NCBI GenBank assembly: GCA_023957375.1 | Contig: JAMLHB010000002.1 | Span: 496,001-560,000, forward strand | Length of the DNA stretch: 64,000 nucleotides | Reading direction: 5' to 3' | Source: Flavobacteriales bacterium | Lineage (GTDB): Bacteria; Bacteroidota; Bacteroidia; Flavobacteriales_F; PHOS-HE28 | Shown here: positions 1-64,000 of the stretch, one piece after another | Layout: each line of letters starts with the position of its first letter | Numbering within the stretch: position 1 is the stretch's first letter | Position numbers and translations under genes: made by a program | The notes under the pieces: model-generated | What the model saw: the letters and a program-made list of their open reading frames with translations, nothing else | Told to the model about the DNA's origin: nothing | The model's database searches: none

Positions 1-2
1 TG

Positions 3-404
3 GCGGCCGGGCTGGCGTTGGGCAAGTGGTTTTTCGACATCCCGATCGAGGGGAGCCTGCCCCTGCTCTTCGCCTTCGCGGCGGTCTACCTCTGGGTGAT
101 GCTGGGACTCGGGCTGTTCATCAGCACGCTGAGCGACACCCAGCAGCAGAGCATGTTCCTCTCCTGGTTCTTCCTGGTGATCTTCATCCTGCTCAGCGGC
201 CTCTTCACGCCCATCGACAACATGCCGCACTGGGCGCAGGTGATCACCTGGTTCAACCCCGTGAGCTACTTCGTGGACGTGGTGCGGCTGGTGCTGCTGA
301 AAGGAAGCACCTTCGCGGACATCGCCGGGCATTTTGCCGCGATCGCCGCGTTTGCCGTTGCGGTGAATGCGGGGGCCGTGCTGAACTACCGGAAGCGGGC
401 ATAG
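3..404 (+). CDS. ABC-2 type transporter permease, C-terminal part (gene begins before the window)
   Basis: The reading frame is already open at the window edge and ends at 404, giving about 133 residues of the C-terminus of an ABC-2 family membrane permease. It shows at least three hydrophobic segments. The loop containing PIDNMPHWAQ followed by WFNPVSYFVDVVR is the typical end of YhhJ/DrrB-like permeases, placed between the last two helices. Such proteins pair with a cytoplasmic ATPase to export drugs or lipids, but the rest of the operon lies upstream and cannot be seen. A TTG at 18 is an internal codon, not a start. Confidence 0.8.
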   Translation, partial: AAGLALGKWFFDIPIEGSLPLLFAFAAVYLWVMLGLGLFISTLSDTQQQSMFLSWFFLVIFILLSGLFTPIDNMPHWAQVITWFNPVSYFVDVVRLVLLKGSTFADIAGHFAAIAAFAVAVNAGAVLNYRKRA

Positions 405-427
405 CGCACTTGCGTTGCCCGTAGTCT

Positions 428-452
428 GGTGCGAGCGTCCACGCTCGTGCCA
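428..452. repeat. REP-like palindrome, single copy
   Basis: An imperfect palindrome with core GAGCGTCCACGCTC sits 24 bp after the permease stop. The same core recurs, in either orientation, at about 590-616, 740-765, 23729-23752, 47593-47622 and 48361-48385. It could form a hairpin at the mRNA 3' end. Between 405 and 904 I see no credible gene, only this palindrome and the tandem repeat that follows. Confidence 0.75.
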
Positions 453-481
453 TCTTGATCGCTTCAAGCACAGACGGCACT

Positions 482-774
482 ATCCTCACGAGAACCCATT
501 ACGCGCGGGCTTGGGAATGATGATTGGCCTATCGATGGAGCAGTGCGAACCCGCAATTGGGCATTGAATGCGATGTGGCTTAGTGGGAATGCGGCACGAG
601 CGTGGACGCTCGCGCCAGTGTTGGGGCATCATCCTCACGAGAACCCATTACGTGCGGGCTTGGGAATGATGATCGGCCTATCAATGGAGCTGTGCGAACA
701 CGCAATTGGGCATTGAATACGATGTGACTTAGTGGGAATGCGGCACGAGCGTGGACGCTCGCGCCAGTGTTGGG
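482..774. repeat. Tandem pair of a ~149-bp intergenic repeat carrying the REP palindrome
   Basis: Two copies, 482-630 and 631-774, match over nearly their whole length with scattered substitutions. Each contains CAATTGGGCATTGAAT followed by the GAGCGTGGACGCTC palindrome near its end. A third, more diverged copy lies inverted at about 48354-48460. The copies are non-coding and look like REP/BIME-type dispersed elements. No REP-associated transposase is in the window. Confidence 0.85.
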
Positions 775-904
775 CGTTCCTTGAAATACTGGCCGGCCAG
801 TATTCGATGCGGTATCGTCAGCAGCCAAATGCAGTGTTTCCCATCCACATTTGGCAATTTATGAACTCCATCCGGCGTAAGGCGGCCCACCTACGCCGGC
901 TGCT

Positions 905-3900
905 TCACTTCTTCCCCTCCACCTCCACCCGCATCCGGTTGTCGTCCGGGTGGCGGTCGAAGAAGAGATGGTCCGGGTCGATGACCACGGCAGAAGGCTT
1001 GCCCGCCACGTGGAAGGTGAACTTGTTCTCGCCGGTGTGCAGCTGCACGCGCTGCTGCACCAAAGGCACATCGTTCAGCTCCTTGTTCTTGCCGAAGCTG
1101 GGCCAGCGCTCCACGGCGATGTCCATCCAGTCGTTCATGTCCACCGGGGTGCCTTTGCCCAGCGAATCCGCGTGTTCCTTCTCGGCGGTGAGCTTCATCA
1201 TCACCGTCCACGTGCTGTCGGGGTTCATGGTGCCTTTGGCTTCGATCACCTTGTTGTCGTAGAGCGTGATGTACTTGATGTCGTCCTCCAGCAGGTACTT
1301 CAAGCTGTCGGGCGTCACCTTGTCCACGGCACGGTACCATTCCAGCGAGGTGGGCCACGGCGGATCGGCATAGCCGAAGTCCTCGACCAAGGAACGGTAG
1401 GCCTTGTTCACCGTGTCCTCGCCGAGGAAGGAGCGCAGGTTGTACAACATCACGCTGGCCTTGTTGTAGTGGATGTATCCCTGGTTCTCCACGGTGAGCA
1501 GGGGGGTTTCGCCCAATGCCTCGGAGCCGCGCGCGTTCTGGTATTTGTCGCCCTCATACTTCAGGAACTTGCGCATGTGGTCCTTGCCGTATTCCTTCTC
1601 CATCACCATCAGCGCCGAGTACTGGGCCATGCTTTCGCTGAGCAGCGTGGCGCCCTGCATTCTGGCTCCGATCACCTGGTGCGCCCACCACTGGTGGCCG
1701 GTTTCGTGTGCCACCACGTAGAACACCATGTCGATGTCCTCCTTCTTGGTGAGGTCGGTGATGAAGCCGATGCTTTCGCTGTATGGCATGGTGCCGGGGA
1801 AGGCCTGCGCGAAGGAGAAATAGCGCGGGAACTCGATGATGCGCGCCTGATGCTGCCGGTAGGGACCGAAGTGCGCCGTGTAGTAGTCCAGTGACTTGTG
1901 AAGCGAGTTGAGCATGCGCGGCACGTTCACGCCGTGCTCCTTCTGGTAGTAAACCTCCAGCGCCACGTCGGGCTCCTTGCCGTTCGGGTCTTTCCACGTT
2001 TCGCGGGCCACCTCATAGCGCGCACTCAGGAAGGAATAGAAGTTCAGCGCCTTGTGGTCCAGTTCATAGGTGAACCAGCGTTTCCCGTCAGCGAGCCATT
2101 CCTTTTTCAGGGAGCCCGGCGCCACGGCAACCTGGTCCGGCGCGGTGCCGATGGTGGTACGCACATGCACCCAGTCGCTGTAGCGCATGATGTAGTTGTC
2201 CATGCGCTTGGCAGGGTCATCGGCCAACTTGGGCATGCGCTCGTTGGGCGGCAGTTTGTGCTTGCGGCGCTTCTCGCGGTCTTGCAATTCCCCACCGGCA
2301 TCATATCCGATGGAGGGGATCAGGTCCATGTTGTTGAAGAAACTGCCGTTCTGCACCAGGGAAGTGAACTCGGTACTGTTGGAGATGCCCTTGGGCCGCC
2401 AGCCGCCGCTACAGGTGAGCCGGATGGAGTCGTCCGGGAGCATTGGCGCGGCCAGCCGGTACATCCGCTGATCCAACGCACTGTCGTTGAGCACCAACGT
2501 GGCACCGGGGATGTCGAGCCTCACGTTCATCCGGTGCGGTACGTTGAAATAGAGCGTGTCGATGGCCTGTCCGCTCTTGTTCCTCAAGGTGATCTCGGCG
2601 GAATACGCGATGGCGCGCTCGGCAGGGTCGAGTTCAATGTGGTACGACACACCGGTGTAGTGGGGCTGTACCATGTGCTCGTATTTCTTGTAGTCCCGCT
2701 CATAGCGGACGGACAGTTCCTCCACTTCGTTCGGCGTATGGTAAGTGTTCAGCACCTTGGTGTTCCACCAGCCGAAGCCCGCCATCACCACCCAGGCGCC
2801 CCCCAACAGGGCAGCTACCGGCCAAGCCCGGCCCAAACGGGAGGCCGCCTGTCGGAAGCGCCAGCGCCACGCCGTGTCATTCCCGCGCACCACGAACAAA
2901 TACGCCGCGAGCACCAACAGTGCCGAGAACAACAGCCAGTACGAACGAAAGAAGAGCCAGTTCCGGAGGAACGGCCCGAAGCCGTTCATGTCCGAATAGG
3001 TGAGGCCGGAAGTGCTGTTGAACTGCACCAGGTTGGAGGAGATGTCCAGGGGTCTCCACATGAACAAGTTCAGCACAAGCAGTACGATGAACACGAAGTA
3101 GCCGAGGTACTTGTTGTTCACCAGCACGTGCACCAGCATGGCGAGCACGGCCCAGCACGCATACATCAGCACGCCGGGCACCACGAAATAGGTGAGGTAT
3201 ACCCCAGGCTGCAACCGGGTGTATCCATGGAAGAGCTGGGTCACCATGCCGGCGAGCATGGCGAAGAGATGGACGACGAGCAGCACTCCTACCAACGCGG
3301 CGAACTTGGCCAGGAAGTTGGTACGCGTGGCCATGGGCAACGCATTGATGATGCCGTCCATTTTTGGTTCACGCTCCTTCCAGACCAGCTGCCCGCCATA
3401 GAAGGCCACCACGATCATCAGGTAGATGAAGAGCGATCCGCTCATCACGTCCACCACATTGTAGGTGACCGGGTAGGTGGTGTTTCCATACATACTGGTG
3501 ACGAAGCCCAGCGAAAAGAAGAGCTGTACCAGGCCCAGCACCATGATGATGATGAACGTGGTGCCCTTGAGCATGCCTAGGAAGTCATTCCGGAGAAGGG
3601 TGAGGAACTGGGTACGTTTTGCGCCCGCGCCATGGTGCAGGTGCACGGCGGGCAGGGCGGCGGCAACCGTTGCGGCCACCCCATGCTCATCCGCCAGCAA
3701 GGGCTTTGCCTTCTGCGCCCTGTCCGTGAACCGGAAGCGGTGGTAGCCGTACAGGAAAACGAGCAGCGCCACACCCAGCCAGATCAGGCGGTTCCACAGC
3801 AGCACGCCGTCCAGTGGCAACAACCGCGTGTTCCTGTCCTCCACGGACCAGTACTTGGTGATCAGGTCAGTGGCTGCACTGCCGAAGGGATCCAGCAACG

Positions 3901-4516
3901 CCGCCAAGTGCTGGTTCTCCATATCGCTCATGAAGGTGCCCGCAATGGAGTAGCCCACGAACAGGGCGATGGCCGCTATGAAGGAAGCCATGGTGGAGCG
4001 CACCAGCACCGCCACGGCGAAGATGATCGCCGCCGCAAAGAGGATGTTCGGCAAGGCGATCACCAGGAAGGCCTCTACATGGGGAAGGACCGGATTGGCC
4101 CCCAGGCGCAGCGGGTCCACGGACGGCCACCAACTGCCCAGTACAATGCCCAGCGATACGCCCAACAGCGGCAGGCAGGCCACGAAGGTGCTGCCGAGGA
4201 ACTTGCCCACTAAGTAGCTGCGTTTGGAAACCGGTGTGGAGAAGATGATCTGCGCCGTGTCGCTGGTGAAGTCACGGATGGCAGTACCGTTCACGAATGC
4301 GGTGACCATCAGGATGGCCAAGAAGCTCATGGCACCATAGAACTGGTATACCACGTACGGCGCGTTCTTGTGCACATTGCCGATGCCGCCGCCGATGGTC
4401 ACGTTGTCGCTGATCACCGCGAAAAAGGGCAACAGGCCCAGGATCAGGAAGAAGATGTACACCATGGGCTGCCTCAGCCAATAGCGCACCTCGAAGAGGA
4501 AGAACTTCCGGGTCAT
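905..4516 (-). CDS. ABC transporter permease fused to M1-family (gluzincin) peptidase domain
   Basis: A 1203-residue protein. Roughly residues 1-560 form a polytopic ABC-2 permease with two blocks of membrane helices. After a last helix comes a large extracytoplasmic M1-like domain. Its zinc site is visible as HETGH at residues 937-941, with the third ligand Glu about 18 residues on in LLSESMAQYS. The usual M1 exopeptidase motif GxMEN is not seen at the expected place, which reads GTMPYSES. The gene overlaps the upstream ATPase gene by 4 bp (ATGA), so the two are co-translated partners. Proteins of this architecture occur in Bacteroidota, but their substrate is not established. Function as exporter, peptidase or both is inference. 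Confidence 0.88.
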   Translation of the reverse strand: MTRKFFLFEVRYWLRQPMVYIFFLILGLLPFFAVISDNVTIGGGIGNVHKNAPYVVYQFYGAMSFLAILMVTAFVNGTAIRDFTSDTAQIIFSTPVSKRSYLVGKFLGSTFVACLPLLGVSLGIVLGSWWPSVDPLRLGANPVLPHVEAFLVIALPNILFAAAIIFAVAVLVRSTMASFIAAIALFVGYSIAGTFMSDMENQHLAALLDPFGSAATDLITKYWSVEDRNTRLLPLDGVLLWNRLIWLGVALLVFLYGYHRFRFTDRAQKAKPLLADEHGVAATVAAALPAVHLHHGAGAKRTQFLTLLRNDFLGMLKGTTFIIIMVLGLVQLFFSLGFVTSMYGNTTYPVTYNVVDVMSGSLFIYLMIVVAFYGGQLVWKEREPKMDGIINALPMATRTNFLAKFAALVGVLLVVHLFAMLAGMVTQLFHGYTRLQPGVYLTYFVVPGVLMYACWAVLAMLVHVLVNNKYLGYFVFIVLLVLNLFMWRPLDISSNLVQFNSTSGLTYSDMNGFGPFLRNWLFFRSYWLLFSALLVLAAYLFVVRGNDTAWRWRFRQAASRLGRAWPVAALLGGAWVVMAGFGWWNTKVLNTYHTPNEVEELSVRYERDYKKYEHMVQPHYTGVSYHIELDPAERAIAYSAEITLRNKSGQAIDTLYFNVPHRMNVRLDIPGATLVLNDSALDQRMYRLAAPMLPDDSIRLTCSGGWRPKGISNSTEFTSLVQNGSFFNNMDLIPSIGYDAGGELQDREKRRKHKLPPNERMPKLADDPAKRMDNYIMRYSDWVHVRTTIGTAPDQVAVAPGSLKKEWLADGKRWFTYELDHKALNFYSFLSARYEVARETWKDPNGKEPDVALEVYYQKEHGVNVPRMLNSLHKSLDYYTAHFGPYRQHQARIIEFPRYFSFAQAFPGTMPYSESIGFITDLTKKEDIDMVFYVVAHETGHQWWAHQVIGARMQGATLLSESMAQYSALMVMEKEYGKDHMRKFLKYEGDKYQNARGSEALGETPLLTVENQGYIHYNKASVMLYNLRSFLGEDTVNKAYRSLVEDFGYADPPWPTSLEWYRAVDKVTPDSLKYLLEDDIKYITLYDNKVIEAKGTMNPDSTWTVMMKLTAEKEHADSLGKGTPVDMNDWMDIAVERWPSFGKNKELNDVPLVQQRVQLHTGENKFTFHVAGKPSAVVIDPDHLFFDRHPDDNRMRVEVEGKK

Positions 4517-5415
4517 TGCGCGGCGGTTTGGGCATTGCTCCGGTTGATGGCCCCGAAGAAGACGTCCTCCAAGCTCGGCTCCACGGCAACAAAGCCGTCC
4601 GCCGGCCGCTCGTCGCCCAGCAAGTGGATCACCGGCTCACCAGCGACCAACCGGTTGCTGATCATCCTTCCGCCCGCTGCAAAACCCTCCAGTTCGCTCT
4701 TGGCAATGCGCTTCTCCCACACCTTGCCCTGGATCTCGCGCAATGAATCATCCGGCGGCCCGGCATAAAGCACCTTGCCCTTGTTGATGATCGCCATGTT
4801 CCTGCACAGCTCTTTCACGTCCTGTACAATGTGGGTGCTGAGGATTACCACCACGTTTTCGCCGATCTCGGTGAGCAGGTTGTAGAAGCGGTTGCGCTCG
4901 CCGGGGTCCAAGCCCGCCGTGGGCTCGTCCACGATGATGAGCTTGGGTTCGCCGATCAGGCATTGCGCTATGCCGAAGCGCTGCTTCATGCCGCCGCTGA
5001 AGCCACTGAGCTTGCGCTTGCGCTGGTCCCAAAGGTTGACGCGCTGCAGCAAGGCCTCCACCAGCTCCTTGCGTTCCTTCTTCACGGTCACCCCCTTCAA
5101 CAGGGCGATGTGGTCCAGCATTTCGTAGGCGTTCACCTTGGGGTACACGCCGAATTCCTGTGGCAGGTACCCCAGCGTGCGCCGCACGGCATCCTTCTCC
5201 CTGAGCACGTCAATGGAGGCTCCGTTCCCGGATAGCACCGCCGTGCCGCCGTCGGCCTCCTGCAGGGTGGCAAGGATGCGCATGAGCGTGCTCTTTCCGG
5301 CCCCGTTGGGGCCCAGCAGGCCGAACATGCCCGTGGGTATGTGCAGGCTCACGTTGTCCAGCGCCTTCACGCCATTGCCGTATGTTTTGCTGAGTCCTTC
5401 AATGATCAGGTCCAT
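4513..5415 (-). CDS. ABC transporter ATP-binding protein
   Basis: A 300-residue nucleotide-binding subunit. Visible motifs are Walker A GPNGAGKS (35-42), Q-loop Gln86, signature FSGGM (139-143), Walker B LIIVDEP (159-165) and the H-loop in STH (His195). Residues beyond 215 form the C-terminal extension usual in CcmA/DrrA-like exporters of the ABC-2 class. It lies immediately upstream of, and overlaps by 4 bp, the permease-peptidase fusion, so it should energise that protein at the inner membrane. The ATG at 5415 is followed by MDLIIEGLSKTYG, the normal start of such subunits. Confidence 0.93.
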   Translation of the reverse strand: MDLIIEGLSKTYGNGVKALDNVSLHIPTGMFGLLGPNGAGKSTLMRILATLQEADGGTAVLSGNGASIDVLREKDAVRRTLGYLPQEFGVYPKVNAYEMLDHIALLKGVTVKKERKELVEALLQRVNLWDQRKRKLSGFSGGMKQRFGIAQCLIGEPKLIIVDEPTAGLDPGERNRFYNLLTEIGENVVVILSTHIVQDVKELCRNMAIINKGKVLYAGPPDDSLREIQGKVWEKRIAKSELEGFAAGGRMISNRLVAGEPVIHLLGDERPADGFVAVEPSLEDVFFGAINRSNAQTAAQ

Positions 5416-5673
5416 GCGTGCTATTGTTTTCGGCGGAAAGGTGGTGAATTATCAACACCGGTGGACACCGATCACACCGGCGGTCTGTCCAGGCCACCGG
5501 CGGGCGGCCAGGCACCAGCGGGGGTTTTCCACAGTGGTTGCTTCATATTTCCTCGGGGAAGGGGCCGGCGAACCCAGCCCATCAGCTACCTTGGCATTCG
5601 ATTTACGGTCGTCCGATCGTCCCCCAAGGACGTTCCGGCCAACAGCAAAAACACAAAACCAAAACCCTTCTTC

Positions 5674-6534
5674 ATGATGAAACACCTACTCCTTCCCGCA
5701 CTGTGCACCTTGCCGCTCCTGGGCTTTTCCCAGTTGAACGAGAACTTCGACGATATCACCACGCTTGACGCGGCCGGTTGGACGATCACCAATGTGAGCA
5801 ATCCTGTCGGAACCGCCTCGTGGTTCCAGGGCAACCCTGCGGCGTTGACCTCATACAACGGCGCTGACAACTCATACATCGGCGTTAACTTCAACAGCAC
5901 CTCCGGCGCCGGAGACATCAGCAATTGGCTCATCACTCCCGTGGTGATGGTGCAAGACGGCGACCAAGCCTCGTTCTGGACGAGTACCACGACCGGTTCC
6001 CAATGGAACGACCGGCTGGAGGTTCGGGCAAGCGTAGGCAGTGCCACACTCCCTGCAGGACCTACGGACGTTGGTTCCTTCAACCTGCTGTTGACCACGA
6101 TCAACGATGGTATGGACCTGAGCTACCCCGAGGTATGGACGCAGTATGCGACGACCATCTCCGGCGTCGGCTCCACACCGGTACCCGTGCGCGTGGCCTT
6201 CCGCTACAACGTGTTGGACGGTGGACCTTCCGGCACGGACTCCAATTACATCGGAATCGACGCGGTGCAGGTCGGTACCCCCGTTGGCGTAAGCGAACTG
6301 GCTACCGCCGACTTTGAATTTTACCCCAACCCAATGGCCAACGTGCTGAACATCCGCAGCACCCAGCGGATCAAAACCGTTGCCGCCTACAACATGGTGG
6401 GCCAGGAGGTAACCGCCAGCACCAGCGTGCAAGGCAACCAGATCAACGTTTCCGCCCTTGCCGAGGGTGTGTACATGTTCCGCATCACCTTGGCCAACGG
6501 GCTGGTAAAGACCATCAAGGTGACCAAGGCCTGA
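5674..6534 (+). CDS. Secreted T9SS cargo protein with choice-of-anchor/CUB-like domain
   Basis: About 286 residues from the ATG at 5674 (a second ATG follows at once). An N-terminal signal peptide, MMKHLLLPALCTLPLLGFSQ, precedes LNENFDDITTLDAAGWT and a jelly-roll like domain with DISNWLITPVV, the pattern of the 'choice-of-anchor J' family. The C-terminus (from FYPNPMANVLNI to VKTIKVTKA) is a type A T9SS sorting domain. The protein is therefore exported by Sec, carried across the outer membrane by type IX secretion and probably anchored at the surface. The frame is open further upstream, but the signal peptide fixes the start. A terminator follows. Confidence 0.88.
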   Translation: MMKHLLLPALCTLPLLGFSQLNENFDDITTLDAAGWTITNVSNPVGTASWFQGNPAALTSYNGADNSYIGVNFNSTSGAGDISNWLITPVVMVQDGDQASFWTSTTTGSQWNDRLEVRASVGSATLPAGPTDVGSFNLLLTTINDGMDLSYPEVWTQYATTISGVGSTPVPVRVAFRYNVLDGGPSGTDSNYIGIDAVQVGTPVGVSELATADFEFYPNPMANVLNIRSTQRIKTVAAYNMVGQEVTASTSVQGNQINVSALAEGVYMFRITLANGLVKTIKVTKA

Positions 6535-6551
6535 TCGATCCAGGGATTTTG

Positions 6552-6584
6552 GAAAAGGCCGTCCGTTCAGGGCGGCCTTTTTCT
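6552..6584 (+). terminator. Rho-independent terminator
   Basis: A hairpin with stem AAGGCCG/CGGCCTT is followed by TTTTTCTTT, 18 bp after the stop of the T9SS cargo gene. Confidence 0.85.
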
Positions 6585-6659
6585 TTGCTACCAACCGATA
6601 CGCCGCCCAAGGTGCCTTTCATCAGGTTCTGAGCGGAAGAAGCCGGATACCTTGCAGCC

Positions 6660-7628
6660 ATGCTTCGGTCGAAGGTTTTCCCCGGCACCACCCGTTTCAC
6701 GGGCCACAAGGGTTCGGTGTATGCCTTGAGCATGGCCGTGGCCGAGGGGCAATTTCTCAGTGCAAGCGGGGACGGAACCGTGGTCCGGTGGGCCATCAAC
6801 AGCCCGGACACCGGCATCATGCTCGCCCGGATCGGCCGCGCCATTTTCGCCATGCACCACGCACCGGGCCATACCTTGTACTTGGGCGATGAGGACGGCG
6901 GGCTGCACGTGGTAGATGTGCACAGCCTCGCGGAGATCCAGTTGGAACGTGCCCACCGCAAGGGCATCTTCAGCATGGAGGCCCTGCCTGGCGGGCGATT
7001 GGCCGTTGCGGGCGGGGATGGGGCACTTTCCGTGTGGAACATGCTGCCGGACGGGCGCGTCACCTTGCAGCGCAACATCCCGTTGAGCGATAACAAGGTC
7101 CGCGGTCTGGCCTTGAGCCCGGACGGCCAATTCTTGGCGGTGGCCTGCGGCGATGGCAGCATCCACATCCTCGACAGCACGGACCTGAACGAGCAGTTCA
7201 CGCTGGAAGGACATGACATTGGCGCGAACAGCGTGGCATGGCACCCTATCAAGCCGTTACTCGTCAGCGGCGGCAAGGACGGCCACCTGCGCTTCTGGCG
7301 CACGGGCGCTGGATTCAGCGCGCTGCATGCCTTTCCGGCGCACAAGGACACCATCTACTCCATTGCTTTCAGCCCGGACGGCACCACGTTGGCTTCCGCC
7401 GCGCGCGACAAAACAGCCAAGCTGTGGGATGCGGAAAGCTTCACCCCGCTGCGGCGCTTGGACCGCAATGCCGGTGGCCACGGCTATTCCGTGAATTCCG
7501 TGCTGTGGATGAATGATGCTCTGTTGCTTACCGGAAGCGACGACAGGGCCATTGTGGCCTGGGAGATCGCTGCCCTGCCCCAAGTGCGGAAAAGCAGCCC
7601 GGACCTTCCAGGCATGGGCCAGCGTTGA
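6660..7628 (+). CDS. WD40 repeat protein
   Basis: A 322-residue protein built almost entirely of WD40-type repeats of about 40 residues: for example FTGHKGSVYALSM near residue 13, LEGHDIGANSVAWHP near 180, FPAHKDTIYSIAFSPDGTT near 220, and a last blade ending DDRAIVAWEI. This predicts a single seven-bladed beta-propeller. There is no signal peptide, so it is probably cytoplasmic. Such propellers serve as protein-binding platforms, and no partner is implied by the neighbours. The ATG at 6660 follows ATACCTTG, a weak match to a Bacteroidota -7 element. Confidence 0.88.
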   Translation: MLRSKVFPGTTRFTGHKGSVYALSMAVAEGQFLSASGDGTVVRWAINSPDTGIMLARIGRAIFAMHHAPGHTLYLGDEDGGLHVVDVHSLAEIQLERAHRKGIFSMEALPGGRLAVAGGDGALSVWNMLPDGRVTLQRNIPLSDNKVRGLALSPDGQFLAVACGDGSIHILDSTDLNEQFTLEGHDIGANSVAWHPIKPLLVSGGKDGHLRFWRTGAGFSALHAFPAHKDTIYSIAFSPDGTTLASAARDKTAKLWDAESFTPLRRLDRNAGGHGYSVNSVLWMNDALLLTGSDDRAIVAWEIAALPQVRKSSPDLPGMGQR

Positions 7629-7712
7629 AGGGCCACGCCCCCTGCTGTAGGCATCGCCCCCGGACGGAACGGTGCGCAGGTGAAACCAAAGGAGGCTCCC
7701 CGTTGTAGAAAC

Positions 7713-7732
7713 GGCGGCGGTTCGAAGCCGCC
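7713..7732. other. GC-rich hairpin between WD40 and T9SS genes
   Basis: GGCGGCGGTTCGAAGCCGCC forms a strong stem-loop just upstream of the next gene's start. It lacks a T-run, so it is either a weak terminator or an RNA structure in the 5' leader. Confidence 0.4.
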
Positions 7733-7743
7733 TTCCCCACCAC

Positions 7744-10440
7744 ATGCCCCTTTCCGCACCCTTCCTCCTCCGGCACTTCCTGCTGGTGGCGAGCCTCTCC
7801 AGCATGGCCGCAACCGTACAGGCGCAATGCAACAACGGCACCTCCGGCGGAGGGGCGGCAGCACCTTCGCCAGGGAACACGGCCACCATTGCCAGCATGC
7901 GCGCAGGCCGCTACGCCCAAGTTACCGGTGTGGCCGCAGGCGCCAACTACCGGGCCACCAGCAGCAGGTCCTCCGACTTCCTCACCATCCGCCAGAGCAC
8001 GCCCGGGGGTACGGTGGTGGCCTCCGGAACCCAGCCCTTGGACTGGACCTCCACCGCCGCCGGCACCTATTACATCCATTGCAACACCAACTCCTCCTGC
8101 GGCACGCAGAACACCAACCGCAGCATCCAGCTTACCGCCTTCAAGCCCGCCGCTTACCTCTCGGCCACCACCACCCAAGCCAGTACGGCGGACGCATTGA
8201 TGTGCGCCGGAGCGCACCAGGAACTGCTCCGCGTGCAGTTAGTCATTGATGGCGACTACGGCACCGCTCCGATCACGCAGATCACGGTACGCACCAACGG
8301 GAGCACCGCACCCTTGGCCGACATCGCCGCGATCAACATCTATTACACCGGCAGTACCAACGCCTTCTCCACCGCCACCTTGTTCGGTAGTGCGGCGCCG
8401 GCGGCAGCGGGAACCAACATCCCTGTCGGTGGCTCGGTGAACCTCGGCCCGGGCACCCACTACTTCTGGGTGGCCTATGTGCTTGCTTCCGCTGCCACGG
8501 CCGGCAATGCGGTGGACGCGCAATGCACGGCCCTGGTGGTGGACGGCACCAGCCGCGCACCATCGGTCACCAACCCTTCCGGCAACCGCACCATCCGCCG
8601 CTGCCCTCCCGCACCTGGGGGCGTGGGCAACAACATCCTGCTTTGGCTGCGGGCCGATGAAAACGTATCCACCAGTGGGGTGAACGTGACCGCATGGGGA
8701 GACCATAGCACCAAGGGAAGCTCCACGGTGGTGAACGGCAGCCCGGACCTGGTTGGCGTGGGCAGGAATTACAACCCGGTGATCCTGTTCACCAAGAGCA
8801 ACGGAACCAGCGGGGGGGATTTTCTTAAGCTGCCCGACCTCGAGGTACAGTCTTATTTCATGACAGCCCAGTTGCAGGACATCACGCGGGAGGCAACCCA
8901 CATTGTGACCTACGATGGCGTGAGCAGTGGCCTGCCTTGTGCAGGTTGTGCACCGCACGGGGGGGGTGATGGCACCAGCCGGGCCAAATACGGCGAGTAT
9001 GGATATGGCAGGGCGAAATTCCAATCGGCGGGCGTGTGGCGAAGGAACGGCAATTCCACGGGCATCACTTACAACACGGAGCACAGCGGCAACTTCGAAC
9101 AGGTCACTGCGTTGGGCACTGGCCAGGCCGCAGTGAACACGGCATGGGGCGGACAGAACAGCCTCGGACCATTCAACGGGCGCTACCGCGATTGGCTGGG
9201 TCCCGTGGGCGAGCTGATCCTGTACGGAAGCGCGGTCACCACCGCGGAAACGAACCGGATCGAATCCTACCTCGCGGTGAAGTACGGCATTACACTGGGC
9301 AACAACGGATCCACCACACTTGCCTACCGCGCTTCCAACAACGCCGTCCTATGGCCTGCCAATTCAGGCTACCACAACGATGTGATAGGGATCGGGCGCG
9401 ACGATACCAGTGATCTTGTGCAGAAGCAATCGAGGACGGAGGATGACTCCACCAGGCTGTACATCGGCGCGCTGGCAGCTTCCAACCAAGCGAACACGGG
9501 CACGTTCGGCTCCGACCTGAGTTACCTCCTAGCCGGCCACAATGCAGGCAAGCTCTGCTCCACGGATGCCTCCCTGCTGGAAATGCCAACCGGCATATAC
9601 TCACGCCTGGAACGCGAATGGAAGGTGGTGAACACCGGTTTCGCCGGAAACTTCAACTTCAGCATCCGGCTGAATGCCTGTGCGATACCGGGCATGGTGA
9701 ACCCGTCCGACCTGCGCTTGTTGGTGGACTTGGACGGGAATTTCACCAATGCCACCGTGCACGCTGCGGGCGGTGGCCTCTCGTTCTCGTACAGTGGTGG
9801 TTTCATCACGGTGTCCGGCATATCGAACACACAGGTCCCCCAAGGCAGTACGCGGTACCTCACCATTGCTTCGGCAAGCCCGGCCACTCCGTTGCCCATT
9901 GAACTGGTGGCCTTCGGTGTCCAATGTCACGGCTCGTCCGTGGACTTGGACTGGACCACCGCCTCGGAGCGGAACAACGCCTTCTTCACCGTGGAAGGCA
10001 GCCTTGACGGCATCGTGTTCCAAGCGCTGGCCACTGTTCCCGGCACGGTCAACAGCAGTTCCATGCAGCACTATGCCTGGTCAGGCACCAGCCCCGGTGG
10101 CACGGTTCACTACTACCGCCTGCGGCAAACCGACCTTGACGGCACCTCCACCCTTTCGGACGTGGTGGCGGCGCACTGCGCACAGGAAACGGGCATCACC
10201 TTGTTCCCCAATCCGGCACACGGCGAATTCTTCTTTCAGCTTCCGCAAGCGGGCAACACGGACCTTGTACAGGTGGAACTGCACACCAGTTCCGGCCAGG
10301 TCGCCTACCGTCATACCTATGCCGCAACCGATGGCACGCTCCATCGCGTACCCTTGAACGGTTTGGCGCCGGGGCTCTATTACGCCACCATCACCCAAGG
10401 CTCCCAGGTGGGCAGCTACAAGCTGTCCGTAGCGGAATAG
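7744..10440 (+). CDS. Large secreted T9SS cargo protein with LamG-like/DUF8202-type domain
   Basis: An 898-residue secreted protein. A signal peptide (about residues 1-27, ending VQAQ) is followed by beta-rich domains. A lectin-like region from NILLWLRADENVS (about 297) includes ELILYGSAVTTAETNRIE and YLAVKYGITLG, the signature seen in Bacteroidota surface proteins classed as DUF8202. Next comes PLPIELVAFGVQC (about 718), the usual linker before a fibronectin-like domain. The C-terminus from ITLFPNPAHGEFFF is a type A T9SS sorting domain ending VGSYKLSVAE. The role is probably surface binding or adhesion; no catalytic motif was recognised. Confidence 0.85.
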   Translation: MPLSAPFLLRHFLLVASLSSMAATVQAQCNNGTSGGGAAAPSPGNTATIASMRAGRYAQVTGVAAGANYRATSSRSSDFLTIRQSTPGGTVVASGTQPLDWTSTAAGTYYIHCNTNSSCGTQNTNRSIQLTAFKPAAYLSATTTQASTADALMCAGAHQELLRVQLVIDGDYGTAPITQITVRTNGSTAPLADIAAINIYYTGSTNAFSTATLFGSAAPAAAGTNIPVGGSVNLGPGTHYFWVAYVLASAATAGNAVDAQCTALVVDGTSRAPSVTNPSGNRTIRRCPPAPGGVGNNILLWLRADENVSTSGVNVTAWGDHSTKGSSTVVNGSPDLVGVGRNYNPVILFTKSNGTSGGDFLKLPDLEVQSYFMTAQLQDITREATHIVTYDGVSSGLPCAGCAPHGGGDGTSRAKYGEYGYGRAKFQSAGVWRRNGNSTGITYNTEHSGNFEQVTALGTGQAAVNTAWGGQNSLGPFNGRYRDWLGPVGELILYGSAVTTAETNRIESYLAVKYGITLGNNGSTTLAYRASNNAVLWPANSGYHNDVIGIGRDDTSDLVQKQSRTEDDSTRLYIGALAASNQANTGTFGSDLSYLLAGHNAGKLCSTDASLLEMPTGIYSRLEREWKVVNTGFAGNFNFSIRLNACAIPGMVNPSDLRLLVDLDGNFTNATVHAAGGGLSFSYSGGFITVSGISNTQVPQGSTRYLTIASASPATPLPIELVAFGVQCHGSSVDLDWTTASERNNAFFTVEGSLDGIVFQALATVPGTVNSSSMQHYAWSGTSPGGTVHYYRLRQTDLDGTSTLSDVVAAHCAQETGITLFPNPAHGEFFFQLPQAGNTDLVQVELHTSSGQVAYRHTYAATDGTLHRVPLNGLAPGLYYATITQGSQVGSYKLSVAE

Positions 10441-10456
10441 CCCGTCCCGCGCAGGT

Positions 10457-12211
10457 TCAGGCCATGCCTTTGCGCAGGCCCTCGATCACCGCCGGCGGCA
10501 CCTTGGAGAGGTCCAGCACCACCAATCCGTCCAACGCATCGTTGAAGCGGGGATCGCTGTTGAACCCAATGATCTTGGCATTGAGCGAGAGGTAGCGCTT
10601 CAGCAGCACGGGCACTGCGGATCCGCTGGCCTCCACATCGGCGATCATTTGGTCCAGCTTTTTGATGTCCTCCCCGGAAGCCTCCAGCAAGGCGTTGCCG
10701 TCCGTTTTGTCAATGCCGATATAGAAGCGGTTCCGCGGCTTCACGTGCTTGGCCAGTTCGGCATCATAATGGTGGTTCTGCACGAATTCAATGATCAGCC
10801 GGCGCGAGAAATTACTGTAGGCCCCGCTGATGCTCACCGGCCCGATCAGGAAGCGGTGGTCCGGGTGGGCGGTGACGTGCAGCAGCAGGCCCCGCCACAA
10901 CATGAACAGGGGCAAGCGGTGGCGCTGGTAATCGGCCACCACGAACGACCTTCCCAGTTCGTAGCTGGCAGCGAGCACCTCGCGCATGGGTTTGCCCAGT
11001 TTGAAGAGCGTGTTGAGGTAGAAGCCGCGCTTGCCGTAGCGCTCCATGATCATCCTGCCGTCGCCCACGCGGTAGGCCCCTGCCAGCCTCCGTTTCTCGC
11101 GGTCCCATACGAAGAGGTGGTCATAGTAGTGGTCGAACTCGTCCAGGTCGATGGCTTTGTTGGTGCCTTCGTCGGCGGCGCGGAAAGTGACCTCCCGCAA
11201 GCGGCCGATCTCGCGCAGGATGTTGGGGATCCGCCCGCTGGGTGCCAGGAAGAGGTCGAATTCGCCCTGGGTATTGAGCCGTTTGTCCGCCAAGCCGTCC
11301 AGGTCCCGCTCCATATCCTGCACGGGGGTGGGCTCCACAATGGGCTTGGGCCGGCGTGGAAACCGCAGGGGCTTGAAATGCTCACGTCGCACGGACACGC
11401 CGCTGCCGATGGAGTACGTTTTGGCGCGCAGGAAGCGAGCCAGGTCGTCCACGGCGGTGAACTGGGCAAGCTCCTTTTCAGTCAGCGGATTTCCGATGCG
11501 CATGCGGACGCTTCGCCCGTGCATGCGCAGCATTTCGCGTGGTAGCTGAAGCGTGCGCAGGCTGGGGTGCACCATGCCCAGGATCTGGAACACCAAGCTG
11601 TTGGCGCCATCGAACCACATGGGCACCACGGGCACTCCGGCGTGTCGGATCAGCTTGATGACGGGCGTCTTCCAGCGCGGATCGGCCACGGCGTCCAGAT
11701 CCTTGCGGTAGCTGCTCACTTCACCGGCGGGAAACACGCCGAGCGCCCCGCCGTCGACCAGGTGCTGGCGAGCCTGGCGCATGCCTTGGAAGCTGCTTCG
11801 GGCGGTGAGTTGCTCGAAGGGGTTCACACCGATGAACCGGCCCCGGAGCGGTTCGAGCTGCTGAAGCATGAAGTTGGCCATCACCTTCAGGTCCGGACGC
11901 CGTTCGCGGAGCACGTGCAGCATGGCCAGCCCGTCGATGGCCCCGTACGGATGGTTGGCCACAATGGCCAGTCCGCCCTCGGTTGGCACACGCTCCAGGT
12001 CGGCGGGGTCCACTTCCAGCCGGAGGTCCAGGTGGGCGAAGAGCGCGGTGATGAAATCCTCCCCCGGCGCAGCCTTGATCTCGTTGTAGAAGCGTTCCAA
12101 GCGCTTCAGCCCGCTGACCTCCGCCAGCATGGCGATGCGCGGGTCGCCGGGCCGCATGTGGCTCGCCTTGGCCAGTTCAGCCGGGTTCATCAGCTTGCGC
12201 TCCTCGGACAT
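10457..12211 (-). CDS. olsF: Bifunctional acyltransferase (PlsC-like + GNAT/OlsB-like), OlsF-type aminolipid synthase
   Basis: A 584-residue two-domain protein. The N-terminal half carries lysophospholipid acyltransferase motifs: NHPYGAIDG at 86-94 (His87, Asp93), then GVFPAGEVS and VPVVPMWFDG. The C-terminal half, from about 310, is an OlsB/hemolysin-like N-acyltransferase (FDLFLAPSGRIPNILREIG, REVTFRAADEGTN). The fused order matches OlsF, known from Flavobacterium and Serratia to make ornithine lipid by N- then O-acylation. A glycine- or other amino-acid lipid product is equally possible. It would act at the cytoplasmic membrane face. A TACTTTTG box lies 5 bp upstream of the start. It faces the preceding T9SS gene tail to tail. 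Confidence 0.8.
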   Translation of the reverse strand: MSEERKLMNPAELAKASHMRPGDPRIAMLAEVSGLKRLERFYNEIKAAPGEDFITALFAHLDLRLEVDPADLERVPTEGGLAIVANHPYGAIDGLAMLHVLRERRPDLKVMANFMLQQLEPLRGRFIGVNPFEQLTARSSFQGMRQARQHLVDGGALGVFPAGEVSSYRKDLDAVADPRWKTPVIKLIRHAGVPVVPMWFDGANSLVFQILGMVHPSLRTLQLPREMLRMHGRSVRMRIGNPLTEKELAQFTAVDDLARFLRAKTYSIGSGVSVRREHFKPLRFPRRPKPIVEPTPVQDMERDLDGLADKRLNTQGEFDLFLAPSGRIPNILREIGRLREVTFRAADEGTNKAIDLDEFDHYYDHLFVWDREKRRLAGAYRVGDGRMIMERYGKRGFYLNTLFKLGKPMREVLAASYELGRSFVVADYQRHRLPLFMLWRGLLLHVTAHPDHRFLIGPVSISGAYSNFSRRLIIEFVQNHHYDAELAKHVKPRNRFYIGIDKTDGNALLEASGEDIKKLDQMIADVEASGSAVPVLLKRYLSLNAKIIGFNSDPRFNDALDGLVVLDLSKVPPAVIEGLRKGMA

Positions 12212-12216
12212 GCGTT

Positions 12217-12224
12217 CAAAAGTA
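12217..12224 (-). promoter_or_regulatory. Bacteroidota -7 element for the acyltransferase gene
   Basis: TACTTTTG on the minus strand fits TAnnTTTG and lies 5 nt from the ATG, so the transcript would be almost leaderless. No clear -33 TTG was found. Confidence 0.5.
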
Positions 12225-12238
12225 GCGCGCCGGGTTTT

Positions 12239-13168
12239 TCACACCCCGAGGATGCCAATGATCTTTTCGTTCATCACAGGCCCGCCGGGATAGTGGCGCG
12301 TATAGTCGAGGTTGATCCAACACTCACCGTTGGCATCGGTGTGGTAGTAGAGGTCGGCGTAGCGTGCTTCCTCGGGGAAGAGCACGTTTCGGATCAGGTA
12401 GGCGGCGTGCTGCATGCCCTTGGCGTTGCCCACGCACATTTCGGGATAGATGTGGCCGGTGGTGCGCACCAGTCGCACCTTTCCGCCGATGGCTTTGATG
12501 CACGCTGCCATCAGCACGGCGTGGTCGTCGCAATCACCCGCCAGCAGGCCGCTGCTTTCCTTGGCGGAGGCAAAGTATTCGGCGTCCGCCGGATCGCTTA
12601 CATAGGTCCACGCGCTGTTGATCACCTTGAAGACCGAAAAGGACTGGACCAGGGTGCGATCCCCTTCCTCGGCCTCCTGCTTGAACCAGGTGGTGGCCGC
12701 TTGCACGGCAAATGTGCGCACCTCGGGGTCCGTGTAGTCCATGGCTTTCCGCAGTTCCTCCGCCCCCTTGAACGGGCGCAGCTCGTCCACGTCGGGCAGA
12801 CCCTCGGTAGTTTGCGAAAGGGCCGCAAAAGCAGTTCCGTAGTTGGTGAACAGGTCGCGCAGGTCGTGGTGGCCCTTGAAGCTGCGGACGGTCACCACGC
12901 CCAAAGACAAGATGATCACGCCGTAGCTGGCCACGGGAAAGCGTTTCAGCAAGAGGAGCAGCACTGCCAGTACGGTCAGCAGCAGCAGCAGGCGGTCCAA
13001 GCCCATGCCCCACAGCGTGGGCGCCTTCAACAAGGGCAGATGGGGCCAGAGCAGCAGGCACAACGGCAACGATACCGTGAGCGCCACCAGCAGCCGCACC
13101 GCCATGCGCAACAGGCGGTACCCTGGTGCGGAGGAACCGGTACCCGGTGCGCTTTCGTTCATTGTCAC
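12239..13168 (-). CDS. Membrane protein with transglutaminase-like domain
   Basis: A 309-residue protein with hydrophobic segments at about 23-42, 59-76 and 79-95, followed by a soluble domain. A transglutaminase/cysteine-protease-like triad can be read as Cys213 in AGDCDDHAVL, His239 in TTGHIYPEM and Asp288 in INLDYTRHYPG. The GDCDDHA motif is characteristic of the transglutaminase-like superfamily. The substrate is unknown. It overlaps the upstream metallopeptidase gene by 4 bp (ATGA at 13165-13168), so the two are co-translated and may process the same envelope target. Confidence 0.75.
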   Translation of the reverse strand: MTMNESAPGTGSSAPGYRLLRMAVRLLVALTVSLPLCLLLWPHLPLLKAPTLWGMGLDRLLLLLTVLAVLLLLLKRFPVASYGVIILSLGVVTVRSFKGHHDLRDLFTNYGTAFAALSQTTEGLPDVDELRPFKGAEELRKAMDYTDPEVRTFAVQAATTWFKQEAEEGDRTLVQSFSVFKVINSAWTYVSDPADAEYFASAKESSGLLAGDCDDHAVLMAACIKAIGGKVRLVRTTGHIYPEMCVGNAKGMQHAAYLIRNVLFPEEARYADLYYHTDANGECWINLDYTRHYPGGPVMNEKIIGILGV

Positions 13169-14850
13169 TGTTCTACCGCGGGATGCAGCCCCAACACGTC
13201 GAGTCCTTGCTCGAACACCACGTCCACGGGAATGTCCGCGCTCTTCAGACGCTCCAGGTCGGCCTGTAGTTCGGAACCGATGCCTCCTTGTTCGTTCATC
13301 AGGGCCCGCACGCCCTCCAGGTCACCGTTCCCTTGTAGCACCAGGATGTGCGCCGCAAGGTCCTTCACAGCCTGGTGCATCTTGTCCGCATCCACCCGGT
13401 AGGCGCCTGTGGCGGGATCGCGGGCGAAGGCACCGGCCTGCATCATGAAGTTGAACCGGAGCATGTTGGCCCGGCCGTGTGCGGAGCTGGCGCCAAAGCG
13501 CACCGACCGGAACACGCTGGCCATGAAGGTGACGTAGTTGTCCATAAGCACCCCTTCGGTGATCTCACCCGCCTTGCGCAGTTGTTCCACCATGTGCAAT
13601 CCCAGGATGTCCGCCTTGCCCTCCTCCAATGCGCCCGCCTCATCACGCAGGGCCTGGCGCACCGTGCCCTTTCCGTTGATGGTGTTCTTGATGCCCAATC
13701 CGTGCGCCACCTCGTGGAACATGACGTTCTGGAAGAACGCGTCGAACGTGATATGGGCCCGTTGGTCCTCGGCCACCAACACCTGCGCGATGGGAACGAG
13801 GATCTTGTCGAACTTGGCCTCCATCGCGTTCTTCAATTGCAACCGGCGGGTGCCTTTCTTCAATTGGATGGCTTCGTCATTGGGCAGGTTCACGGCAATG
13901 GTCTTTCCCCCCGCATTGCACGCGCCGGCGTAGTAGATCACGTCATACGCACCCAGTTGGCCGTCGCTGCCAGGCTTCTCCTTTTTATAGGCGGCCGGTA
14001 CCGGCAGGTTGCGCTGCAGGTTGGGCAGCAGCTTGGCAAAGCGTTCCAGCCGGCGTGTCCACTGCTGGTCCTTCACCAGCACGTAGGCCTCATGCGAGGC
14101 TTTGTAGCCGAACAGCTGGTCTTCATAGGTTTCAATCGGGCCAATGATGAGGTCCATGGCATTGGTGCGCATGTCCATCCAGGCGATGTCGCTGGCGCGG
14201 TACTCGTCCGTGCGCAAGGCTTTGGCCCGCTCCTTCAAGTAGTGCTTCAGTCCGGGGTCCTTGGCCAGGTCGGCCGCCTGCTCCAGCAGCCCCGCAGCCC
14301 TTTCGATGGGGGCCTTGAAATAGCGGTGGTAGGGGATGGCCATAAGCCTGCCTTCCGCATCCCGCCGCACCATGGTGTACAGGCTCTTCTTCGCACCGTC
14401 GTCCCATGCGCTGAACTCCGCCGTATCCATGTCTGCCGGGTAGAAGCGGGCGCCCTTGGGTTTTGCGCCCATCCCGTCCATGAACGGGCGATCGTCGGCC
14501 AGGCGGTCCCATGGGCCGTAGTTCATGTGGAAGAAGGCCCGCAGCTCCGGCGAAGGGTGTTTGGCCGGAATGCTGTCCGGGGCACCCCATGCCTCCTGCC
14601 AGAACAAGCTGTCCATGATCTGTGCCGCCTGCATCAGCAATGGCACCATCCGGCGGTCCGCCTCATCCAGGGCCCGCAGGTTGGCCGTCAGCTTCACAGG
14701 CACGTAGATCTGCGGACGTATGCGTTCATCCATCGTGGCCTTGTCCACCTCTAGGCTATCCGGCGGTTCTGTTTCCGCCGCGGGCCCGCAGGAGAGCACC
14801 AGGAGAAGGGGCAGCACGGCAGCGATGGAGTGTGGCTTGAACATGATCAA
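13165..14850 (-). CDS. Lipoprotein zinc peptidase related to family M49 (dipeptidyl peptidase III-like)
   Basis: A 561-residue lipoprotein (lipobox LVLSC, Cys21). The zinc site reads HEVAHG at 379-384, with Glu ligands in LEEGKAD at 408-414. This matches the M49-like branch that uses ordinary HExxH, rather than the HExxGH hexapeptide of true dipeptidyl peptidase III. It should be anchored in the periplasm and cleave peptides. It overlaps the transglutaminase-like gene by 4 bp. A true HExxGH relative lies 1.9 kb away. The family assignment rests on the metal site and overall layout. Confidence 0.75.
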   Translation of the reverse strand: MIMFKPHSIAAVLPLLLVLSCGPAAETEPPDSLEVDKATMDERIRPQIYVPVKLTANLRALDEADRRMVPLLMQAAQIMDSLFWQEAWGAPDSIPAKHPSPELRAFFHMNYGPWDRLADDRPFMDGMGAKPKGARFYPADMDTAEFSAWDDGAKKSLYTMVRRDAEGRLMAIPYHRYFKAPIERAAGLLEQAADLAKDPGLKHYLKERAKALRTDEYRASDIAWMDMRTNAMDLIIGPIETYEDQLFGYKASHEAYVLVKDQQWTRRLERFAKLLPNLQRNLPVPAAYKKEKPGSDGQLGAYDVIYYAGACNAGGKTIAVNLPNDEAIQLKKGTRRLQLKNAMEAKFDKILVPIAQVLVAEDQRAHITFDAFFQNVMFHEVAHGLGIKNTINGKGTVRQALRDEAGALEEGKADILGLHMVEQLRKAGEITEGVLMDNYVTFMASVFRSVRFGASSAHGRANMLRFNFMMQAGAFARDPATGAYRVDADKMHQAVKDLAAHILVLQGNGDLEGVRALMNEQGGIGSELQADLERLKSADIPVDVVFEQGLDVLGLHPAVEQ

Positions 14851-14993
14851 CGATCCTTAACAGGGGGGCGCAAAGATGGTGGACGGCCGTGAACGGCCCA
14901 CCGATCAAGGAATCCTTCACAATTTGCGGCCATCCACGGCGGCGTGTGGGCAACCTTGGTGCAGGACGGGGTTGCAAAGCTCGGGTCCGCGGA

Positions 14994-15001
14994 TAGTTTT
15001 G
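14994..15001 (+). promoter_or_regulatory. Bacteroidota promoter for the M23 peptidase gene
   Basis: TAGTTTTG fits TAnnTTTG, with a TTG at 14972-14974 leaving a 19-nt spacer, the expected -33/-7 arrangement. The box ends 6 nt before the ATG, implying a very short or absent leader. Confidence 0.65.
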
Positions 15002-15007
15002 CCGGCC

Positions 15008-15886
15008 ATGACGGAAAAGCTCCTTGCCCCCGCCATCGCTTTGGCCCTGTTGCTGTGCGCTTCACCGGCGGCCATGGGGCAGGATGACGGCAACGGCATC
15101 GGGGGACCGGAGGACAGTAACAGCTACGAGGAGACCGGTGCGGGCATCGTGGTGGATGAAGCCGTGGGCAATGAAGTGTGGACCACCGCCGATTCCTCAC
15201 TGCACTTCCCAGCCTACGGCACCTATGGCGACTGGAACACGGACCAGATCTTTGAGCGCCGCCCGGCCATCACGGACACCATCGGATTGCAGCTGGGCTG
15301 GGCGGATTGCGACCATGCGATGCCGATCACCGGGCGGATCACCTCCCCGTTCGGCATGCGGCACGGCCGCCACCATTACGGGGCCGACCTGAAGCTGCAG
15401 ACTGGCGACACGGTGCTCAGTGCGTTTGCCGGCAAGGTGCGCATCTCCCGATACCATCGCGATTTCGGGCATGTTGTGGTGGTGCGCCATCCGAATGGCC
15501 TGGAAACCTTGTACGGGCACCTGAGCAAGCGTTTGGTGGATGTGGGCGACGAGGTGGAAGCGGGGGACGTTCTGGGGCTTGGGGGATCGACGGGCAGGTC
15601 CACGGGCAGCCACCTTCATTTCGAGACGCGTTACTTGGGGCACCCGATCGACCCGGCCAAGCTGTTCGACCTGGAGGCGGGCAAACTGCGTGACAATTGC
15701 TTCCAGATCACACCCCGGACGTTCCAAACTGTCACTGCCCAAGCCACGGGCTACCGGGTGCGCCGGGGCGATACCTTGTACGCCATCTCACGCCGTTCCG
15801 GTGTGCCGGTTTCCCGCTTGTGCAAGCTGAACCGGATCAGCGCGAACAATACGCTGCGCGTGGGGCAGTACCTGAAATTGCGCTGA
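15008..15886 (+). CDS. M23 family peptidoglycan metallopeptidase with C-terminal LysM
   Basis: A 292-residue exported protein with signal peptide at about 1-24. The M23 LytM domain has its first motif at HHYGAD (His123, Asp127) and the HLHF motif at 202-205, all required zinc and catalytic residues being present. The preceding GRITSPFGMRHGR is the usual entry to this fold. A LysM domain (YRVRRGDTLYAISRRSG to GQYLKLR) fills about 248-292 and should bind peptidoglycan. It should cut peptide cross-links in the cell wall or activate amidases. The start at 15008 is fixed by the signal peptide and a promoter 6 nt upstream. Confidence 0.9.
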   Translation: MTEKLLAPAIALALLLCASPAAMGQDDGNGIGGPEDSNSYEETGAGIVVDEAVGNEVWTTADSSLHFPAYGTYGDWNTDQIFERRPAITDTIGLQLGWADCDHAMPITGRITSPFGMRHGRHHYGADLKLQTGDTVLSAFAGKVRISRYHRDFGHVVVVRHPNGLETLYGHLSKRLVDVGDEVEAGDVLGLGGSTGRSTGSHLHFETRYLGHPIDPAKLFDLEAGKLRDNCFQITPRTFQTVTAQATGYRVRRGDTLYAISRRSGVPVSRLCKLNRISANNTLRVGQYLKLR

Positions 15887-15900
15887 GCCGCAGGGCTGGT

Positions 15901-16476
15901 TCAATCAGTCTGTGCGCCACGCACTGCGCGCAGGGCCTTGCCTATGGCCGAGGCCATCGCATCGCTGTGCCTGGGTGACAACAACAAGCCGTAGCCGTCA
16001 CGCAAGCGCAGAAGTACCAAGGAACGCCGTTTGCCCTGCAAGCCGTTGCCCAACCCTATCTTGTCCAGCAGGAACCATCTCTTCAAGGGGACGGAACAGT
16101 ATTTGGTCAGCCCCCCTGGGGCTACCGTGGATTGGTCGGGGGAAGCTGCATGGATGCCTTGAGCGTGTTGCCTGATGTAGCTTTTAGCCGTCTCCAGGTC
16201 CACCACATTAGCATCCAGCAGCACCGGCAAGGGCAGTTCCTCGCGCAAGGCCCCGCGACGCAGCTCCAAGCGGTCCGGCCCCAGCACATATTCCACTTTG
16301 GGGCGGTACTGCGCAACGAAAGCCGCGCCTGCGAACCCGACCCCCATGCCGATCAACACCGGTGCGCCGGTTCCGCCTGGCAGCAAAAATCCCGAGAGGA
16401 TCAAGGCCATGGCGGCCAGCGCGAACAGCACTTGGTAGCGGTACGATCGGCGCGGATGGAATTGCTTGTCGGCCAT
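15901..16476 (-). CDS. Two-helix membrane protein, PH-domain-like (unrecognised family)
   Basis: About 191 residues from MADKQFHPRRSYRYQV. Two adjacent hydrophobic helices (about 14-32 and 36-53) are followed by a soluble beta-rich region starting VEYVLGPDRLELRRG. This layout resembles bacterial PH-like (YdbS/YdbT type) membrane proteins, but no diagnostic motif was found and the function is unknown. A longer frame is open upstream, but the start at 16476 fits a TACTTTTG box 11 nt before it. It lies downstream of and convergent to the M23 gene, 14 bp from its stop. Confidence 0.6.
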   Translation of the reverse strand: MADKQFHPRRSYRYQVLFALAAMALILSGFLLPGGTGAPVLIGMGVGFAGAAFVAQYRPKVEYVLGPDRLELRRGALREELPLPVLLDANVVDLETAKSYIRQHAQGIHAASPDQSTVAPGGLTKYCSVPLKRWFLLDKIGLGNGLQGKRRSLVLLRLRDGYGLLLSPRHSDAMASAIGKALRAVRGAQTD

Positions 16477-16487
16477 GCGGTTCTTTC

Positions 16488-16495
16488 CAAAAGTA
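16488..16495 (-). promoter_or_regulatory. Bacteroidota -7 element for the two-helix protein
   Basis: TACTTTTG on the minus strand, 11 nt upstream of the ATG at 16476, fits TAnnTTTG. Confidence 0.5.
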
Positions 16496-16520
16496 ACAAC
16501 ATGGCCGGACCGCCCTAAAA

Positions 16521-16546
16521 GCAGCAAAGCGGCTTTCGCCGCTTTG
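16521..16546 (-). terminator. Terminator of tRNA-Leu
   Basis: CAAAGCGGC-gaaa-GCCGCTTTG is a perfect 9-bp hairpin just after the tRNA 3' end on the minus strand, followed by CTGCTTTT. Confidence 0.75.
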
Positions 16547-16550
16547 CCTG

Positions 16551-16634
16551 TACCGGAGGAGGGACTCGAACCCTCACAACCTTTCGGTCACACGCCCCTG
16601 AAACGTGCGCGTCTACCAATTCCGCCACTCCGGT
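16551..16634 (-). tRNA. tRNA-Leu (anticodon CAG)
   Basis: The minus strand folds as a class II tRNA of 84 nt. The acceptor stem ACCGGAG pairs with CTCCGGT, the D arm contains GGCGGAATTGGTAGACGC, and the anticodon stem CACGT/GCGTG holds loop TTCAGGG with anticodon CAG. A variable arm TGTGACCGAAAGGTTG and T arm GAGGG-TTCGAGT-CCCTC follow. The discriminator is A and CCA is not encoded. Confidence 0.95.
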
Positions 16635-16729
16635 AATTCAATTCCCGCTGCTGAACGGGGGCGCAAATATAGCGGTCCCCAAGATCCGCATGGCGGTTGC
16701 TTCATTTTTCCTGTCGCCACCTGTCCTGC

Positions 16730-18760
16730 TCAGGGCAGGAAGCTGAAGTTGCGGCCATACTCGAGCATTTGGCCCAGGAAGTCGTCCGGGTATTCCACCT
16801 TGATGTCGGTGATCTGCCCGTTGGCATCCGTGACCGGCACTAAGCGGGGCTGCATGAAGCCGGCATACGGGGCGGTCTTGATGTGTTCGGCGCGCTTGAG
16901 CACCTCGGCATGCAGGGCCGGGTCCACCTTCACTCCATAGTTCTCCACCAGGTCATGGCCCGCCTGGTAGTCGCCCTGGCTCTTGATGCGCTGCACCTCG
17001 CGCAACAATTGGCCGAAGAGGTCGCGCAGCTTGTTGTAGTCACGGATGTGGAAATACGTTTTGCCATCGCGGACCTCCTTCACCACCACGCTGTCGGCAG
17101 CGCCCTTTTCCACCACCCAGGCGCTCACCCAAAGGCGGTTGCGCATATGTGCCTCTTCCACCTGGTCTCCCAGCTTCAGGCGCCGCAATTGGACCATCAT
17201 GCCGTTGCGGATGTAGCTGTCGTACTCCGCCTTGCCGACTTCCAGGGATGGCATCACGCCAAACTCCACCAGTTTGGGGTCCATCAGGAAATACAGGGCC
17301 ACCAGGTCGGCGCGCCCTTCTTCCAACGTGCTCGCATAGGTCTTCAAGGTAACGTCCGGTCCGCTGATGCCCGGCTCCAACTGGCCGCTGGCATGCCCCA
17401 CCACCTCGTGCAGGGCGGTATGCAGGTTGTCGCCCAACGATCCATATTTCACCGCGCGGTCCACCTCGGCCTGGTCGTAGCAGAATTCCTTCAAGGCTCC
17501 TTCGCCGGTGCTCTTGTCGTAGGCATTGATGATGTTGCCCAAGCTGATGCTCTTGCTGCCGTGGTCCTTGCGGATCCAGTCGGCATTGGGCAAGTTCACG
17601 CCGATGGGCGTGCTGGGGGCCGCATCGCCGGCCTCGCCCACGGCGTTGATGAAGCGGTAGGTGATGCCCACCACGTCCTTCTTCTTATGCTGCGGCATCA
17701 AGGGCGAATGGTCTTCGAACCATTGTGCATACTTCTGGATCACCTCCATGTGCTTGGTGGCCACCGGGTCGGTCACCTCCACGATGGACTCGAAGGATCC
17801 GCGCTTTCCCAAAGGGTCGTTGTACACCTCGATGAAGCCGTGGATGAAGTCCACCGTGCCGGAGGTGTCCTTCACCCAGGCGATGTTAAAGTCGTCCCAC
17901 GCCTTCAGGTCGCCGGTGTTGTAGTATTGGATCAGCAGGTTGATGGCCTTGCGCTGCTGCTCGTTCTCGGCCACGTCGGCTGCTTTCCCCAGCCATTTCA
18001 CGCATTCGGCAAGCGCCTGGCCGTACATGCCCCCCACCTTCCAGGTCTCTTCGGCCAGCTTGCCGTCCTTGCCGCGCACCAGCTTGCTGTTGAGCCCGTA
18101 GCTGATGGGCGTGGTATCGCCCTTCACCTCCATGGCCGCATAAAACGCTTCCACTTCCTTGGCGTTGATGTCATCGCCATAGAAGTTCACCGCTGATGCC
18201 AGCACCACGTCCTTGTCCTTGTCCAGGCTTACTCTCTTGGCATCGATGGCCGGATCGAAGAGGATGTCGACCACTTCCTTCGGAAGGTCTGCACCGCTGG
18301 CCGTTACCAGCGTATCCATGTAGCTGCGCGGGAAGCCCGGGAGGAATTTCTGCTGGCCGTAGTGGTGGTGGATGCCGTTAGCGAAGAAGATCTGCTTGGC
18401 ATAGGTCAGGAAGGCGTCCCACCCGGCCCCGGTGCGTTCACCTTTGTAGTCGTTCAAGATCTTTTCCAAGGCCCGCCTGATCTTCAGGTTGTGGCGGTAG
18501 TTCTGGTCCCACATGATGTCGCGCCCGCTCAGGCCGGCCATCGTCAGGAAGTAGGCCAACTTTTTCTGGCGGAGGGAGAGCTCCTCCCAACCCGGTATCT
18601 GGTAGCGGATCACGCGCACGTCGGCAAACTGGTCCACTTGCCACTTGAACGTGTCGACGGCCGCCGTGTCAGCCGTCGCCGTATTGCCCGACGGGTTTTC
18701 GCCGCCGCCACAGGCCGTGAACAGCGGGAGCGCCACGAGGGCGATCAAAGAGCGTTGCAT
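16730..18760 (-). CDS. Dipeptidyl peptidase III-type lipoprotein (peptidase family M49)
   Basis: A 676-residue lipoprotein (lipobox LFTAC, Cys17). The M49 hallmark HExxGH is present as HEVVGH at 451-456, and the second motif as LEEGRAD at 479-485 (EEcRaE in the classical enzyme), supplying zinc ligands and catalytic Glu. Length is close to the family's usual ~700. M49 enzymes remove dipeptides from peptide N-termini. In this organism it would act in the periplasm or at the outer membrane, feeding peptide uptake. The upstream tRNA-Leu is on the same strand but has its own terminator. Confidence 0.87.
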   Translation of the reverse strand: MQRSLIALVALPLFTACGGGENPSGNTATADTAAVDTFKWQVDQFADVRVIRYQIPGWEELSLRQKKLAYFLTMAGLSGRDIMWDQNYRHNLKIRRALEKILNDYKGERTGAGWDAFLTYAKQIFFANGIHHHYGQQKFLPGFPRSYMDTLVTASGADLPKEVVDILFDPAIDAKRVSLDKDKDVVLASAVNFYGDDINAKEVEAFYAAMEVKGDTTPISYGLNSKLVRGKDGKLAEETWKVGGMYGQALAECVKWLGKAADVAENEQQRKAINLLIQYYNTGDLKAWDDFNIAWVKDTSGTVDFIHGFIEVYNDPLGKRGSFESIVEVTDPVATKHMEVIQKYAQWFEDHSPLMPQHKKKDVVGITYRFINAVGEAGDAAPSTPIGVNLPNADWIRKDHGSKSISLGNIINAYDKSTGEGALKEFCYDQAEVDRAVKYGSLGDNLHTALHEVVGHASGQLEPGISGPDVTLKTYASTLEEGRADLVALYFLMDPKLVEFGVMPSLEVGKAEYDSYIRNGMMVQLRRLKLGDQVEEAHMRNRLWVSAWVVEKGAADSVVVKEVRDGKTYFHIRDYNKLRDLFGQLLREVQRIKSQGDYQAGHDLVENYGVKVDPALHAEVLKRAEHIKTAPYAGFMQPRLVPVTDANGQITDIKVEYPDDFLGQMLEYGRNFSFLP

Positions 18761-18796
18761 GTTCGGAGAGTTTCGAGTCCGCGAATATAACCGGGG

Positions 18797-19279
18797 TTAT
18801 TGCGGCGCTGTTCCCCCCCGCATGGGCACGGCGGGGTCGCCTTGGCCCGCCAGTTGGCGCAGCTTATGGAATGCGGCCAATTGCCTGTTGTAGCGTTTCA
18901 GGTCGGCCTGGTCCAGTTCCTTCGCCTGGCGGATGTCCATCTTGTCGCTGAGGTCGTGGAGCTTCACGCGCAGGGCCAGGTTGTTTTGCGCCACACGGTC
19001 GATATAGCCCGCATAGTCCTCCTCGGGTTGGCGTGAGATGTGGGCCAGCGCCTGGAGGATCTGCGGCGGAAAGCCTTTGAGCCCGAGGTCTTCCGTTGTA
19101 AGACTTGACCGCTCCAGCACATCATGCAACGCGCCCAGCACCTGCTCTTCCATGGTTGTTCCGCGCATCATCACCCGCAGCACATGCAGGATGTACGGCT
19201 TCCCGGCCCTGTCCTTCTGGCCCTTGTGCACCTTTACGGCCAAGCGGATGGCGCGCTCCAACAGTTGCTCCTCCATCAC
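18797..19279 (-). CDS. Small HD-domain hydrolase, SpoT/Mesh1-like
   Basis: A 160-residue single-domain protein. The start resembles RelA/SpoT hydrolase domains: VHKGQKDRAGKPYILH (His18, His32), then LHDVLE with the HD pair at 52-53 and Glu56, and a late Asp in KLHDLSDK (Asp109). These are the metal ligands of small alarmone hydrolases, which convert (p)ppGpp to GDP/GTP plus pyrophosphate. No synthetase domain is attached. True alarmone activity is inferred; another HD nucleotidase role is possible. The gene starts 3 bp after the stop of the upstream lipoprotein gene, so the two are probably co-transcribed. Confidence 0.75.
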   Translation of the reverse strand: MMEEQLLERAIRLAVKVHKGQKDRAGKPYILHVLRVMMRGTTMEEQVLGALHDVLERSSLTTEDLGLKGFPPQILQALAHISRQPEEDYAGYIDRVAQNNLALRVKLHDLSDKMDIRQAKELDQADLKRYNRQLAAFHKLRQLAGQGDPAVPMRGGTAPQ

Positions 19280-19282
19280 GCC

Positions 19283-19969
19283 CTACTTGGCCAAGGTGAT
19301 CCGCAGGTCCAGCGCTTCCGGGTCTTTCATGATCACGGACCAGTCCGTGGCCAGTTCCAGCTTGCGCGCATTCGGGCTTTCCTTGGTCACGCCATCAGCC
19401 AGCCTGGTGTCCTGCACGTCCTTGGCGAACTTGAAGCTGTACTTGTAATGCATGGCTTTCAGCAGCTCCGCAGAACCTGTGGTATCACTGCCGTTCATCT
19501 CCTTGCCCAACTCTTCCGCATACAGGTTGTTGGTGCGCACCAAGGTGCTACCCTCCCAGCGGAAAAAAGCTTTCTGCACGCCCGTGGAATCCGGCATCAG
19601 TTTGTTCAAGGCGCGGTTCAAGGCATCCACATCCTTGAATGAAAAGGAGATCCGTTGCACAAAGCCGTCCTGCTCGCTCTTGAGCTTCACCTTTTTGATC
19701 CCCTCAAGGCTCTTGAGCGCTGCTACCTTGGCGTCCGAGCCGGTGATCGGGCCATCGTCCTTCTTTCGGGATTTCTTGCGCTCTTTATTGTCCATCATGC
19801 CGGCCATGTCTTTCAAGTCGCTCATGTCCACCACGTATTCCATGGTGCCGCTCCCGTCCTTCTTGAAGGTGTAGTTCTCCTCAATGGTGAGGCAACCGGA
19901 GATCAGGAGCACCAAGCTCGTTGCGGCCAGGACCCGGATGAAACGCAAGGAGCGGTGCAGGGAGTTCAT
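19283..19969 (-). CDS. Lipoprotein of unknown function
   Basis: A 228-residue lipoprotein with a clear lipobox, LISGC (Cys26), then CLTIEENYTFKKDGSGTMEY. The mature part has a charged stretch, NKERKKSRKKDD, and ends in a beta-rich domain. The opening 'I-e-E-x-y-x-f-x-x-D-G-S-G-x-m-x-y' pattern recurs in Bacteroidota lipoproteins of unknown role; I do not assign a family. It stands 3 bp upstream of the small HD hydrolase gene. Between it and the next gene upstream lies a 23-bp tandem repeat. Confidence 0.72.
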   Translation of the reverse strand: MNSLHRSLRFIRVLAATSLVLLISGCLTIEENYTFKKDGSGTMEYVVDMSDLKDMAGMMDNKERKKSRKKDDGPITGSDAKVAALKSLEGIKKVKLKSEQDGFVQRISFSFKDVDALNRALNKLMPDSTGVQKAFFRWEGSTLVRTNNLYAEELGKEMNGSDTTGSAELLKAMHYKYSFKFAKDVQDTRLADGVTKESPNARKLELATDWSVIMKDPEALDLRITLAK

Positions 19970-20038
19970 CGGTGATGGGTATGGAGTTGATCCAAAGGTA
20001 CTTGAGGGTTCACTCTTGCAACGGGCTTTTCACGCCTT

Positions 20039-20136
20039 GGCCAATTGCCCCATTGATCCATTGGCAAATTGCTCATTGATCCTTTGGCCAATTGCTCATT
20101 GATCCATTGGCGAATTGCCCATTGCCAATTTGCCAT
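20039..20136. repeat. Tandem 23-bp repeat, about 3.5 units
   Basis: Units of the form GGCCAATTGCTCATTGATC plus 4 nt repeat with single-base differences. The array abuts the stop codon of the regulator gene. It is AT-richer than its surroundings and non-coding, in the 5' region of the lipoprotein gene. Confidence 0.8.
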
Positions 20137-20967
20137 TTACAACGCCAGCCTTCCCTGCTTCTCCATCGCCATGCGCAACTGGCCCACCTCCTTGCGCAGG
20201 TCCAGCACGCTGCGCGAAAGCTCGTCGCGGCTCAGGTTGGGTTCGGGCAGTTCATGGCTGATGAAGTGTACGAACTTCCAGATCTCCAATACTTCGGAGA
20301 TGGGCACCTCGTAGGGCTGGTACACGGGGTTGGTGCTGCAGAGCAGCAGGTTGCCGGTGGTCTTGAGCTGGTTGTACACCACCTTGAACACGATGCCATC
20401 CTCCTTGGTGATGATGATGTAGGGCTGGCCGTCGCGCAGGGTCTGCCAGTTCTGCACGTACTCGCCCGTTACCCACGAGCCTTCGCCCACGGGGGGCATG
20501 CTGTCGCCGCTGATCTGGAAGGTGCGGTACTTGCGGTCCCGGCTCAGGAAGGGCATCTGGAAGGTGGGCAGTACGCTGATGTACTCGGGATCGGCGTAGC
20601 CCAGGGCATAGCCGGCCTTGGCCTTGTGGTTCACCAGCTCGATGTTCTCGCGGTCGCCGCGGTCCACCGTGGTGGCCAGCACGCGCAGGCGGCGGCCGCT
20701 TAGGTCCACATCGCCGCCGCGCTCCAGGATGCCGAGCTGGCTTTCGCTCAGCGCCGTGAGGTCGTCCTTGAGCAGCTTGTCCAAGCCCACCTTGAAGTAG
20801 CCGCTGATGCGCACCAACAGGTCCAAGGAGGGTTCGGCGCTGCCGTTTTCATAGCCGCTCCAGCTGGAGCGCTTCACATCAAGGGCGATGGCGGTTTCTT
20901 CCTGCGAGCGGCCGCGGCGCGTGCGCAGCAGCTTGATGTTGGGGCCGAAGTGGGGATTGGTTGCCAT
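20137..20967 (-). CDS. XRE-family regulator with S24/LexA-like peptidase domain
   Basis: A 276-residue two-domain repressor. The N-terminal helix-turn-helix (about 8-65) reads LLRTRRGRSQEETAIALDVKRSSWSGYENG. The C-terminal part is a S24 domain with SGDSMPPVGEGSWVTGEY, the serine motif of LexA/CI-type proteins, and a following lysine-containing strand DGIVFKVVYNQL. Such proteins repress stress or phage genes, and some are inactivated by self-cleavage. A perfect 7-7-7 palindrome 50 bp upstream is a good autoregulatory operator. No phage genes lie nearby. A TACCTTTG -7 element precedes the gene. Confidence 0.85.
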   Translation of the reverse strand: MATNPHFGPNIKLLRTRRGRSQEETAIALDVKRSSWSGYENGSAEPSLDLLVRISGYFKVGLDKLLKDDLTALSESQLGILERGGDVDLSGRRLRVLATTVDRGDRENIELVNHKAKAGYALGYADPEYISVLPTFQMPFLSRDRKYRTFQISGDSMPPVGEGSWVTGEYVQNWQTLRDGQPYIIITKEDGIVFKVVYNQLKTTGNLLLCSTNPVYQPYEVPISEVLEIWKFVHFISHELPEPNLSRDELSRSVLDLRKEVGQLRMAMEKQGRLAL

Positions 20968-20988
20968 GCTTCACGGGTGTTGGTGAAG

Positions 20989-20996
20989 CAAAGGTA
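20989..20996 (-). promoter_or_regulatory. -7 promoter element of the XRE/S24 gene
   Basis: TACCTTTG on the minus strand fits TAnnTTTG, 21 nt before the ATG. Confidence 0.5.
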
Positions 20997-21018
20997 ATGA
21001 CATTTTCCACGACTTTGT

Positions 21019-21039
21019 ATTGACGTTATTTGCGTCAAT
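21019..21039. promoter_or_regulatory. Palindromic operator upstream of the XRE/S24 gene
   Basis: ATTGACG-TTATTTG-CGTCAAT is a perfect inverted repeat of 7-bp arms with a 7-bp spacer. It lies just upstream of the -7 element, where a dimeric repressor would block RNA polymerase. The neighbouring regulator is the likely ligand. The rest of 20968-21142 shows no other feature. Confidence 0.6.
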
Positions 21040-21142
21040 CCGCTCTGAGGCCCAAACCAGGCGTCATGCATGTTCACCAACGTGTCCATGGGCGCACGAA
21101 AGTCCTGGCAGGGAACCCTATGCCCGCAGCGGGGCCCGCACA

Positions 21143-21565
21143 CTAAAGCAATGCAAGCAACCCTGCCGGGTCCACCACCTTGATGCCTTGGGCTTTTTTG
21201 AAGTGTGTTTTGTTCGAGGTGCAGAGGTGGGTTACGCCGCCGATGCTTTTGGCGGCGAAATACTGGCCCGCATCTTCCACATCCGGCCACCCACTGCCCA
21301 GGGCATTCCGGAATACGCCCTCATCCTGCCCGATCACTTGCACTTGGTCCAGGAAATCGCCCGCCTTCAATATGGCTTCACTGTTGCCGAACGCACGTTT
21401 CAGGAAATAGAACACGATATGGAACCCGACAGAAGAAACAAATCCCGTTACCCGACCTTTGGCAACCGCATCCATGACCAAGGTGCTCTGCGCGGCCATG
21501 GGTCTTTTCTCCAGGCCGTCCAGGTACATGTTGAGCGGCACGTTGGGGTCCAACAGCACCTTCAT
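21143..21565 (-). CDS. PIN-domain protein, probable toxin of a type II toxin-antitoxin pair
   Basis: A 140-residue protein with the PIN fold. LLDPNVPLN at the N-terminus gives the first acidic residue (Asp6), GWPDVEDAGQYFAA the central acidic pair, and TSNKTHFKKAQGIKVVDP the final strand. In the last motif the usual Asp is replaced (TSN rather than T-x-D), so catalytic competence is uncertain. PIN toxins are metal-dependent RNases, often cutting tRNA or mRNA. Its start overlaps the antitoxin stop by 4 bp (ATGA), the typical order of antitoxin then toxin. Confidence 0.78.
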   Translation of the reverse strand: MKVLLDPNVPLNMYLDGLEKRPMAAQSTLVMDAVAKGRVTGFVSSVGFHIVFYFLKRAFGNSEAILKAGDFLDQVQVIGQDEGVFRNALGSGWPDVEDAGQYFAAKSIGGVTHLCTSNKTHFKKAQGIKVVDPAGLLALL

Positions 21566-21843
21566 TTGCGCGGCACGTGCTTGCGCAGGATGTGGCCGAG
21601 CATATCGTCCTTCTCCCAGTCCGTAGGTTTCAGGCGACCGGCTGCTGTTCCCCGGTTCCGCTTTACGAAGTCGCTGAGCTCGCCGGGTTCATCCTGCTCT
21701 CTGTCCAAGGAAACCGCCAGTTCTTCCACCAGCTCCGTGATGGAGCGCCCCCGCCGTGCGCTGGCCCGGCGCAACATGGCTATGTACCTGCTCCTCACGC
21801 TCAAGGTGAGCTTGTTGCTTTTTGCCGAGGTGCGCGCTTTCAT
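21562..21843 (-). CDS. Antitoxin, DUF6364/ribbon-helix-helix-like
   Basis: About 93 residues starting MKARTSAKSNKLTLSVRSRYI. The pattern K-L-T-L-S-V-x(9)-A-x-x-R-G-R-S-I-T-E-L-V-E is that of ribbon-helix-helix antitoxins (DUF6364 type) that pair with PIN toxins in Bacteroidota. The C-terminal tail ILRKHVPRK probably contacts the toxin. The frame is open further upstream, but the ATG at 21843 matches the family's start. It overlaps the PIN gene by 4 bp. Its promoter must lie where the degraded ISL3 element begins. Confidence 0.75.
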   Translation of the reverse strand: MKARTSAKSNKLTLSVRSRYIAMLRRASARRGRSITELVEELAVSLDREQDEPGELSDFVKRNRGTAAGRLKPTDWEKDDMLGHILRKHVPRK

Positions 21844-21889
21844 GGAACGAAGATACGTGCAATGCGACCGAACAGATACGTATCGCCTG

Positions 21890-22903
21890 GACCGGTCGGA
21901 TCCACGCCATGTGCTGCGGGTGCTGGGGGATGATGGCAAGGTCAGGCAGGTGGAGGTTCCATGGGCACGTGAAGGCAGCGGGTTCACCCTGCTGTTCGAG
22001 GCGTTTGCCATGTTACTGATCGAGCAGGAGATGCCCGTGAACAAGGTGGGCAAGACCGTCGGCACCTACCCCAAGAGGATCTGGACCATCTTCAACCATT
22101 GGCTCGGCAGGGCCTATGCAAAGGCCGATCACGCGGGCATTGAGGTGCTGGGCATCGATGAAACCAGTTCAAAGCGCGGCCACACCTACCTGACCTTGGC
22201 CGTGGACATGAAGACCTCCCGCGTGGGCCACGTCACCGAGGGCAAGGGGCCGATACCATCACGGCAATTGCCGGGCACCTGGAGGCCAAAGGGTCGCCTC
22301 CGGAAGGCATCACGCAGGTGTGCATCCGACCTTCCTCCGGCATTCATCAACGGGGTGCAGAAGGAGTTCCCCAAGGCCAGCATCGTCTTCGACCGATTTC
22401 ATGTGAAGGCCCTGCTCAACAAGGCCATGGATGACCTGCGCAAACAGGAGGTGCGCAAGCATGCCATCCTCAAGGGCCAGAAATACCTCTTCCTCAAGGC
22501 CGAGAAGAACCTCAAGGATTACTAGGTCGCACTCAGGGACCTCAGTCTGGAAACCTTGCCCAGGCTAGGGGAGGCCTATCGCCTAAAGGTCCTCTTCGAC
22601 GACTTCTGGACCTTCCGAAACCCCGAAAGGGCACAGAGCTTCTTGGCTTTCTGGTGCGACATCGCCACGGAGGCCGCCATTGAACCATTCGTCAAGTTCG
22701 CCAATACCGTCGCACAGCACTGGGCGGGCATCACCAACTACACCAAGTACCATATCTCAAACGGCATCCTCGAAGGGATCAATGCTAAGGTCCAACTCGC
22801 AAAGGCAAGGGCCAGGGAGTACAGAAACAACCAGAACCTCATCAACATGATATACTTCCTCACAGGCAAGCTCCAGTTCGATTACCCACGCTATTCGACA
22901 TAG
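21890..22903 (+). pseudogene. Degraded ISL3-family transposase
   Basis: The plus strand encodes ISL3 (DDE) transposase segments in order: VRQVEVPWAREGSGFTLLFE, GIEVLGIDETSSKRG with the first catalytic Asp, KASIVFDRFHVKALLNKA, and after an interruption ISNGILEGINAKVQLAKARA to the stop at 22903. It is broken at least three ways. The frame shifts near 22245 and back near 22325, the conserved sequence continuing in another frame. An in-frame TAG stands at 22523-22525 where conserved residues continue. The N-terminal zinc-finger part is missing or scrambled. It cannot make an active transposase. No clear terminal inverted repeats were found. Confidence 0.88.
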
Positions 22904-23112
22904 ACCCTAAAATTCATTACCTTGGCGTTCCCCTTGCCCGCATGTATTTGTTGACACATGAAGCGATTGCAACTCCTTGATGAATCGATGGACCCGTTGT
23001 CCGGGGCCGTCAATACTTCATGACCGGCTCAATAAAAGGCCAAAAGCACCATGACACATGCACGCGTTCGAAGCCATCCGTTCTTGACACCACGACACAA
23101 CATTTTCACCAA

Positions 23113-23655
23113 ATGATTGGCCATTACAATAGAAACACAAAATTAGACTTTGGCATGTATCAAGGTTATGAATTAGGTGTTGTATACGTATTTGACCCTT
23201 GGTATATAGATTGGTGCATCAATAACATTAACAAATTCTACATTTCTGACTTGAATGAATTGAAAGAATTTTCAGTACTTGGGGAACACAAAGACCTAAC
23301 AATGGTTAGGATGGTCGGAGAACCTAGCGCCAATCCGTATATCGATGTATTCGGCTCCTTCCAAGAATTAATTGATGAAGTAATACTAGGCGATGTGAAG
23401 CATATTTTTTCTGATTCAACCATACAAAAGAATGAATCTAAATCTTATCTTTCTTCCAATGGCAGCATCAATGATGACTTTGACTCAAATCATGAACCAT
23501 ATCATCGTCATTTTGAGGGTATTTCTGACTGGGATGAGGAGATGTATGGGTCCTCGTATTATAAATATGGTGGTGGCCCAACTGGTGACTTGAGTGATGA
23601 TTTTATCGATGATGTTTTAGGAGGGAATCCTTCGGCCTATTGGAATATCGATTAG
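23113..23655 (+). CDS. AT-rich orphan protein with exonuclease X C-terminal-like motif
   Basis: About 180 residues from the ATG at 23113; an in-frame ATG at 23020 would add 31 residues. The beginning reads DFGMYQGYELG, then VFDPWYIDWCINNINKFYI. This fits the short 'F-G-k-Y-k-G ... d-P-x-Y-i-x-W-c' domain found at the C-terminus of exonuclease X and in small orphan proteins. The rest is acidic and low in complexity, ending GGGPTGDLSDDFIDD. No catalytic motif is visible. Base and codon use are far more AT-rich than all neighbours, pointing to recent acquisition. It lies between the ISL3 remnant and a REP palindrome. Confidence 0.6.
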   Translation: MIGHYNRNTKLDFGMYQGYELGVVYVFDPWYIDWCINNINKFYISDLNELKEFSVLGEHKDLTMVRMVGEPSANPYIDVFGSFQELIDEVILGDVKHIFSDSTIQKNESKSYLSSNGSINDDFDSNHEPYHRHFEGISDWDEEMYGSSYYKYGGGPTGDLSDDFIDDVLGGNPSAYWNID

Positions 23656-23728
23656 TTTACAATTAAGAACCTTGAAATAGGCACTCGGATATTAATTGAT
23701 GCGGGACTAAATAGATGACGACAAATCT

Positions 23729-23752
23729 GACGCGAGCGACCACGCTCTTGCC
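23729..23752. repeat. REP-like palindrome, degenerate copy
   Basis: GCGAGCGACCACGCTC resembles the core GCGAGCGTCCACGCTC found at 428-452 and 48361-48385, with one mismatch in the loop. It marks the right edge of the AT-rich accessory segment. Confidence 0.6.
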
Positions 23753-23794
23753 CACAATGGGGGTTGAACAGGCTCGATCCTGAAGGCCTAACCC

Positions 23795-25150
23795 TTACCC
23801 TTCTGTCTCATCTGTCCCAATGCCTGTTTTCAGCAACGCATACCCTTCGCTCTTGGCCACGAAGGTGGCCGCCGTGATGTCGCCCACCACGTTCACCGCC
23901 GTGCGGCACATGTCCAGGATGCGGTCCACGCCGAGGATGATGGCGATGAGCGCGGGGTCCACGCCCAAGGAGGCCAGCACCACGATGACGTACGGGATGG
24001 AGCCGCCGGGCACGCCCGCCGTGCCAATGCCGCCAAGGATGGCCAAGTAGGCCACGGTGAGCTGCGTGGCCAAGGCGAGGTCCACGCCGGCGAGCTGCGC
24101 GAGGAAGATGATGGTGACGCCTTCATAGAGCGCCGTGCCGTTCTGGTTGGCGGTGGCGCCGATGGTGAGCACGAAGGAGTTGATCTCCGAGGGCACGCCC
24201 AGCTTCTCGCGCGATTCGCGCAGTGCCGTGGGCAGCGTGGCGTTGGAAGAGGACGTGCTGAACGCGGTGATGGCGGTGGTCTTCACGCGGCTGAAGAACT
24301 CCAGCGGCGGGATGCCGGAGAGAAACTTCACGGAGGCCCCGTACACCAGCACGCCATGGATGAGCAGGCCGCCGAGCACCACGGCGATGTACCACAGCAG
24401 GGCGGTGAGCAGGTCCATGCCGAAGGAGGCGATGCTGCTGAACACCAGCAGGGCCACGGCCACGGGGGCCAAGCGCATGATCCAGTGGATGATGCGCACG
24501 GAGATCTCGTACAGCGCGGTGAAGAAGCCCAGGAAGGGCGCAGCGGTTTCCGCGGGCACCATGGCCGCGGCGATGCCCAGCACCAGCGCGAAGAACATGA
24601 TGTGCAGCAGGTTGGGCGTGCCCACCATGGCCGACACGGGATTCTCCGGCACTAACTGCGACACCACTTCGGTAATCAATGCCACGGGCTTCTCCTTGCG
24701 CTGCTCCAGCGCGGCGGTGGTGGCGCCCACGCGCTCATCGGCGCTGCGCCCGTATTCAGCTTCCAGCGCCTGGGCCGTTTCCGGCGAGATGCGCTCCCCG
24801 GGCTTCACTAAGTTCACCAGCGCCAGGCCGATGACCACGGAGATCGCCGAAATGCACACCGTGTAGGCGAGCGTCTTCACGCCCACGCGGCCCAGCTTGC
24901 GCACGTCGCCCATGCCGGCCACGCCCGTCACCAGCGCGGAGAACACCAGGGGCATCACCACCATCAGCAGCAGGCGCAGCCAGATGTTGCCCAAGGGCGA
25001 GGTGATGTTGGCCACGGTCCATTCCAAGCGGTGGTCGCCGGGCCCGAGCAAAACATTCACCGCGATGCCGGCCAGTACGCCGGCCGCCAAGCCGAGCAGG
25101 ATCTTGGTGTGCAGGGGGCGTTTCTTGCGGGGTTCCTTGGGTTCGCTCAT
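23795..25150 (-). CDS. Dicarboxylate/amino acid:cation symporter (DAACS family)
   Basis: A 451-residue inner-membrane transporter of the GltP/DctA type. Several long hydrophobic segments are present, together with the serine-rich loop STSSSNATLPTAL, the substrate/cation region ATANQNGTALYEGV (family NMDGT), and the final loop GVPGGSIPYVIVVLASLG, GVDRILDMCRTAVNVVGD. It imports glutamate, aspartate or C4-dicarboxylates with sodium or protons. Family motifs cannot tell these substrates apart. The start MSEPKEPRKKRPLHTKI gives a short basic cytoplasmic end before the first helix. It is monocistronic, with repeats on both sides. Confidence 0.9.
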   Translation of the reverse strand: MSEPKEPRKKRPLHTKILLGLAAGVLAGIAVNVLLGPGDHRLEWTVANITSPLGNIWLRLLLMVVMPLVFSALVTGVAGMGDVRKLGRVGVKTLAYTVCISAISVVIGLALVNLVKPGERISPETAQALEAEYGRSADERVGATTAALEQRKEKPVALITEVVSQLVPENPVSAMVGTPNLLHIMFFALVLGIAAAMVPAETAAPFLGFFTALYEISVRIIHWIMRLAPVAVALLVFSSIASFGMDLLTALLWYIAVVLGGLLIHGVLVYGASVKFLSGIPPLEFFSRVKTTAITAFSTSSSNATLPTALRESREKLGVPSEINSFVLTIGATANQNGTALYEGVTIIFLAQLAGVDLALATQLTVAYLAILGGIGTAGVPGGSIPYVIVVLASLGVDPALIAIILGVDRILDMCRTAVNVVGDITAATFVAKSEGYALLKTGIGTDETEG

Positions 25151-25225
25151 GGGGTTACCGGCTCATCACGGCGCTGCAAGAAAAGGCGAACGGACGGGGT
25201 GGCCAAACGCGGCCAGGAGTTCAGG

Positions 25226-25330
25226 GTGATGAGGTGAAGAAGAGAAGAGGCAATGCGGAGCCATTGCCCCAGCCGTTTCTTGATCTCATCTTCACCTCCT
25301 CTCTTCTTCACTTCTTCACTTCGTCGTCCC
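25226..25330. repeat. Polypurine/polypyrimidine imperfect inverted repeat
   Basis: GAGGTGAAGAAGAGAAGAGG on the left is answered by CTCCTCTCTTCTTCACTTC on the right with an inner spacer. A similar purine-then-pyrimidine arrangement occurs at 46483-46562. It lies between the symporter start and the HMG-CoA lyase stop and could act as a transcription end. Confidence 0.55.
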
Positions 25331-25338
25331 CTGGGCGC

Positions 25339-26196
25339 TCATGGGAAAACAATGCCCGCATGCGCCACGCAGCACTCCAATTGCGGCAGATCAAGGCCGG
25401 TGGAAATACCACGCGCTTCCAAGTGATGCACGAAGCGCTCCATGGCTAAGTTGCCCACCAGGTCGTCCTCGGCCATGGGGCAGCCGCCGTAGCCTTTCAG
25501 CGCACCGTCGAAGCGGCGGCAGCCCGCGTTCCAAGCGGCATCCGTCTTGTGCTGCCAGCGGTCGATGCGGGCGTGCAGGTGCGCACCGAACTCCACCTGG
25601 GGCATGGCGGGTACCAGCGCGCTGAACATCGCGCTGATGTCCTCGGGCTTCGCCACGCCCACGGTATCGCTGAGGGCGATGATGCGCACGCCGAGCTCGT
25701 TCACCAAGCGGTCGGTCCAGCGCAGGGCGATGTCCGCGTTCCACGGATCGCCATACGGATTCCCGAAGGCCATGCTGATGTACACCACCAGCTCCTTCCC
25801 CGCCTTGCGCGCGGTTTCGGCGATGTGTGCCGTGCGCGCCCAACTGCCCTCGATGCTGGTGTTGGTGTTGCGCTGCTGGAAGGTTTCGCTGATGCTGAAC
25901 GGATAACCCAAGTAGGTGACGCTTTCCTGTTGCACGGCTGCTTCCGCGCCGCGTTCGTTGGCCACGATCACCAGCAGCTTGCTCTTCGTGGCCGACAGGT
26001 CGATGCGTGCGAGCACTTCGGCGGTGTCCGCCAGTTGCGGAATGGCCTTGGGGCTGACGAAACTGCCGATGTCGATGGTGTCAAAGCCCACGCGCAGCAG
26101 GCCGTTGAGGTAGTCCACCTTCACGTCCGTGGGGATGAACGGGTGGATGCCCTGCATGGCGTCACGCGGGCATTCGATGAGCTTTACTTCAACCAT
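25339..26196 (-). CDS. Hydroxymethylglutaryl-CoA lyase
   Basis: A 285-residue TIM-barrel enzyme of the HMG-CoA lyase family, which splits HMG-CoA into acetoacetate and acetyl-CoA, the last step of leucine breakdown. The N-terminus VKLIECPRDAMQGIHPFIP is the family's E-x-P-R-D-x-x-Q start, with the metal-binding Asp. Further along are FGAHLHARIDRW, with metal-ligand histidines, and the signature-like DGALKGYGGCPMAEDDLVGN, which holds the catalytic Cys loop. Length is normal (~290). The branched-chain E1 gene at 48.6 kb belongs to the same pathway. The region upstream of the start is a 54-bp tandem repeat. Confidence 0.9.
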   Translation of the reverse strand: MVEVKLIECPRDAMQGIHPFIPTDVKVDYLNGLLRVGFDTIDIGSFVSPKAIPQLADTAEVLARIDLSATKSKLLVIVANERGAEAAVQQESVTYLGYPFSISETFQQRNTNTSIEGSWARTAHIAETARKAGKELVVYISMAFGNPYGDPWNADIALRWTDRLVNELGVRIIALSDTVGVAKPEDISAMFSALVPAMPQVEFGAHLHARIDRWQHKTDAAWNAGCRRFDGALKGYGGCPMAEDDLVGNLAMERFVHHLEARGISTGLDLPQLECCVAHAGIVFP

Positions 26197-26210
26197 GATG
26201 TTTGTTTAAA

Positions 26211-26480
26211 CCACGGATGGACACCGATAAACACGGATAAATGCCGTGGGGGGCGTGGCCTTCACCACGGATGGACACCGATAAACACGGATAAATGCCG
26301 TGGGGGGCGTGGCCTTCACCACGGATGGACACCGATAAACACGGATAAATGCCGTGAGGGGCGTGGCCTTCACCACGGATGGACACCGATAAACACGGAT
26401 AAATGCCGTGGGGGGCGTGGTCTTCACCACGGATGAACGCAGATAGACACGGATGAATGCCTTGTGGGGCGCAACCTTTT
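26211..26480. repeat. 54-bp tandem repeat, four full units plus a diverged fifth
   Basis: Units start at 26211, 26265, 26319 and 26373, with a fifth diverged unit from 26427. Each contains CCACGGATGGACACCGATAA. The units are nearly identical and have no unique spacers. The same core occurs singly, in either orientation, near 26905-26940, 27105-27137, 45019-45045 and 45424-45450. All six frames are open through it because 54 is a multiple of three, but no gene is credible. Confidence 0.92.
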
Positions 26481-26525
26481 CTGCCTTCCCATCCGTGTTC
26501 ATCCGTGTGCATCCGTGGTTCCATT

Positions 26526-26933
26526 TCACAGCACAACCCGCTTCCATTTCAGCTTGGCGTACCTAAAGTTCAGGATCAGGCCAACTTGCAGTCCTGTGAT
26601 CTTCAAGTAATTCAACATCCTTCCGATCTCATGGTCGGTGATTTGATCAATGGTCTTCAGATCGATCACGATCCGTCCATTTACGATCAGATCCGGAACG
26701 TACAGACCCACATGCTCTCCCTTGTAATCCACATCGAACCGTGGTTGCTGAACGAACGGGATTCCCCGAAGACGTAGTTCCACGGCCAAGGCATTCTCGT
26801 ACGGCTTCTCCAAAAGCCCATGGCCCAAAATGTTCAGCACTTCCATGGCCGCACCAATGATCGCCTCCGTTTCTGCAACATGAAGGAGCGCATTGCCTTC
26901 ATCCCGTTCCGATCCGTGTCCATCCGTGTTCAT
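26526..26933 (-). CDS. GxxExxY family protein
   Basis: A 135-residue protein whose GHGLLEKPYENAL contains the family-defining G-x-x-E-x-x-Y. It is followed by VELRLRGIPFVQQ, VDYKGEHVGLYVPDLIVNGRIVIDLK and a final YLKITGLQVGLILNF. The D-(x)n-D/E-x-K arrangement suggests a PD-(D/E)XK nuclease-like fold. The function is not established, and the family is common near mobile DNA. The only nearby ATG (26933) lies inside the CCACGGATG dispersed repeat, so the first ~10 residues may be repeat-derived. Its 5' end is duplicated beside pyrD. Confidence 0.82.
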   Translation of the reverse strand: MNTDGHGSERDEGNALLHVAETEAIIGAAMEVLNILGHGLLEKPYENALAVELRLRGIPFVQQPRFDVDYKGEHVGLYVPDLIVNGRIVIDLKTIDQITDHEIGRMLNYLKITGLQVGLILNFRYAKLKWKRVVL

Positions 26934-27037
26934 CCGTGGTTGAATCTATCGCTTTCGCGTAACGAAGGCCACATTGATCCGCCTTAGCAGTGCCGGTCCT
27001 TTGTAGATCAGTCCGGTGTAGACCTGCACTAGGCCCT
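26843..27037 (-). repeat. Tandem duplication spanning GxxExxY 5' end and pyrD 3' end (copy 1 of 2)
   Basis: Read on the minus strand, 27036 to 26946 encodes LVQVYTGLIYKGPALLRRIN... and a stop, a diverged copy of the pyrD end LVQVFTGLIYEGPALLKKIN. Position 26843 to 26933 is the 5' end of the live GxxExxY gene. The second copy, 27037-27232, holds a dead GxxExxY 5' fragment (EGNALLHVAETEAVIGAAME) joined to the live pyrD end. Both copies meet at TTCCATGGCCGC, so one ~195-bp segment was duplicated in tandem and then diverged. Confidence 0.8.
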
Positions 27038-27038
27038 T

Positions 27039-27137
27039 CCATGGCCGCGCCGATGACCGCCTCGGTCTCTGCAACGTGAAGGAGCGCATTGCCTTCATGC
27101 CTCTCCGATCCGTGTCCATCCGTGTGCATCCGTGGTT
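27039..27137 (-). pseudogene. GxxExxY 5' fragment
   Basis: This minus-strand fragment repeats the first ~30 codons of the neighbouring GxxExxY gene (NALLHVAETEAVIGAAME) and then stops matching at the duplication joint. It includes a copy of the CCACGGATG repeat. It is a by-product of the tandem duplication and not expressed as a family member. Confidence 0.75.
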
Positions 27138-27142
27138 CCAAT

Positions 27143-28171
27143 CTAAGGCCGCAGCGCAGCGTAGGCTGCATTGATCTTTTTCAGCAGCGCCGGTCCCTCG
27201 TAGATCAACCCGGTGAATACCTGCACGAGGTCCGCGCCCGCATCCATTTTTTCCATGGCAGCTTCAGCGCTGTCGATGCCGCCCACACCGATGATGACCA
27301 CGGGCTTGGGCAGTCGCGCCCGCAGGAAGCGCACCACCTCCGTGCTGCGCTTGCGCACCTGCGGGCCACTGAGGCCGCCTGAGCCGATGGCGTCCACTTC
27401 CGCCTTGGGCATCTTCAAGCCTTCGCGGGAAAGCGTGGTGTTGGTGGCCACCACGCCCGCGATGCCACTCTCCTTCACCACGGCTACGATGTCCTCCAAC
27501 AGCTCGTCGGTCAGGTCCGGCGCGATCTTCAGCAGGATGGGGCGGTGCACGGTCTTTGCTTCATCGCGGCGCTTCAGCTCGGCGAGGATCTCCAGCAAGG
27601 GTCCCTTCTCCTGCAAGGCGCGCAGGCCGGGCGTGTTGGGGCTGCTTACGTTCACCACGAAGTAGTCCACCACAGGGTGCAGGGCCTCGAAGCACTTCAC
27701 GTAGTCGTCGATGGCCTGCTCGTTGGACGTCACCTTGTTCTTGCCGATGTTGCCGCCCACCACGATGCCCGGCGTGCGCTTCCGCAAGCGTTCCACCGCA
27801 GCTTGCACGCCGCCGTTGTTGAAGCCCATGCGGTTGATCAGCGCATGATCTTCCTTGAGGCGGAACAGGCGCGGGCGCTCGTTGCCGGGCTGGGCCACGG
27901 GCGTAAGCGTACCGACCTCTACAAAGCCGAAACCGATGCGGGCCAGGGCGTCCACGTGCTTGGCGTCCTTGTCCATGCCTGCGGCCAAGCCCACCGGGCC
28001 GGGGAAGCGCAGGCCCATCAGTTCCAAAGAGGCCTGTTTTTGCGGCCTGCTTCCCCCTACCAACGCCAATGCCCCTGGTACGTGCTTGGCCACTTCCAAC
28101 ATGGCGAAGGTGAGGTGGTGGGCACGTTCCGGCGAAAGGCGGAAGAGCAGCGGGCGGAGCAGCTTGTACAT
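27143..28171 (-). CDS. pyrD: Dihydroorotate dehydrogenase (quinone), class 2
   Basis: A 342-residue enzyme oxidising dihydroorotate to orotate with quinone, the fourth step of pyrimidine synthesis. The N-terminal helical region MYKLLRPLLFRLSPERAHH is the membrane-associating extension of class 2 enzymes. FMN-site motifs follow: GLAAGMDKD, EVGTLTPVAQPGN, INRMGFNNGG, NVSSPNTPGLR (with the catalytic serine), ATNTTLSR, SGPQV and GVGGIDSAEAA. The ATG at 28171 is chosen because the extension begins there and a TACTTTTG element lies 7 nt upstream; a longer frame runs on but lacks homology. Its 3' end is partly duplicated downstream. Confidence 0.95.
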   Translation of the reverse strand: MYKLLRPLLFRLSPERAHHLTFAMLEVAKHVPGALALVGGSRPQKQASLELMGLRFPGPVGLAAGMDKDAKHVDALARIGFGFVEVGTLTPVAQPGNERPRLFRLKEDHALINRMGFNNGGVQAAVERLRKRTPGIVVGGNIGKNKVTSNEQAIDDYVKCFEALHPVVDYFVVNVSSPNTPGLRALQEKGPLLEILAELKRRDEAKTVHRPILLKIAPDLTDELLEDIVAVVKESGIAGVVATNTTLSREGLKMPKAEVDAIGSGGLSGPQVRKRSTEVVRFLRARLPKPVVIIGVGGIDSAEAAMEKMDAGADLVQVFTGLIYEGPALLKKINAAYAALRP

Positions 28172-28178
28172 CGGCGGG

Positions 28179-28186
28179 CAAAAGTA
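28179..28186 (-). promoter_or_regulatory. pyrD: -7 promoter element of pyrD
   Basis: TACTTTTG on the minus strand, 7 nt upstream of the ATG, fits TAnnTTTG. The divergent MFS gene starts at 28275. Confidence 0.5.
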
Positions 28187-28274
28187 GGGTTCTACCTTCG
28201 CCCCCTTCCTGCGCGGGAAAGCCCTTTGGTCCCGCCGGTACGGACCTTGGCACGATCGCTTTCCGAACCTCGGC

Positions 28275-29471
28275 ATGATGTCCGCTTCCCCCGCTACTTC
28301 CCGGTCCAAGGACGTGTTGTTGGCTGTCGGCATCTTGCTCATCGCCCTCAACCTTCGCCCGGCGATCGCGGCCGTGGGGCCTTTGGCGAGCGAGATCCGC
28401 ACGGCGCTCAACCTTTCCAATTCGGCGCTCGGCCTGCTCACCACTTTGCCGTTGATCGCCTTCGGCTCGGTATCGCTGCTCACGCCGATCATCACCCGCC
28501 GCTTCGGCATGCCCGGCATGCTGGCCGGTGCCATGGGCCTGCTTGCAGGGGGCATTGCCGTGCGCTCCATTCCTTCCATGGGCAGCCTCTTTCTTGGAAC
28601 GCTCCTGCTGGGTATCGCCATCGCCTTTGGCAATGTGCTGCTCCCGGCCTTGGTGAAGCAGGGCTTCTCCAGGAAGTTCGGCTTGATGACGAGCCTCTAC
28701 TCCAGCATGATGGGCGTCGGCGCTGCATGGGCCGCCGGCATGACCGTGCCGCTTGCTGAAAACGGGCGCTGGGGCTGGCGGGGCGCATTGGCCGTTTGGG
28801 CACTGCCGGCATTGCTTGCACTGATCCTGTGGCTCCCGCAGTTGTCCCGTTCAAGGCACGCCAGCCCCGCCAATGCGCCACCCAAGCCCGGCAAATCCAT
28901 AGGCCGATCACGGCTTGCATGGAACGTTGCCCTTTTCATGGGGCTGCAATCCTTCGCGTTCTATGTGATCCTGGCTTGGCTGCCGGACATGCTGCAGGGC
29001 CGTGGCGCCGATCCCGAGTTTGCCGGTTGGATGCTCTCCCTCTCGCAGGCCACCGGCGTACTTGGTTCATTGATCGCGCCATTGTGGGCGGGCAGGAAGA
29101 AAGATCAGCGGTCGATCATGGCCGTGCTCGTCTGCATTGAAGCGCTCGCCCTGATGGGTTTGGCCTTTCCGGCCCTGGGCCCCGTGGAATTGTGGACCTG
29201 CATGGTCGGTTTCTCACTGGGTGGCGCGTTCGGTCTGGCCCTCTATTTAATTGTGGTGCGCTCAGCGGACACTGCGACGGCCACGCGGCTCTCCGGCATG
29301 GTGCAGGCCATTGGCTACCTGCTTGCGGCCACAGGCCCCATCCTCGCCGGAAGTCTTTTCGACCTTACGGGAAACTGGCTCCATGTGCTGCTGCTGCTGC
29401 TGGCTGTTGCGGCCATCAAGCTGTATGTGGGGCTGGGGGCGGCAAGGGCGGAGGTGGTCTCCACCACGTGA
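28275..29471 (+). CDS. MFS transporter, CynX/NimT-like
   Basis: A 398-residue protein with about 12 hydrophobic segments. The start KDVLLAVGILLIALNLRPAIAAVGPL is typical of the CynX/NimT (cyanate, nitroimidazole) branch of the major facilitator superfamily. The loop PIITRRFGMPGML matches the MFS motif between helices 2 and 3. The substrate cannot be told from sequence. It is divergent from pyrD, with 103 bp between starts. The next gene on the same strand is a metal regulator with its own promoter, so this gene probably stands alone. Confidence 0.85.
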   Translation: MMSASPATSRSKDVLLAVGILLIALNLRPAIAAVGPLASEIRTALNLSNSALGLLTTLPLIAFGSVSLLTPIITRRFGMPGMLAGAMGLLAGGIAVRSIPSMGSLFLGTLLLGIAIAFGNVLLPALVKQGFSRKFGLMTSLYSSMMGVGAAWAAGMTVPLAENGRWGWRGALAVWALPALLALILWLPQLSRSRHASPANAPPKPGKSIGRSRLAWNVALFMGLQSFAFYVILAWLPDMLQGRGADPEFAGWMLSLSQATGVLGSLIAPLWAGRKKDQRSIMAVLVCIEALALMGLAFPALGPVELWTCMVGFSLGGAFGLALYLIVVRSADTATATRLSGMVQAIGYLLAATGPILAGSLFDLTGNWLHVLLLLLAVAAIKLYVGLGAARAEVVSTT

Positions 29472-29551
29472 TCGCGCAGTCCGCAAGCATTTGGCATGTT
29501 TCCATCCTTGGGCATGGGCCCCGGGGCTTGGCGGTGTTCTGGAATTATTTT

Positions 29552-29565
29552 TTAGGCTTGCCTAA
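29552..29565. promoter_or_regulatory. DtxR/MntR-type operator
   Basis: TTAGGC-TT-GCCTAA is a perfect palindrome of the DtxR/MntR box type. Its centre contains the TTG (29558-29560) that sits 21 nt before the TACTTTTG -7 box, so a bound regulator would cover the -33 element of the regulator's own promoter. Confidence 0.75.
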
Positions 29566-29581
29566 TCTTTATTTTTTACAA

Positions 29582-29589
29582 TACTTTTG
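29582..29589 (+). promoter_or_regulatory. -7 promoter element of the DtxR-NRAMP unit
   Basis: TACTTTTG ends 4 nt before the ATG at 29594. With TTG at 29558-29560 it forms a complete Bacteroidota promoter with a 21-nt spacer and an essentially leaderless transcript. Confidence 0.7.
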
Positions 29590-29593
29590 CCCA

Positions 29594-30274
29594 ATGCTCA
29601 CCCGCAGCGAGGAGGACCACATCAAGGCCGTGCATGCCCTGCTTGAAGTTGGCGGCAGCGCCTCCACCACGGAGGTGGCGGAACGGTTGGGCACCAAGGC
29701 TAGCAGCGTAACCGTGATGTTGAAGAAGCTGGCTGACAAGGGCTTGATGAAGCACGAGCCTTATTATGGCGTGAAGTTGACCGCCAAGGGAAAGGCGGCC
29801 GCGCTGATGCTGGTGCGCAAGCACCGCCTATGGGAGACCTTCCTGGTGGACAGATTGGGCTTTGGCTGGGAGGAAGTGCACGAGGTGGCGGAACAATTGG
29901 AGCATGTGCGTAGCACGAAGCTCATCGACAGCCTGTCCGAATACCTTGGCAACCCGGCGTTCGACCCGCACGGCGACCCCATACCGGACCGCAACGGGCG
30001 CTTCCCCTCGCGCAGCACCGTGCTGCTCACTGATTGCCCCCTGGGCGCAGCCATCCGCATTGCCGCCGTGCAGGACGGCAGCGACGGCCTGCTGCAACTG
30101 CTGAACCGCAAGGGGATCGGCATCGGCATGGAACTGGCCGTGGCCGCCCGGCAGGAGTTCGACGGCAGTGTGGATCTGCAGCCCGCCAAGGGCGCCACCA
30201 TCACCCTCTCCGCCATGGTGGCCGCCCATTTGCTGGTGGAGGCCACGGGCACAAAGGCAAAAAGCAGCCACTGA
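29594..30274 (+). CDS. DtxR-family metal-dependent transcriptional regulator
   Basis: A 226-residue three-domain regulator. The N-terminal winged helix reads TRSEEDHIKAVHALLE...TTEVAERLGTKASSVTVMLKKLADKGL. The dimerisation and metal-binding domain includes HRLWETFLVDRLGFGWEEVHEVAEQLEHV, with Glu/His ligands, and HGDPIPD. A C-terminal FeoA/SH3-like domain follows (about 150-220). It should sense Fe(II) or Mn(II) and repress uptake genes. The NRAMP gene follows after 3 bp and a DtxR-type palindrome covers the promoter, so it probably controls this two-gene operon. The start at 29594 is fixed by family alignment and the promoter. Confidence 0.9.
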   Translation: MLTRSEEDHIKAVHALLEVGGSASTTEVAERLGTKASSVTVMLKKLADKGLMKHEPYYGVKLTAKGKAAALMLVRKHRLWETFLVDRLGFGWEEVHEVAEQLEHVRSTKLIDSLSEYLGNPAFDPHGDPIPDRNGRFPSRSTVLLTDCPLGAAIRIAAVQDGSDGLLQLLNRKGIGIGMELAVAARQEFDGSVDLQPAKGATITLSAMVAAHLLVEATGTKAKSSH

Positions 30275-30277
30275 GCG

Positions 30278-32143
30278 ATGGGGGACGGGCGCTCGCTCAG
30301 TGAGGTCAATGCCAGCGTGGCCATACCAAAGGCCAAGGGCTGGCGGCGCGTTCTCGCCTTCCTCGGCCCCGCCTACCTCGTGAGCGTGGGCTACATGGAC
30401 CCCGGCAACTGGGCCACGGACATCGCCGGCGGCAGCGCCTTCGGCTACCAGCTGATCTGGGTGCTGCTGATGAGCAACCTGATGGCCGTGCTGCTGCAAA
30501 GCCTCAGTGCACGCTTGGGCATCGTGCGCGGCCTGGACCTTGCGCAGGCCAGCCGCCACACCTATCCCGCCATGGTCAATATTCCTCTTTACGTGCTGGC
30601 CGAAGTGGCCATTGCGGCCTGTGATCTGGCGGAGGTGATCGGCATGGCCATCGGCCTCAACCTGTTGTTCGGCCTGCCCGTGATCTGGGGCGTGCTCATC
30701 TCCGGCCTGGACACGATCCTTGTCCTGCTGTTGATGAACAAGGGCATGCGCGTGATGGAGGTGCTCATCATCTCCATCGTCTCGCTCATCGGCCTGTCGT
30801 TCCTGGCGGAAATGTTCATTGTGCAGCCCGATGCAGGCGATGTGCTCAAAGGTTTCGTGCCATCGGAGCTGAACAGCGAGGCGCTCTACATCGCCATCGG
30901 GATCATCGGTGCCACCGTGATGCCCCACAACCTGTATTTGCACAGTTCGCTTGTGCAGACACGCCGCTTCGAGCAAAGTTCGAAAGGCATGCGCGAGGCC
31001 ATCCGCTTCAACTTCTTCGACACCACCATCGCGTTGAACATCGCGTTCCTAGTGAATGCCGCCATCCTGATCCTCGCGGCGGCGGCCTTCCACACGGCGG
31101 GGCACTACGACGTGGCGGAGATCGAGCAGGCGCATGAACTGCTCGGCGAGCTCTTCGGCCCGCTGGCGCCCACGCTGTTCGCCGTGGCGCTGATCGGTGC
31201 CGGGCAAAGCAGCACCATCACCGGCACGTTGGCCGGGCAGATCGTGATGGAAGGCTACCTGAACCTGCGCATCCGCCCCTGGTTGCGCCGCTTGATCACC
31301 CGGCTGCTGGCCATCGTGCCGGCCATCATCTGCATCCACCTGTTCGGCGACGGTTCACTGGGGCAACTGCTCGTGCTGAGCCAGGTGGTGCTGAGCCTGC
31401 AGCTCGGTTTTGCGGTCGTTCCCCTCATCCACTTCACGTCGGACCGGAAACACATGGGCGAATTCGTCATCAAGCCTTGGGTGCGTGCATTGGCGTGGGC
31501 CAGCGCCCTCATCATCATCGTACTGAACGCCCAGTTGGTTGCGCAGGAGATCGGCGGATGGCTGGGCACCCCCGGGCGGCATGTGGCCTGGGTGAAGTGG
31601 GCGGTAATCCCCGCAGTGGCGGTCGCTGCTCTGTTGCTGCTGTACATCACCATCCGCCCGTTCTTTTCCATGCTGCGCCGCGCCACGCGCCACATCGATG
31701 CGGAGGTGCCGGAGTTCCTCGTGGAGGCCAGTGCGAAGCCGGTCCGCGTGTGCATTGCGGTGGATTTCAGCGGGCAGGATGAACGAACCATCAACGCAGC
31801 CTTGTCCCAGGGCGGCAAAGAGGCGGAATACCTGCTGATCCACATCACCGAATCTGCAGCGGCGCGCTACCTCGGCGCACTCACCGGCGACCGGGAGGCC
31901 GTGGACGACGCGAAGAACCTGTCCATATATACGGCCAAGCTGGCCGCTGCCGGATACCGTGCCCATGCCCTGCCGGGCCACGGCAATCCGGCCATGGCCA
32001 TCGCCGCCATCGTGAACCGCAACAAGGCCGACCTGCTGGTGATGGGCGCGCACGGCCACCGCGGCCTGAAGGACCTGCTGCTGGGCGCCACGGTGGATGC
32101 CGTCCGGCACAAGGTGCAGATCCCCGTGCTGGTGGTGAAGTGA
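30278..32143 (+). CDS. mntH: NRAMP divalent-metal transporter fused to a universal stress protein domain
   Basis: A 621-residue protein. Residues 1 to about 455 form an NRAMP/MntH proton-coupled metal importer. The metal-site motifs DPGN (41-44) in helix 1 and MPHN (215-218) in helix 6 are intact, and GQSSTITGTLAGQIVMEGYLNL is the conserved NRAMP loop. From about 487 a UspA domain begins with RVCIAVDFSG and ends with the nucleotide-binding GAHGHRGLKDLLLGATVD. The tail may regulate transport in response to nucleotides. It starts 3 bp after the DtxR-type regulator. Mn(II) versus Fe(II) preference is not decided by sequence. Confidence 0.92.
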   Translation: MGDGRSLSEVNASVAIPKAKGWRRVLAFLGPAYLVSVGYMDPGNWATDIAGGSAFGYQLIWVLLMSNLMAVLLQSLSARLGIVRGLDLAQASRHTYPAMVNIPLYVLAEVAIAACDLAEVIGMAIGLNLLFGLPVIWGVLISGLDTILVLLLMNKGMRVMEVLIISIVSLIGLSFLAEMFIVQPDAGDVLKGFVPSELNSEALYIAIGIIGATVMPHNLYLHSSLVQTRRFEQSSKGMREAIRFNFFDTTIALNIAFLVNAAILILAAAAFHTAGHYDVAEIEQAHELLGELFGPLAPTLFAVALIGAGQSSTITGTLAGQIVMEGYLNLRIRPWLRRLITRLLAIVPAIICIHLFGDGSLGQLLVLSQVVLSLQLGFAVVPLIHFTSDRKHMGEFVIKPWVRALAWASALIIIVLNAQLVAQEIGGWLGTPGRHVAWVKWAVIPAVAVAALLLLYITIRPFFSMLRRATRHIDAEVPEFLVEASAKPVRVCIAVDFSGQDERTINAALSQGGKEAEYLLIHITESAAARYLGALTGDREAVDDAKNLSIYTAKLAAAGYRAHALPGHGNPAMAIAAIVNRNKADLLVMGAHGHRGLKDLLLGATVDAVRHKVQIPVLVVK

Positions 32144-32206
32144 GGCCGCCCCGCAAGCTTGCGATCTTTGCACCGCCCCTCCGGCAACCGTTGCAGCCAA
32201 GACGCC

Positions 32207-33091
32207 ATGAAACGCACCGACTTCCTGCGTCTGATCGCCTTGCTGCCTTTTGCCGCGCGGCCCAAGAAGATGAACGCGATCCACTCCCTGCTGCACGCCC
32301 TGGCCCCCAGCGAAAAAATGCCGGTGCTCTTCCTGGGCCACGGCAGCCCGATGAACGCGATCGAGGAGAACAGCTTCGTGCAAGGCTTCCGCCAGGCAGG
32401 CCGGGAACTGCCGAAGCCCGCCGCCATCCTGTGCATCTCCGCCCATTGGGAAACGCGCGGCACGCTGGTCACGGCGATGGAACAGCCGCGCACCATCCAC
32501 GATTTCCGCGGCTTCCCGCAAGCCTTGTTCGACGTGCAATACCCCGCGCCCGGAAACCCCGCCCTGGCCGATGAGGTGAAGCGCATGGTGGCAGCCGCCC
32601 CCGTGGGGCTGGACCACCAATGGGGCCTGGACCACGGGGCCTGGAGCGTGATCAAGCACCTCTATCCGGAGGCGAACGTGCCGGTGGTTCAATTGAGCCT
32701 GGACTACACCAAGCCGCCGCAGTACCACTTCGACCTGGCGCGTGAACTGGCCGCCCTGCGCCGCAAAGGCGTACTGATCATCGGAAGCGGGAACATCGTG
32801 CACAACCTGGGGCTGGTGGCGTGGGACAAGCTGAACAGCGACCCCTTTGCTTATGACTGGGCCCAGGAGGCAAACGCGCGCATGAAGTCGGCCGTGCTCA
32901 GTGGCAACAGCGAACCCTTGGTCAATTTCCGCGGCCAGGGCAAGGCGTTCGACCTGGCCATTCCCACCCCGGAACACTTCCTGCCGTTGCTGTACACCAC
33001 GGCCTTGCAGGAAAAGGATGAGCCTATTGCGGTGTTCAACGACCAGCCTGTGGCCGGTTCCCTCTCAATGACCTCCTTCAAATTCGGCTGA
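32207..33091 (+). CDS. ygiD: 4,5-DOPA dioxygenase extradiol, class III (LigB-like)
   Basis: A 294-residue single-domain dioxygenase of the DODA/YgiD family. Expected metal-site motifs are seen: LFLGHGSPMNAI (first His), ISAHWET (second His), HDFRGFPQALFDVQYPAPGNP, GLDHGAWSV and GSGNIVHNL with a late His. Family members open catechol-type rings using Fe or Zn; the natural substrate in bacteria is unclear. The ATG at 32207 is preferred over earlier codons. An N-terminal stretch MKRTDFLRLIALLPFAA is slightly hydrophobic and may be a weak signal. It follows the NRAMP gene by 63 bp. Confidence 0.88.
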   Translation: MKRTDFLRLIALLPFAARPKKMNAIHSLLHALAPSEKMPVLFLGHGSPMNAIEENSFVQGFRQAGRELPKPAAILCISAHWETRGTLVTAMEQPRTIHDFRGFPQALFDVQYPAPGNPALADEVKRMVAAAPVGLDHQWGLDHGAWSVIKHLYPEANVPVVQLSLDYTKPPQYHFDLARELAALRRKGVLIIGSGNIVHNLGLVAWDKLNSDPFAYDWAQEANARMKSAVLSGNSEPLVNFRGQGKAFDLAIPTPEHFLPLLYTTALQEKDEPIAVFNDQPVAGSLSMTSFKFG

Positions 33092-33125
33092 ATCCACGCT
33101 GGCGGAACCGCTGCACAGGCCCGTC

Positions 33126-33133
33126 TATCTTTG
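33126..33133 (+). promoter_or_regulatory. -7 promoter element of the antiporter gene
   Basis: TATCTTTG fits TAnnTTTG and ends 4 nt before the GTG start at 33138. Confidence 0.55.
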
Positions 33134-33137
33134 GCGC

Positions 33138-35318
33138 GTGAAGGAATACCTCGGATCCCTGTTGCACCATTTCCAGCTGCCGCTGCAAAACCCGGTGCTG
33201 GTCTTTTCGCTCATCCTGGCGATCATCCTGCTGGCACCCATCCTGCTCAAGCGGTTGAACATCCCGGGCATCATCGGATTGATCATCTCGGGGGTGGTCA
33301 TCGGGCCCCATGGGTTGCACCTGTTGGACAACAACGCGGCGATCAACCTGTTTTCCACCATCGGCCTGCTGTACATCATGTTCATCGCAGGCCTTGAACT
33401 GGACCTGAACGAATTCAAGGCCAACCGCAACAAGAGCCTCACCTTCGGCCTGTTCACCTTCGCCCTTCCGCTGGCCTTGGGCTTCCCCGTGTGCCATTAC
33501 CTGCTGGGCTACGACTTCAACGCCAGCTTCCTTACCGCCAGCATGTTCGCCACCCACACCCTGGTGGCCTACCCCATCGTCAGCCGCATGGGTGTTTCCA
33601 AGAACCAGGCCGTGGCCATCACCGTGGGCGGCACGATCCTGACGGACACGGCGGTGCTGATCATCCTGGCAGTGATCATCGGCAACAGCCACGGCACGCT
33701 GGACATGGATTTCTGGATCAAGCTGGTGATTTCGCTCGCGGTGTTCTCCGCGATCATGTTCCTGGTGATCCCGCGCATAGCCAAGTGGTTCTTCCGCAAG
33801 CTGGAGAACGAGAAGCACTCGCACTACATCTTCGTGCTCACCGTGGTGTTCCTCGCCGCCTTCCTGGCGGAACTGGCCGGCGTGGAAGCCATCATCGGCG
33901 CGTTCGTGGCCGGGCTTGCGCTGAACAAGCTGATCCCGCATTCCTCCGCGCTGATGAACCGCATTGAGTTCATCGGCAACTCGCTCTTCATTCCTTTCTT
34001 CCTGATCAGTGTGGGCATGCTGGTGGACGTTGGCGTGCTGACGCACGGCCCCACGGCGTTGATCGTCGCCGGTACCCTTACCGTGGTAGCCATTGCCGGC
34101 AAGTGGCTGGCCGCCTGGATCACGCAGCTGGTGTTCCGCTACACCACGGCCCAGCGGGGCCTGATCTTCGGCCTGAGCGGCGCCCATGCCGCCGCCACCC
34201 TGGCGGTGATCTTGGTGGGCTACCGGGAGAAGATCCTGGACGACAACATCCTCAACGGCACCATCCTGTTGATCCTGGTGACGTGCATGGTGGCCTCGTT
34301 CGCCACCGAGAAGGCGGCCAAGCGCATCGTGGTGGAAACCCCGGATGACGGCAGCGACCTGCTGCCCTCCAACGGCCAGCCTGCCGAGCACATCATCGTG
34401 CCCAGTGCCATCATCGGCGGGGTGGAAAAGCTGGTGGAGCTGGCCATCTACATCAAGGACAAGCGGTCGGCGAAGCCCATCACCGTGCTCACCGTGGTGT
34501 CCAACAACGACGAGGCCGAGCGGAACATCCTCAAGGCGCGCAACAAGTTGGACGAGTTCGTCAAGCAGGCGGCCGCCTCCGAAGTGAAGCTCAACGTGGT
34601 GGCCACCATCGACCACAACCCGGCCAGCGGGATCCTGCGCACTTCGCGCGAGCTGATGGCCGACATCATTGTGCTGGGCTGGCCCCGGCGCGCGGGCATC
34701 CTCAACCGGTTCCTCGGCGACAAGTTCACGGCGGTGCTGCAGAACGTGGAGAAGACGGTGCTGATGTGCCACTTGGGCCAGCCGCTGGTGGCCCACAAGC
34801 GGATCGTGTGCGCCGTGCCGCCCTTGGCCGAGTTCGAGAAGGGCTTCGAACTGTGGACCAAGAAGGTCGCCCAGCTGGCCCAGGAACTGACCGTGCCCAT
34901 CATCGTGCACTGCAACAGCGCCACGGGCAAGGCCGTCCAAAAGGCCATAGAGCGCCTGAAGCACACCGGACCGCTTTCCGTGGTGCCCTTCGAGGAATGG
35001 GAGGATTTCCTGATCCTTGCCCGGCACGTGCGGGAAACCGACCTCTTCATCCTGGTGTCCGCACGCAAGGGCGCCACCTCCCACATCAGCGAACTGGAGA
35101 ACCTGCCGGGGAAGATGGAGAAGTACTTCGCCACCAACAACCGGGTGGTGGTCTTCCCCCAGCAGCACCCGGAACACCAAAGCATCGAGGATTACTCGGA
35201 TTTCAATGCCGAGCCCCTGCACATCGGGATCGACGCCGTGCAGAAATTGGGCAAGACCATCGGGAGCATTTTCAAGAAAGAGGAACCCGAACCCACCGAC
35301 AAGGGCCAACTACCGTGA
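33138..35318 (+). CDS. CPA2-type cation:proton antiporter with UspA-like C-terminal region
   Basis: A 726-residue protein starting with GTG. Residues 1 to about 400 have ~12 hydrophobic segments of the KefB/NhaP (CPA2) fold: IPGIIGLIISGVVIGPHGL near the start, and LAELAGVEAIIGAFVAGLALN in the core region, where membrane-embedded acidic residues are usual. From about 415 two UspA-like soluble domains follow (ITVLTVVSNNDEAERNIL, DIIVLGWPRRAGILNRFLG). It exchanges K+ or Na+ for protons, probably gated by nucleotides through the soluble tail. The next gene starts within its stop codon, so they are translationally coupled. Confidence 0.88.
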   Translation: MKEYLGSLLHHFQLPLQNPVLVFSLILAIILLAPILLKRLNIPGIIGLIISGVVIGPHGLHLLDNNAAINLFSTIGLLYIMFIAGLELDLNEFKANRNKSLTFGLFTFALPLALGFPVCHYLLGYDFNASFLTASMFATHTLVAYPIVSRMGVSKNQAVAITVGGTILTDTAVLIILAVIIGNSHGTLDMDFWIKLVISLAVFSAIMFLVIPRIAKWFFRKLENEKHSHYIFVLTVVFLAAFLAELAGVEAIIGAFVAGLALNKLIPHSSALMNRIEFIGNSLFIPFFLISVGMLVDVGVLTHGPTALIVAGTLTVVAIAGKWLAAWITQLVFRYTTAQRGLIFGLSGAHAAATLAVILVGYREKILDDNILNGTILLILVTCMVASFATEKAAKRIVVETPDDGSDLLPSNGQPAEHIIVPSAIIGGVEKLVELAIYIKDKRSAKPITVLTVVSNNDEAERNILKARNKLDEFVKQAAASEVKLNVVATIDHNPASGILRTSRELMADIIVLGWPRRAGILNRFLGDKFTAVLQNVEKTVLMCHLGQPLVAHKRIVCAVPPLAEFEKGFELWTKKVAQLAQELTVPIIVHCNSATGKAVQKAIERLKHTGPLSVVPFEEWEDFLILARHVRETDLFILVSARKGATSHISELENLPGKMEKYFATNNRVVVFPQQHPEHQSIEDYSDFNAEPLHIGIDAVQKLGKTIGSIFKKEEPEPTDKGQLP

Positions 35319-36181
35319 TCCACACCGGCCGCACCCAGGAGCTGACCATCCTGCGCCATACCGGCGTGGGCCTCTTCCTGGGCGATGGTGAAGGTGGCGA
35401 GGTTCTGCTTCCCAACAAGTACGTGCCGGAACACTTTGCGGTCGGCGACCCCTTGGGCGTGTTCGTGTACCGCGATTCGGAAGACCGGCAGGTGGCCACC
35501 ACCTTGGAACCCAAGGTCCGCCTCGGAGGCTTCGCTCCTTTGCGTGTAGGCCATGTGGGCCGCTTCGGCGCCTTCGTGGAGTGGGGCTTGGAAAAGGACT
35601 TGCTGGTACCCTTCAAGGAACAGCAGAAAAAGCTGGAAGAAGGCCGATGGTACGTGGTGCACATGGCCCTGGACGAGGCGACCGACCGGCTTTTCGGCAG
35701 TACGCGCATTGAACGCTTCCTGGACAACAGCACGCTGGAAGTGGCCGAACGAGAGGAGGTATCCCTGCTCATCTTCGGCCGCAGCGACTTGGGCTGGTCC
35801 GCAATCGTCAACGGCAAGCACCTCGGCCTGCTGCACACCAGCGATGCCTTCAAGCCCGTTGCCATCGGCGACCGGCTCACGGGCTACGTGAAGCACATTC
35901 GCGATGACCACAAGTTGGACCTCACCCTGCAAGCGATCGGCTATGCGCACTACAACGACGCCAACGTGGACCTGCTGGTGAAGCGCCTGCACCAGCACGG
36001 GGGCTTCCTTCCGTTCACGGACAAGAGCTCCCCGGAGGACATCCACCGGATGTTCGGCATCAGCAAGAAGGCGTTCAAGCAAGCCGTGGGCGCGCTGTAC
36101 AAGGCCCGCCAGGTGCATTTGGACGAGCGGGGCATCACTTGGACGGGCAGCCGGGGGACGCCCCCCGCAGGCACCAAGTGA
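35315..36181 (+). CDS. cvfB: CvfB-family S1-like RNA-binding protein
   Basis: A 288-residue protein from a GTG that overlaps the antiporter stop (GTGA). It contains consecutive S1-like OB domains: the first from LTILRHTGVGLFLGD, the second VGHVGRFGAFVEWGLEKDLLVPFKEQ, the third GWSAIVNGKHLGLLHTSDAF...GDRLTGYVKHIR. It ends in a winged-helix-like segment, SPEDIHRMFGISKKAFKQAVGALYKARQV. This matches CvfB (YitL), an RNA-binding factor that affects virulence gene expression in staphylococci. An RNA-binding post-transcriptional role is likely; specific targets are unknown. Confidence 0.88.
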   Translation: MIHTGRTQELTILRHTGVGLFLGDGEGGEVLLPNKYVPEHFAVGDPLGVFVYRDSEDRQVATTLEPKVRLGGFAPLRVGHVGRFGAFVEWGLEKDLLVPFKEQQKKLEEGRWYVVHMALDEATDRLFGSTRIERFLDNSTLEVAEREEVSLLIFGRSDLGWSAIVNGKHLGLLHTSDAFKPVAIGDRLTGYVKHIRDDHKLDLTLQAIGYAHYNDANVDLLVKRLHQHGGFLPFTDKSSPEDIHRMFGISKKAFKQAVGALYKARQVHLDERGITWTGSRGTPPAGTK

Positions 36182-36214
36182 TCACGGGCGGCGCGCAATG
36201 CGCATCTTCGCACC

Positions 36215-36664
36215 ATGGCCGCACCCGTGATGCCCGAGGTCAAGAACCGCCGTGCGGCCTTCGACTATTCCTTCCTGGACACGTTCGTGTGCGGCATCGT
36301 GCTGGTGGGCAGCGAAGTGAAGAGCCTGCGCCTTGGCGATGCCAGCATCACCGAGGCTTTCTGCACCTTCATCGGCAATGAGCTCTACTTGCGCAACATG
36401 CGGATACAGCCTTACGAAAAGGCCAAGAACTTCGGGCACGAACCCATCCGCGACCGCAAGCTGCTGCTGCAACGCAAGGAGCTCACCAAGCTGCAACGCA
36501 AGCTCAAGGACCAGGGGGTCACCGTCATCCCCGTGCGCACGTTCTTCGCGGAGAACGGCAAAGTGAAGGTGGAGATCGCGCTGGCCAAGGGCAAGAAGAC
36601 CTATGACAAACGCGAGAGCCTGAAGGCCAAGGACGTGAAACGCGACATGGAACGGGGCCGATGA
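36215..36664 (+). CDS. smpB: SsrA-binding protein SmpB
   Basis: A 149-residue protein that binds tmRNA and brings it to stalled ribosomes for trans-translation. Family motifs are complete: NRRAAFDYSFLDTFVCGIVLVGSEVKSLR (the OB barrel that grips the tRNA-like domain), NMRIQPYEKA, RDRKLLL, and the basic C-terminal tail KKTYDKRESLKAKDVKRDMERGR that enters the mRNA channel. The tmRNA gene itself is not in the window. It overlaps the next gene by 4 bp (ATGA). Confidence 0.96.
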   Translation: MAAPVMPEVKNRRAAFDYSFLDTFVCGIVLVGSEVKSLRLGDASITEAFCTFIGNELYLRNMRIQPYEKAKNFGHEPIRDRKLLLQRKELTKLQRKLKDQGVTVIPVRTFFAENGKVKVEIALAKGKKTYDKRESLKAKDVKRDMERGR

Positions 36665-38643
36665 ACAAACCACCGTGGCGGGAGCAACTGGTTGCGGCGG
36701 CCAAGCCCATGCTTCCGGGCACGGCCGTTCAGCGCATGGCCTTGTTGGGCCTGCTGTTGTTGGCCACCGTGCTGCGCTGCTGGAACCTGGCCCAAGTTCC
36801 GTACACCCACGACGAGATCAGCGCACTGCTACGGATCTTCCCGGGCCTTGGGGAAACGATCCGCAAGGGCGTGGCCATTGATGCCCATCCGCCGGGGGTG
36901 CAGCTATTTGAATGGGCATGGACCCGGCTCTTCGGCATGGATGAGGCGGTGGTGAAGCTGCCGTTCATCCTGATGTCCATCCTGGCCTTGGCATTGCTTT
37001 ATCGTTTTGCCTTCGCCTGGTGCGGGGGAACGGTGGCCCTGGTCATCACGGCGTTGTTGGCCACCCTGCAGTACACGGTGATGTACGGGCAGATCGCACG
37101 GCCCTATGCCGCAGGCCTCTTCACCACAGCCCTGCTGGCCGACCAGCTCACGCGCTACTTGGGCTCGGGGTCGCGCAAGGCCCTGGTGGGCATGGCCTTG
37201 GGCGCGGTCCTTTCCGCGTACACGCATCACTTTGCGTTGCTGCTGGCCGGATTGATGTGCACCACCGGCCTGTTCCTGGTGATCGCGGAAAAACGCAGGA
37301 GCTACTTGGTCGCCTGCGGGGCCGTTCTGCTGGCCTATCTGCCCAACGTGCCACTCTTCCTGGGGCAGCTTGGCTATGCGGGCTTGGGCAACTGGCTTTC
37401 GCCGCCCACGGCACAATGGATCCCCGACTACCTGTGGTGGCTGGCCCATTGCTCCGCGCTGTTCGCCGCCGTGTGGGCCCTGCTGCTGCTCGGCTCCGCT
37501 TTGCTGCGCATCCGCCACCGCGAAACCAGCGGCCCGGTGTGGGCCATCACCTTGGCCTGGGGCCTGCTCCCGCTGGTGATCGGCTATGCCTATTCGCTGT
37601 GGCGCGCACCGGTGCTGCAATATTCCGTGGTGCTCTTCTCCTTCCCATACCTGCTGCTGGGCACACTGGCCGGCCTGCGCCACCTGCGCACCGCATGGGC
37701 CATCCCGGTGGCAGGGGCCACTGCGGCGGTCGCCGTGTTCACCTTGACCACTACCCGCAAGTACTACGAGGTGTTCTACCGCTCACCGTACGAGGCCGCC
37801 GTCAAAGGCATCGTGGACGCCGCCGACCAGCCCGGCCGCATGGCCTTGGTGGATGTTCCACCGGAGAAGGTGGCCTTCTACCTGCTGCATTGGAACGTGG
37901 ACACGGCGCGGGTGCGCTTCCACAACGCGCGGAACATGCCTTTGCCGCAAGTGGCGGACTTGCTGCAGGCCAGCCGTTCCGCATCGGTCTTCCTCGGGAC
38001 CACTTCGGGTTCGGCACCGGAACTGGCCGCCTTGGTGCAGTCCTTCTTCCCGTTCATGGAGGAGCGGCACGACATGGAGGAGGGGCAAACCTTCGTGTTC
38101 AGCGGCACCCCGGTACGCCATGAAGTGGAAGACCGGGCATGGGCCCTGATGATCACGCCGGAAGCCGTCGGCGGCGAAGAATGGAAAGTGGATGCCAGCC
38201 TGCCCGCCGTCCGCGACACCATGTCGGGGCGCGGGGTGGCACCGCTGCGTTGGGACTTCACCGGTCGGGAGTTCGGGGTGCTCCTTGAACTGCCCGTGTA
38301 CCAAGTGGCCAAGAGGGATAATGACGTGATCGAAGCACGGCTGGACGCCGCCATCGGAGCGGGCAAGGGCTTGAAGCTGGTGACTGAACTGGGAACTGGC
38401 GGGAAGACCACCTTCTACCGCAACCAGGGGTTTTCGCAGCGCGATGTACAGGGCTCCCTGGTGTCGGCCATTCCGCTCTCCGACCTCCCCGGCCATGGCC
38501 AAGGACAACGGCTGCGCGTGTATGTGTGGAACGAGGGCGGGGGCCCGGCCTGGGTCAGTTCCCTGGAAGTGGCCGTGCGGGAAGGCAACCCATGGCTCTA
38601 TGGCCTGTTCCAGCCGTTGAAGGGTCCGTTGAAATACCCATGA
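36661..38643 (+). CDS. Polytopic membrane glycosyltransferase-like protein (GT39/ArnT type)
   Basis: A 660-residue membrane protein with about ten helices in its first 390 residues and a soluble C-terminal part. The first periplasmic loop contains YTHDEISALLRIF, with the Asp-Glu pair placed as in GT-C fold enzymes (GT39/GT83, ArnT-like), and DAHPPGVQLFEWAWTRLFG, also typical. Such enzymes transfer sugars from lipid carriers in the periplasm. The C-terminal ~250 residues show no recognised domain. It overlaps smpB by 4 bp; the coupling looks accidental rather than functional. A long palindrome follows the gene. Confidence 0.8.
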   Translation: MNKPPWREQLVAAAKPMLPGTAVQRMALLGLLLLATVLRCWNLAQVPYTHDEISALLRIFPGLGETIRKGVAIDAHPPGVQLFEWAWTRLFGMDEAVVKLPFILMSILALALLYRFAFAWCGGTVALVITALLATLQYTVMYGQIARPYAAGLFTTALLADQLTRYLGSGSRKALVGMALGAVLSAYTHHFALLLAGLMCTTGLFLVIAEKRRSYLVACGAVLLAYLPNVPLFLGQLGYAGLGNWLSPPTAQWIPDYLWWLAHCSALFAAVWALLLLGSALLRIRHRETSGPVWAITLAWGLLPLVIGYAYSLWRAPVLQYSVVLFSFPYLLLGTLAGLRHLRTAWAIPVAGATAAVAVFTLTTTRKYYEVFYRSPYEAAVKGIVDAADQPGRMALVDVPPEKVAFYLLHWNVDTARVRFHNARNMPLPQVADLLQASRSASVFLGTTSGSAPELAALVQSFFPFMEERHDMEEGQTFVFSGTPVRHEVEDRAWALMITPEAVGGEEWKVDASLPAVRDTMSGRGVAPLRWDFTGREFGVLLELPVYQVAKRDNDVIEARLDAAIGAGKGLKLVTELGTGGKTTFYRNQGFSQRDVQGSLVSAIPLSDLPGHGQGQRLRVYVWNEGGGPAWVSSLEVAVREGNPWLYGLFQPLKGPLKYP

Positions 38644-38670
38644 GCATCGCCTTGCCCAGCATGCCCGGAA

Positions 38671-38708
38671 GCAACGAGGGCTGCGCGGATCCGCGCAGCC
38701 CTCGTTGC
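38671..38708. terminator. Bidirectional terminator-like palindrome
   Basis: A perfect 38-bp inverted repeat (arms GCAACGAGGGCTGCGCGGA) lies between two convergent genes. It lacks a long T-run but would form a 19-bp stem, enough to stop or protect transcripts from both sides. Confidence 0.75.
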
Positions 38709-38727
38709 TGTTGGCCCAATACCGGTA

Positions 38728-39708
38728 TCAGAGCTTGATGGTGATCCCCAGTCCGATGGTTTCCTTGAATTGCGTGCCCTTGCCCACGTACATCTGGTCG
38801 GTATCCTCCCACTTCTTCATGATCTGCGTCTTGTCGTCGTAGATCAACATGGTACTGAGCGTTGCCGCGAACCAGCTGTTCACCTTGAAGGTGAACAGCG
38901 TTTCCCAGTTGACCACCACGTTCTGCGGGTTCTTCAGGTAGTTGCTGAAGAAGTCGGCCCGGGTGAGGAAGTTGATGTTCTTGGCCAGGTCCTGGGTGTA
39001 CATGAGCTTCACGTAACCACCGAACTCGAAGAGGTTGCTGGCGCCGTTGGTCAGTTTCACGCCCATGGCGTCATAGGTGGCGGGATCCACCCCGAATGCG
39101 CCGGCATCGGCCAGGTCCTGTTCGTTCACGAAAGTGAACTTGGCCGTGGCCGGTGAAATGAAGGCGGAGAAATGGTCATTGGGCTTGTAATCCATGCCCA
39201 AGCCCAGGATCAGGTAGCCCGGCGCCATGAAGTTGGAGATGCGCCCCCCGGAAGCGGGGTCGGTCCCCTCGGTGAACTGTGTCTTGAACTGGGCCAAGAC
39301 CGCCAGGTACCACGCCTTGTTCAGCTCGTAGCCGTACTTGGTGTTCAGTTCGATGCGGTCATCGGTCTTCACGGGGTCCTGCTTTTCCTGCGAAAGCAGG
39401 CCGTACGCCAAGGCCACGGAATTATCCCAGGCGTGCCGGCCTTTCTTCCGGTTGGCAAAGCCATTGAACATGGCCACCCCGCTGACCGAGCTGAATCCAC
39501 CGGCCGACCAATTGGTGAGGCTCACCTGGCTCATGTTCAGTTGGAGTGTGCCACCGCGCACCCACAACTTCCCGGTGGTGTCCGCTGCGGTCTTGGTTTG
39601 CATCTCCTTGGCTGCCGCATCGCGCTGTGCCTTGTCCTCCTGTGCGTTCGCCGTGGAGGCCGCCACCAACAGCAAAGCAAGCGGCAAAATGGTCTTTCTC
39701 GTGTTCAT
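38728..39708 (-). CDS. DUF3078 outer-membrane-associated protein
   Basis: A 326-residue exported protein (signal peptide to about residue 22, STANAQ). It carries the DUF3078 pattern LWVRGGTLQLNMSQVSLTNWSAGG near 48-72, NSVALAYGLLSQ and repeated aromatic-ended beta strands to a final GIGLGITIKL. The strand pattern suggests an outer-membrane beta-barrel. Function is unknown; the family is restricted mainly to Bacteroidota. The gene faces the GT39-like gene, sharing the palindromic terminator. Confidence 0.87.
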   Translation of the reverse strand: MNTRKTILPLALLLVAASTANAQEDKAQRDAAAKEMQTKTAADTTGKLWVRGGTLQLNMSQVSLTNWSAGGFSSVSGVAMFNGFANRKKGRHAWDNSVALAYGLLSQEKQDPVKTDDRIELNTKYGYELNKAWYLAVLAQFKTQFTEGTDPASGGRISNFMAPGYLILGLGMDYKPNDHFSAFISPATAKFTFVNEQDLADAGAFGVDPATYDAMGVKLTNGASNLFEFGGYVKLMYTQDLAKNINFLTRADFFSNYLKNPQNVVVNWETLFTFKVNSWFAATLSTMLIYDDKTQIMKKWEDTDQMYVGKGTQFKETIGLGITIKL

Positions 39709-39829
39709 GTCCGTCTAAAAAGGTGGTTTGGGTTCAATCGGTGGCACACGCCAATGGCATTGTCCTGCTACCTCCCCCGGCAAGCGCCCAGTGGGTTACT
39801 CGCCGGGTTTCACCCCTGTCCGGTGGTTG

Positions 39830-39904
39830 TGGGCGTTACTGGATTCGAACCAGTGACCCCTACCCTGTCAAGGTAGTGCTCTGAACCAACTGAGCTAAAC
39901 GCCC
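39830..39904 (-). tRNA. tRNA-Val (anticodon GAC)
   Basis: The minus strand gives a 75-nt cloverleaf. Acceptor GGGCGTT pairs with AACGCCC, and the D arm holds AGCTCAGTTGGTTCAGAGC. Anticodon stem CTACC/GGTAG holds TTGACAG with anticodon GAC. The T arm is CACTGG-TTCGAAT-CCAGT. Discriminator A; no encoded CCA. Confidence 0.95.
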
Positions 39905-40145
39905 GGGGTGGTGTACCCCGAAAGGGGCGGCAAATGTAATCCCCGCTCCCGATTCCCGGAACGGCATTCCAATGCACGCTCATCCACCCTGGAATCAGTC
40001 CGGGCCGCTCCATGTTCAGCGCGTTCTCCCCTGGCAACGATGTCCTGTCGGGCACATCTTGTCCGTGCTCATGCCGCCTGTACCGGTTGCAGCCGTTGGC
40101 CACTTGGTGTACCCTTGCCCCCGTTGTGGGGAAGCCCTTCCCCGA

Positions 40146-40526
40146 TCATCGGTCGGGCGGCATGTTCGTTCCCGGCGGGTTTCCCTGCTCAAGGCGCGGT
40201 GAGCGCTTGTTCATCCACCTCCATTTGTCATACTGCCCACCCGTCAGGAACCCTTTGAGGTCAAGCTCACGGGCGTTGTGCAGAGTGATGTAACCGGGGT
40301 GGTGCTCGGGATCTTTGCCTAATGCATGGTATTTATACTGCCAATGCCCGTTACGCTCCCGCCAACTTGCCACCTGGTCCTCGTTCATTCCTATCGCACG
40401 GCCTACACTGTCCGTAACTGAGATCCAACGCACCATGCCGGTATCGGCGGGCTGCTGTGCGGCCAAGGTGCCGGGCACACTGGCCCACAGGATGGCCCAA
40501 AAGGGGATGAGCGGCTTCATTGCCAT
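40146..40526 (-). CDS. Small secreted protein, possibly Spy/CpxP-like
   Basis: A 126-residue protein from MAMKPLIPFWAILWASV, a signal peptide ending near LAAQQ. The mature part is charged and probably helical. The patterns MNEDQVASWRERNGHWQYKY and LTGGQYDKWRWMNKRS recall the two 'L-t-x-e-Q-x-x-x-w' helices of Spy/CpxP chaperones. The resemblance is weak and no family is claimed. The frame is open far upstream on this strand because of the overlapping divergent gene, but only this part is plausible. It is divergent from the DUF4421 gene with 57 bp between starts. Confidence 0.6.
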   Translation of the reverse strand: MAMKPLIPFWAILWASVPGTLAAQQPADTGMVRWISVTDSVGRAIGMNEDQVASWRERNGHWQYKYHALGKDPEHHPGYITLHNARELDLKGFLTGGQYDKWRWMNKRSPRLEQGNPPGTNMPPDR

Positions 40527-40583
40527 CAGTTTCCTGCCGGGCAAACAAACCGCATGCCTGCCCGCCGATGCGACATTTGCAGC

Positions 40584-41651
40584 ATGGCATACGTGCGAGT
40601 TTTGGCGGCCTGGGGTGTATGGCTGGCTGCTGCATTCGTCGTTTTGCCGTTCCATGCGAAGGCGCAAACACGGTCGCCCGGAAATGCGTTCGATCCCGAT
40701 TACGTGCTGGATTATTCCAACCGCATCACGGCACGCGCATACATCAGCACCAAGTACAACACGCTCCAGCTCGTCGCCGACCGCGGGGCCAAGGACTTGG
40801 TTTTTCGCCCCAACAACAAGGTCAACTTCGGCCTGGGCCTCAGCTACCGGTCGGTGACGCTGAACATCGGCGTGGGTATCCCGGGCGTGAACAAGGACCA
40901 GGACAAGTACGGGCAAACGCGTTACCTGGACGCACAGGCCAACGTGTACACCAAGCGATGGGCCACCAACATTTTCCTGCAACGGTTCCGCGGCTACTAC
41001 TTGGACACGTACATCAAGGAGGAGCTCGGCTGGCAACAGCCCACCTTCTTCCCCACCCGGCCTGACCTGGTGCAGTTCAATCTCGGTGCCAGCACGGTGC
41101 ACGTGTTCAACAACGACCGGTTCAGTTACCGGGCCGCCTTCAACCAGGATGCGTGGCAACGGCGAAGCCAGGGGTCCCTGCTGGCCGGCGGCTACCTCAC
41201 CTATTTCCACTTGCGTGCAGACTCCTCCCTGGTGCCCACCCCGTTGGACCCTCAGTTCCCCGATGGCCTGCAAATGCGCCGTGGCGGGTTTCTGGACCTG
41301 GGGCCCAGCGCGGGATACGCCTACACGCTGGTGGTGCGCAAGCACCTCTTTGTCACTGCTTCCATGGTATTGGGCATGGGCCTCAGCCTGCAACGGGCCA
41401 CCACGAAGCTGCGCTCGGGCGAGGAATTGCGCACTGTGGCCGGGCTGGGCTGGCACACCCAGGTCCGTGCGGCGGCAGGGTACAACAGCGCCCGCTACTT
41501 CTTCGGCATCTCCTTCAACCAGGAGAACATCGGCTACCTGATCGACGAGCGCAGCAGCTTCCACTGGAGCGTGGGCAACACCCGTTTCACCGTGGCCAAA
41601 CGCTTCGGCATGGGCATCCGCCAGTTGGAGCGCAGGCTACCGCAGCTTTGA
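40584..41651 (+). CDS. DUF4421 outer-membrane protein
   Basis: A 355-residue exported protein with a signal peptide (about 1-29, FHAKAQ). The mature part opens YVLDYSNRITARAYISTKYNTL and continues as alternating beta strands (NNKVNFGLGLSYRSVTLNIGVGIPGVN, RWATNIFLQRFRGYYLDTY), matching DUF4421, a Bacteroidota family thought to form outer-membrane barrels. It ends with FTVAKRFGMGI... Function unknown. The gene is convergent with typA, with 18 bp between stops. Confidence 0.82.
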   Translation: MAYVRVLAAWGVWLAAAFVVLPFHAKAQTRSPGNAFDPDYVLDYSNRITARAYISTKYNTLQLVADRGAKDLVFRPNNKVNFGLGLSYRSVTLNIGVGIPGVNKDQDKYGQTRYLDAQANVYTKRWATNIFLQRFRGYYLDTYIKEELGWQQPTFFPTRPDLVQFNLGASTVHVFNNDRFSYRAAFNQDAWQRRSQGSLLAGGYLTYFHLRADSSLVPTPLDPQFPDGLQMRRGGFLDLGPSAGYAYTLVVRKHLFVTASMVLGMGLSLQRATTKLRSGEELRTVAGLGWHTQVRAAAGYNSARYFFGISFNQENIGYLIDERSSFHWSVGNTRFTVAKRFGMGIRQLERRLPQL

Positions 41652-41669
41652 GGCCGCTTCACCCCCGGC

Positions 41670-43487
<1,818 letters not shown>

Positions 43488-43521
43488 GGTGCTTTGGGGC
43501 TGCGCTTTTGAAAAAAGCGTG

Positions 43522-43529
43522 CAAAGGTA
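43522..43529 (-). promoter_or_regulatory. typA: -7 promoter element of typA
   Basis: TACCTTTG on the minus strand fits TAnnTTTG, giving a leader of about 30 nt. From here to 43862 I see no gene or repeat. Confidence 0.5.
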
Positions 43530-43862
43530 GGGCACATCACCGGTTTTGCGATGAATTCGTTGACCTCCCGGGGTCACCCGTCGCTGAATATCCCCTTCCA
43601 AACAGGGCCCCGGATACTTCTCGTTGCTTCCATCGGCATTGATGAAGCGGATGCAAAACACGGGCGACTTATGGGTTCCTGCCGACCTGACCACGCAGGG
43701 CACGGACGTGCTGTAGTACTTCATTCCCGACCCGGAACAATTGCAGCGCCCCAAGGAAAAGTTTACTCTGATCGGCAAAGGCACGCGTTCCAGCATTCGC
43801 CATGCCTGGTTCCAGCCGGCCATCGCCGCGCACCAACGCATGCTTGATCCGATCTTTGCGCC

Positions 43863-44768
43863 ATGAAAGTCCTTCTTCCTGCTGCCGGGGCGTTGGCCGT
43901 GTTGCTGCTTTCCGCCTGCGGTAGCGGCGGGGCTGGCGGAGCACCTTCGGCTCCGGATGTACTGCTTGTCGGGGAGATGCGCATCAGCTCCGGCGACACC
44001 ATCTTCATGCCCTGTGGCACGCAACGCAGGTTGCGCATCACCGGCCCCGGCCTGGACAGCTTGGCACGGCGCTACACGTGGCTCCAAACAGGGCCCGGCC
44101 AATGGATCAAGGCCTGGTGCAACGGCCACCTCACGGCGGTGCCGGGCAGTGCGGACAGCTTGCTGGTGGCGGCCTCCTACGTACACATGGACGCCGCCGT
44201 GCACTGCCCGCCGGTCCCGTTGGACACGCTTGCAGGTCGTTACGTGGCCCGGGCGGCCATGCCTGGAGGTGAGCACCTGGAGCAACTGGACCTGCTGCGG
44301 GGCGGCGATGCCGTGATCACCACCACCATGCCCGGCGTGGATGCCGAGGTGGACGGAACCTGGGGTTTGAACAGCGACGGGCAACTGATCTTCGAGGAAG
44401 CCGGGAAGAAATTTGCATTCCGTTACACCCTGAATGACGGCGGTTTGGTGCGCCATTTGCCCAACGGCCGAACCGTGGAATATGTGCGGACCGGACCCCC
44501 GGAGCGCTTGTCCGGCGCATTCGGACGTACCGCACGGTGGCTGGCTGCCGTAAGCAATGCGCACGGCCGTGGCATGCAAGCCGGTGAACTCCGCCCCACG
44601 ATGCGCTTGGACAGCCTGTTCCCCGATCCGGCAACGCGCGATGCCTTGCGGAAGTCGGCCAGGGATACGCTGGCCATGGACGAACAACACCTGAACGCCG
44701 CGTGGCACGATGCGGCAACCGTGCGGGATGTCGTGCAATTGATGCGCGGCCGTACCCGCTTCCGGTGA
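43863..44768 (+). CDS. Lipoprotein with NlpE-like domains
   Basis: A 301-residue lipoprotein with lipobox LLSAC (Cys19). The N-terminal region reads MRISSGDTIFMPCGTQRRLRITGP. The central part LDTLAGRYVARAAMPGGEHLEQLDLLRGGDAVITTTMPG resembles the 'G-x-Y-x-g-x-l-P-c-a-d-C' barrel of NlpE, though the CxxC is missing. WGLNSDGQLIFEEAGKKFAFRY adds the second strand set. NlpE proteins sense surface contact or copper stress at the outer membrane; that role here is inference. ATG follows GATCTTTG at 43852-43859, a near-match to the -7 element. Confidence 0.7.
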   Translation: MKVLLPAAGALAVLLLSACGSGGAGGAPSAPDVLLVGEMRISSGDTIFMPCGTQRRLRITGPGLDSLARRYTWLQTGPGQWIKAWCNGHLTAVPGSADSLLVAASYVHMDAAVHCPPVPLDTLAGRYVARAAMPGGEHLEQLDLLRGGDAVITTTMPGVDAEVDGTWGLNSDGQLIFEEAGKKFAFRYTLNDGGLVRHLPNGRTVEYVRTGPPERLSGAFGRTARWLAAVSNAHGRGMQAGELRPTMRLDSLFPDPATRDALRKSARDTLAMDEQHLNAAWHDAATVRDVVQLMRGRTRFR

Positions 44769-44904
44769 ACGCCCCGCACCGGCCCCATCGGCAACCGCCG
44801 AGGACAGGCATGCCCATGGCACCCTTATCAATGCCTTCCAGGACTATCGTCGATCGGCCCCTGCCGAGTATCTTCGCGGCCCGTTTCGGCGGGCAATTGG
44901 AGCT

Positions 44905-44978
44905 GGCCCCGTAGTTCAATTGGATAGAATGACAGATTCCGGTTCTGTTGGTTGGAGGTTCGAATCCTCCCGGGGTCA
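44905..44978 (+). tRNA. tRNA-Arg (anticodon CCG)
   Basis: A 74-nt cloverleaf. Acceptor GGCCCCG pairs with CGGGGTC (one G-T pair), and the D arm holds AGTTCAATTGGATAGAAT. Anticodon stem ACAGA/TCTGT holds TTCCGGT with anticodon CCG. The T arm is GGAGG-TTCGAAT-CCTCC. Discriminator A; no encoded CCA. Confidence 0.93.
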
Positions 44979-44985
44979 CTGAGGG

Positions 44986-45179
44986 AAGGGAGGTCGAAAG
45001 GCCTCCTTTTTTCTTTTACCACGGATGGACACTGATGAACACGGATGCTGTGTGGCGAGACCCTTGGGGAGTAGTTCGTAGTTTGTGGGGCATCGGGCAA
45101 ACGGACTCGTGGCAAGTGGTCCGGATCGGCTGGTCCGTGAATGCACTACGCCTGACAACCGAAAACGGCCAACAGGACT
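44986..45179. repeat. ~190-bp direct repeat, copy 1
   Basis: It begins with the terminator hairpin, passes through the CCACGGATGGACACTGATGA element and GCTGTGTGGCGAGACCCTT, and ends near CGCCTGACAACCGAAAACGG. The second copy lies 404 bp further on. No gene is visible between 44979 and 45633; the segment between the copies holds a small hairpin, CTCGGC-ACA-GCCGAG (45369-45383). Confidence 0.85.
44990..45014 (+). terminator. Terminator of tRNA-Arg, inside direct repeat 1
   Basis: GGAGG and CCTCC arms around TCGAAAGG are followed by TTTTTTC. The same structure recurs at 45393-45418 in the second repeat. Confidence 0.7.
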
Positions 45180-45389
45180 TCCACTCAAATTGGATCAAGG
45201 TCAAAAGAAGCACCCGATCTCGGCGCTCCGCTTTAGCAGTAATTTCAATAATCTGCCGAGTGCCCGGCTCTTGATCCGCCTCCGGCGGGTTCCAGCAACT
45301 TGAAGCATGTATCTGAATGATGTACGCGCAGGCAAGTGGAATTCGGCCAGAGACCGCCGAAGAAAAGGCACTCGGCACAGCCGAGCGCC

Positions 45390-45587
45390 ATGAAGGAGGT
45401 CGCGAGGCCTCCTTTTTTCTTTCACCACGGACGGACACTGATGAACACGGATGCTGTGTGGCGAGACCCTTAGGGAGTAGTTCGTAGTTCGTAGGGCATA
45501 GGGCGCACGGACTTGTGGTGAGTGACCCGGATCCGCATGGCCGTGAATGCACTACGCCTGACAACCGAAAGCGGACAACCGGACGCC
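45390..45587. repeat. ~190-bp direct repeat, copy 2
   Basis: It repeats the order of copy 1 with about one substitution per ten bases: terminator hairpin, CCACGGACGGACACTGATGA, GCTGTGTGGCGAGACCCTT, then CGCCTGACAACCGAAAGCGG. It ends about 45 bp before the S4-domain gene, so that gene's promoter may lie in or next to the repeat. Confidence 0.85.
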
Positions 45588-45633
45588 CCCGCAGATGGAG
45601 CCGGGTTTGCAATGCAGGCCCCAACTTCGCCCC

Positions 45634-45999
45634 ATGCGCTTGGACAAATTCCTCTGGTGCGTGCGCTTGTGCAAAACCCGCAGCGTGGCCGTGGACGCAT
45701 GCAAGCGTGGCCATGTGCAAGTGAATGAACACGTAGCCAAGGCCAGCGCCGAAGTGAAGGAGGGCGACCACATCGCCGTGCGCCAAGCACCGATCTGGCG
45801 GAAGTTTGAAGTGGTGCAAATGCCTGCTTCCCGCGTGGGCGCCAAGCTGGTCCCGGAGCTGATCAAGGACGTGACTCCTTGGGAAGACCTGGAGAAGCAG
45901 GAGATTGCACGAAAGGTGCGCACGGCCAGCCGCGAGCCGGGAGCAGGGCGCCCCACCAAGCGCGACAGGAGGGACTTGGAGCGGTTCCAAGGGGAGTAG
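45634..45999 (+). CDS. S4-domain RNA-binding protein, Hsp15-like
   Basis: A 121-residue protein opening MRLDKFLWCVRLCKTRSVAVDACKRG, the canonical S4 RNA-binding helix pair, followed by HVQVNE... and EGDHIAVRQ. The C-terminus is basic (GRPTKRDRRDLERFQGE). This matches Hsp15/YrfH-type proteins, which bind stalled 50S subunits with nascent peptidyl-tRNA. Size and layout are normal for the family. The ATG at 45634 is required by the S4 start; the frame is open a little further upstream. Confidence 0.9.
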   Translation: MRLDKFLWCVRLCKTRSVAVDACKRGHVQVNEHVAKASAEVKEGDHIAVRQAPIWRKFEVVQMPASRVGAKLVPELIKDVTPWEDLEKQEIARKVRTASREPGAGRPTKRDRRDLERFQGE

Positions 46000-46130
46000 C
46001 TCGGTGGCCCATTCTCTACGAACTACATCCTGCGCCCTTGCTCGCAAGTGATCCAGTACCAACGTTCACATCAATAGGCAGGACCTGTCGGAACCGCACC
46101 AACTACCTTCAGCCCGCAGATCATCACTCC

Positions 46131-46484
46131 ATGAAGCTCCTCATCCGCATCCTGCTCTCCACCATCGCCGTGCTGGTGGCAGATCTGCTGCTATCCGGCG
46201 TGCATGCGCCCGACTTCAAAACGGGCCTGCTGGTGGCCGTGGTGCTGGGCTTGCTCAACGCCGTACTGCGCCCACTGCTGATCCTGTTCACCCTGCCGGT
46301 CACCGTGCTCACCCTCGGCCTGTTCGTGCTGGTGATCAATGCGGCCATGGTGCTGCTGGCGGCGCGCATCGTGCCCGGCTTTATGGTGGATGGATTTTGG
46401 TGGGCCCTGGCCTTCAGCGTGGTGATGTGGGCGGTGCAGAGCGTGCTGCTGGCTTTGGATGGGGGCGATCAACGCCAAGAGTGA
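46131..46484 (+). CDS. Four-helix membrane protein, YvlD/'phage holin 4' family
   Basis: A 117-residue protein that is almost all hydrophobic, with four predicted helices (about 4-24, 30-48, 55-80, 88-110). The pattern LNAVLRPLLILFTLPVTVLTLGLFVLVINAAMV, with N-x-x-x-R-P and L-P-x-T-x-x-T-x-G-L-F, defines the PF04020/YvlD family. Despite the label 'phage holin', members are widespread chromosomal proteins of unknown function. There are no phage genes nearby. Confidence 0.88.
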   Translation: MKLLIRILLSTIAVLVADLLLSGVHAPDFKTGLLVAVVLGLLNAVLRPLLILFTLPVTVLTLGLFVLVINAAMVLLAARIVPGFMVDGFWWALAFSVVMWAVQSVLLALDGGDQRQE

Positions 46485-46521
46485 GGAAGAGAGGAAGAGA
46501 GGAAGAGAGGAAGAGAGGAAG
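46483..46521. repeat. Short tandem repeat (GAGGAAGA-type, ~10 bp unit)
   Basis: About four units of GAGGAAGAGA follow the stop of the YvlD-like gene. A polypyrimidine stretch, CACTTCTTCACTTCATTTCC, comes 20 bp later, making a purine/pyrimidine mirror like the one at 25226-25330. Confidence 0.75.
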
Positions 46522-46583
46522 TGAACCGCACGCTCATCACTTCTTCACTTCATTTCCTCGTCACGGCATTTGCCTGATTCAAC

Positions 46584-47381
46584 CTACCTCCCATCCAACA
46601 TCCTGCCGATCCCGCCCAGAATACTTCCCTCCCCTTGGCTCTTTCCGCCATGCGCAGGTGCCGAAGCGATGATGTTGTCCGCCAGGCGGCTGAAGGGCAG
46701 CGATTGGATCCACACATGGCCGGGCCCGCGCAGCGTGGCGAAGAACAGGCCCTCTCCGCCGAAGAGCGTGTTGCGGATGCCGCCCACGAATTGGATGTCG
46801 TAGTCCACGCCGGCGGTCATGCCCATGAGGCAGCCGGTATCCACACGCAGCACCTCGCCGGGCTGCAGGTCGCGCTGTATCAGCGTACCGCCCGCATTCA
46901 CGTACACCATGCCGTCGCCCTCCAGGCTTTGCATGATGAAGCCCTCGCCGCCGAAGAGGCCCGTGCCGATCCGCTTGTTGAACGCGATGCCGATGTTCAC
47001 GCCCTTGGCCGCACAGAGGAAGGAGTTCTTCTGCACCACCAGCCTGCCTCCGTATTCACGCAGGTCCAGCGCCAGGATCTTCCCCGGCATGGCCGAGGCG
47101 AACCAGGCCGTCTTGCGTCCGGTGGTGCGGTTGGTGTAGGTGGTCATGAACAGGCTTTCGCCGGTGAGCACCCGCTTGCCCGCGCTGAGCATCTTGTCCA
47201 TGAAGCTCTGCGTCTGCCCGCGCCCGTCGCCGAAGATGGTCTCCATCACGATGCCGTCGTCCAGCATCATCATGGTGCCGGCCTCGGCCACCACGGTTTC
47301 CTCCGGGTCCAGGGTGATCTCCACGCATTGGATGTCGTCGCCCAGGATGCGGTGGTCCAGTTCGTGTGCGGTGCGGGTCAT
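46584..47381 (-). CDS. TIGR00266/AIM24 family protein
   Basis: A 265-residue beta-rich protein. Markers are HRILGDDIQCVEITLDPEETVVAEAGTMMMLD at the N-terminus, GESLFMTTYTNRT, FGGEGFIMQSLEGDGMVYVNAGG, and IRNTLFGGEGLFFATLRGPGHVWIQSLPFSRLAD near the end. These define the TIGR00266 family (AIM24 relatives), a tryptophan-RNA-binding-attenuator-like trimeric fold of unknown role. The glycine-rich tail GGIGRMLDGR is typical. The ATG at 47381 is the family start; no signal peptide. No neighbours hint at a partner. Confidence 0.9.
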   Translation of the reverse strand: MTRTAHELDHRILGDDIQCVEITLDPEETVVAEAGTMMMLDDGIVMETIFGDGRGQTQSFMDKMLSAGKRVLTGESLFMTTYTNRTTGRKTAWFASAMPGKILALDLREYGGRLVVQKNSFLCAAKGVNIGIAFNKRIGTGLFGGEGFIMQSLEGDGMVYVNAGGTLIQRDLQPGEVLRVDTGCLMGMTAGVDYDIQFVGGIRNTLFGGEGLFFATLRGPGHVWIQSLPFSRLADNIIASAPAHGGKSQGEGSILGGIGRMLDGR

Positions 47382-47592
47382 GGCGGTTGGCTTATTTGGT
47401 CCCTGCAAAGTTGGCTGCTTGGACCGGAATGGCATCCGTTCCCACGGCCTTTCATCCGGAACAGGGTCCTATCCCCACAATGGTGCAAGTATGCTCCACT
47501 CTTGCACAACTACCGCGAAAGTGATGAAGTGTGCATGGCCTTCCACGAACTTGTAGCGTCCGCTCAGGGTGGTGAAAGTAGTGGCTATTTGA

Positions 47593-47622
47593 AGACGCTA
47601 GCGTGGACGCTCGCGTTAGTCT
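47593..47622. repeat. REP-like palindrome, extended copy
   Basis: AGACGCTAGCGTGGACGCTC continues into GCGTTAGTCT to give a 30-bp hairpin around the common core GCGTGGACGC. It lies 26 bp from the stop of the next lipoprotein gene. The rest of 47382-47647 shows no gene. Confidence 0.75.
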
Positions 47623-47647
47623 AGTTAACCAGAAAGTCACATCCGCA

Positions 47648-48298
47648 TCATGGCTCGCGGATAATATCCACCTTGGTAAGGCTTGTGAGTATTTCCCATA
47701 ATTGCTCCTGATTCTCGGCTATTTTGATCAGGCCGCGTTTACCTGTCACATGATTCATGAAGCCTACAACAGTTCCCTCGTTCAGATCGAAACTAGCGGG
47801 GTTGTACGATTGTCGACCACCAACGCACGTTCCGGTGGGGAAAATCGAGTGCGGTGCCGGATAGACCGAAGCGGTATTGCTGAAGTAAGTTCCGATAAGT
47901 GCGGCATTGCTCTTCGCATCCGTGAATTGTGAGGCAGTAAGCGTTGTAGCAAATAGTTCGGTGGAATCCGCGACGGACAACCACGGTTGGTTGTACTGAT
48001 TCCAGTACCATACTTGAGACCGCGTTAACGGAGCAAGAAATCCGACCGCTGAGTAGTCTCCAGTGTAGATGAAAGTGATGTCGATATCCGCAGCCATGGG
48101 TTGGGCCTCGGCAGCTGTTACAGGCTGTGTCATACCGTTCGTGGTGGAGAAGTAGGCATTCGTGGAAGTGAACGTAATATTAGAAAATGCCAGGGCCGCA
48201 GAACTGCTAGGTGCAGGCGTCGAAGGAGGTTCCGGGTCTTCGCTGTTGCAACTACTCAAGGCGATGCCGCCTAAAAGGATGTAGGAAAGGAAACGCAT
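47648..48298 (-). CDS. Lipoprotein of unknown function
   Basis: A 216-residue lipoprotein with lipobox ALSSC (Cys17), followed by a Pro/Ser linker (EDPEPPSTPAPSSSAA). Then comes a beta-rich domain containing IDITFIYTGDYSAVGFLAP and NEGTVVGFMNHVTGKRGLIKI. The latter resembles segments of Bacteroidota lipoproteins that bind or present surface material, but no family is assigned. Base composition is a little AT-richer than the neighbours, so it may be recently acquired. It is bracketed by two REP-like palindromes. Confidence 0.7.
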   Translation of the reverse strand: MRFLSYILLGGIALSSCNSEDPEPPSTPAPSSSAALAFSNITFTSTNAYFSTTNGMTQPVTAAEAQPMAADIDITFIYTGDYSAVGFLAPLTRSQVWYWNQYNQPWLSVADSTELFATTLTASQFTDAKSNAALIGTYFSNTASVYPAPHSIFPTGTCVGGRQSYNPASFDLNEGTVVGFMNHVTGKRGLIKIAENQEQLWEILTSLTKVDIIREP

Positions 48299-48353
48299 GT
48301 AATGATGATTTTTGCAAATGTACATCTCGTGTCCTAATTCCCAACTCGAACGC

Positions 48354-48460
48354 CCATCAATGGTGCGAGCATCCACGCTCGTGCCGCATTCCCATCTACG
48401 CCACATCGCATTCAAAGCCCAATTGCGAATTCTCACTGCTCCATTGGTAATCCGTTTCAT
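48354..48460 (-). repeat. Third, diverged copy of the 149-bp intergenic repeat
   Basis: Reading the minus strand, GGAGCAGTGAGAATTCGCAA then TTGGGC-TTTGAATGCGATGTGG and GGCACGAGCGTGGATGCTCG follow the same order as the tandem pair at 482-774, with substitutions. It lies between the lipoprotein start and the E1 gene. Confidence 0.8.
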
Positions 48461-48567
48461 CCTTCTTAAGATGGCATGGGATTGGACACTCCTGCCAGAG
48501 TATGCGTGCGCAGCCGAAACGCCCCATCCCAAGGCGACCTACCTTAGCGGCTTCTGCAAAAGCGCCT

Positions 48568-50667
48568 ATGCCAGCCATTTCCACACGCACCAAGAACGAC
48601 GCATCCGCCCTCGGCCAGGATACCCTGCTCAAAGCTTGGGAGCTGATGTGCACCGCCAAGGCGATGACGGACCTCTACGAGGAGCACTTCAAGTTCACCA
48701 GCAAGTACGTACATGCCACCAGCCGCGGCCACGAGGCCATCCAACTGGCGCTGGGCCTGCAACTGAAGCCACATGACTTCGTGGCTCCCTACTACCGCGA
48801 TGACAGCATATTACTGGGCATCGGCATGCGGCCCTACGAGCTGATGCTGCAACTGATGGCCAAGCGCGACGACCCCTTCAGCGGCGGACGTTCGTACTAC
48901 TGCCATCCCAGCCTGCGACGGGACGACATGCCCAAGATCCCGCACCAGAGCAGCGCCACCGGCATGCAGGCCATTCCCACCACGGGCGTGGCCTTGGGCG
49001 TGCAGTACAAGGAAAAGATGGGCATTGATAAAAGCTACGGTGCCGACAAGCCCGTGGTGGTCTGCTCCATCGGCGATGCCGCCATGACCGAGGGCGAGGT
49101 AAGCGAGGCGCTGCACATGGCCGTCTTGAAGCAACTGCCCATCATCTTTCTGGTGCAGGACAACGAGTGGGACATCAGTGCCACGGCGGAAGAGATCCGC
49201 GCCAACGACGCCAGCTACTATGCCCGCGGTTTCAAAGGGCTGGAGGTACGCAGCATCGACGGTACTGATTTCCCGGTTTGCTGGAACACGCTGCACGAGG
49301 TGATCGCCACCGTGCGCAAGGAACGCAGGCCGTTCCTGGTGCATGCCAAAGTGCCCCTGCTGAACCACCACACCAGCGGCGTGCGCATGAATTTCTACCG
49401 CAGCGAGGAGAACCTCGCCGAACACCGCAAACGCGATCCGCAGCCGCGCTTCTTCCAACAATTGCTCGACCTGGGCATCCAGCACCAAGGCTTGAAAGAA
49501 CTGGAGCGCAAGGCCATCGCCCGGGTGAAGGTGGATTTTGATGAAGCCCGCCAGGCGGAAGACCCGCGCCCGGAGGATCTGTACACCCATGCGTTCGCGC
49601 CCACGCCCGTCACGGAGGAAAAAGGCGAACGCGCACCCAAGGACAAGGAACCCACGCTGATGGTGGATTGCGCGCTCTTCGCCATCCGCGAACTGATGCA
49701 GGAGGATCCGCGCTGCCTGCTCTACGGGCAGGATGTGGGCGCCCGGCTCGGCGGCGTATTCCGCGAAGCCGCCACGCTGGGCACCACCTTTGGCGACCAC
49801 CGCGTGTTCAACACGCCCATCCAGGAAGCCTTCATCGTGGGCAGCACCGTGGGCATGAGCGCCACCGGGCTGAAACCCTTCGTGGAGGTGCAGTTCGCCG
49901 ATTACATCTGGCCGGGCCTCAACCAGCTCTTCACTGAAGTGGCCCGCAGCTGCTACCTCAGCAACGGCAAGTGGCCAGTGAGCTGCGTGGTGCGCGTGCC
50001 CATCGGTGCCTACGGCAGCGGTGGCCCCTACCACAGCAGCAGCGTGGAAAGCGTGCTCTGCAACATCAAGGGCATCAAGGTGGCCTACCCCAGCAACGGC
50101 GCCGACCTCAAGGGCCTGATGAAGGCCGCCTTCCACGACCCGAACCCCGTGGTGATGCTGGAGCACAAGGGCCTCTACTGGAGCAAGATCCCCGGCACGG
50201 AAGAGGCGCGCACCATCGAACCGGCATCGGATTACATCATCCCCTTCGGCAAGGCGCGCACGGTGCTGCAGGCCGATCCCAACAAGGTTGAAAATGGCGA
50301 AGCGGCAGTGATCGTCACCTACGGCATGGGCGTGTACTGGGCAAAGACCGCCGCGAAAAAATTCCCGGGGCGCATCACCATCATCGACTTGCGCACACTG
50401 GTGCCTTGGGATGAACAAGCCGTGCTGGAGGCCGTGCGCAGCCATGGGCGCTGCTTGGTGGTCACCGAGGAAAGCATCAGCAACTCCTTCGCACAAGCCG
50501 TGGCCGGCCGCGTGAGCGACCAGTGTTTCGAGCACCTGGATGCGCCGGTGCGCTTCATCGGCGCGGCAGACATGCCAGCGATCCCGCTGAATAGCACCTT
50601 GGAAGCGGAGATGATCCCCAGCGCGGAGAAGGTGGGCAAGGTGCTGGGGGAATTGCTGGGGTATTGA
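48568..50667 (+). CDS. Fused alpha/beta 2-oxoacid dehydrogenase E1 (branched-chain type)
   Basis: A 699-residue thiamine diphosphate enzyme. Residues 1 to about 330 are the alpha subunit: FVAPYYRDDSILLGIG, then the ThDP motif GDAAMTEGEVSEALHMAVLKQLP and DNEWDIS. From about 355 the beta subunit follows: ALFAIRELMQEDPRCLLYGQDVG, VFNTPIQEAFIVGSTVGMSATG, GAYGSGGPYHSSSVES. The fused form is usual in Bacteroidota and most often oxidises branched-chain oxoacids (from Val, Leu, Ile), passing acyl groups to E2. E2 and E3 genes are not in the window. The ATG at 48568 is preferred; an earlier in-frame ATG at 48502 adds a non-conserved basic stretch. Confidence 0.92.
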   Translation: MPAISTRTKNDASALGQDTLLKAWELMCTAKAMTDLYEEHFKFTSKYVHATSRGHEAIQLALGLQLKPHDFVAPYYRDDSILLGIGMRPYELMLQLMAKRDDPFSGGRSYYCHPSLRRDDMPKIPHQSSATGMQAIPTTGVALGVQYKEKMGIDKSYGADKPVVVCSIGDAAMTEGEVSEALHMAVLKQLPIIFLVQDNEWDISATAEEIRANDASYYARGFKGLEVRSIDGTDFPVCWNTLHEVIATVRKERRPFLVHAKVPLLNHHTSGVRMNFYRSEENLAEHRKRDPQPRFFQQLLDLGIQHQGLKELERKAIARVKVDFDEARQAEDPRPEDLYTHAFAPTPVTEEKGERAPKDKEPTLMVDCALFAIRELMQEDPRCLLYGQDVGARLGGVFREAATLGTTFGDHRVFNTPIQEAFIVGSTVGMSATGLKPFVEVQFADYIWPGLNQLFTEVARSCYLSNGKWPVSCVVRVPIGAYGSGGPYHSSSVESVLCNIKGIKVAYPSNGADLKGLMKAAFHDPNPVVMLEHKGLYWSKIPGTEEARTIEPASDYIIPFGKARTVLQADPNKVENGEAAVIVTYGMGVYWAKTAAKKFPGRITIIDLRTLVPWDEQAVLEAVRSHGRCLVVTEESISNSFAQAVAGRVSDQCFEHLDAPVRFIGAADMPAIPLNSTLEAEMIPSAEKVGKVLGELLGY

Positions 50668-50789
50668 TTATGCCAATTTTGACAGAGCGCCTGATCCGCG
50701 ATGTTGATAATTGTTTATCACGCAGTGCTTCCATCCAACACTCATTGGTATGTTGTCCTGCGTTAAAGTGACGTAGAAACCGTCAACAA

Positions 50790-51098
50790 ATGAGGTTGTT
50801 GGAATTGTTTGCAGGCGGAGGTGGATTGGGGTTGGGCCTCGACCTCGCCGGGCTCAAGGCCGCTGCCGTGGTGGAATGGGACAAGTGGTGCTGCGATACC
50901 ATCCGGCACAACCAGACCTTGGGCTATCCGCTCGTGCAGCATTGGAAAGTACATCATGCGGATGCCAAGACCTTCGACTACGGGTCCCTGGGCCAAGTGG
51001 AACTCGTGTCAGGCGGCCCACCTTGCCAACCGTTTTCCTTGGGCGGAAAGCACAAGGGCTATGATGATGCGCGGGATGCCAATTCTGAAGCATTGTAA
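50790..51098 (+). pseudogene. Cytosine-5 DNA methyltransferase, 5' part only
   Basis: It encodes 102 residues. Motif I is FAGGGGLGLGLDLAG, followed by VVEWDKWCCDTI, and motif IV holds the catalytic Cys in GGPPCQPFSLGGKHKG. The frame then ends in TAA after DARDANSEAL, where a complete enzyme needs motifs VI-X and a target-recognition domain (another ~200-300 residues). No continuation is found in other frames. The fragment cannot methylate DNA. It stands just before a new cassette, whose first gene starts at its stop codon. Confidence 0.85.
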
Positions 51099-51292
51099 TG
51101 AACCCCTACACGATCATCGGGTTTTGGCCGGATTCGATGCAACGCTTCGCGACCATTATTTATGCCGACACACCAAATGAAGCTGAAAAAGAATGCTTTG
51201 ACCAACATCCCGGTGTCGCCGTTTGTGGTGTACTTCTGGGGCGACATTTGTGCGTGGATCAAGTCAAGTGCGTTACTTCGGAGGCGTGTTGA
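51098..51292 (+). CDS. Small conserved-looking protein of the inserted restriction cassette
   Basis: A 64-residue reading frame: MNPYTIIGFWPDSMQRFATI, then IYADTPNEAEKECFDQHPGVAVCGVLLGRHLCVD. The alternation of hydrophobic strands, a helix rich in Glu/Ala and a GVxxGRH turn looks like a folded alpha/beta domain rather than a random frame. I do not recognise a family with certainty. Its ATG overlaps the methyltransferase stop (TAATG), so it begins exactly where the truncated gene ends. Confidence 0.5.
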   Translation: MNPYTIIGFWPDSMQRFATIIYADTPNEAEKECFDQHPGVAVCGVLLGRHLCVDQVKCVTSEAC

Positions 51293-51313
51293 CCTTAATG
51301 GTCCGCCGAACCG

Positions 51314-52327
51314 ATGAGTCGAGAGGTTAGCGCCTTCAAAGTCTCTGAGCTATACTCAAACGAAGAAGTATACCACTCCTTGGCTGTCGGTAATGCCGGT
51401 GGGGTAAGGGTAAGCATCGGCCCATCCTCTGAAGTGCGGCATATAGTGGTCTTCACCTCTATCCCAACCGCTCGTCAACTCGCCGAGAACCCCTACCACG
51501 ATCGATTGGAGGGGGATATTCTCATCTATACCGGTGCTGGTCGGGCAGGGAACCAGTCAGTTTCCGGGGCAAATGCGCGTCTTGCCCAACAACAGGCGGA
51601 AAAATTCCCCATCTACGCGTTCATTCAAATGGGCAATCGTCGGGACCGTGCCCTTGGCAACAAACGATGGGGTTTCTTGGGCCTATTACAGTACCTGCGG
51701 TGCTATCCGGAACATCAGGTTGATGCACAAGGCAAGTTGAGGAGCGTATGGGTGTTCGAGTTCCGTGTTCATTCGAGTTTTAGTGAGTTACCAACTGGTA
51801 AAGCCCATTCTGTCATGCACGACTTATTCGTAAACCACGAAGACGAGTCGAGCACAGCGGACCTTGAAGTGGTGGAACCAAGCTCCGTACAACACGACAG
51901 CAGCCAACCAGATCTCTCCCTACTGGAGCCAATCCGACGGCGCTTGCTCGGCTATGAACCCAGGCAGTTTGAGCATGTGATTCATGACATGCTTAAACAA
52001 TCGGGGTTCGACCAGGTTGAGGTAACCAGGTACAGCCAAGACGGGGGAATTGATATAAACGCCAGGCCGGGTCCGACCGCTTGGCCCCTTCGGCACCTCC
52101 TGATCCAACTCCAAGCAAAACGGTGGCTTCATACCGTAGGCAGAAAAGAAGTCGCTGAACTAAGGGGTAGCTTACAGCCTCACGCATCGGGCTGCATCGT
52201 AACGACCAGCCACTTCTCCCGTGCTGCGCTCATCGAATCGACCGTACCAGGCAAAATCCCCATAACAGCGATTGATGGAATTGAACTGGCCAACATTATC
52301 CACACTATGAAACTCGGACTGAGGTAA
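51314..52327 (+). CDS. Probable modification-dependent restriction endonuclease (SRA-like + Mrr-type)
   Basis: A 337-residue, two-part protein. The N-terminal part holds LEGDILIYTGAGRAGNQSVSGANARL (66-90), the G-D-x-x-x-Y-T-G signature of SRA/YDG-like readers of modified cytosine. The C-terminal part is an Mrr-type PD-(D/E)XK nuclease: Glu220 in RQFEHVIHDMLKQSGF, Asp247 in GGIDINA, then IQLQAKRW with Q-x-K at 267-269, and a final GCIVTTSHFSRAA. Such enzymes cut DNA bearing modified bases. The gene lies between halves of a methylating restriction system. Codon use is less GC-rich than the flanks, indicating acquisition. Confidence 0.78.
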   Translation: MSREVSAFKVSELYSNEEVYHSLAVGNAGGVRVSIGPSSEVRHIVVFTSIPTARQLAENPYHDRLEGDILIYTGAGRAGNQSVSGANARLAQQQAEKFPIYAFIQMGNRRDRALGNKRWGFLGLLQYLRCYPEHQVDAQGKLRSVWVFEFRVHSSFSELPTGKAHSVMHDLFVNHEDESSTADLEVVEPSSVQHDSSQPDLSLLEPIRRRLLGYEPRQFEHVIHDMLKQSGFDQVEVTRYSQDGGIDINARPGPTAWPLRHLLIQLQAKRWLHTVGRKEVAELRGSLQPHASGCIVTTSHFSRAALIESTVPGKIPITAIDGIELANIIHTMKLGLR

Positions 52328-52332
52328 TTGAC

Positions 52333-52794
52333 ATGCTCGCCAAGTACGACACCATTCAACCCACTAAGTACAGTCCAGAAGTTCCCATTTATGTGGGCAA
52401 AGCTGTTCCTGCCGGTGCACGAAAAGGTGATGTGGGCCTGAACAACGAACCCGGTGAAGTGCTGTACAAGCGGTTGAAGGAGCACGCGGAAAGCATTCGG
52501 GCAGCCGAAAGCTTGCACCTCGAAGATTTCACCTGCCGCTACTTGGTGTTGGATGACATCTGGATTCCCTTGGGCGAGGCGCTGGTGATCACCCGCTTCA
52601 GTCCGCTTTGGAACAACTTGATCGACGGATTCGGCAACCACGATCCAGGAAAAGGCCGCTATGCGGGACTTCGTCCCCGTTGGGACACGTTGCATCCGGG
52701 ACGCAAGTGGGCCATGAAATGCAAGGAACGCACCGAGTCGATGGAGCAGATCGAACGGGAAGTGATCGCCCATCTGAAGGCCATGACCGGGTAG
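52333..52794 (+). pseudogene. Eco29kI-family GIY-YIG restriction endonuclease lacking its N-terminus
   Basis: It encodes 153 residues matching the Eco29kI family: PIYVGKAVPAGARKG (the 'YIG' half of the motif), VLYKRLKEHAESI, DFTCRYLVLDDIWIPLGEALVI, RFSPLWNNLIDGFGNHDPGKGRY and WDTLHPGRKWA. Family members have ~200 or more residues and carry the first catalytic Tyr ('GIY' half) in a part upstream of PIYVG. Here only MLAKYDTIQPTKYSPEV precedes it, so that Tyr is absent. The enzyme is probably inactive. In related loci it pairs with a cytosine-5 methyltransferase like the fragment at 50790. Confidence 0.75.
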
Positions 52795-52860
52795 GTGGGC
52801 CTGTGTGGCATGACCTAGTACGCTTCCTTATTGAAAGAGCTCGACCCGCGTGTCGTTTCC

Positions 52861-53496
52861 ATGCAACAACACCACCTCACCGTTCCCCGCACCGCCCGCT
52901 ACCACACGTTGGGCGATGCGGCCAAGGCGCGCGCCATCTGGATCGTGCTGCATGGGTATGGCCAGCTTGCGCGCTACTTCCTGCGGAAGTTCGAGGGCCT
53001 GGAGGATGGGCTGTTGATCGCCGCGCCGGAAGGCCTGTCCCGCTTCTACACCGATGAAGCCCACACCCGCGTAGGCGCCACCTGGATGACGCGCGAGGAC
53101 CGCGAGCACGAGATCGCCGACCAGGCCACCTACCTCGATGCGTTGGTGGGGGAACTGCTTCACTCCACGGGTCAGGTGCCGGTGAACGTGCTCGGCTTCT
53201 CGCAAGGCGTGGCCACGGCGTGTCGCTGGAGCTTGAATGGGCATACTACGATCCAGCGCCTGGTGCTCTGGGCGGGCGGATTGCCGCCGGAACCGGATCC
53301 GCAGCAATTGCATGCGGCTTGGGCGAAGTTGGACCTCCATCTAGTGCTGGGTTCACAGGACCAATACGCTGGGGACAGTGAACTTCAAGCGCAGTCGGCC
53401 CGGCTCTGCATGGCCAACGTATCCCACCAGGTACACCGGTTCCAAGGCGGGCATGAGCTGGAGCAGGTTTTGCTTACCCGATTGCTCAAATCCTGA
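52861..53496 (+). CDS. Alpha/beta-hydrolase, phospholipase/carboxylesterase family
   Basis: A 211-residue protein of the esterase family PF02230. VLHGYGQLARYF (oxyanion loop), the nucleophile elbow GFSQG with Ser114, a probable acidic residue in VLGSQDQYAGD (about 167-176) and the final His in FQGGHELEQ give a full triad. It hydrolyses short-chain carboxylic or acyl esters in the cytoplasm; no signal peptide. The ATG at 52861 is the first good start (a TTG lies 30 bp before). It follows the restriction cassette by 66 bp. Confidence 0.85.
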   Translation: MQQHHLTVPRTARYHTLGDAAKARAIWIVLHGYGQLARYFLRKFEGLEDGLLIAAPEGLSRFYTDEAHTRVGATWMTREDREHEIADQATYLDALVGELLHSTGQVPVNVLGFSQGVATACRWSLNGHTTIQRLVLWAGGLPPEPDPQQLHAAWAKLDLHLVLGSQDQYAGDSELQAQSARLCMANVSHQVHRFQGGHELEQVLLTRLLKS

Positions 53497-53562
53497 TCCA
53501 CAACCTGCCGGTTTGGTTTTTCGCGCTCGATCGCTCAGCTTCGTATGACCAAACACGAACCG

Positions 53563-54366
53563 ATGAACAGACCACTACTCGCCATTTCCACTTGCTTGGC
53601 CGCCTCCTTGGCCATGGCTCAGGCCAACAACTATCCCAACGGCAGCACCGTAGCCGATTTTACCGTTACGGACACCCAAGGGCACACGCACAACTTGTAC
53701 ACCTATACCGCCCAGGGCAAGTATGTGATGCTCGATTTCTTCTTTGCCGCCTGCGGGCCGTGCCAGGCCACGCAGCCCTTTTTCAGCCAACTGCACGAAA
53801 CCTACGGGTGCAACGCCGGCGACCTGGTGGTGCTCTCCATCAACCAGGGTGTGGACAACGATGCTGAAGTGATTGCCTATGAAAACACCTACGGAGGTTC
53901 CTTCCAACATGCACCAGCCGCGAGCTCCGACGGCGCAAGTGCAGCCGTGAAGACTGCTTTTGGGGTGAATGCGTTCCCTACCTATTGCCTGATCGGGCCG
54001 GACAACAAGATGGTGCAGAATGACATCTGGCCAGTGAGCAGCATGCAGAGCTACGTGAACGCCTTCCCCGCCGCCAGCACCATCACCCCGCAGGCCTGTG
54101 CGGCGGCAGGGGTGGATGAGGTTGGCGCAGGCCTCACCTCCAGTGTGTGGCCCGTGCCCTCCGTCGGCACCGTGCATGTGGAACTGCCCGCAACGGGCAC
54201 CGTGCAGGCCGAACTGCGCGATGCCGCAGGCAGGCTGGTGCGCACCGAGCGCTTCGACGGCCCGCACGACATGGACCTCTCCGCCTTGGCGGATGGCCAA
54301 TACACGCTGGCGTTGCGCGATGCCGCAGGCGCACGCAGCATCCACCGGGTTGTGCTTGCCCGTTGA
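53563..54366 (+). CDS. Secreted thioredoxin-fold protein with T9SS-like C-terminus
   Basis: About 267 residues from MNRPLLAISTCLAASLAMAQ, a signal peptide; an in-frame ATG six codons earlier (53545) is an alternative. The TlpA/AhpC-like domain runs STVADFTVTDTQGHTHNL, then FFFAACGPCQATQPF with the redox CxxC at Cys64/Cys67, and VNAFPTYCLIGPDNK with the cis-Pro. The final ~75 residues, VWPVPSVGTVHVELPATG to SIHRVVLAR, form a type A T9SS sorting domain. It is probably a surface or extracellular thiol oxidoreductase. A perfect hairpin terminator follows. Confidence 0.87.
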   Translation: MNRPLLAISTCLAASLAMAQANNYPNGSTVADFTVTDTQGHTHNLYTYTAQGKYVMLDFFFAACGPCQATQPFFSQLHETYGCNAGDLVVLSINQGVDNDAEVIAYENTYGGSFQHAPAASSDGASAAVKTAFGVNAFPTYCLIGPDNKMVQNDIWPVSSMQSYVNAFPAASTITPQACAAAGVDEVGAGLTSSVWPVPSVGTVHVELPATGTVQAELRDAAGRLVRTERFDGPHDMDLSALADGQYTLALRDAAGARSIHRVVLAR

Positions 54367-54380
54367 CGGGCAAGGGCCAC

Positions 54381-54424
54381 GCAAGCGAAAAGCCCCGGGA
54401 ATGTACCCGGGGCTTTTCGCTTGC
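54381..54424. terminator. Bidirectional terminator
   Basis: GCAAGCGAAAAGCCCCGGG and CCCGGGGCTTTTCGCTTGC form a perfect 19-bp stem with a 6-base loop between two convergent genes. T-rich arms on both strands make it work in both directions. Confidence 0.9.
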
Positions 54425-54429
54425 CGCGA

Positions 54430-56328
54430 TCAGAACGTTGCGGGCGGCTTCTTATCCTTCCACGCCAGCATCTGGTCCATGGTGTTCACCGATACGGCGT
54501 GGTAGTTGGGCCGGGCCTTTTGGTAGATCCGGCGTGCCACGGCCTGCCCCTTGGGCGTGGCCATCAATGCCTGGTACAGCGGCATCAGAAACTTGCGGCG
54601 GCCCACCGTGGTGAGGAACTCCTCCAGCTTCCCGTATGCCACTTCATGGTCGTTTTTGATGCATTGTTCGAGCCAGGCCGCCAGCACCTCCGAGTTCCCG
54701 GAATCACTAAAGTGGAAGGCCGCGTCCAGCTCGCTCATCTTCGCATCGGACCCGTGCTTGGGCAGCCGCCGTAAAAAGTGCATCCACTCGAAGGTGCCCC
54801 AACCCGCCGTGGACAGGTCTTTGGCGGGAGTCCCCTTCTCCCAACGGGCCAACTGCGCATCCACCAAGGCAAAGTTCCTCGAGGTGGGCACGATCGCATC
54901 GCCGGGCAAACCGGGCTTGAGGATCCATTGGTCCATGTCAACGTTCACCTTGCCAGGTTCCAGCAGCTGCTTCCGGATGTACACCAAGAAGGTGTCCGTG
55001 GTGATGCTGCGGAAGGCGAAGTGGTCGAAGTAGCCGCGCAGGAACGCATCGAACTTGGGCCGACCCACTTTGCTCTCGATCAGGCGCAGCAACGCATAGC
55101 CCTTTTCGTAGGCCACATCGGTCATGCCGTCGTCCGGGTTTCTCCCTGCCAAGTCCAGGTGCAGTGCCGTATCGTCGGGATGCTTGCCACTGTCGATCTC
55201 CGCAATGGTGGCCAACAGGTCCTGATGGCCCAGCACGTTGGTCATGTCGTTGTAGTCCTTGCCGTAAAGCGCTTCTGTGATCCGGTGTTCGAAGTACACC
55301 GTGAAGCCCTCATTCAGCCAGAAATCATTCCAGGTGGCGTTGGTCACTAAGTTGCCGCTCCAACTGTGGGCCAGTTCGTGGGCAATGAGGGCGGTAAGCG
55401 AACGGTCACCTGCAATGATCGTGGGCGTGGCAAAAGTGAGGCGCGGATTTTCCATGCCGCCAAAGGGGAAGCTGGGCGGCAGCACGATCACGTCGTAGCG
55501 GCCCCAGCGGTAAGGTCCGTAAAGTGCTTCCGCCGCCTCCAACATCTTCTCCATGTCAGCGAATTCCCACGCAGCGGTGTCCACCACGCCCTGTTCGGCA
55601 TACACGCCCGTGCGCGTGCCGGTGGGCTTGAACCCGAGGTCGCCCACCGCCAGGGCGATCAGGTAGGATGGTATGGGCTCGTCCATTTTGAAACTGTACG
55701 CACCGTCAGCACTGCGTTCCTGCGGGTTCGTGGCGCTCATCACGGCCATCAGCTCCTTGGGCACGGTGATGCGGGCGTTGTAGGTGATACGGATGCCGGG
55801 ACTATCCTGGATGGGGATCCACGTGCGGGTGAGGATGGCTTCTCCTTGGGTGAAGAGGAAGGGGAACTTCTTGCCGGCCGTCTGTTCCGGCGCCAGCCAT
55901 TGCAAGGCTTTGGCCTCCGTCCCGGTGGAATAGGTGATGGCCAACTTGTCGGCGCCCGGTGGCAGCGCCACGCGCAATGCTTGGCCCAGGATGGAGTCTT
56001 TTGCGCCCAGGGTGAACGCGGCCGGAGTACCGTCGCCCAAGGTGACCTTTTCGATGGAAAGGCCATCGGTATCGAAGATCACACTGTCTCCGCTTTGGCG
56101 CTTCAAGTTATAGGTAGCGGTGCCGCTGATGCGGTGTTTCTCCATGTCCACGTGGATGTCCAGGTCCAGGTGGGTGGCAGCGGCCTCTGCAGGCCGGGCA
56201 TAGCTGTGCGGATCCATGATGTATTGGGTATTACCCGCAGCAGCAGCGGATTGCTCCGACGGGGCATTGCACGCGCCGATCAAAGCCGCTGTGGCGCAAC
56301 CGGAAAGAATGGAGAGCATTCGGTTCAT
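54430..56328 (-). CDS. M1 family aminopeptidase (leukotriene A4 hydrolase-like) lipoprotein
   Basis: A 632-residue lipoprotein (lipobox LIGAC, Cys20). The M1 exopeptidase motif GGMEN is present, the zinc site is HELAH at 317-321 with the third ligand Glu340 in FWLNEGF, and WSGN between them is the family's signature. A C-terminal helical domain (about 480-630) matches leukotriene A4 hydrolase-like enzymes. It removes N-terminal residues from peptides and would act in the periplasm or outside the cell. In contrast to the M1 domain fused to the permease at 0.9-4.5 kb, this one has a complete motif set. Confidence 0.92.
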   Translation of the reverse strand: MNRMLSILSGCATAALIGACNAPSEQSAAAAGNTQYIMDPHSYARPAEAAATHLDLDIHVDMEKHRISGTATYNLKRQSGDSVIFDTDGLSIEKVTLGDGTPAAFTLGAKDSILGQALRVALPPGADKLAITYSTGTEAKALQWLAPEQTAGKKFPFLFTQGEAILTRTWIPIQDSPGIRITYNARITVPKELMAVMSATNPQERSADGAYSFKMDEPIPSYLIALAVGDLGFKPTGTRTGVYAEQGVVDTAAWEFADMEKMLEAAEALYGPYRWGRYDVIVLPPSFPFGGMENPRLTFATPTIIAGDRSLTALIAHELAHSWSGNLVTNATWNDFWLNEGFTVYFEHRITEALYGKDYNDMTNVLGHQDLLATIAEIDSGKHPDDTALHLDLAGRNPDDGMTDVAYEKGYALLRLIESKVGRPKFDAFLRGYFDHFAFRSITTDTFLVYIRKQLLEPGKVNVDMDQWILKPGLPGDAIVPTSRNFALVDAQLARWEKGTPAKDLSTAGWGTFEWMHFLRRLPKHGSDAKMSELDAAFHFSDSGNSEVLAAWLEQCIKNDHEVAYGKLEEFLTTVGRRKFLMPLYQALMATPKGQAVARRIYQKARPNYHAVSVNTMDQMLAWKDKKPPATF

Positions 56329-56476
56329 CTGGCGGGGGGGCCAAATGTAGGAGCCTTGAAAATGGGGTCAAGGACAATCGGAAAGAAGGCAAAAGGGATT
56401 TTCATGCGTTGGGCTGCACCATAATACGCATTCGCAATAAAGCCCCATGCTGGAATTGATCCCGCCGGAAATGGAA

Positions 56477-56500
56477 CGAGGAGGCCGGGCGGCCTCCTCG
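56477..56500 (-). terminator. Terminator of tRNA-Pro
   Basis: CGAGGAGGCC-(4-base loop)-GGCCTCCTCG is a perfect 10-bp hairpin starting 10 bp beyond the tRNA 3' end on the minus strand. Confidence 0.7.
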
Positions 56501-56510
56501 CTATTGCCAG

Positions 56511-56584
56511 TCGGGGTGACTGGATTCGAACCAGCGACCACTTGCACCCCATGCAAGTGCGCTACCGGGCTGCGCTACACCCCG
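56511..56584 (-). tRNA. tRNA-Pro (anticodon GGG)
   Basis: A 74-nt cloverleaf on the minus strand. Acceptor CGGGGTG pairs with CACCCCG, and the D arm holds AGCGCAGCCCGGTAGCGC. Anticodon stem CTTGC/GCAAG holds ATGGGGT with anticodon GGG. The T arm is GCTGG-TTCGAAT-CCAGT. Discriminator A; no encoded CCA. CGGGG at the 5' end is typical of proline tRNAs. Confidence 0.95.
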
Positions 56585-56853
56585 AATTGAGGCCGCGAAG
56601 ATAGATCGATCTGCGGCTCATCACCGCTTACGCCTGAAATAGGTGATTTGCATGGCTTCAGGCACTGTATCCCACCTACCCTCCACGAGCAACAGCCCTG
56701 ATCATACACCCCGGCTACCCCAGGGTTTCCCGGCCCAACACGCAGCCGTTCCTGCACGGATGGATGAGGCCACTTAGGGCACCACGGGCACACCGCATTT
56801 CGAGACCCTCCGGACCATGCGGGCCATATGCATTGCACCCCACGGTCAAGTAG

Positions 56854-56970
56854 CTACAGCACCATCGCTACAAGCAGGAAAAACGTCAACGCGAGCATGG
56901 CCAGCACATGCGGGTAGTCCTCGATCAAGCGGATGATATAGCGGGCGGGCTCCATGGCGTTATCAAGCAT
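56854..56970 (-). CDS. 38-residue single-pass membrane peptide
   Basis: A short frame starting MLDNAMEPARYIIRLIEDYP and continuing with a hydrophobic helix, VLAMLALTFFLLVAMVL, to the stop. The ATG is preceded by GAGGAGGTTTGCA, a strong Shine-Dalgarno at ideal spacing, which is notable because most starts in this window lack one. An amphipathic N-terminus plus one transmembrane helix is the layout of small membrane regulators. No family is recognised. It lies in a 585-bp gap (56585-57169) that otherwise shows no gene. Confidence 0.55.
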   Translation of the reverse strand: MLDNAMEPARYIIRLIEDYPHVLAMLALTFFLLVAMVL

Positions 56971-57151
56971 TGCAAACCTCCTCTTCCGGGGTGGACCGTG
57001 CAATCCCCTTTTGTAGGGATTTTAGGTTCGTGCACACGAACCGGCAAGCACCATGCCACAGCCGACCACTATACCAGTGCCCATTGCCAAATACCCATGA
57101 TAAATGGCCCGTACTCGGGACCAACGGCCGATCCCTTTCCACGGTCGCCGA

Positions 57152-57159
57152 TAGCTTTG
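57152..57159 (+). promoter_or_regulatory. -7 promoter element of the TonB receptor gene
   Basis: TAGCTTTG fits TAnnTTTG, 10 nt before the ATG at 57170. Confidence 0.5.
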
Positions 57160-57169
57160 CCGCCCCGCG

Positions 57170-59581
57170 ATGCCCCCTGCCTGCCGAAAATTCCTCACTG
57201 CCCTGCTCCTGCTTACAGGCACTGCGCTCCACGCCCAGCGCTTCACCGCCAGCGGCTACGTCACCGATTCCGCCACGGGCGAAGCCCTCATCGGCGCCAG
57301 TGTGTTCATTGACGAACTGGGCAAGGGCGTACCCACCAACAACTACGGCTTTTATTCAGCCACGCTGGACAAGGGCACTTACACCTTCCTGGTGCGCTAC
57401 ATCGGCTATGCCGACCTGCGCCGCAAGGTGGAACTCGACCGCGACCAGCAACTCAACCTGAAACTACGCACCACCGTGCAGGTGATGCAGGCCGTGGAGG
57501 TGACCGGCGAGCGCACCAAGAGCCAGACCGAAAGCACCGACATGGGCCGCATGGACGTGGACGTGCAGAAGCTGCAAACGCTGCCCGCGCTGCTGGGCGA
57601 AGTGGACATCCTGAAGACCATCCAGTACCTGCCCGGGGTGAAAAGCAACGGCGAAGGCAACAGCGGCTTCTATGTGCGCGGCGGCGGGCCCGACCAGAAC
57701 CTGATCCTGCTGGACGAGGCCACGGTATACAACGCCAGCCACCTCTTCGGTTTCTTCAGCGTGTTCAACGCCGATGCGGTGAAGAACATCGAGCTGATCA
57801 AGGGCGGCATCCCCGCGCAGTACGGCGGCCGCACCAGCAGCGTGCTGGACATCACCATGAAGGACGGCAACGACAAGGAATTCCACGGGCAGGGCGGCAT
57901 CGGCCTGATCAGCAGCCGCCTCACGCTGGAAGGCCCGATCGTGAAGGACAAGAGCTCGTTCATCGTCAGCGGCCGCCGCACCTACATCGACGTGCTGGCC
58001 AAGCCCTTCATGAACCCCGAGGGTGAATTTGCCGGCAGTGGCTACTACTTCTACGACCTCAACGCCAAGGCCAACTACCGCCTCAGCGACAAGGACCGCT
58101 TCTACCTCAGCGGCTACTTCGGCCGCGACGTGTTCACCCTGGACGGCAGCGAGCCCGGCAGCCCCAAGTTCAACATTCCCTGGGGCAACGCCACCGTGAG
58201 CGGCCGCTGGAACCACGTGTTCAGCCCCAAGCTCTTCCTCAACACCACCGCGGTGTTCAGCGATTACAAGTTCTCCTTTTCCGGCGGGCAGGACGATTTC
58301 GGCTTCAGCCTCAAGAGCGGCATCCGCGACTACGGCCTGAAGCTCGACTTCAACCAGTACCCCAACATCCGCCACAACCTGCGCTACGGCCTGCAGTACA
58401 CCTACCACATCTATACGCCCAGCACCGTGGCCGTGAACAGCGACAACGTGGACTTCAACATCGACACGCCCAGCAAGCTCAATGCCCACGAGGCCGCGGT
58501 GTACGTGCAGGATGATTTCGACGTCACCGACGCGCTGCGCATCAATGCCGGGCTGCGCTACAGCTGGTTCGCGCACGTGGGGCCCTTCCACGAGTACCTC
58601 ACCAATGCCTTCGGGAACACCACCGGTGCAAAGGACTACGCCGCCAGCGACATCATCGCCCAATACGGCGGCCTGGAACCGCGCCTTTCGGCCCGCTACA
58701 CCGTGGACAAGAACAACAGCCTGAAGGCCGGCGTGAACCGCAACCTACAATACGTACACTTGGCCAGCTTCAGTTCCATCGGCCTGCCCACCGACACGTG
58801 GATCCCCAGCGGGAAGAACGTGAAGCCGCAGGAGGCTGTGCAGTACGCCTTGGGCTGGTTCCGCGACATCCAGGACCGCCAGTACGAAGGCAGCATCGAG
58901 GTGTACTACAAGGACATGCTGCACCAGATCGAATACGCCGAGGGCGCCACGCCCGACCAGGGCGGCAACGCCAACTACGACGCCATGCTGGTGTTCGGAA
59001 AAGGCTGGAGCTACGGCGCGGAATTCTTCCTAAAGAAGCGCTTGGGCAAGCTCACCGGCTGGATCGGCTACACCTGGAGCAAGACCGAGCGCAAGTTCCC
59101 CGACGTGAACAACGGCGAGCCTTTCCCCAGCCGCTGGGACCGCCGCAACGACGTGAGCGTGGTGGCCGGCTACACGCTCAACGACCGCTGGACTTTCGGC
59201 GGCACTTTTGTATACAGCACCGGCCAGGCCACCACCCTGCCCGTGCAGCGCTACTTCATCGAAGGGCGCTTAGTGAGCCAGTACACCAGCCGCAACGGCT
59301 TCCGCATGGTGCCCTACCACCGGCTGGACCTCGCGGCCACGCTGAAGAACAAGCCCACCAAGCAGGTCACGGACAAGGCCACCGGCGAGGTAAACACCGT
59401 GAAGCGCAAGTACCGCAGCAGCTGGACATTTGGCGTGTACAACGTGTACAACCGCAAGAACCCTTACTTCTACTACTTCGATGCCAGCAGCGACACCGGC
59501 ACCGCCGGGCTCACCATCCAGGCCAAGCAGGTCTCGCTGTTCTCCATCCTGCCGTCCGTTACGTGGAACTTTGAATTCTGA
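57170..59581 (+). CDS. TonB-dependent receptor with carboxypeptidase-regulatory-like N-terminus
   Basis: An 803-residue outer-membrane receptor. A signal peptide (about 1-23, ALHAQ) is followed by a CarboxypepD-regulatory-like domain (25-105; SGYVTDSATGEALIGASVFI). The plug begins near 130, with GFYVRGGGPDQNLILLDEATVYN and ELIKGGIPAQYGGRTSSVLDI, and the 22-strand barrel follows, ending SVTWNFEF with a terminal aromatic. It imports a large or scarce substrate using TonB energy. With the DUF4249 lipoprotein gene 5 bp downstream it forms a pair common in Bacteroidota; the substrate is unknown. Confidence 0.92.
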   Translation: MPPACRKFLTALLLLTGTALHAQRFTASGYVTDSATGEALIGASVFIDELGKGVPTNNYGFYSATLDKGTYTFLVRYIGYADLRRKVELDRDQQLNLKLRTTVQVMQAVEVTGERTKSQTESTDMGRMDVDVQKLQTLPALLGEVDILKTIQYLPGVKSNGEGNSGFYVRGGGPDQNLILLDEATVYNASHLFGFFSVFNADAVKNIELIKGGIPAQYGGRTSSVLDITMKDGNDKEFHGQGGIGLISSRLTLEGPIVKDKSSFIVSGRRTYIDVLAKPFMNPEGEFAGSGYYFYDLNAKANYRLSDKDRFYLSGYFGRDVFTLDGSEPGSPKFNIPWGNATVSGRWNHVFSPKLFLNTTAVFSDYKFSFSGGQDDFGFSLKSGIRDYGLKLDFNQYPNIRHNLRYGLQYTYHIYTPSTVAVNSDNVDFNIDTPSKLNAHEAAVYVQDDFDVTDALRINAGLRYSWFAHVGPFHEYLTNAFGNTTGAKDYAASDIIAQYGGLEPRLSARYTVDKNNSLKAGVNRNLQYVHLASFSSIGLPTDTWIPSGKNVKPQEAVQYALGWFRDIQDRQYEGSIEVYYKDMLHQIEYAEGATPDQGGNANYDAMLVFGKGWSYGAEFFLKKRLGKLTGWIGYTWSKTERKFPDVNNGEPFPSRWDRRNDVSVVAGYTLNDRWTFGGTFVYSTGQATTLPVQRYFIEGRLVSQYTSRNGFRMVPYHRLDLAATLKNKPTKQVTDKATGEVNTVKRKYRSSWTFGVYNVYNRKNPYFYYFDASSDTGTAGLTIQAKQVSLFSILPSVTWNFEF

Positions 59582-59586
59582 AGTGA

Positions 59587-60657
59587 ATGGACCGCCAAGC
59601 ACTGCAACCGGAACCTTACCGCCAAGAGCGCAAAGAACGCCAAGGGGAAGCCCTGCCACTGCTTCGTGCCCTTCGTGCGCTCGTTCGTACACCTGCCAAT
59701 GCTGGCCTTGCGTTTCTCTGCATCATCATCCTCCTAGTGTCCTGCACCAAGGACATCACCGTGGACCTTCCCGTGTATCCGGAACAGTTGGTGGTGGAAG
59801 GCACCATCGAGCCGGGCATGCCGCCCTTCGTGATCCTTACCCGCACACAGAGCTACTTCGCGCCCACGGACCTCAACGCCATCGCCAACATGTTCGTCAG
59901 CGGTGCCACGGTAACGGTAACGGTGGACGGCAATACCTGGCAGCTGGACCAGCTGTGCAGCAACTTGCTGGACAGTGCTTCACTGGCCGCCGCCGCCGAA
60001 GCCACCGGCCTTAGCCCCGCCGTGCTTGCATCGGCCAACATCTGCATCTACACCGCCCTGGACCCCACGCACGTGGGCCAAGTGGGCAAGACCTACCGGC
60101 TGGACATCAGCGCCGAGGGCAAGCAACTCAGCGCCGTGAGCACCATCCCCAACCCCGTGCCCTTGGATTCGGTGTGGTTCGAACTGGCCTTGCAGCGCCC
60201 CGGCGACGACACCCTGGGATTCGCCTGGTTCCGCATCACCGATCCGGACACCATGGGCAACGGCTACCGCTGGATGGCCAAGCGCATCAACCACCGCAGC
60301 GCCGGCCAGACCATGGACGACTATTACATCTCGCCCTTAGGCAGCACCTACGACGACAAGTACATCAACGGGCTCACCTTCAACTTTCCAGAGCCGCGCG
60401 GTGCCCAGTTCTACTCCGGCCATCCCGAGGACGACAACGTGGAACAGGGCTTCTTCAAGGTGGGCGATACCATCGCGGTGAAGGCGCTCAGCATCGGCAA
60501 GAAGGAATACGACTTCTACTACTCCTACGACCAGAACGTGGCCAACACCGGCGACATCTTCGGCACCCCCACCAACGTGAAGACCAACATCACCGGCGGG
60601 TTGGGCATTTGGGCCGGAAGGGGCGTGTACTTGGATACGATCGTGTGCGGGCCGTGA
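59587..60657 (+). CDS. DUF4249 lipoprotein
   Basis: A 356-residue frame. The mature protein starts at the lipobox LLVSC (about Cys53) with CTKDITVDLPVYPEQLVVEG, the DUF4249 opening. Further strands include MPPFVILTRTQSYF, GATVTVTVDGNTW and GKTYRLDISAEGKQLSAVSTIPNPVPLDSVWF. The family consists of surface-exposed partners of TonB receptors. The only in-frame ATG leaves ~50 residues before the lipobox, including an ACCGCCAAGAGCGCAAAGAA stretch that looks like a dispersed intergenic repeat. Either translation begins at a non-standard codon or a repeat insertion lengthened the N-terminus. Confidence 0.85.
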   Translation: MDRQALQPEPYRQERKERQGEALPLLRALRALVRTPANAGLAFLCIIILLVSCTKDITVDLPVYPEQLVVEGTIEPGMPPFVILTRTQSYFAPTDLNAIANMFVSGATVTVTVDGNTWQLDQLCSNLLDSASLAAAAEATGLSPAVLASANICIYTALDPTHVGQVGKTYRLDISAEGKQLSAVSTIPNPVPLDSVWFELALQRPGDDTLGFAWFRITDPDTMGNGYRWMAKRINHRSAGQTMDDYYISPLGSTYDDKYINGLTFNFPEPRGAQFYSGHPEDDNVEQGFFKVGDTIAVKALSIGKKEYDFYYSYDQNVANTGDIFGTPTNVKTNITGGLGIWAGRGVYLDTIVCGP

Positions 60658-60678
60658 AAGAAGAGATATTCGAATTGT

Positions 60679-60724
60679 GCGCGCTGCAAGCGCGCCTCGA
60701 TCTTCGCCCGCGTTGCAAACGCGG
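60679..60724. repeat. Pair of short palindromes (repeat family 3)
   Basis: GCGCGCTGCAAGCGCGC (60679-60695) and CCGCGTTGCAAACGCGG (60708-60724) are two hairpins sharing the centre TGCAA, 12 bp apart. They follow the DUF4249 gene and could act as an mRNA end or REP-type element. Confidence 0.65.
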
Positions 60725-60819
60725 ACGAGAGAGGTGATCGCGAGCGACGGGTGCGTTGTGGGAGCCTGACCTTTGGATGGGTGGGACAAGTTAACTTTAC
60801 CGTTCAGGAACCCGAAGCC

Positions 60820-61074
60820 ATGGACATCGCCGCTACCAAGCTCGAATTGATCGAACGCCTTATGTCCATTATGGACGAGAAGACCCTGCGCAAGTTGGCC
60901 GGCTATTTCAAGCGGGAAATCCCGGGCAAGGTTGAAGAGGATGACGACATTACGGACGAGGAATATGCCGAGTTCAACGAGGCAATAGCCAAGCACGAAC
61001 GTGGTGAGGCCAAGTTCCATAGCATGGAGGAATCCATGCGCTTGATCCGCGGTTCAGGGAAAACCAAGACATGA
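60820..61074 (+). CDS. Antitoxin of a RelE/ParE-type pair
   Basis: An 84-residue, strongly charged and helical protein: MDIAATKLELIERLMSIMDEKTLRKL at the N-terminus and an acidic DITDEEYAEFNEAIAKHERGE region. The opening matches the small helical antitoxins that accompany RelE/ParE toxins in Bacteroidota, where the acidic tail wraps the toxin. There is no classical DNA-binding motif. The ATG at 60820 fits this start; the frame is open upstream. It overlaps the toxin gene by 4 bp (ATGA). Confidence 0.78.
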   Translation: MDIAATKLELIERLMSIMDEKTLRKLAGYFKREIPGKVEEDDDITDEEYAEFNEAIAKHERGEAKFHSMEESMRLIRGSGKTKT

Positions 61075-61364
61075 CGTACACGTTGGTGGTCAAGCCCAGC
61101 GTGACGGAAGAGGCGGGCCGCATCTATGCATTCCGCGAAGGCGAGCATAGAGGTTCGGGCGATCGGTTCCTCGCGGCTTTGGCGGAATGTTACGCCCAAA
61201 TCCAAGCCAATCCCCACGGCTACCAGGTCCGCAAAGGTGAGTACCGCCATGTGATGCTCACCAAACTGAAGTACCGCCTTGTTTTCCGGGTGAAAGGCGC
61301 GCGCATCTTCGTGGTTCAATTGCGCCACACCAGCCGCAGGCCAAGTAAGAGATTCGGGCCTTGA
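61071..61364 (+). CDS. RelE/ParE family toxin
   Basis: A 97-residue protein: YTLVVKPSVTEEAGRIYAFREG, then FLAALAECYAQIQANPHGYQVRKGEYRHVML, and KLKYRLVFRVKGARIFVVQLRHTSRRP. The alternating basic strands with a final R-H-x-S/R-x-P are the ParE/RelE fold. It either cuts mRNA in ribosomes (RelE) or poisons gyrase (ParE); sequence alone does not decide. The 4-bp overlap with the antitoxin couples their translation. Confidence 0.86.
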   Translation: MTYTLVVKPSVTEEAGRIYAFREGEHRGSGDRFLAALAECYAQIQANPHGYQVRKGEYRHVMLTKLKYRLVFRVKGARIFVVQLRHTSRRPSKRFGP

Positions 61365-61514
61365 CCATGAGAAATGGGGCGTGAACTTGCATACGGTCGT
61401 GTGTAAGCAGTGAGGAAGCGCAGTTGATCGATGTTAGTTGTCAGGGCGTAGAGCCGGGACACTGACAACGGACATCCCCCACCCGCCTCCAGCGCGTAAT
61501 TTCGCGGCCCGAAC

Positions 61515-62459
61515 ATGAGCCAAACGCCCGAACTCCTCCAGTGCCTGATCATCGGATCGGGCCCTGCCGCTTACTCCGCCGCCATCTATGCCGCCCGCGC
61601 CGACCTCAAACCAGTGGTCATTGAAGGGCCCAAGCCCGGAGGCCAGCTGATGGACACCACCGACGTGGACAATTACCCCGGCTACCCCGACGGCCGCACC
61701 GGTCCGGAAATGATGGAAGACCTGAAGAAGCAGGCCCAACGTTTTGACACGGACGTGCGCAGCGGCTGGGTGACCAAGGTGGACTTTACCGGCCCGATCC
61801 ACAAGGTGTGGGTGGACGAGAAGACGGAGATCCATGCGCGCACGGTGATCATCGCCACCGGCGCCAGCGCCAAGTGGCTGGGACTGCCCAACGAAATGCG
61901 CCTGCGCGACCTCGGCGGCGGCGTTTCGGCCTGCGCCGTGTGCGACGGCTTCTTCTACCGCGGCCACACCGTGGCCATGGTGGGCGCCGGCGATACCGCC
62001 GCCGAAGAAGCCACCTACTTGGCCAAGCTGGCCAAGAAGGTGTACATGCTGGTGCGCCGCGACGAGTTCCGCGCCAGCAAGGCCATGGTACACCGCGTGG
62101 AGAACACGCCGAACATCGAGGTGCTGTACAACCATGAGGTGCGCGATGTGCTCGGCGATGGCACCGTGGAAGGCGTGGTGATCGAGAACAACAAGACCGG
62201 CGAGAAACGCAACCTCGAGGTCACCGGCCTGTTCATCGCCATCGGCCACAAGCCCGCCACCGAGCTCTTCAAGGGCTGGCTGGACATGGACGAAATGGGC
62301 TACCTGAAACACACGCCCGACCGCACCAGCACCAAAATCCCCGGCGTGTTCGTGGCCGGCGACTGTGCGGACCACGTGTACCGCCAGGCCGTTACCAGCG
62401 CGGGCACCGGCTGCATGGCCGCCCTGGACGCCGAGCGTTGGCTGGCCGCGCAGGGGTAA
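61515..62459 (+). CDS. trxB: Thioredoxin reductase
   Basis: A 314-residue flavoprotein. The FAD site reads IIGSGPAAYSAAIYAARADL at residues 11-30, the redox pair is CAVC (Cys140, Cys143) in SACAVCDGFFYRG, the NADPH site is GAGDTAAEEATYLA with VRRDEFRAS, and the C-terminal FAD motif is GVFVAGDCAD. It reduces thioredoxin with NADPH in the cytoplasm. Length is normal. A 52-nt perfect hairpin follows the stop. Confidence 0.96.
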   Translation: MSQTPELLQCLIIGSGPAAYSAAIYAARADLKPVVIEGPKPGGQLMDTTDVDNYPGYPDGRTGPEMMEDLKKQAQRFDTDVRSGWVTKVDFTGPIHKVWVDEKTEIHARTVIIATGASAKWLGLPNEMRLRDLGGGVSACAVCDGFFYRGHTVAMVGAGDTAAEEATYLAKLAKKVYMLVRRDEFRASKAMVHRVENTPNIEVLYNHEVRDVLGDGTVEGVVIENNKTGEKRNLEVTGLFIAIGHKPATELFKGWLDMDEMGYLKHTPDRTSTKIPGVFVAGDCADHVYRQAVTSAGTGCMAALDAERWLAAQG

Positions 62460-62472
62460 AACAGTACTCTTT

Positions 62473-62524
62473 TAATGGACAAGGGATGGACGCGAGTGCA
62501 TTCGCGTCCATCCCTTGTCCATTA
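62473..62524. terminator. Very long perfect hairpin after trxB
   Basis: Arms of 23 bp (TAATGGACAAGGGATGGACGCGA) around the loop GTGCAT. It lies 13 bp after trxB and 58 bp before the next gene. The stem is unusually long for a simple terminator and lacks a T-run on the plus strand. Confidence 0.75.
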
Positions 62525-62582
62525 TCAAGATCAACCCATGCGCTCCGGGGTAATTTCGCCCCCCAACGAGGAACCAACCACA

Positions 62583-64000
62583 ATGACCTGCACTTCCCGC
62601 CCATTTCTTTCCATCGCACTGGGCCTCATCTTCGCGCACGTCACAAATGCCCAGTACACCACGCCCGGCACGGGCCTTTCATACACCTTGGCGGACCTCG
62701 TGGCCATCTCCGGCGGTGTGATCACCTCCACCTCGGACACCAGCTACCTGCAAACCACCGACTTCACCCTGGCCGCCACCGACACCCTGCTGATCGACGA
62801 GGACCTCACCTGGGCCGTGGCAAGCAGCGCCGCCATCAACATTTTCGGCAGCTTCATCGCTTCGGCACCGTTGCAAGCCGTGATCACTGCGGACGACCCC
62901 GCACTGCACCATCAAGGCATCCGTTTTGAAGATGGCTCCCACATCAACCTCGTGCGCGTGTCCATCACGGATGGCGGAGGCATCAAATGCCTGACCAATG
63001 ACCTTATGCTGGCCTACTGCACCATCACCAACCAAGCTCCCAACGCCACCACCGGCGCGGCTTTGGAGCTGTCCGATGGCAAAGTGTTCCTCCATCATGT
63101 GACGTTCGAGGACAATGAAATGGCCGCCATTTCCTCCGCAGCCAATGGCGCGGCGGCACCGCAGATCACGGACTGTGTGTTCCTACACAACGGCTCCGCC
63201 AATACCAACCGGCCACAGATCAACCTCGGGCCTTCCGGCACCGACACCACCTTGATCCGTGACAACACGGTGATCGGCAACCCGGCCAACACCATGGTCG
63301 GCGGCATCGCCTTCTCCTCCCTGCTGGGAAATGAAGGACATGCGGTGATCGATTCCAACACGGTGACGGACAACCGCTACGGCATTGCCGTGATCGGCAG
63401 CAACATCACCTCCTTGATCTCCAACAACACCATTGCGGACAACAATACGCAGGGCAACCCCGCCCAAGGCGGAAGCGGCATCAACCTGAACGGCGGCGCC
63501 ACGAACGTGTCCATGGTGTCCGGCAACCAGATCTCCGGAAGCCTATGGGGCATTACCCTGCAAGGGTCGGTTATGACCAACTTGGGGGATACCGCCACGG
63601 CCACATTCAACCCGGGCGAAAATTCCTTCTCCGACAACGGCAACGGTGGGGTGATCTACGCGTTGTACAACAACACGCCGAACACCGTGCCCGCCATGAA
63701 CAATTGCTGGGACTATGAAAACCCGCCCACCGATTCCGCGGCAGTGGCGGCAGTGATCGCCGACGTGGCGGATGACGCGTCATTGGGTGAAGTCTTCTTC
63801 ATGCCCTATTCCAACTGCGGGATCGTCACGGCCATTGGTGAAACACCGGCATCCGAAGCGTTGGCTGTCTTCCCGAATCCTTCCAACGGGCAAGTGACTG
63901 TTCACAGTACCGTTGCTATCGACAACCTATCCTTGTTCAACGCAAACGGGCAATTGGTACGCACGCAGCGCAGCCCCGTGCAAGGCCCGTGGACAATAGG
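62583..64000 (+). CDS. Secreted beta-helix protein with T9SS sorting domain (runs off the window)
   Basis: The frame is open from 62583 to the window end (over 470 residues). A signal peptide MTCTSRPFLSIALGLIFAHV ends near TNAQ. The body is made of repeating short strands, e.g. NNTIADNNTQ, DSNTVTDNRYGIAV, DNTVIGNPANTMVGGIAF, with many N-T and G-I-x-V turns, the pattern of a right-handed parallel beta-helix (NosD/pectate-lyase-like). Near the end, ALAVFPNPSNGQVTVHST begins a type A T9SS sorting domain, so only a few tens of residues are missing. Probably surface-displayed; possible polysaccharide binding or lyase activity is inference. Confidence 0.87.
   Translation, partial: MTCTSRPFLSIALGLIFAHVTNAQYTTPGTGLSYTLADLVAISGGVITSTSDTSYLQTTDFTLAATDTLLIDEDLTWAVASSAAINIFGSFIASAPLQAVITADDPALHHQGIRFEDGSHINLVRVSITDGGGIKCLTNDLMLAYCTITNQAPNATTGAALELSDGKVFLHHVTFEDNEMAAISSAANGAAAPQITDCVFLHNGSANTNRPQINLGPSGTDTTLIRDNTVIGNPANTMVGGIAFSSLLGNEGHAVIDSNTVTDNRYGIAVIGSNITSLISNNTIADNNTQGNPAQGGSGINLNGGATNVSMVSGNQISGSLWGITLQGSVMTNLGDTATATFNPGENSFSDNGNGGVIYALYNNTPNTVPAMNNCWDYENPPTDSAAVAAVIADVADDASLGEVFFMPYSNCGIVTAIGETPASEALAVFPNPSNGQVTVHSTVAIDNLSLFNANGQLVRTQRSPVQGPWTI

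Follow-up and report, generated by a model that had tools for sequence, protein, structure and literature searches.

Probable recent replacement of the interior of a type II restriction-modification operon by an SRA-Mrr nuclease cassette in a Flavobacteriales genome

In the stretch of DNA analysed here (64,000 nucleotides, G000:C2:496001-560000, hereafter the window), a two-gene cassette comprising a small gene, orf64, and a gene for an SRA-Mrr nuclease has probably taken the place, in recent times, of the interior of a type II restriction-modification (R-M) operon on the chromosome, within a small variable slot. We read this as turnover of a defence slot, in which a predicted MspJI-like nuclease has taken the position of the R-M operon, and it offers a before-and-after case of passage from a type II R-M operon to a predicted modification-dependent nuclease, with the ancestral state, the breakpoints and a rough timing readable from sequence. 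The window belongs to a 1.2 Mb contig of a 3.83 Mb genome assembled in 4 contigs. Its ORF list holds four frames, all on the + strand, between the genes for an E1-type dehydrogenase and an esterase, and the parts named by the original prediction are all present in the order and at the positions it gave, as judged from open reading frames and Pfam matches. The features of the locus are as follows, G032 being a second genome of the same genus and M and R denoting the methyltransferase and the endonuclease.

48502..50667, + strand: 721-aa E1-type 2-oxoacid dehydrogenase (PF00676/PF02779/PF02780), the housekeeping left flank of the slot
50668..50789, + strand: ancestral upstream region of the R-M operon, a putative promoter; also in G032, inside the 89.5% alignment of 49800-51076
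50790..51076, + strand: 5' fragment of a C5-cytosine methyltransferase (PF00145), codons 1-96, up to motif IV (PCQPFS)
51076..51077, no strand: left junction, from ancestral M sequence to foreign sequence (comparison with G032)
51077..51097, + strand: cassette leader, supplying ANSEAL and a stop codon to the methyltransferase fragment (sequence comparison)
51098..51292, + strand: orf64, gene for a 64-aa small protein homologous to 84-85-aa proteins of 3 Bacteroidota genomes
51314..52327, + strand: SRA-Mrr nuclease, 337 aa, intact; SRA at residues ~1-160, Mrr_cat at residues 215-328
52328..52342, no strand: right junction zone, from cassette end to Eco29kI-type sequence (Y-x-x-I at conserved spacing from PIYVGKA)
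52333..52794, + strand: 3' fragment of an Eco29kI-type GIY-YIG endonuclease, 153 aa (PF09517)
52831..52863, + strand: remnant of a DUF2442 gene, first ~11 codons; the gene is intact downstream of R in G032
52861..53496, + strand: esterase / alpha-beta hydrolase (PF02230), the housekeeping right flank of the slot

The ancestral state is preserved in G032 (locus L022), where the same flanks enclose an intact M-R pair, namely a 399-aa C5-methyltransferase followed, with a 4-bp overlap (ATGA), by a 203-aa Eco29kI-type GIY-YIG endonuclease and then by the DUF2442 gene. The alignment with an intact relative that had been proposed as a check thus finds the pair complete at this very locus, and it upholds the proposal that the two fragments in the window are the ends of one ancestral M-R locus. 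Between the left aligned block and a right one at 52378-52863 (86.7%), G032 carries 1,104 bp that complete both M and R and are missing from the window; this ~1.1 kb takes in ~303 codons from the end of M and ~51-68 from the start of R, and ~1.25 kb of lower-GC DNA with orf64 and the nuclease gene stands in its place. The 102-aa frame at 50790-51098 accordingly matches positions 1-88 only of the 324 in PF00145 (E 7e-19), all motifs after IV being absent. For the 153-aa frame, the match to PF09517 RE_Eco29kI begins only at model position 28 and runs to 163 of 164 (E 2.6e-57), in agreement with the prediction of an endonuclease without its N-terminus, and the new ATG of this frame may be fortuitous. 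A complete methyltransferase together with a complete GIY-YIG endonuclease, the mark of an Eco29kI-type II system, is present in G032 and absent from the window. Intact pairs of the same order and 4-bp overlap are also found in other phyla, on plasmids of Paraburkholderia, Halomonas and Corynebacterium, and M-R pairs occur elsewhere in G012 (intact) and, more distantly related, in G059. Because full-length pairs are found in G032, G012, G059 and these plasmids, we judge the full-length arrangement to be the rule and the window copy to be the truncated one.

Comparison with G032 places the left junction at 51076/51077, and the last 6 codons (ANSEAL) and stop of the 102-aa frame are for this reason assigned to cassette or junction DNA; the ATG of orf64 overlaps that stop (TAATG, 51096-51100). 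On the right, Eco29kI protein homology is back by ~52342, according to the Y-x-x-I spacing in an alignment with six full-length endonucleases, which is ~35 bp upstream of the point (52378) where the DNA-level match restarts. As the nuclease stop codon ends at 52327, the right junction is set between these limits, at 52328-52342. The original prediction had put the cassette boundaries at 51095-51100 and 52327-52380, and of these the left must be moved upstream while the right stands in a narrower form. Repeats flanking the two junctions, whether direct or inverted, were absent apart from 10-14-nt pairs at chance level, and the inserted block yielded no target duplication, terminal repeats or integrase/recombinase ORF, these being the features expected of a mobile element or an integron-type cassette. 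No donor sequence was found for the cassette.

The fragments themselves speak to the timing of the event. When the window is compared with G032, the M fragment has a Ks of 0.39, the R fragment 0.42 and the flanking dehydrogenase 0.39, and this agreement argues that the M-R pair was present at the locus beforehand and has diverged in step with its flank. The corresponding Ka/Ks values are low, at 0.05 for M (0.018/0.39) and 0.11 for R, which shows that the pair was functional until recently. Polarisation of the amino-acid changes with G012 assigns 8 to the branch of the window and 4 to that of G032; by our own estimate (Ks ~0.2, ~520 nonsynonymous sites) neutral drift along the whole branch would have given about a hundred, so inactivation takes up only a small part of it. 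Both fragments remain open, with no extra frameshifts or stops, and on these sequence comparisons the loss of M-R is recent. A depletion of CCGCGG as a trace of past restriction was not apparent, the count being unremarkable (24 observed against 37 expected, rank 22 of 63 palindromes). Neither fragment is presumably active any longer. The endonuclease fragment, from which ~30% of the length is gone, lacks the GVYAIYY strand including the GIY-motif tyrosine, a residue that corresponds to Y49 of R.Eco29kI, which is essential in that enzyme, as Y49A has no activity (PMC1952068).

The protein encoded by the intact gene of the cassette is, from its sequence and its modelled structure, an SRA domain joined to an Mrr_cat domain. 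The Mrr nuclease was said to be intact, and so it appears: PF04471 is matched over residues 215-328 with E 2.5e-22 (79.6 bits, cut-off 21), and the catalytic site D247 / Q267-A-K269 (D..QxK) is preserved and aligns with that of other Mrr domains. The SRA-like nature claimed for the N-terminal part is likewise borne out by an AlphaFold2 model, in which an SRA fold has pLDDT ~85-95 across most of residues 1-160 (the C-terminal third being of low confidence, pLDDT 31-60 from residue ~270), and by Foldseek, which among PDB structures ranks MspJI first, with a match across both domains (E 6e-12), ahead of SUVH5 (TMt 0.69-0.71), KRYPTONITE, ScoMcrA and UHRF1. The residues of the base-flipping pocket are kept: Y61, D63 and Y72-T73-G74 are invariant in 25 sequences and align to YND..YTG of SUVH5, which a profile of SRA-HNH proteins also finds, weakly, with the pocket aligned. 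TagI uses Y55, D58 and Y67 in its pocket (PMC6212794), and Y61/D63/Y72 are their equivalents here, with a loop spacing one residue shorter.

With the MspJI family (type IIM; MspJI, AspBHI, LpnPI, FspEI) the nuclease shares an N-terminal SRA-like domain and a C-terminal Mrr_cat domain in the same order, and the D..QxK site. It is, however, shorter (337 aa against ~450 aa for MspJI) and has no significant sequence similarity to the SRA domain of the family; phmmer aligns AspBHI only from residue 193 on (E 0.04), RE_AspBHI_N scores 13.6-15.5 bits against a cut-off of 27, and the sequence similarity in the specificity domain that would mark a family member was not found. As such, we consider the nuclease MspJI-like by architecture, as far as model and sequence indicate, and not a member of the MspJI family at the sequence level. 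By sequence its SRA domain is nearer to Firmicutes SRA-HNH proteins than to the SRA of the MspJI family. The SRA-HNH type IV enzymes (TagI and the ScoMcrA family) have a homologous SRA domain, the structural match to that of ScoMcrA included, and plasmid and chromosomal SRA-HNH proteins are 24-31% identical to it over ~150 aa with the Tyr/Asp/Tyr pocket conserved, but they carry HNH where this nuclease carries Mrr_cat, of the PD-(D/E)XK class. The PADLOC candidate defence proteins PDC-S02 / Mrr-like resemble it in the C-terminal Mrr-type nuclease (E 2e-21), although the match is confined to residues ~188-336 and leaves the SRA domain outside. None of the Pfam, NCBIfam or PADLOC models searched covers the whole of this SRA-Mrr protein.

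With a GC content of 52%, the cassette lies below the 61% of the window and falls among the lowest 1.6% of 1,250-bp segments. No SRA relative of the nuclease was found in the other 44 genomes of the genus or in the phage collection, and since nothing similar occurs in those 44 genomes the cassette was probably acquired horizontally. A genome-contig pattern scan with the 337-aa protein alone returned no relative; through the SRA alignment, we found the only close one, a full-length protein 50% identical and encoded in a Planctomycetes MAG (L073), outside any R-M locus and with a small ORF upstream. When four methyltransferases were used as queries, no methyltransferase gene was found adjoining the SRA nucleases of loci L073-L103. 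As for orf64, it gave no match in Pfam, NCBIfam or PADLOC, but its comparison with the 84-85-aa proteins of three Bacteroidota genomes (L106-L108) scores 85, a value reached by none of 5000 shuffles, and by this measure it is a genuine small gene and not a by-product of the junction. The related family in L106, L107 and L108 has the form MPTYTIIGFEKDG...VVGIVEGEHDN. The small ORF upstream of the L073 nuclease is similar to orf64 in position, with a sequence similarity that is not significant (shuffle P 0.07-0.14), and that orf64 and the nuclease form a conserved two-gene unit is only suspected.

The site of insertion is itself variable. The dehydrogenase is the same left neighbour in ~30 relatives, and in the 25 relatives for which the interval between dehydrogenase and esterase was scored, 18 show a gap of under ~150 bp from one matching flank to the other, so that the two genes adjoin in an empty slot, while the other seven carry different cargo of 0.7-2.4 kb. 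Next to the R fragment, ~264 bp of the DUF2442 gene has been lost from the window. This gene is intact in G032 and G002, and its remnant runs in frame into the esterase, by which the 221-aa ORF from TTG 52831 is recognised as a chimera; the true start of the esterase is probably ATG 52861, to judge from the sequence.

Given one inserted block with one breakpoint in M and one in R, the simplest reading is a single replacement, which we infer removed the catalytic and target-recognition parts of the methyltransferase together with the GIY motif of the endonuclease. That both were lost jointly is of consequence, because a cell deprived of M alone would be killed by the R still active in it; the cost that normally attends loss of the methyltransferase by itself would have been escaped, which points to a way for a host to rid itself of an addictive R-M system. 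Directly after the old methyltransferase start and oriented like it, the cassette probably uses the R-M promoter, as is plausible from the shared direction, the TAATG overlap, the short gaps and a sigma-70 promoter scan that gave no match. The SRA domain would flip 5mC (or 5hmC) of incoming DNA into its Tyr/Asp/Tyr pocket, the Mrr domain would cut nearby in the manner of MspJI, and the locus would go from a self-marking defence that cuts unmethylated DNA to a modification-dependent one that cuts methylated DNA.

The original prediction went further, holding that an SRA-Mrr nuclease cannot coexist with an active 5mC methyltransferase and that the switch from type II to type IV defence was forced. 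Both statements exceed the data, though the conflict is real in principle. G000 encodes three other full-length C5-methyltransferases, of 317, 413 and 413 aa, with all key motifs; one adjoins an HNH endonuclease gene, one lies next to a GHKL ATPase and one is of a type widespread in the genus. The nuclease, if active, therefore has to tolerate at least the marks of these three, and limits on the sequence context in which it acts would spare them. MspJI-family and other type IV enzymes do need certain bases beside their targets, and some methyltransferases are compatible with them (PMC3874153). Among the three residents, the 413-aa enzyme of L043 (1492-2730; G000:C3:517762-518964) is matched by similar proteins of full length in most genomes of the genus, has no recognised endonuclease alongside, and is a candidate core orphan methyltransferase on sequence grounds.

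It is in this light that the forced switch has to be weighed. It supposes that the nuclease recognised the resident methylation and that the survivors were recombinants losing the methyltransferase at the same moment, and the loss of M and gain of the nuclease in one block would fit, as would the killing of cells by McrBC upon entry of a methyltransferase (PMC2614495) and the conflict of R-M with type IV systems documented in Pectobacterium (PMC8989522). It nevertheless strikes us as distinctly unlikely: 5mC as such is evidently tolerated in G000, type IV enzymes can live with subsets of methyltransferases, residual host methylation would still be attacked just after the event, and the nuclease and the lost methyltransferase would have to share a specificity, which nothing indicates. 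We attach still less credence, as an outside chance, to a self-protecting epigenetic inversion, in which one recombination across the M/R overlap put both genes out of action, thereby sparing the cell post-segregational killing, and brought in behind their promoter a nuclease that recognises the lost methyltransferase's mark; were it true, the lineage would have gained the capacity to restrict the DNA of its own sister lineage that carries M-R. With this one pair of relatives, the old debate over conflict between methyltransferases and type IV enzymes becomes open to test.

Other histories would account for the arrangement without any such conflict. That M-R first decayed or was partly deleted, the cassette arriving only afterwards in what was left of it, as part of the normal turnover of a defence slot, is unlikely but deserves consideration, since cargo differs between genomes in this slot and the DUF2442 remnant records a second loss next door; yet two open fragments under purifying selection until recently, the expected lethality of deleting M alone with R active, and the one sharp block all sit better with a single event. 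The arrangement is known from one genome, as assembled, whose contamination is estimated at 1.7%, and a foreign or contaminant cassette might have been joined to a real M-R locus during assembly. This we hold to be highly improbable, as the cassette is embedded in a long contig with homologous M and R sequence on either side, and two independent mis-joins within 1.3 kb would be needed, leaving all the ORFs tightly packed. The idea that one or both truncated products retain a function, for instance as a DNA-binding partner or regulator in a composite system with the nuclease, draws on their open frames, ATG starts and low Ka/Ks, but is barely credible: the recency of the event accounts for the conservation, M has nothing after motif IV, R is shortened and lacks a residue essential in its namesake, and the L073 nuclease has no such partners.

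Some features of the locus have precedents. That type IV genes occur within R-M complexes and that variable restriction loci hold remnants is already known; the new elements are a nuclease of SRA-Mrr type, an ancestral locus to set beside this one and junctions that can be read from sequence. The mcrBC genes have been found inserted in R-M gene complexes (Fukuda et al. 2008, PMC2614495, Fig. 8), which is alike in placing type IV genes inside such a complex, and the present case differs in its SRA-Mrr nuclease, in the ancestral locus found in a relative and in the simultaneous truncation of M and R. The immigration control region of E. coli holds alternative restriction systems and remnants of older ones in a fixed chromosomal slot (PMC3874153), and similar R-M hotspots are described elsewhere (PMC10059834); the likeness lies in the alternation of systems and remnants at a fixed place, whereas the slot seen here is much smaller (0-2.4 kb), is flanked by dehydrogenase and esterase genes and takes non-defence cargo too. 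PcaRCI and PcaRCII of Pectobacterium (PMC8989522) likewise oppose R-M to an endonuclease that depends on 5mC, each requiring the reverse of the other, but in that case the nuclease is silenced by the R-M system and neither gene is lost, while here the nuclease gene physically replaces M-R.

Several minor observations concern the slot and its counterparts. The 3' end of the dehydrogenase gene (49939-50668) is 97.5% identical to G031, against ~80% elsewhere in the neighbourhood, and the match stops just past the stop codon, which suggests, from sequence identity, recombination at the edge of the variable slot. G031 was considered as the nearest relative on account of this match and was rejected, another flanking region being 84% identical to G032 and 80% to G031. 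In G005 (L024 3168-3518, 4138-5007), the slot contains a second copy of part of the dehydrogenase gene, close to an HTH-type ORF, which may have arisen through an insertion with target duplication. Last, an E. coli plasmid of 834 kb (CP054241; L066 3647-4813) encodes an Mrr_cat protein adjoining yjiA and a type I hsdR, in a segment that resembles the immigration control region.
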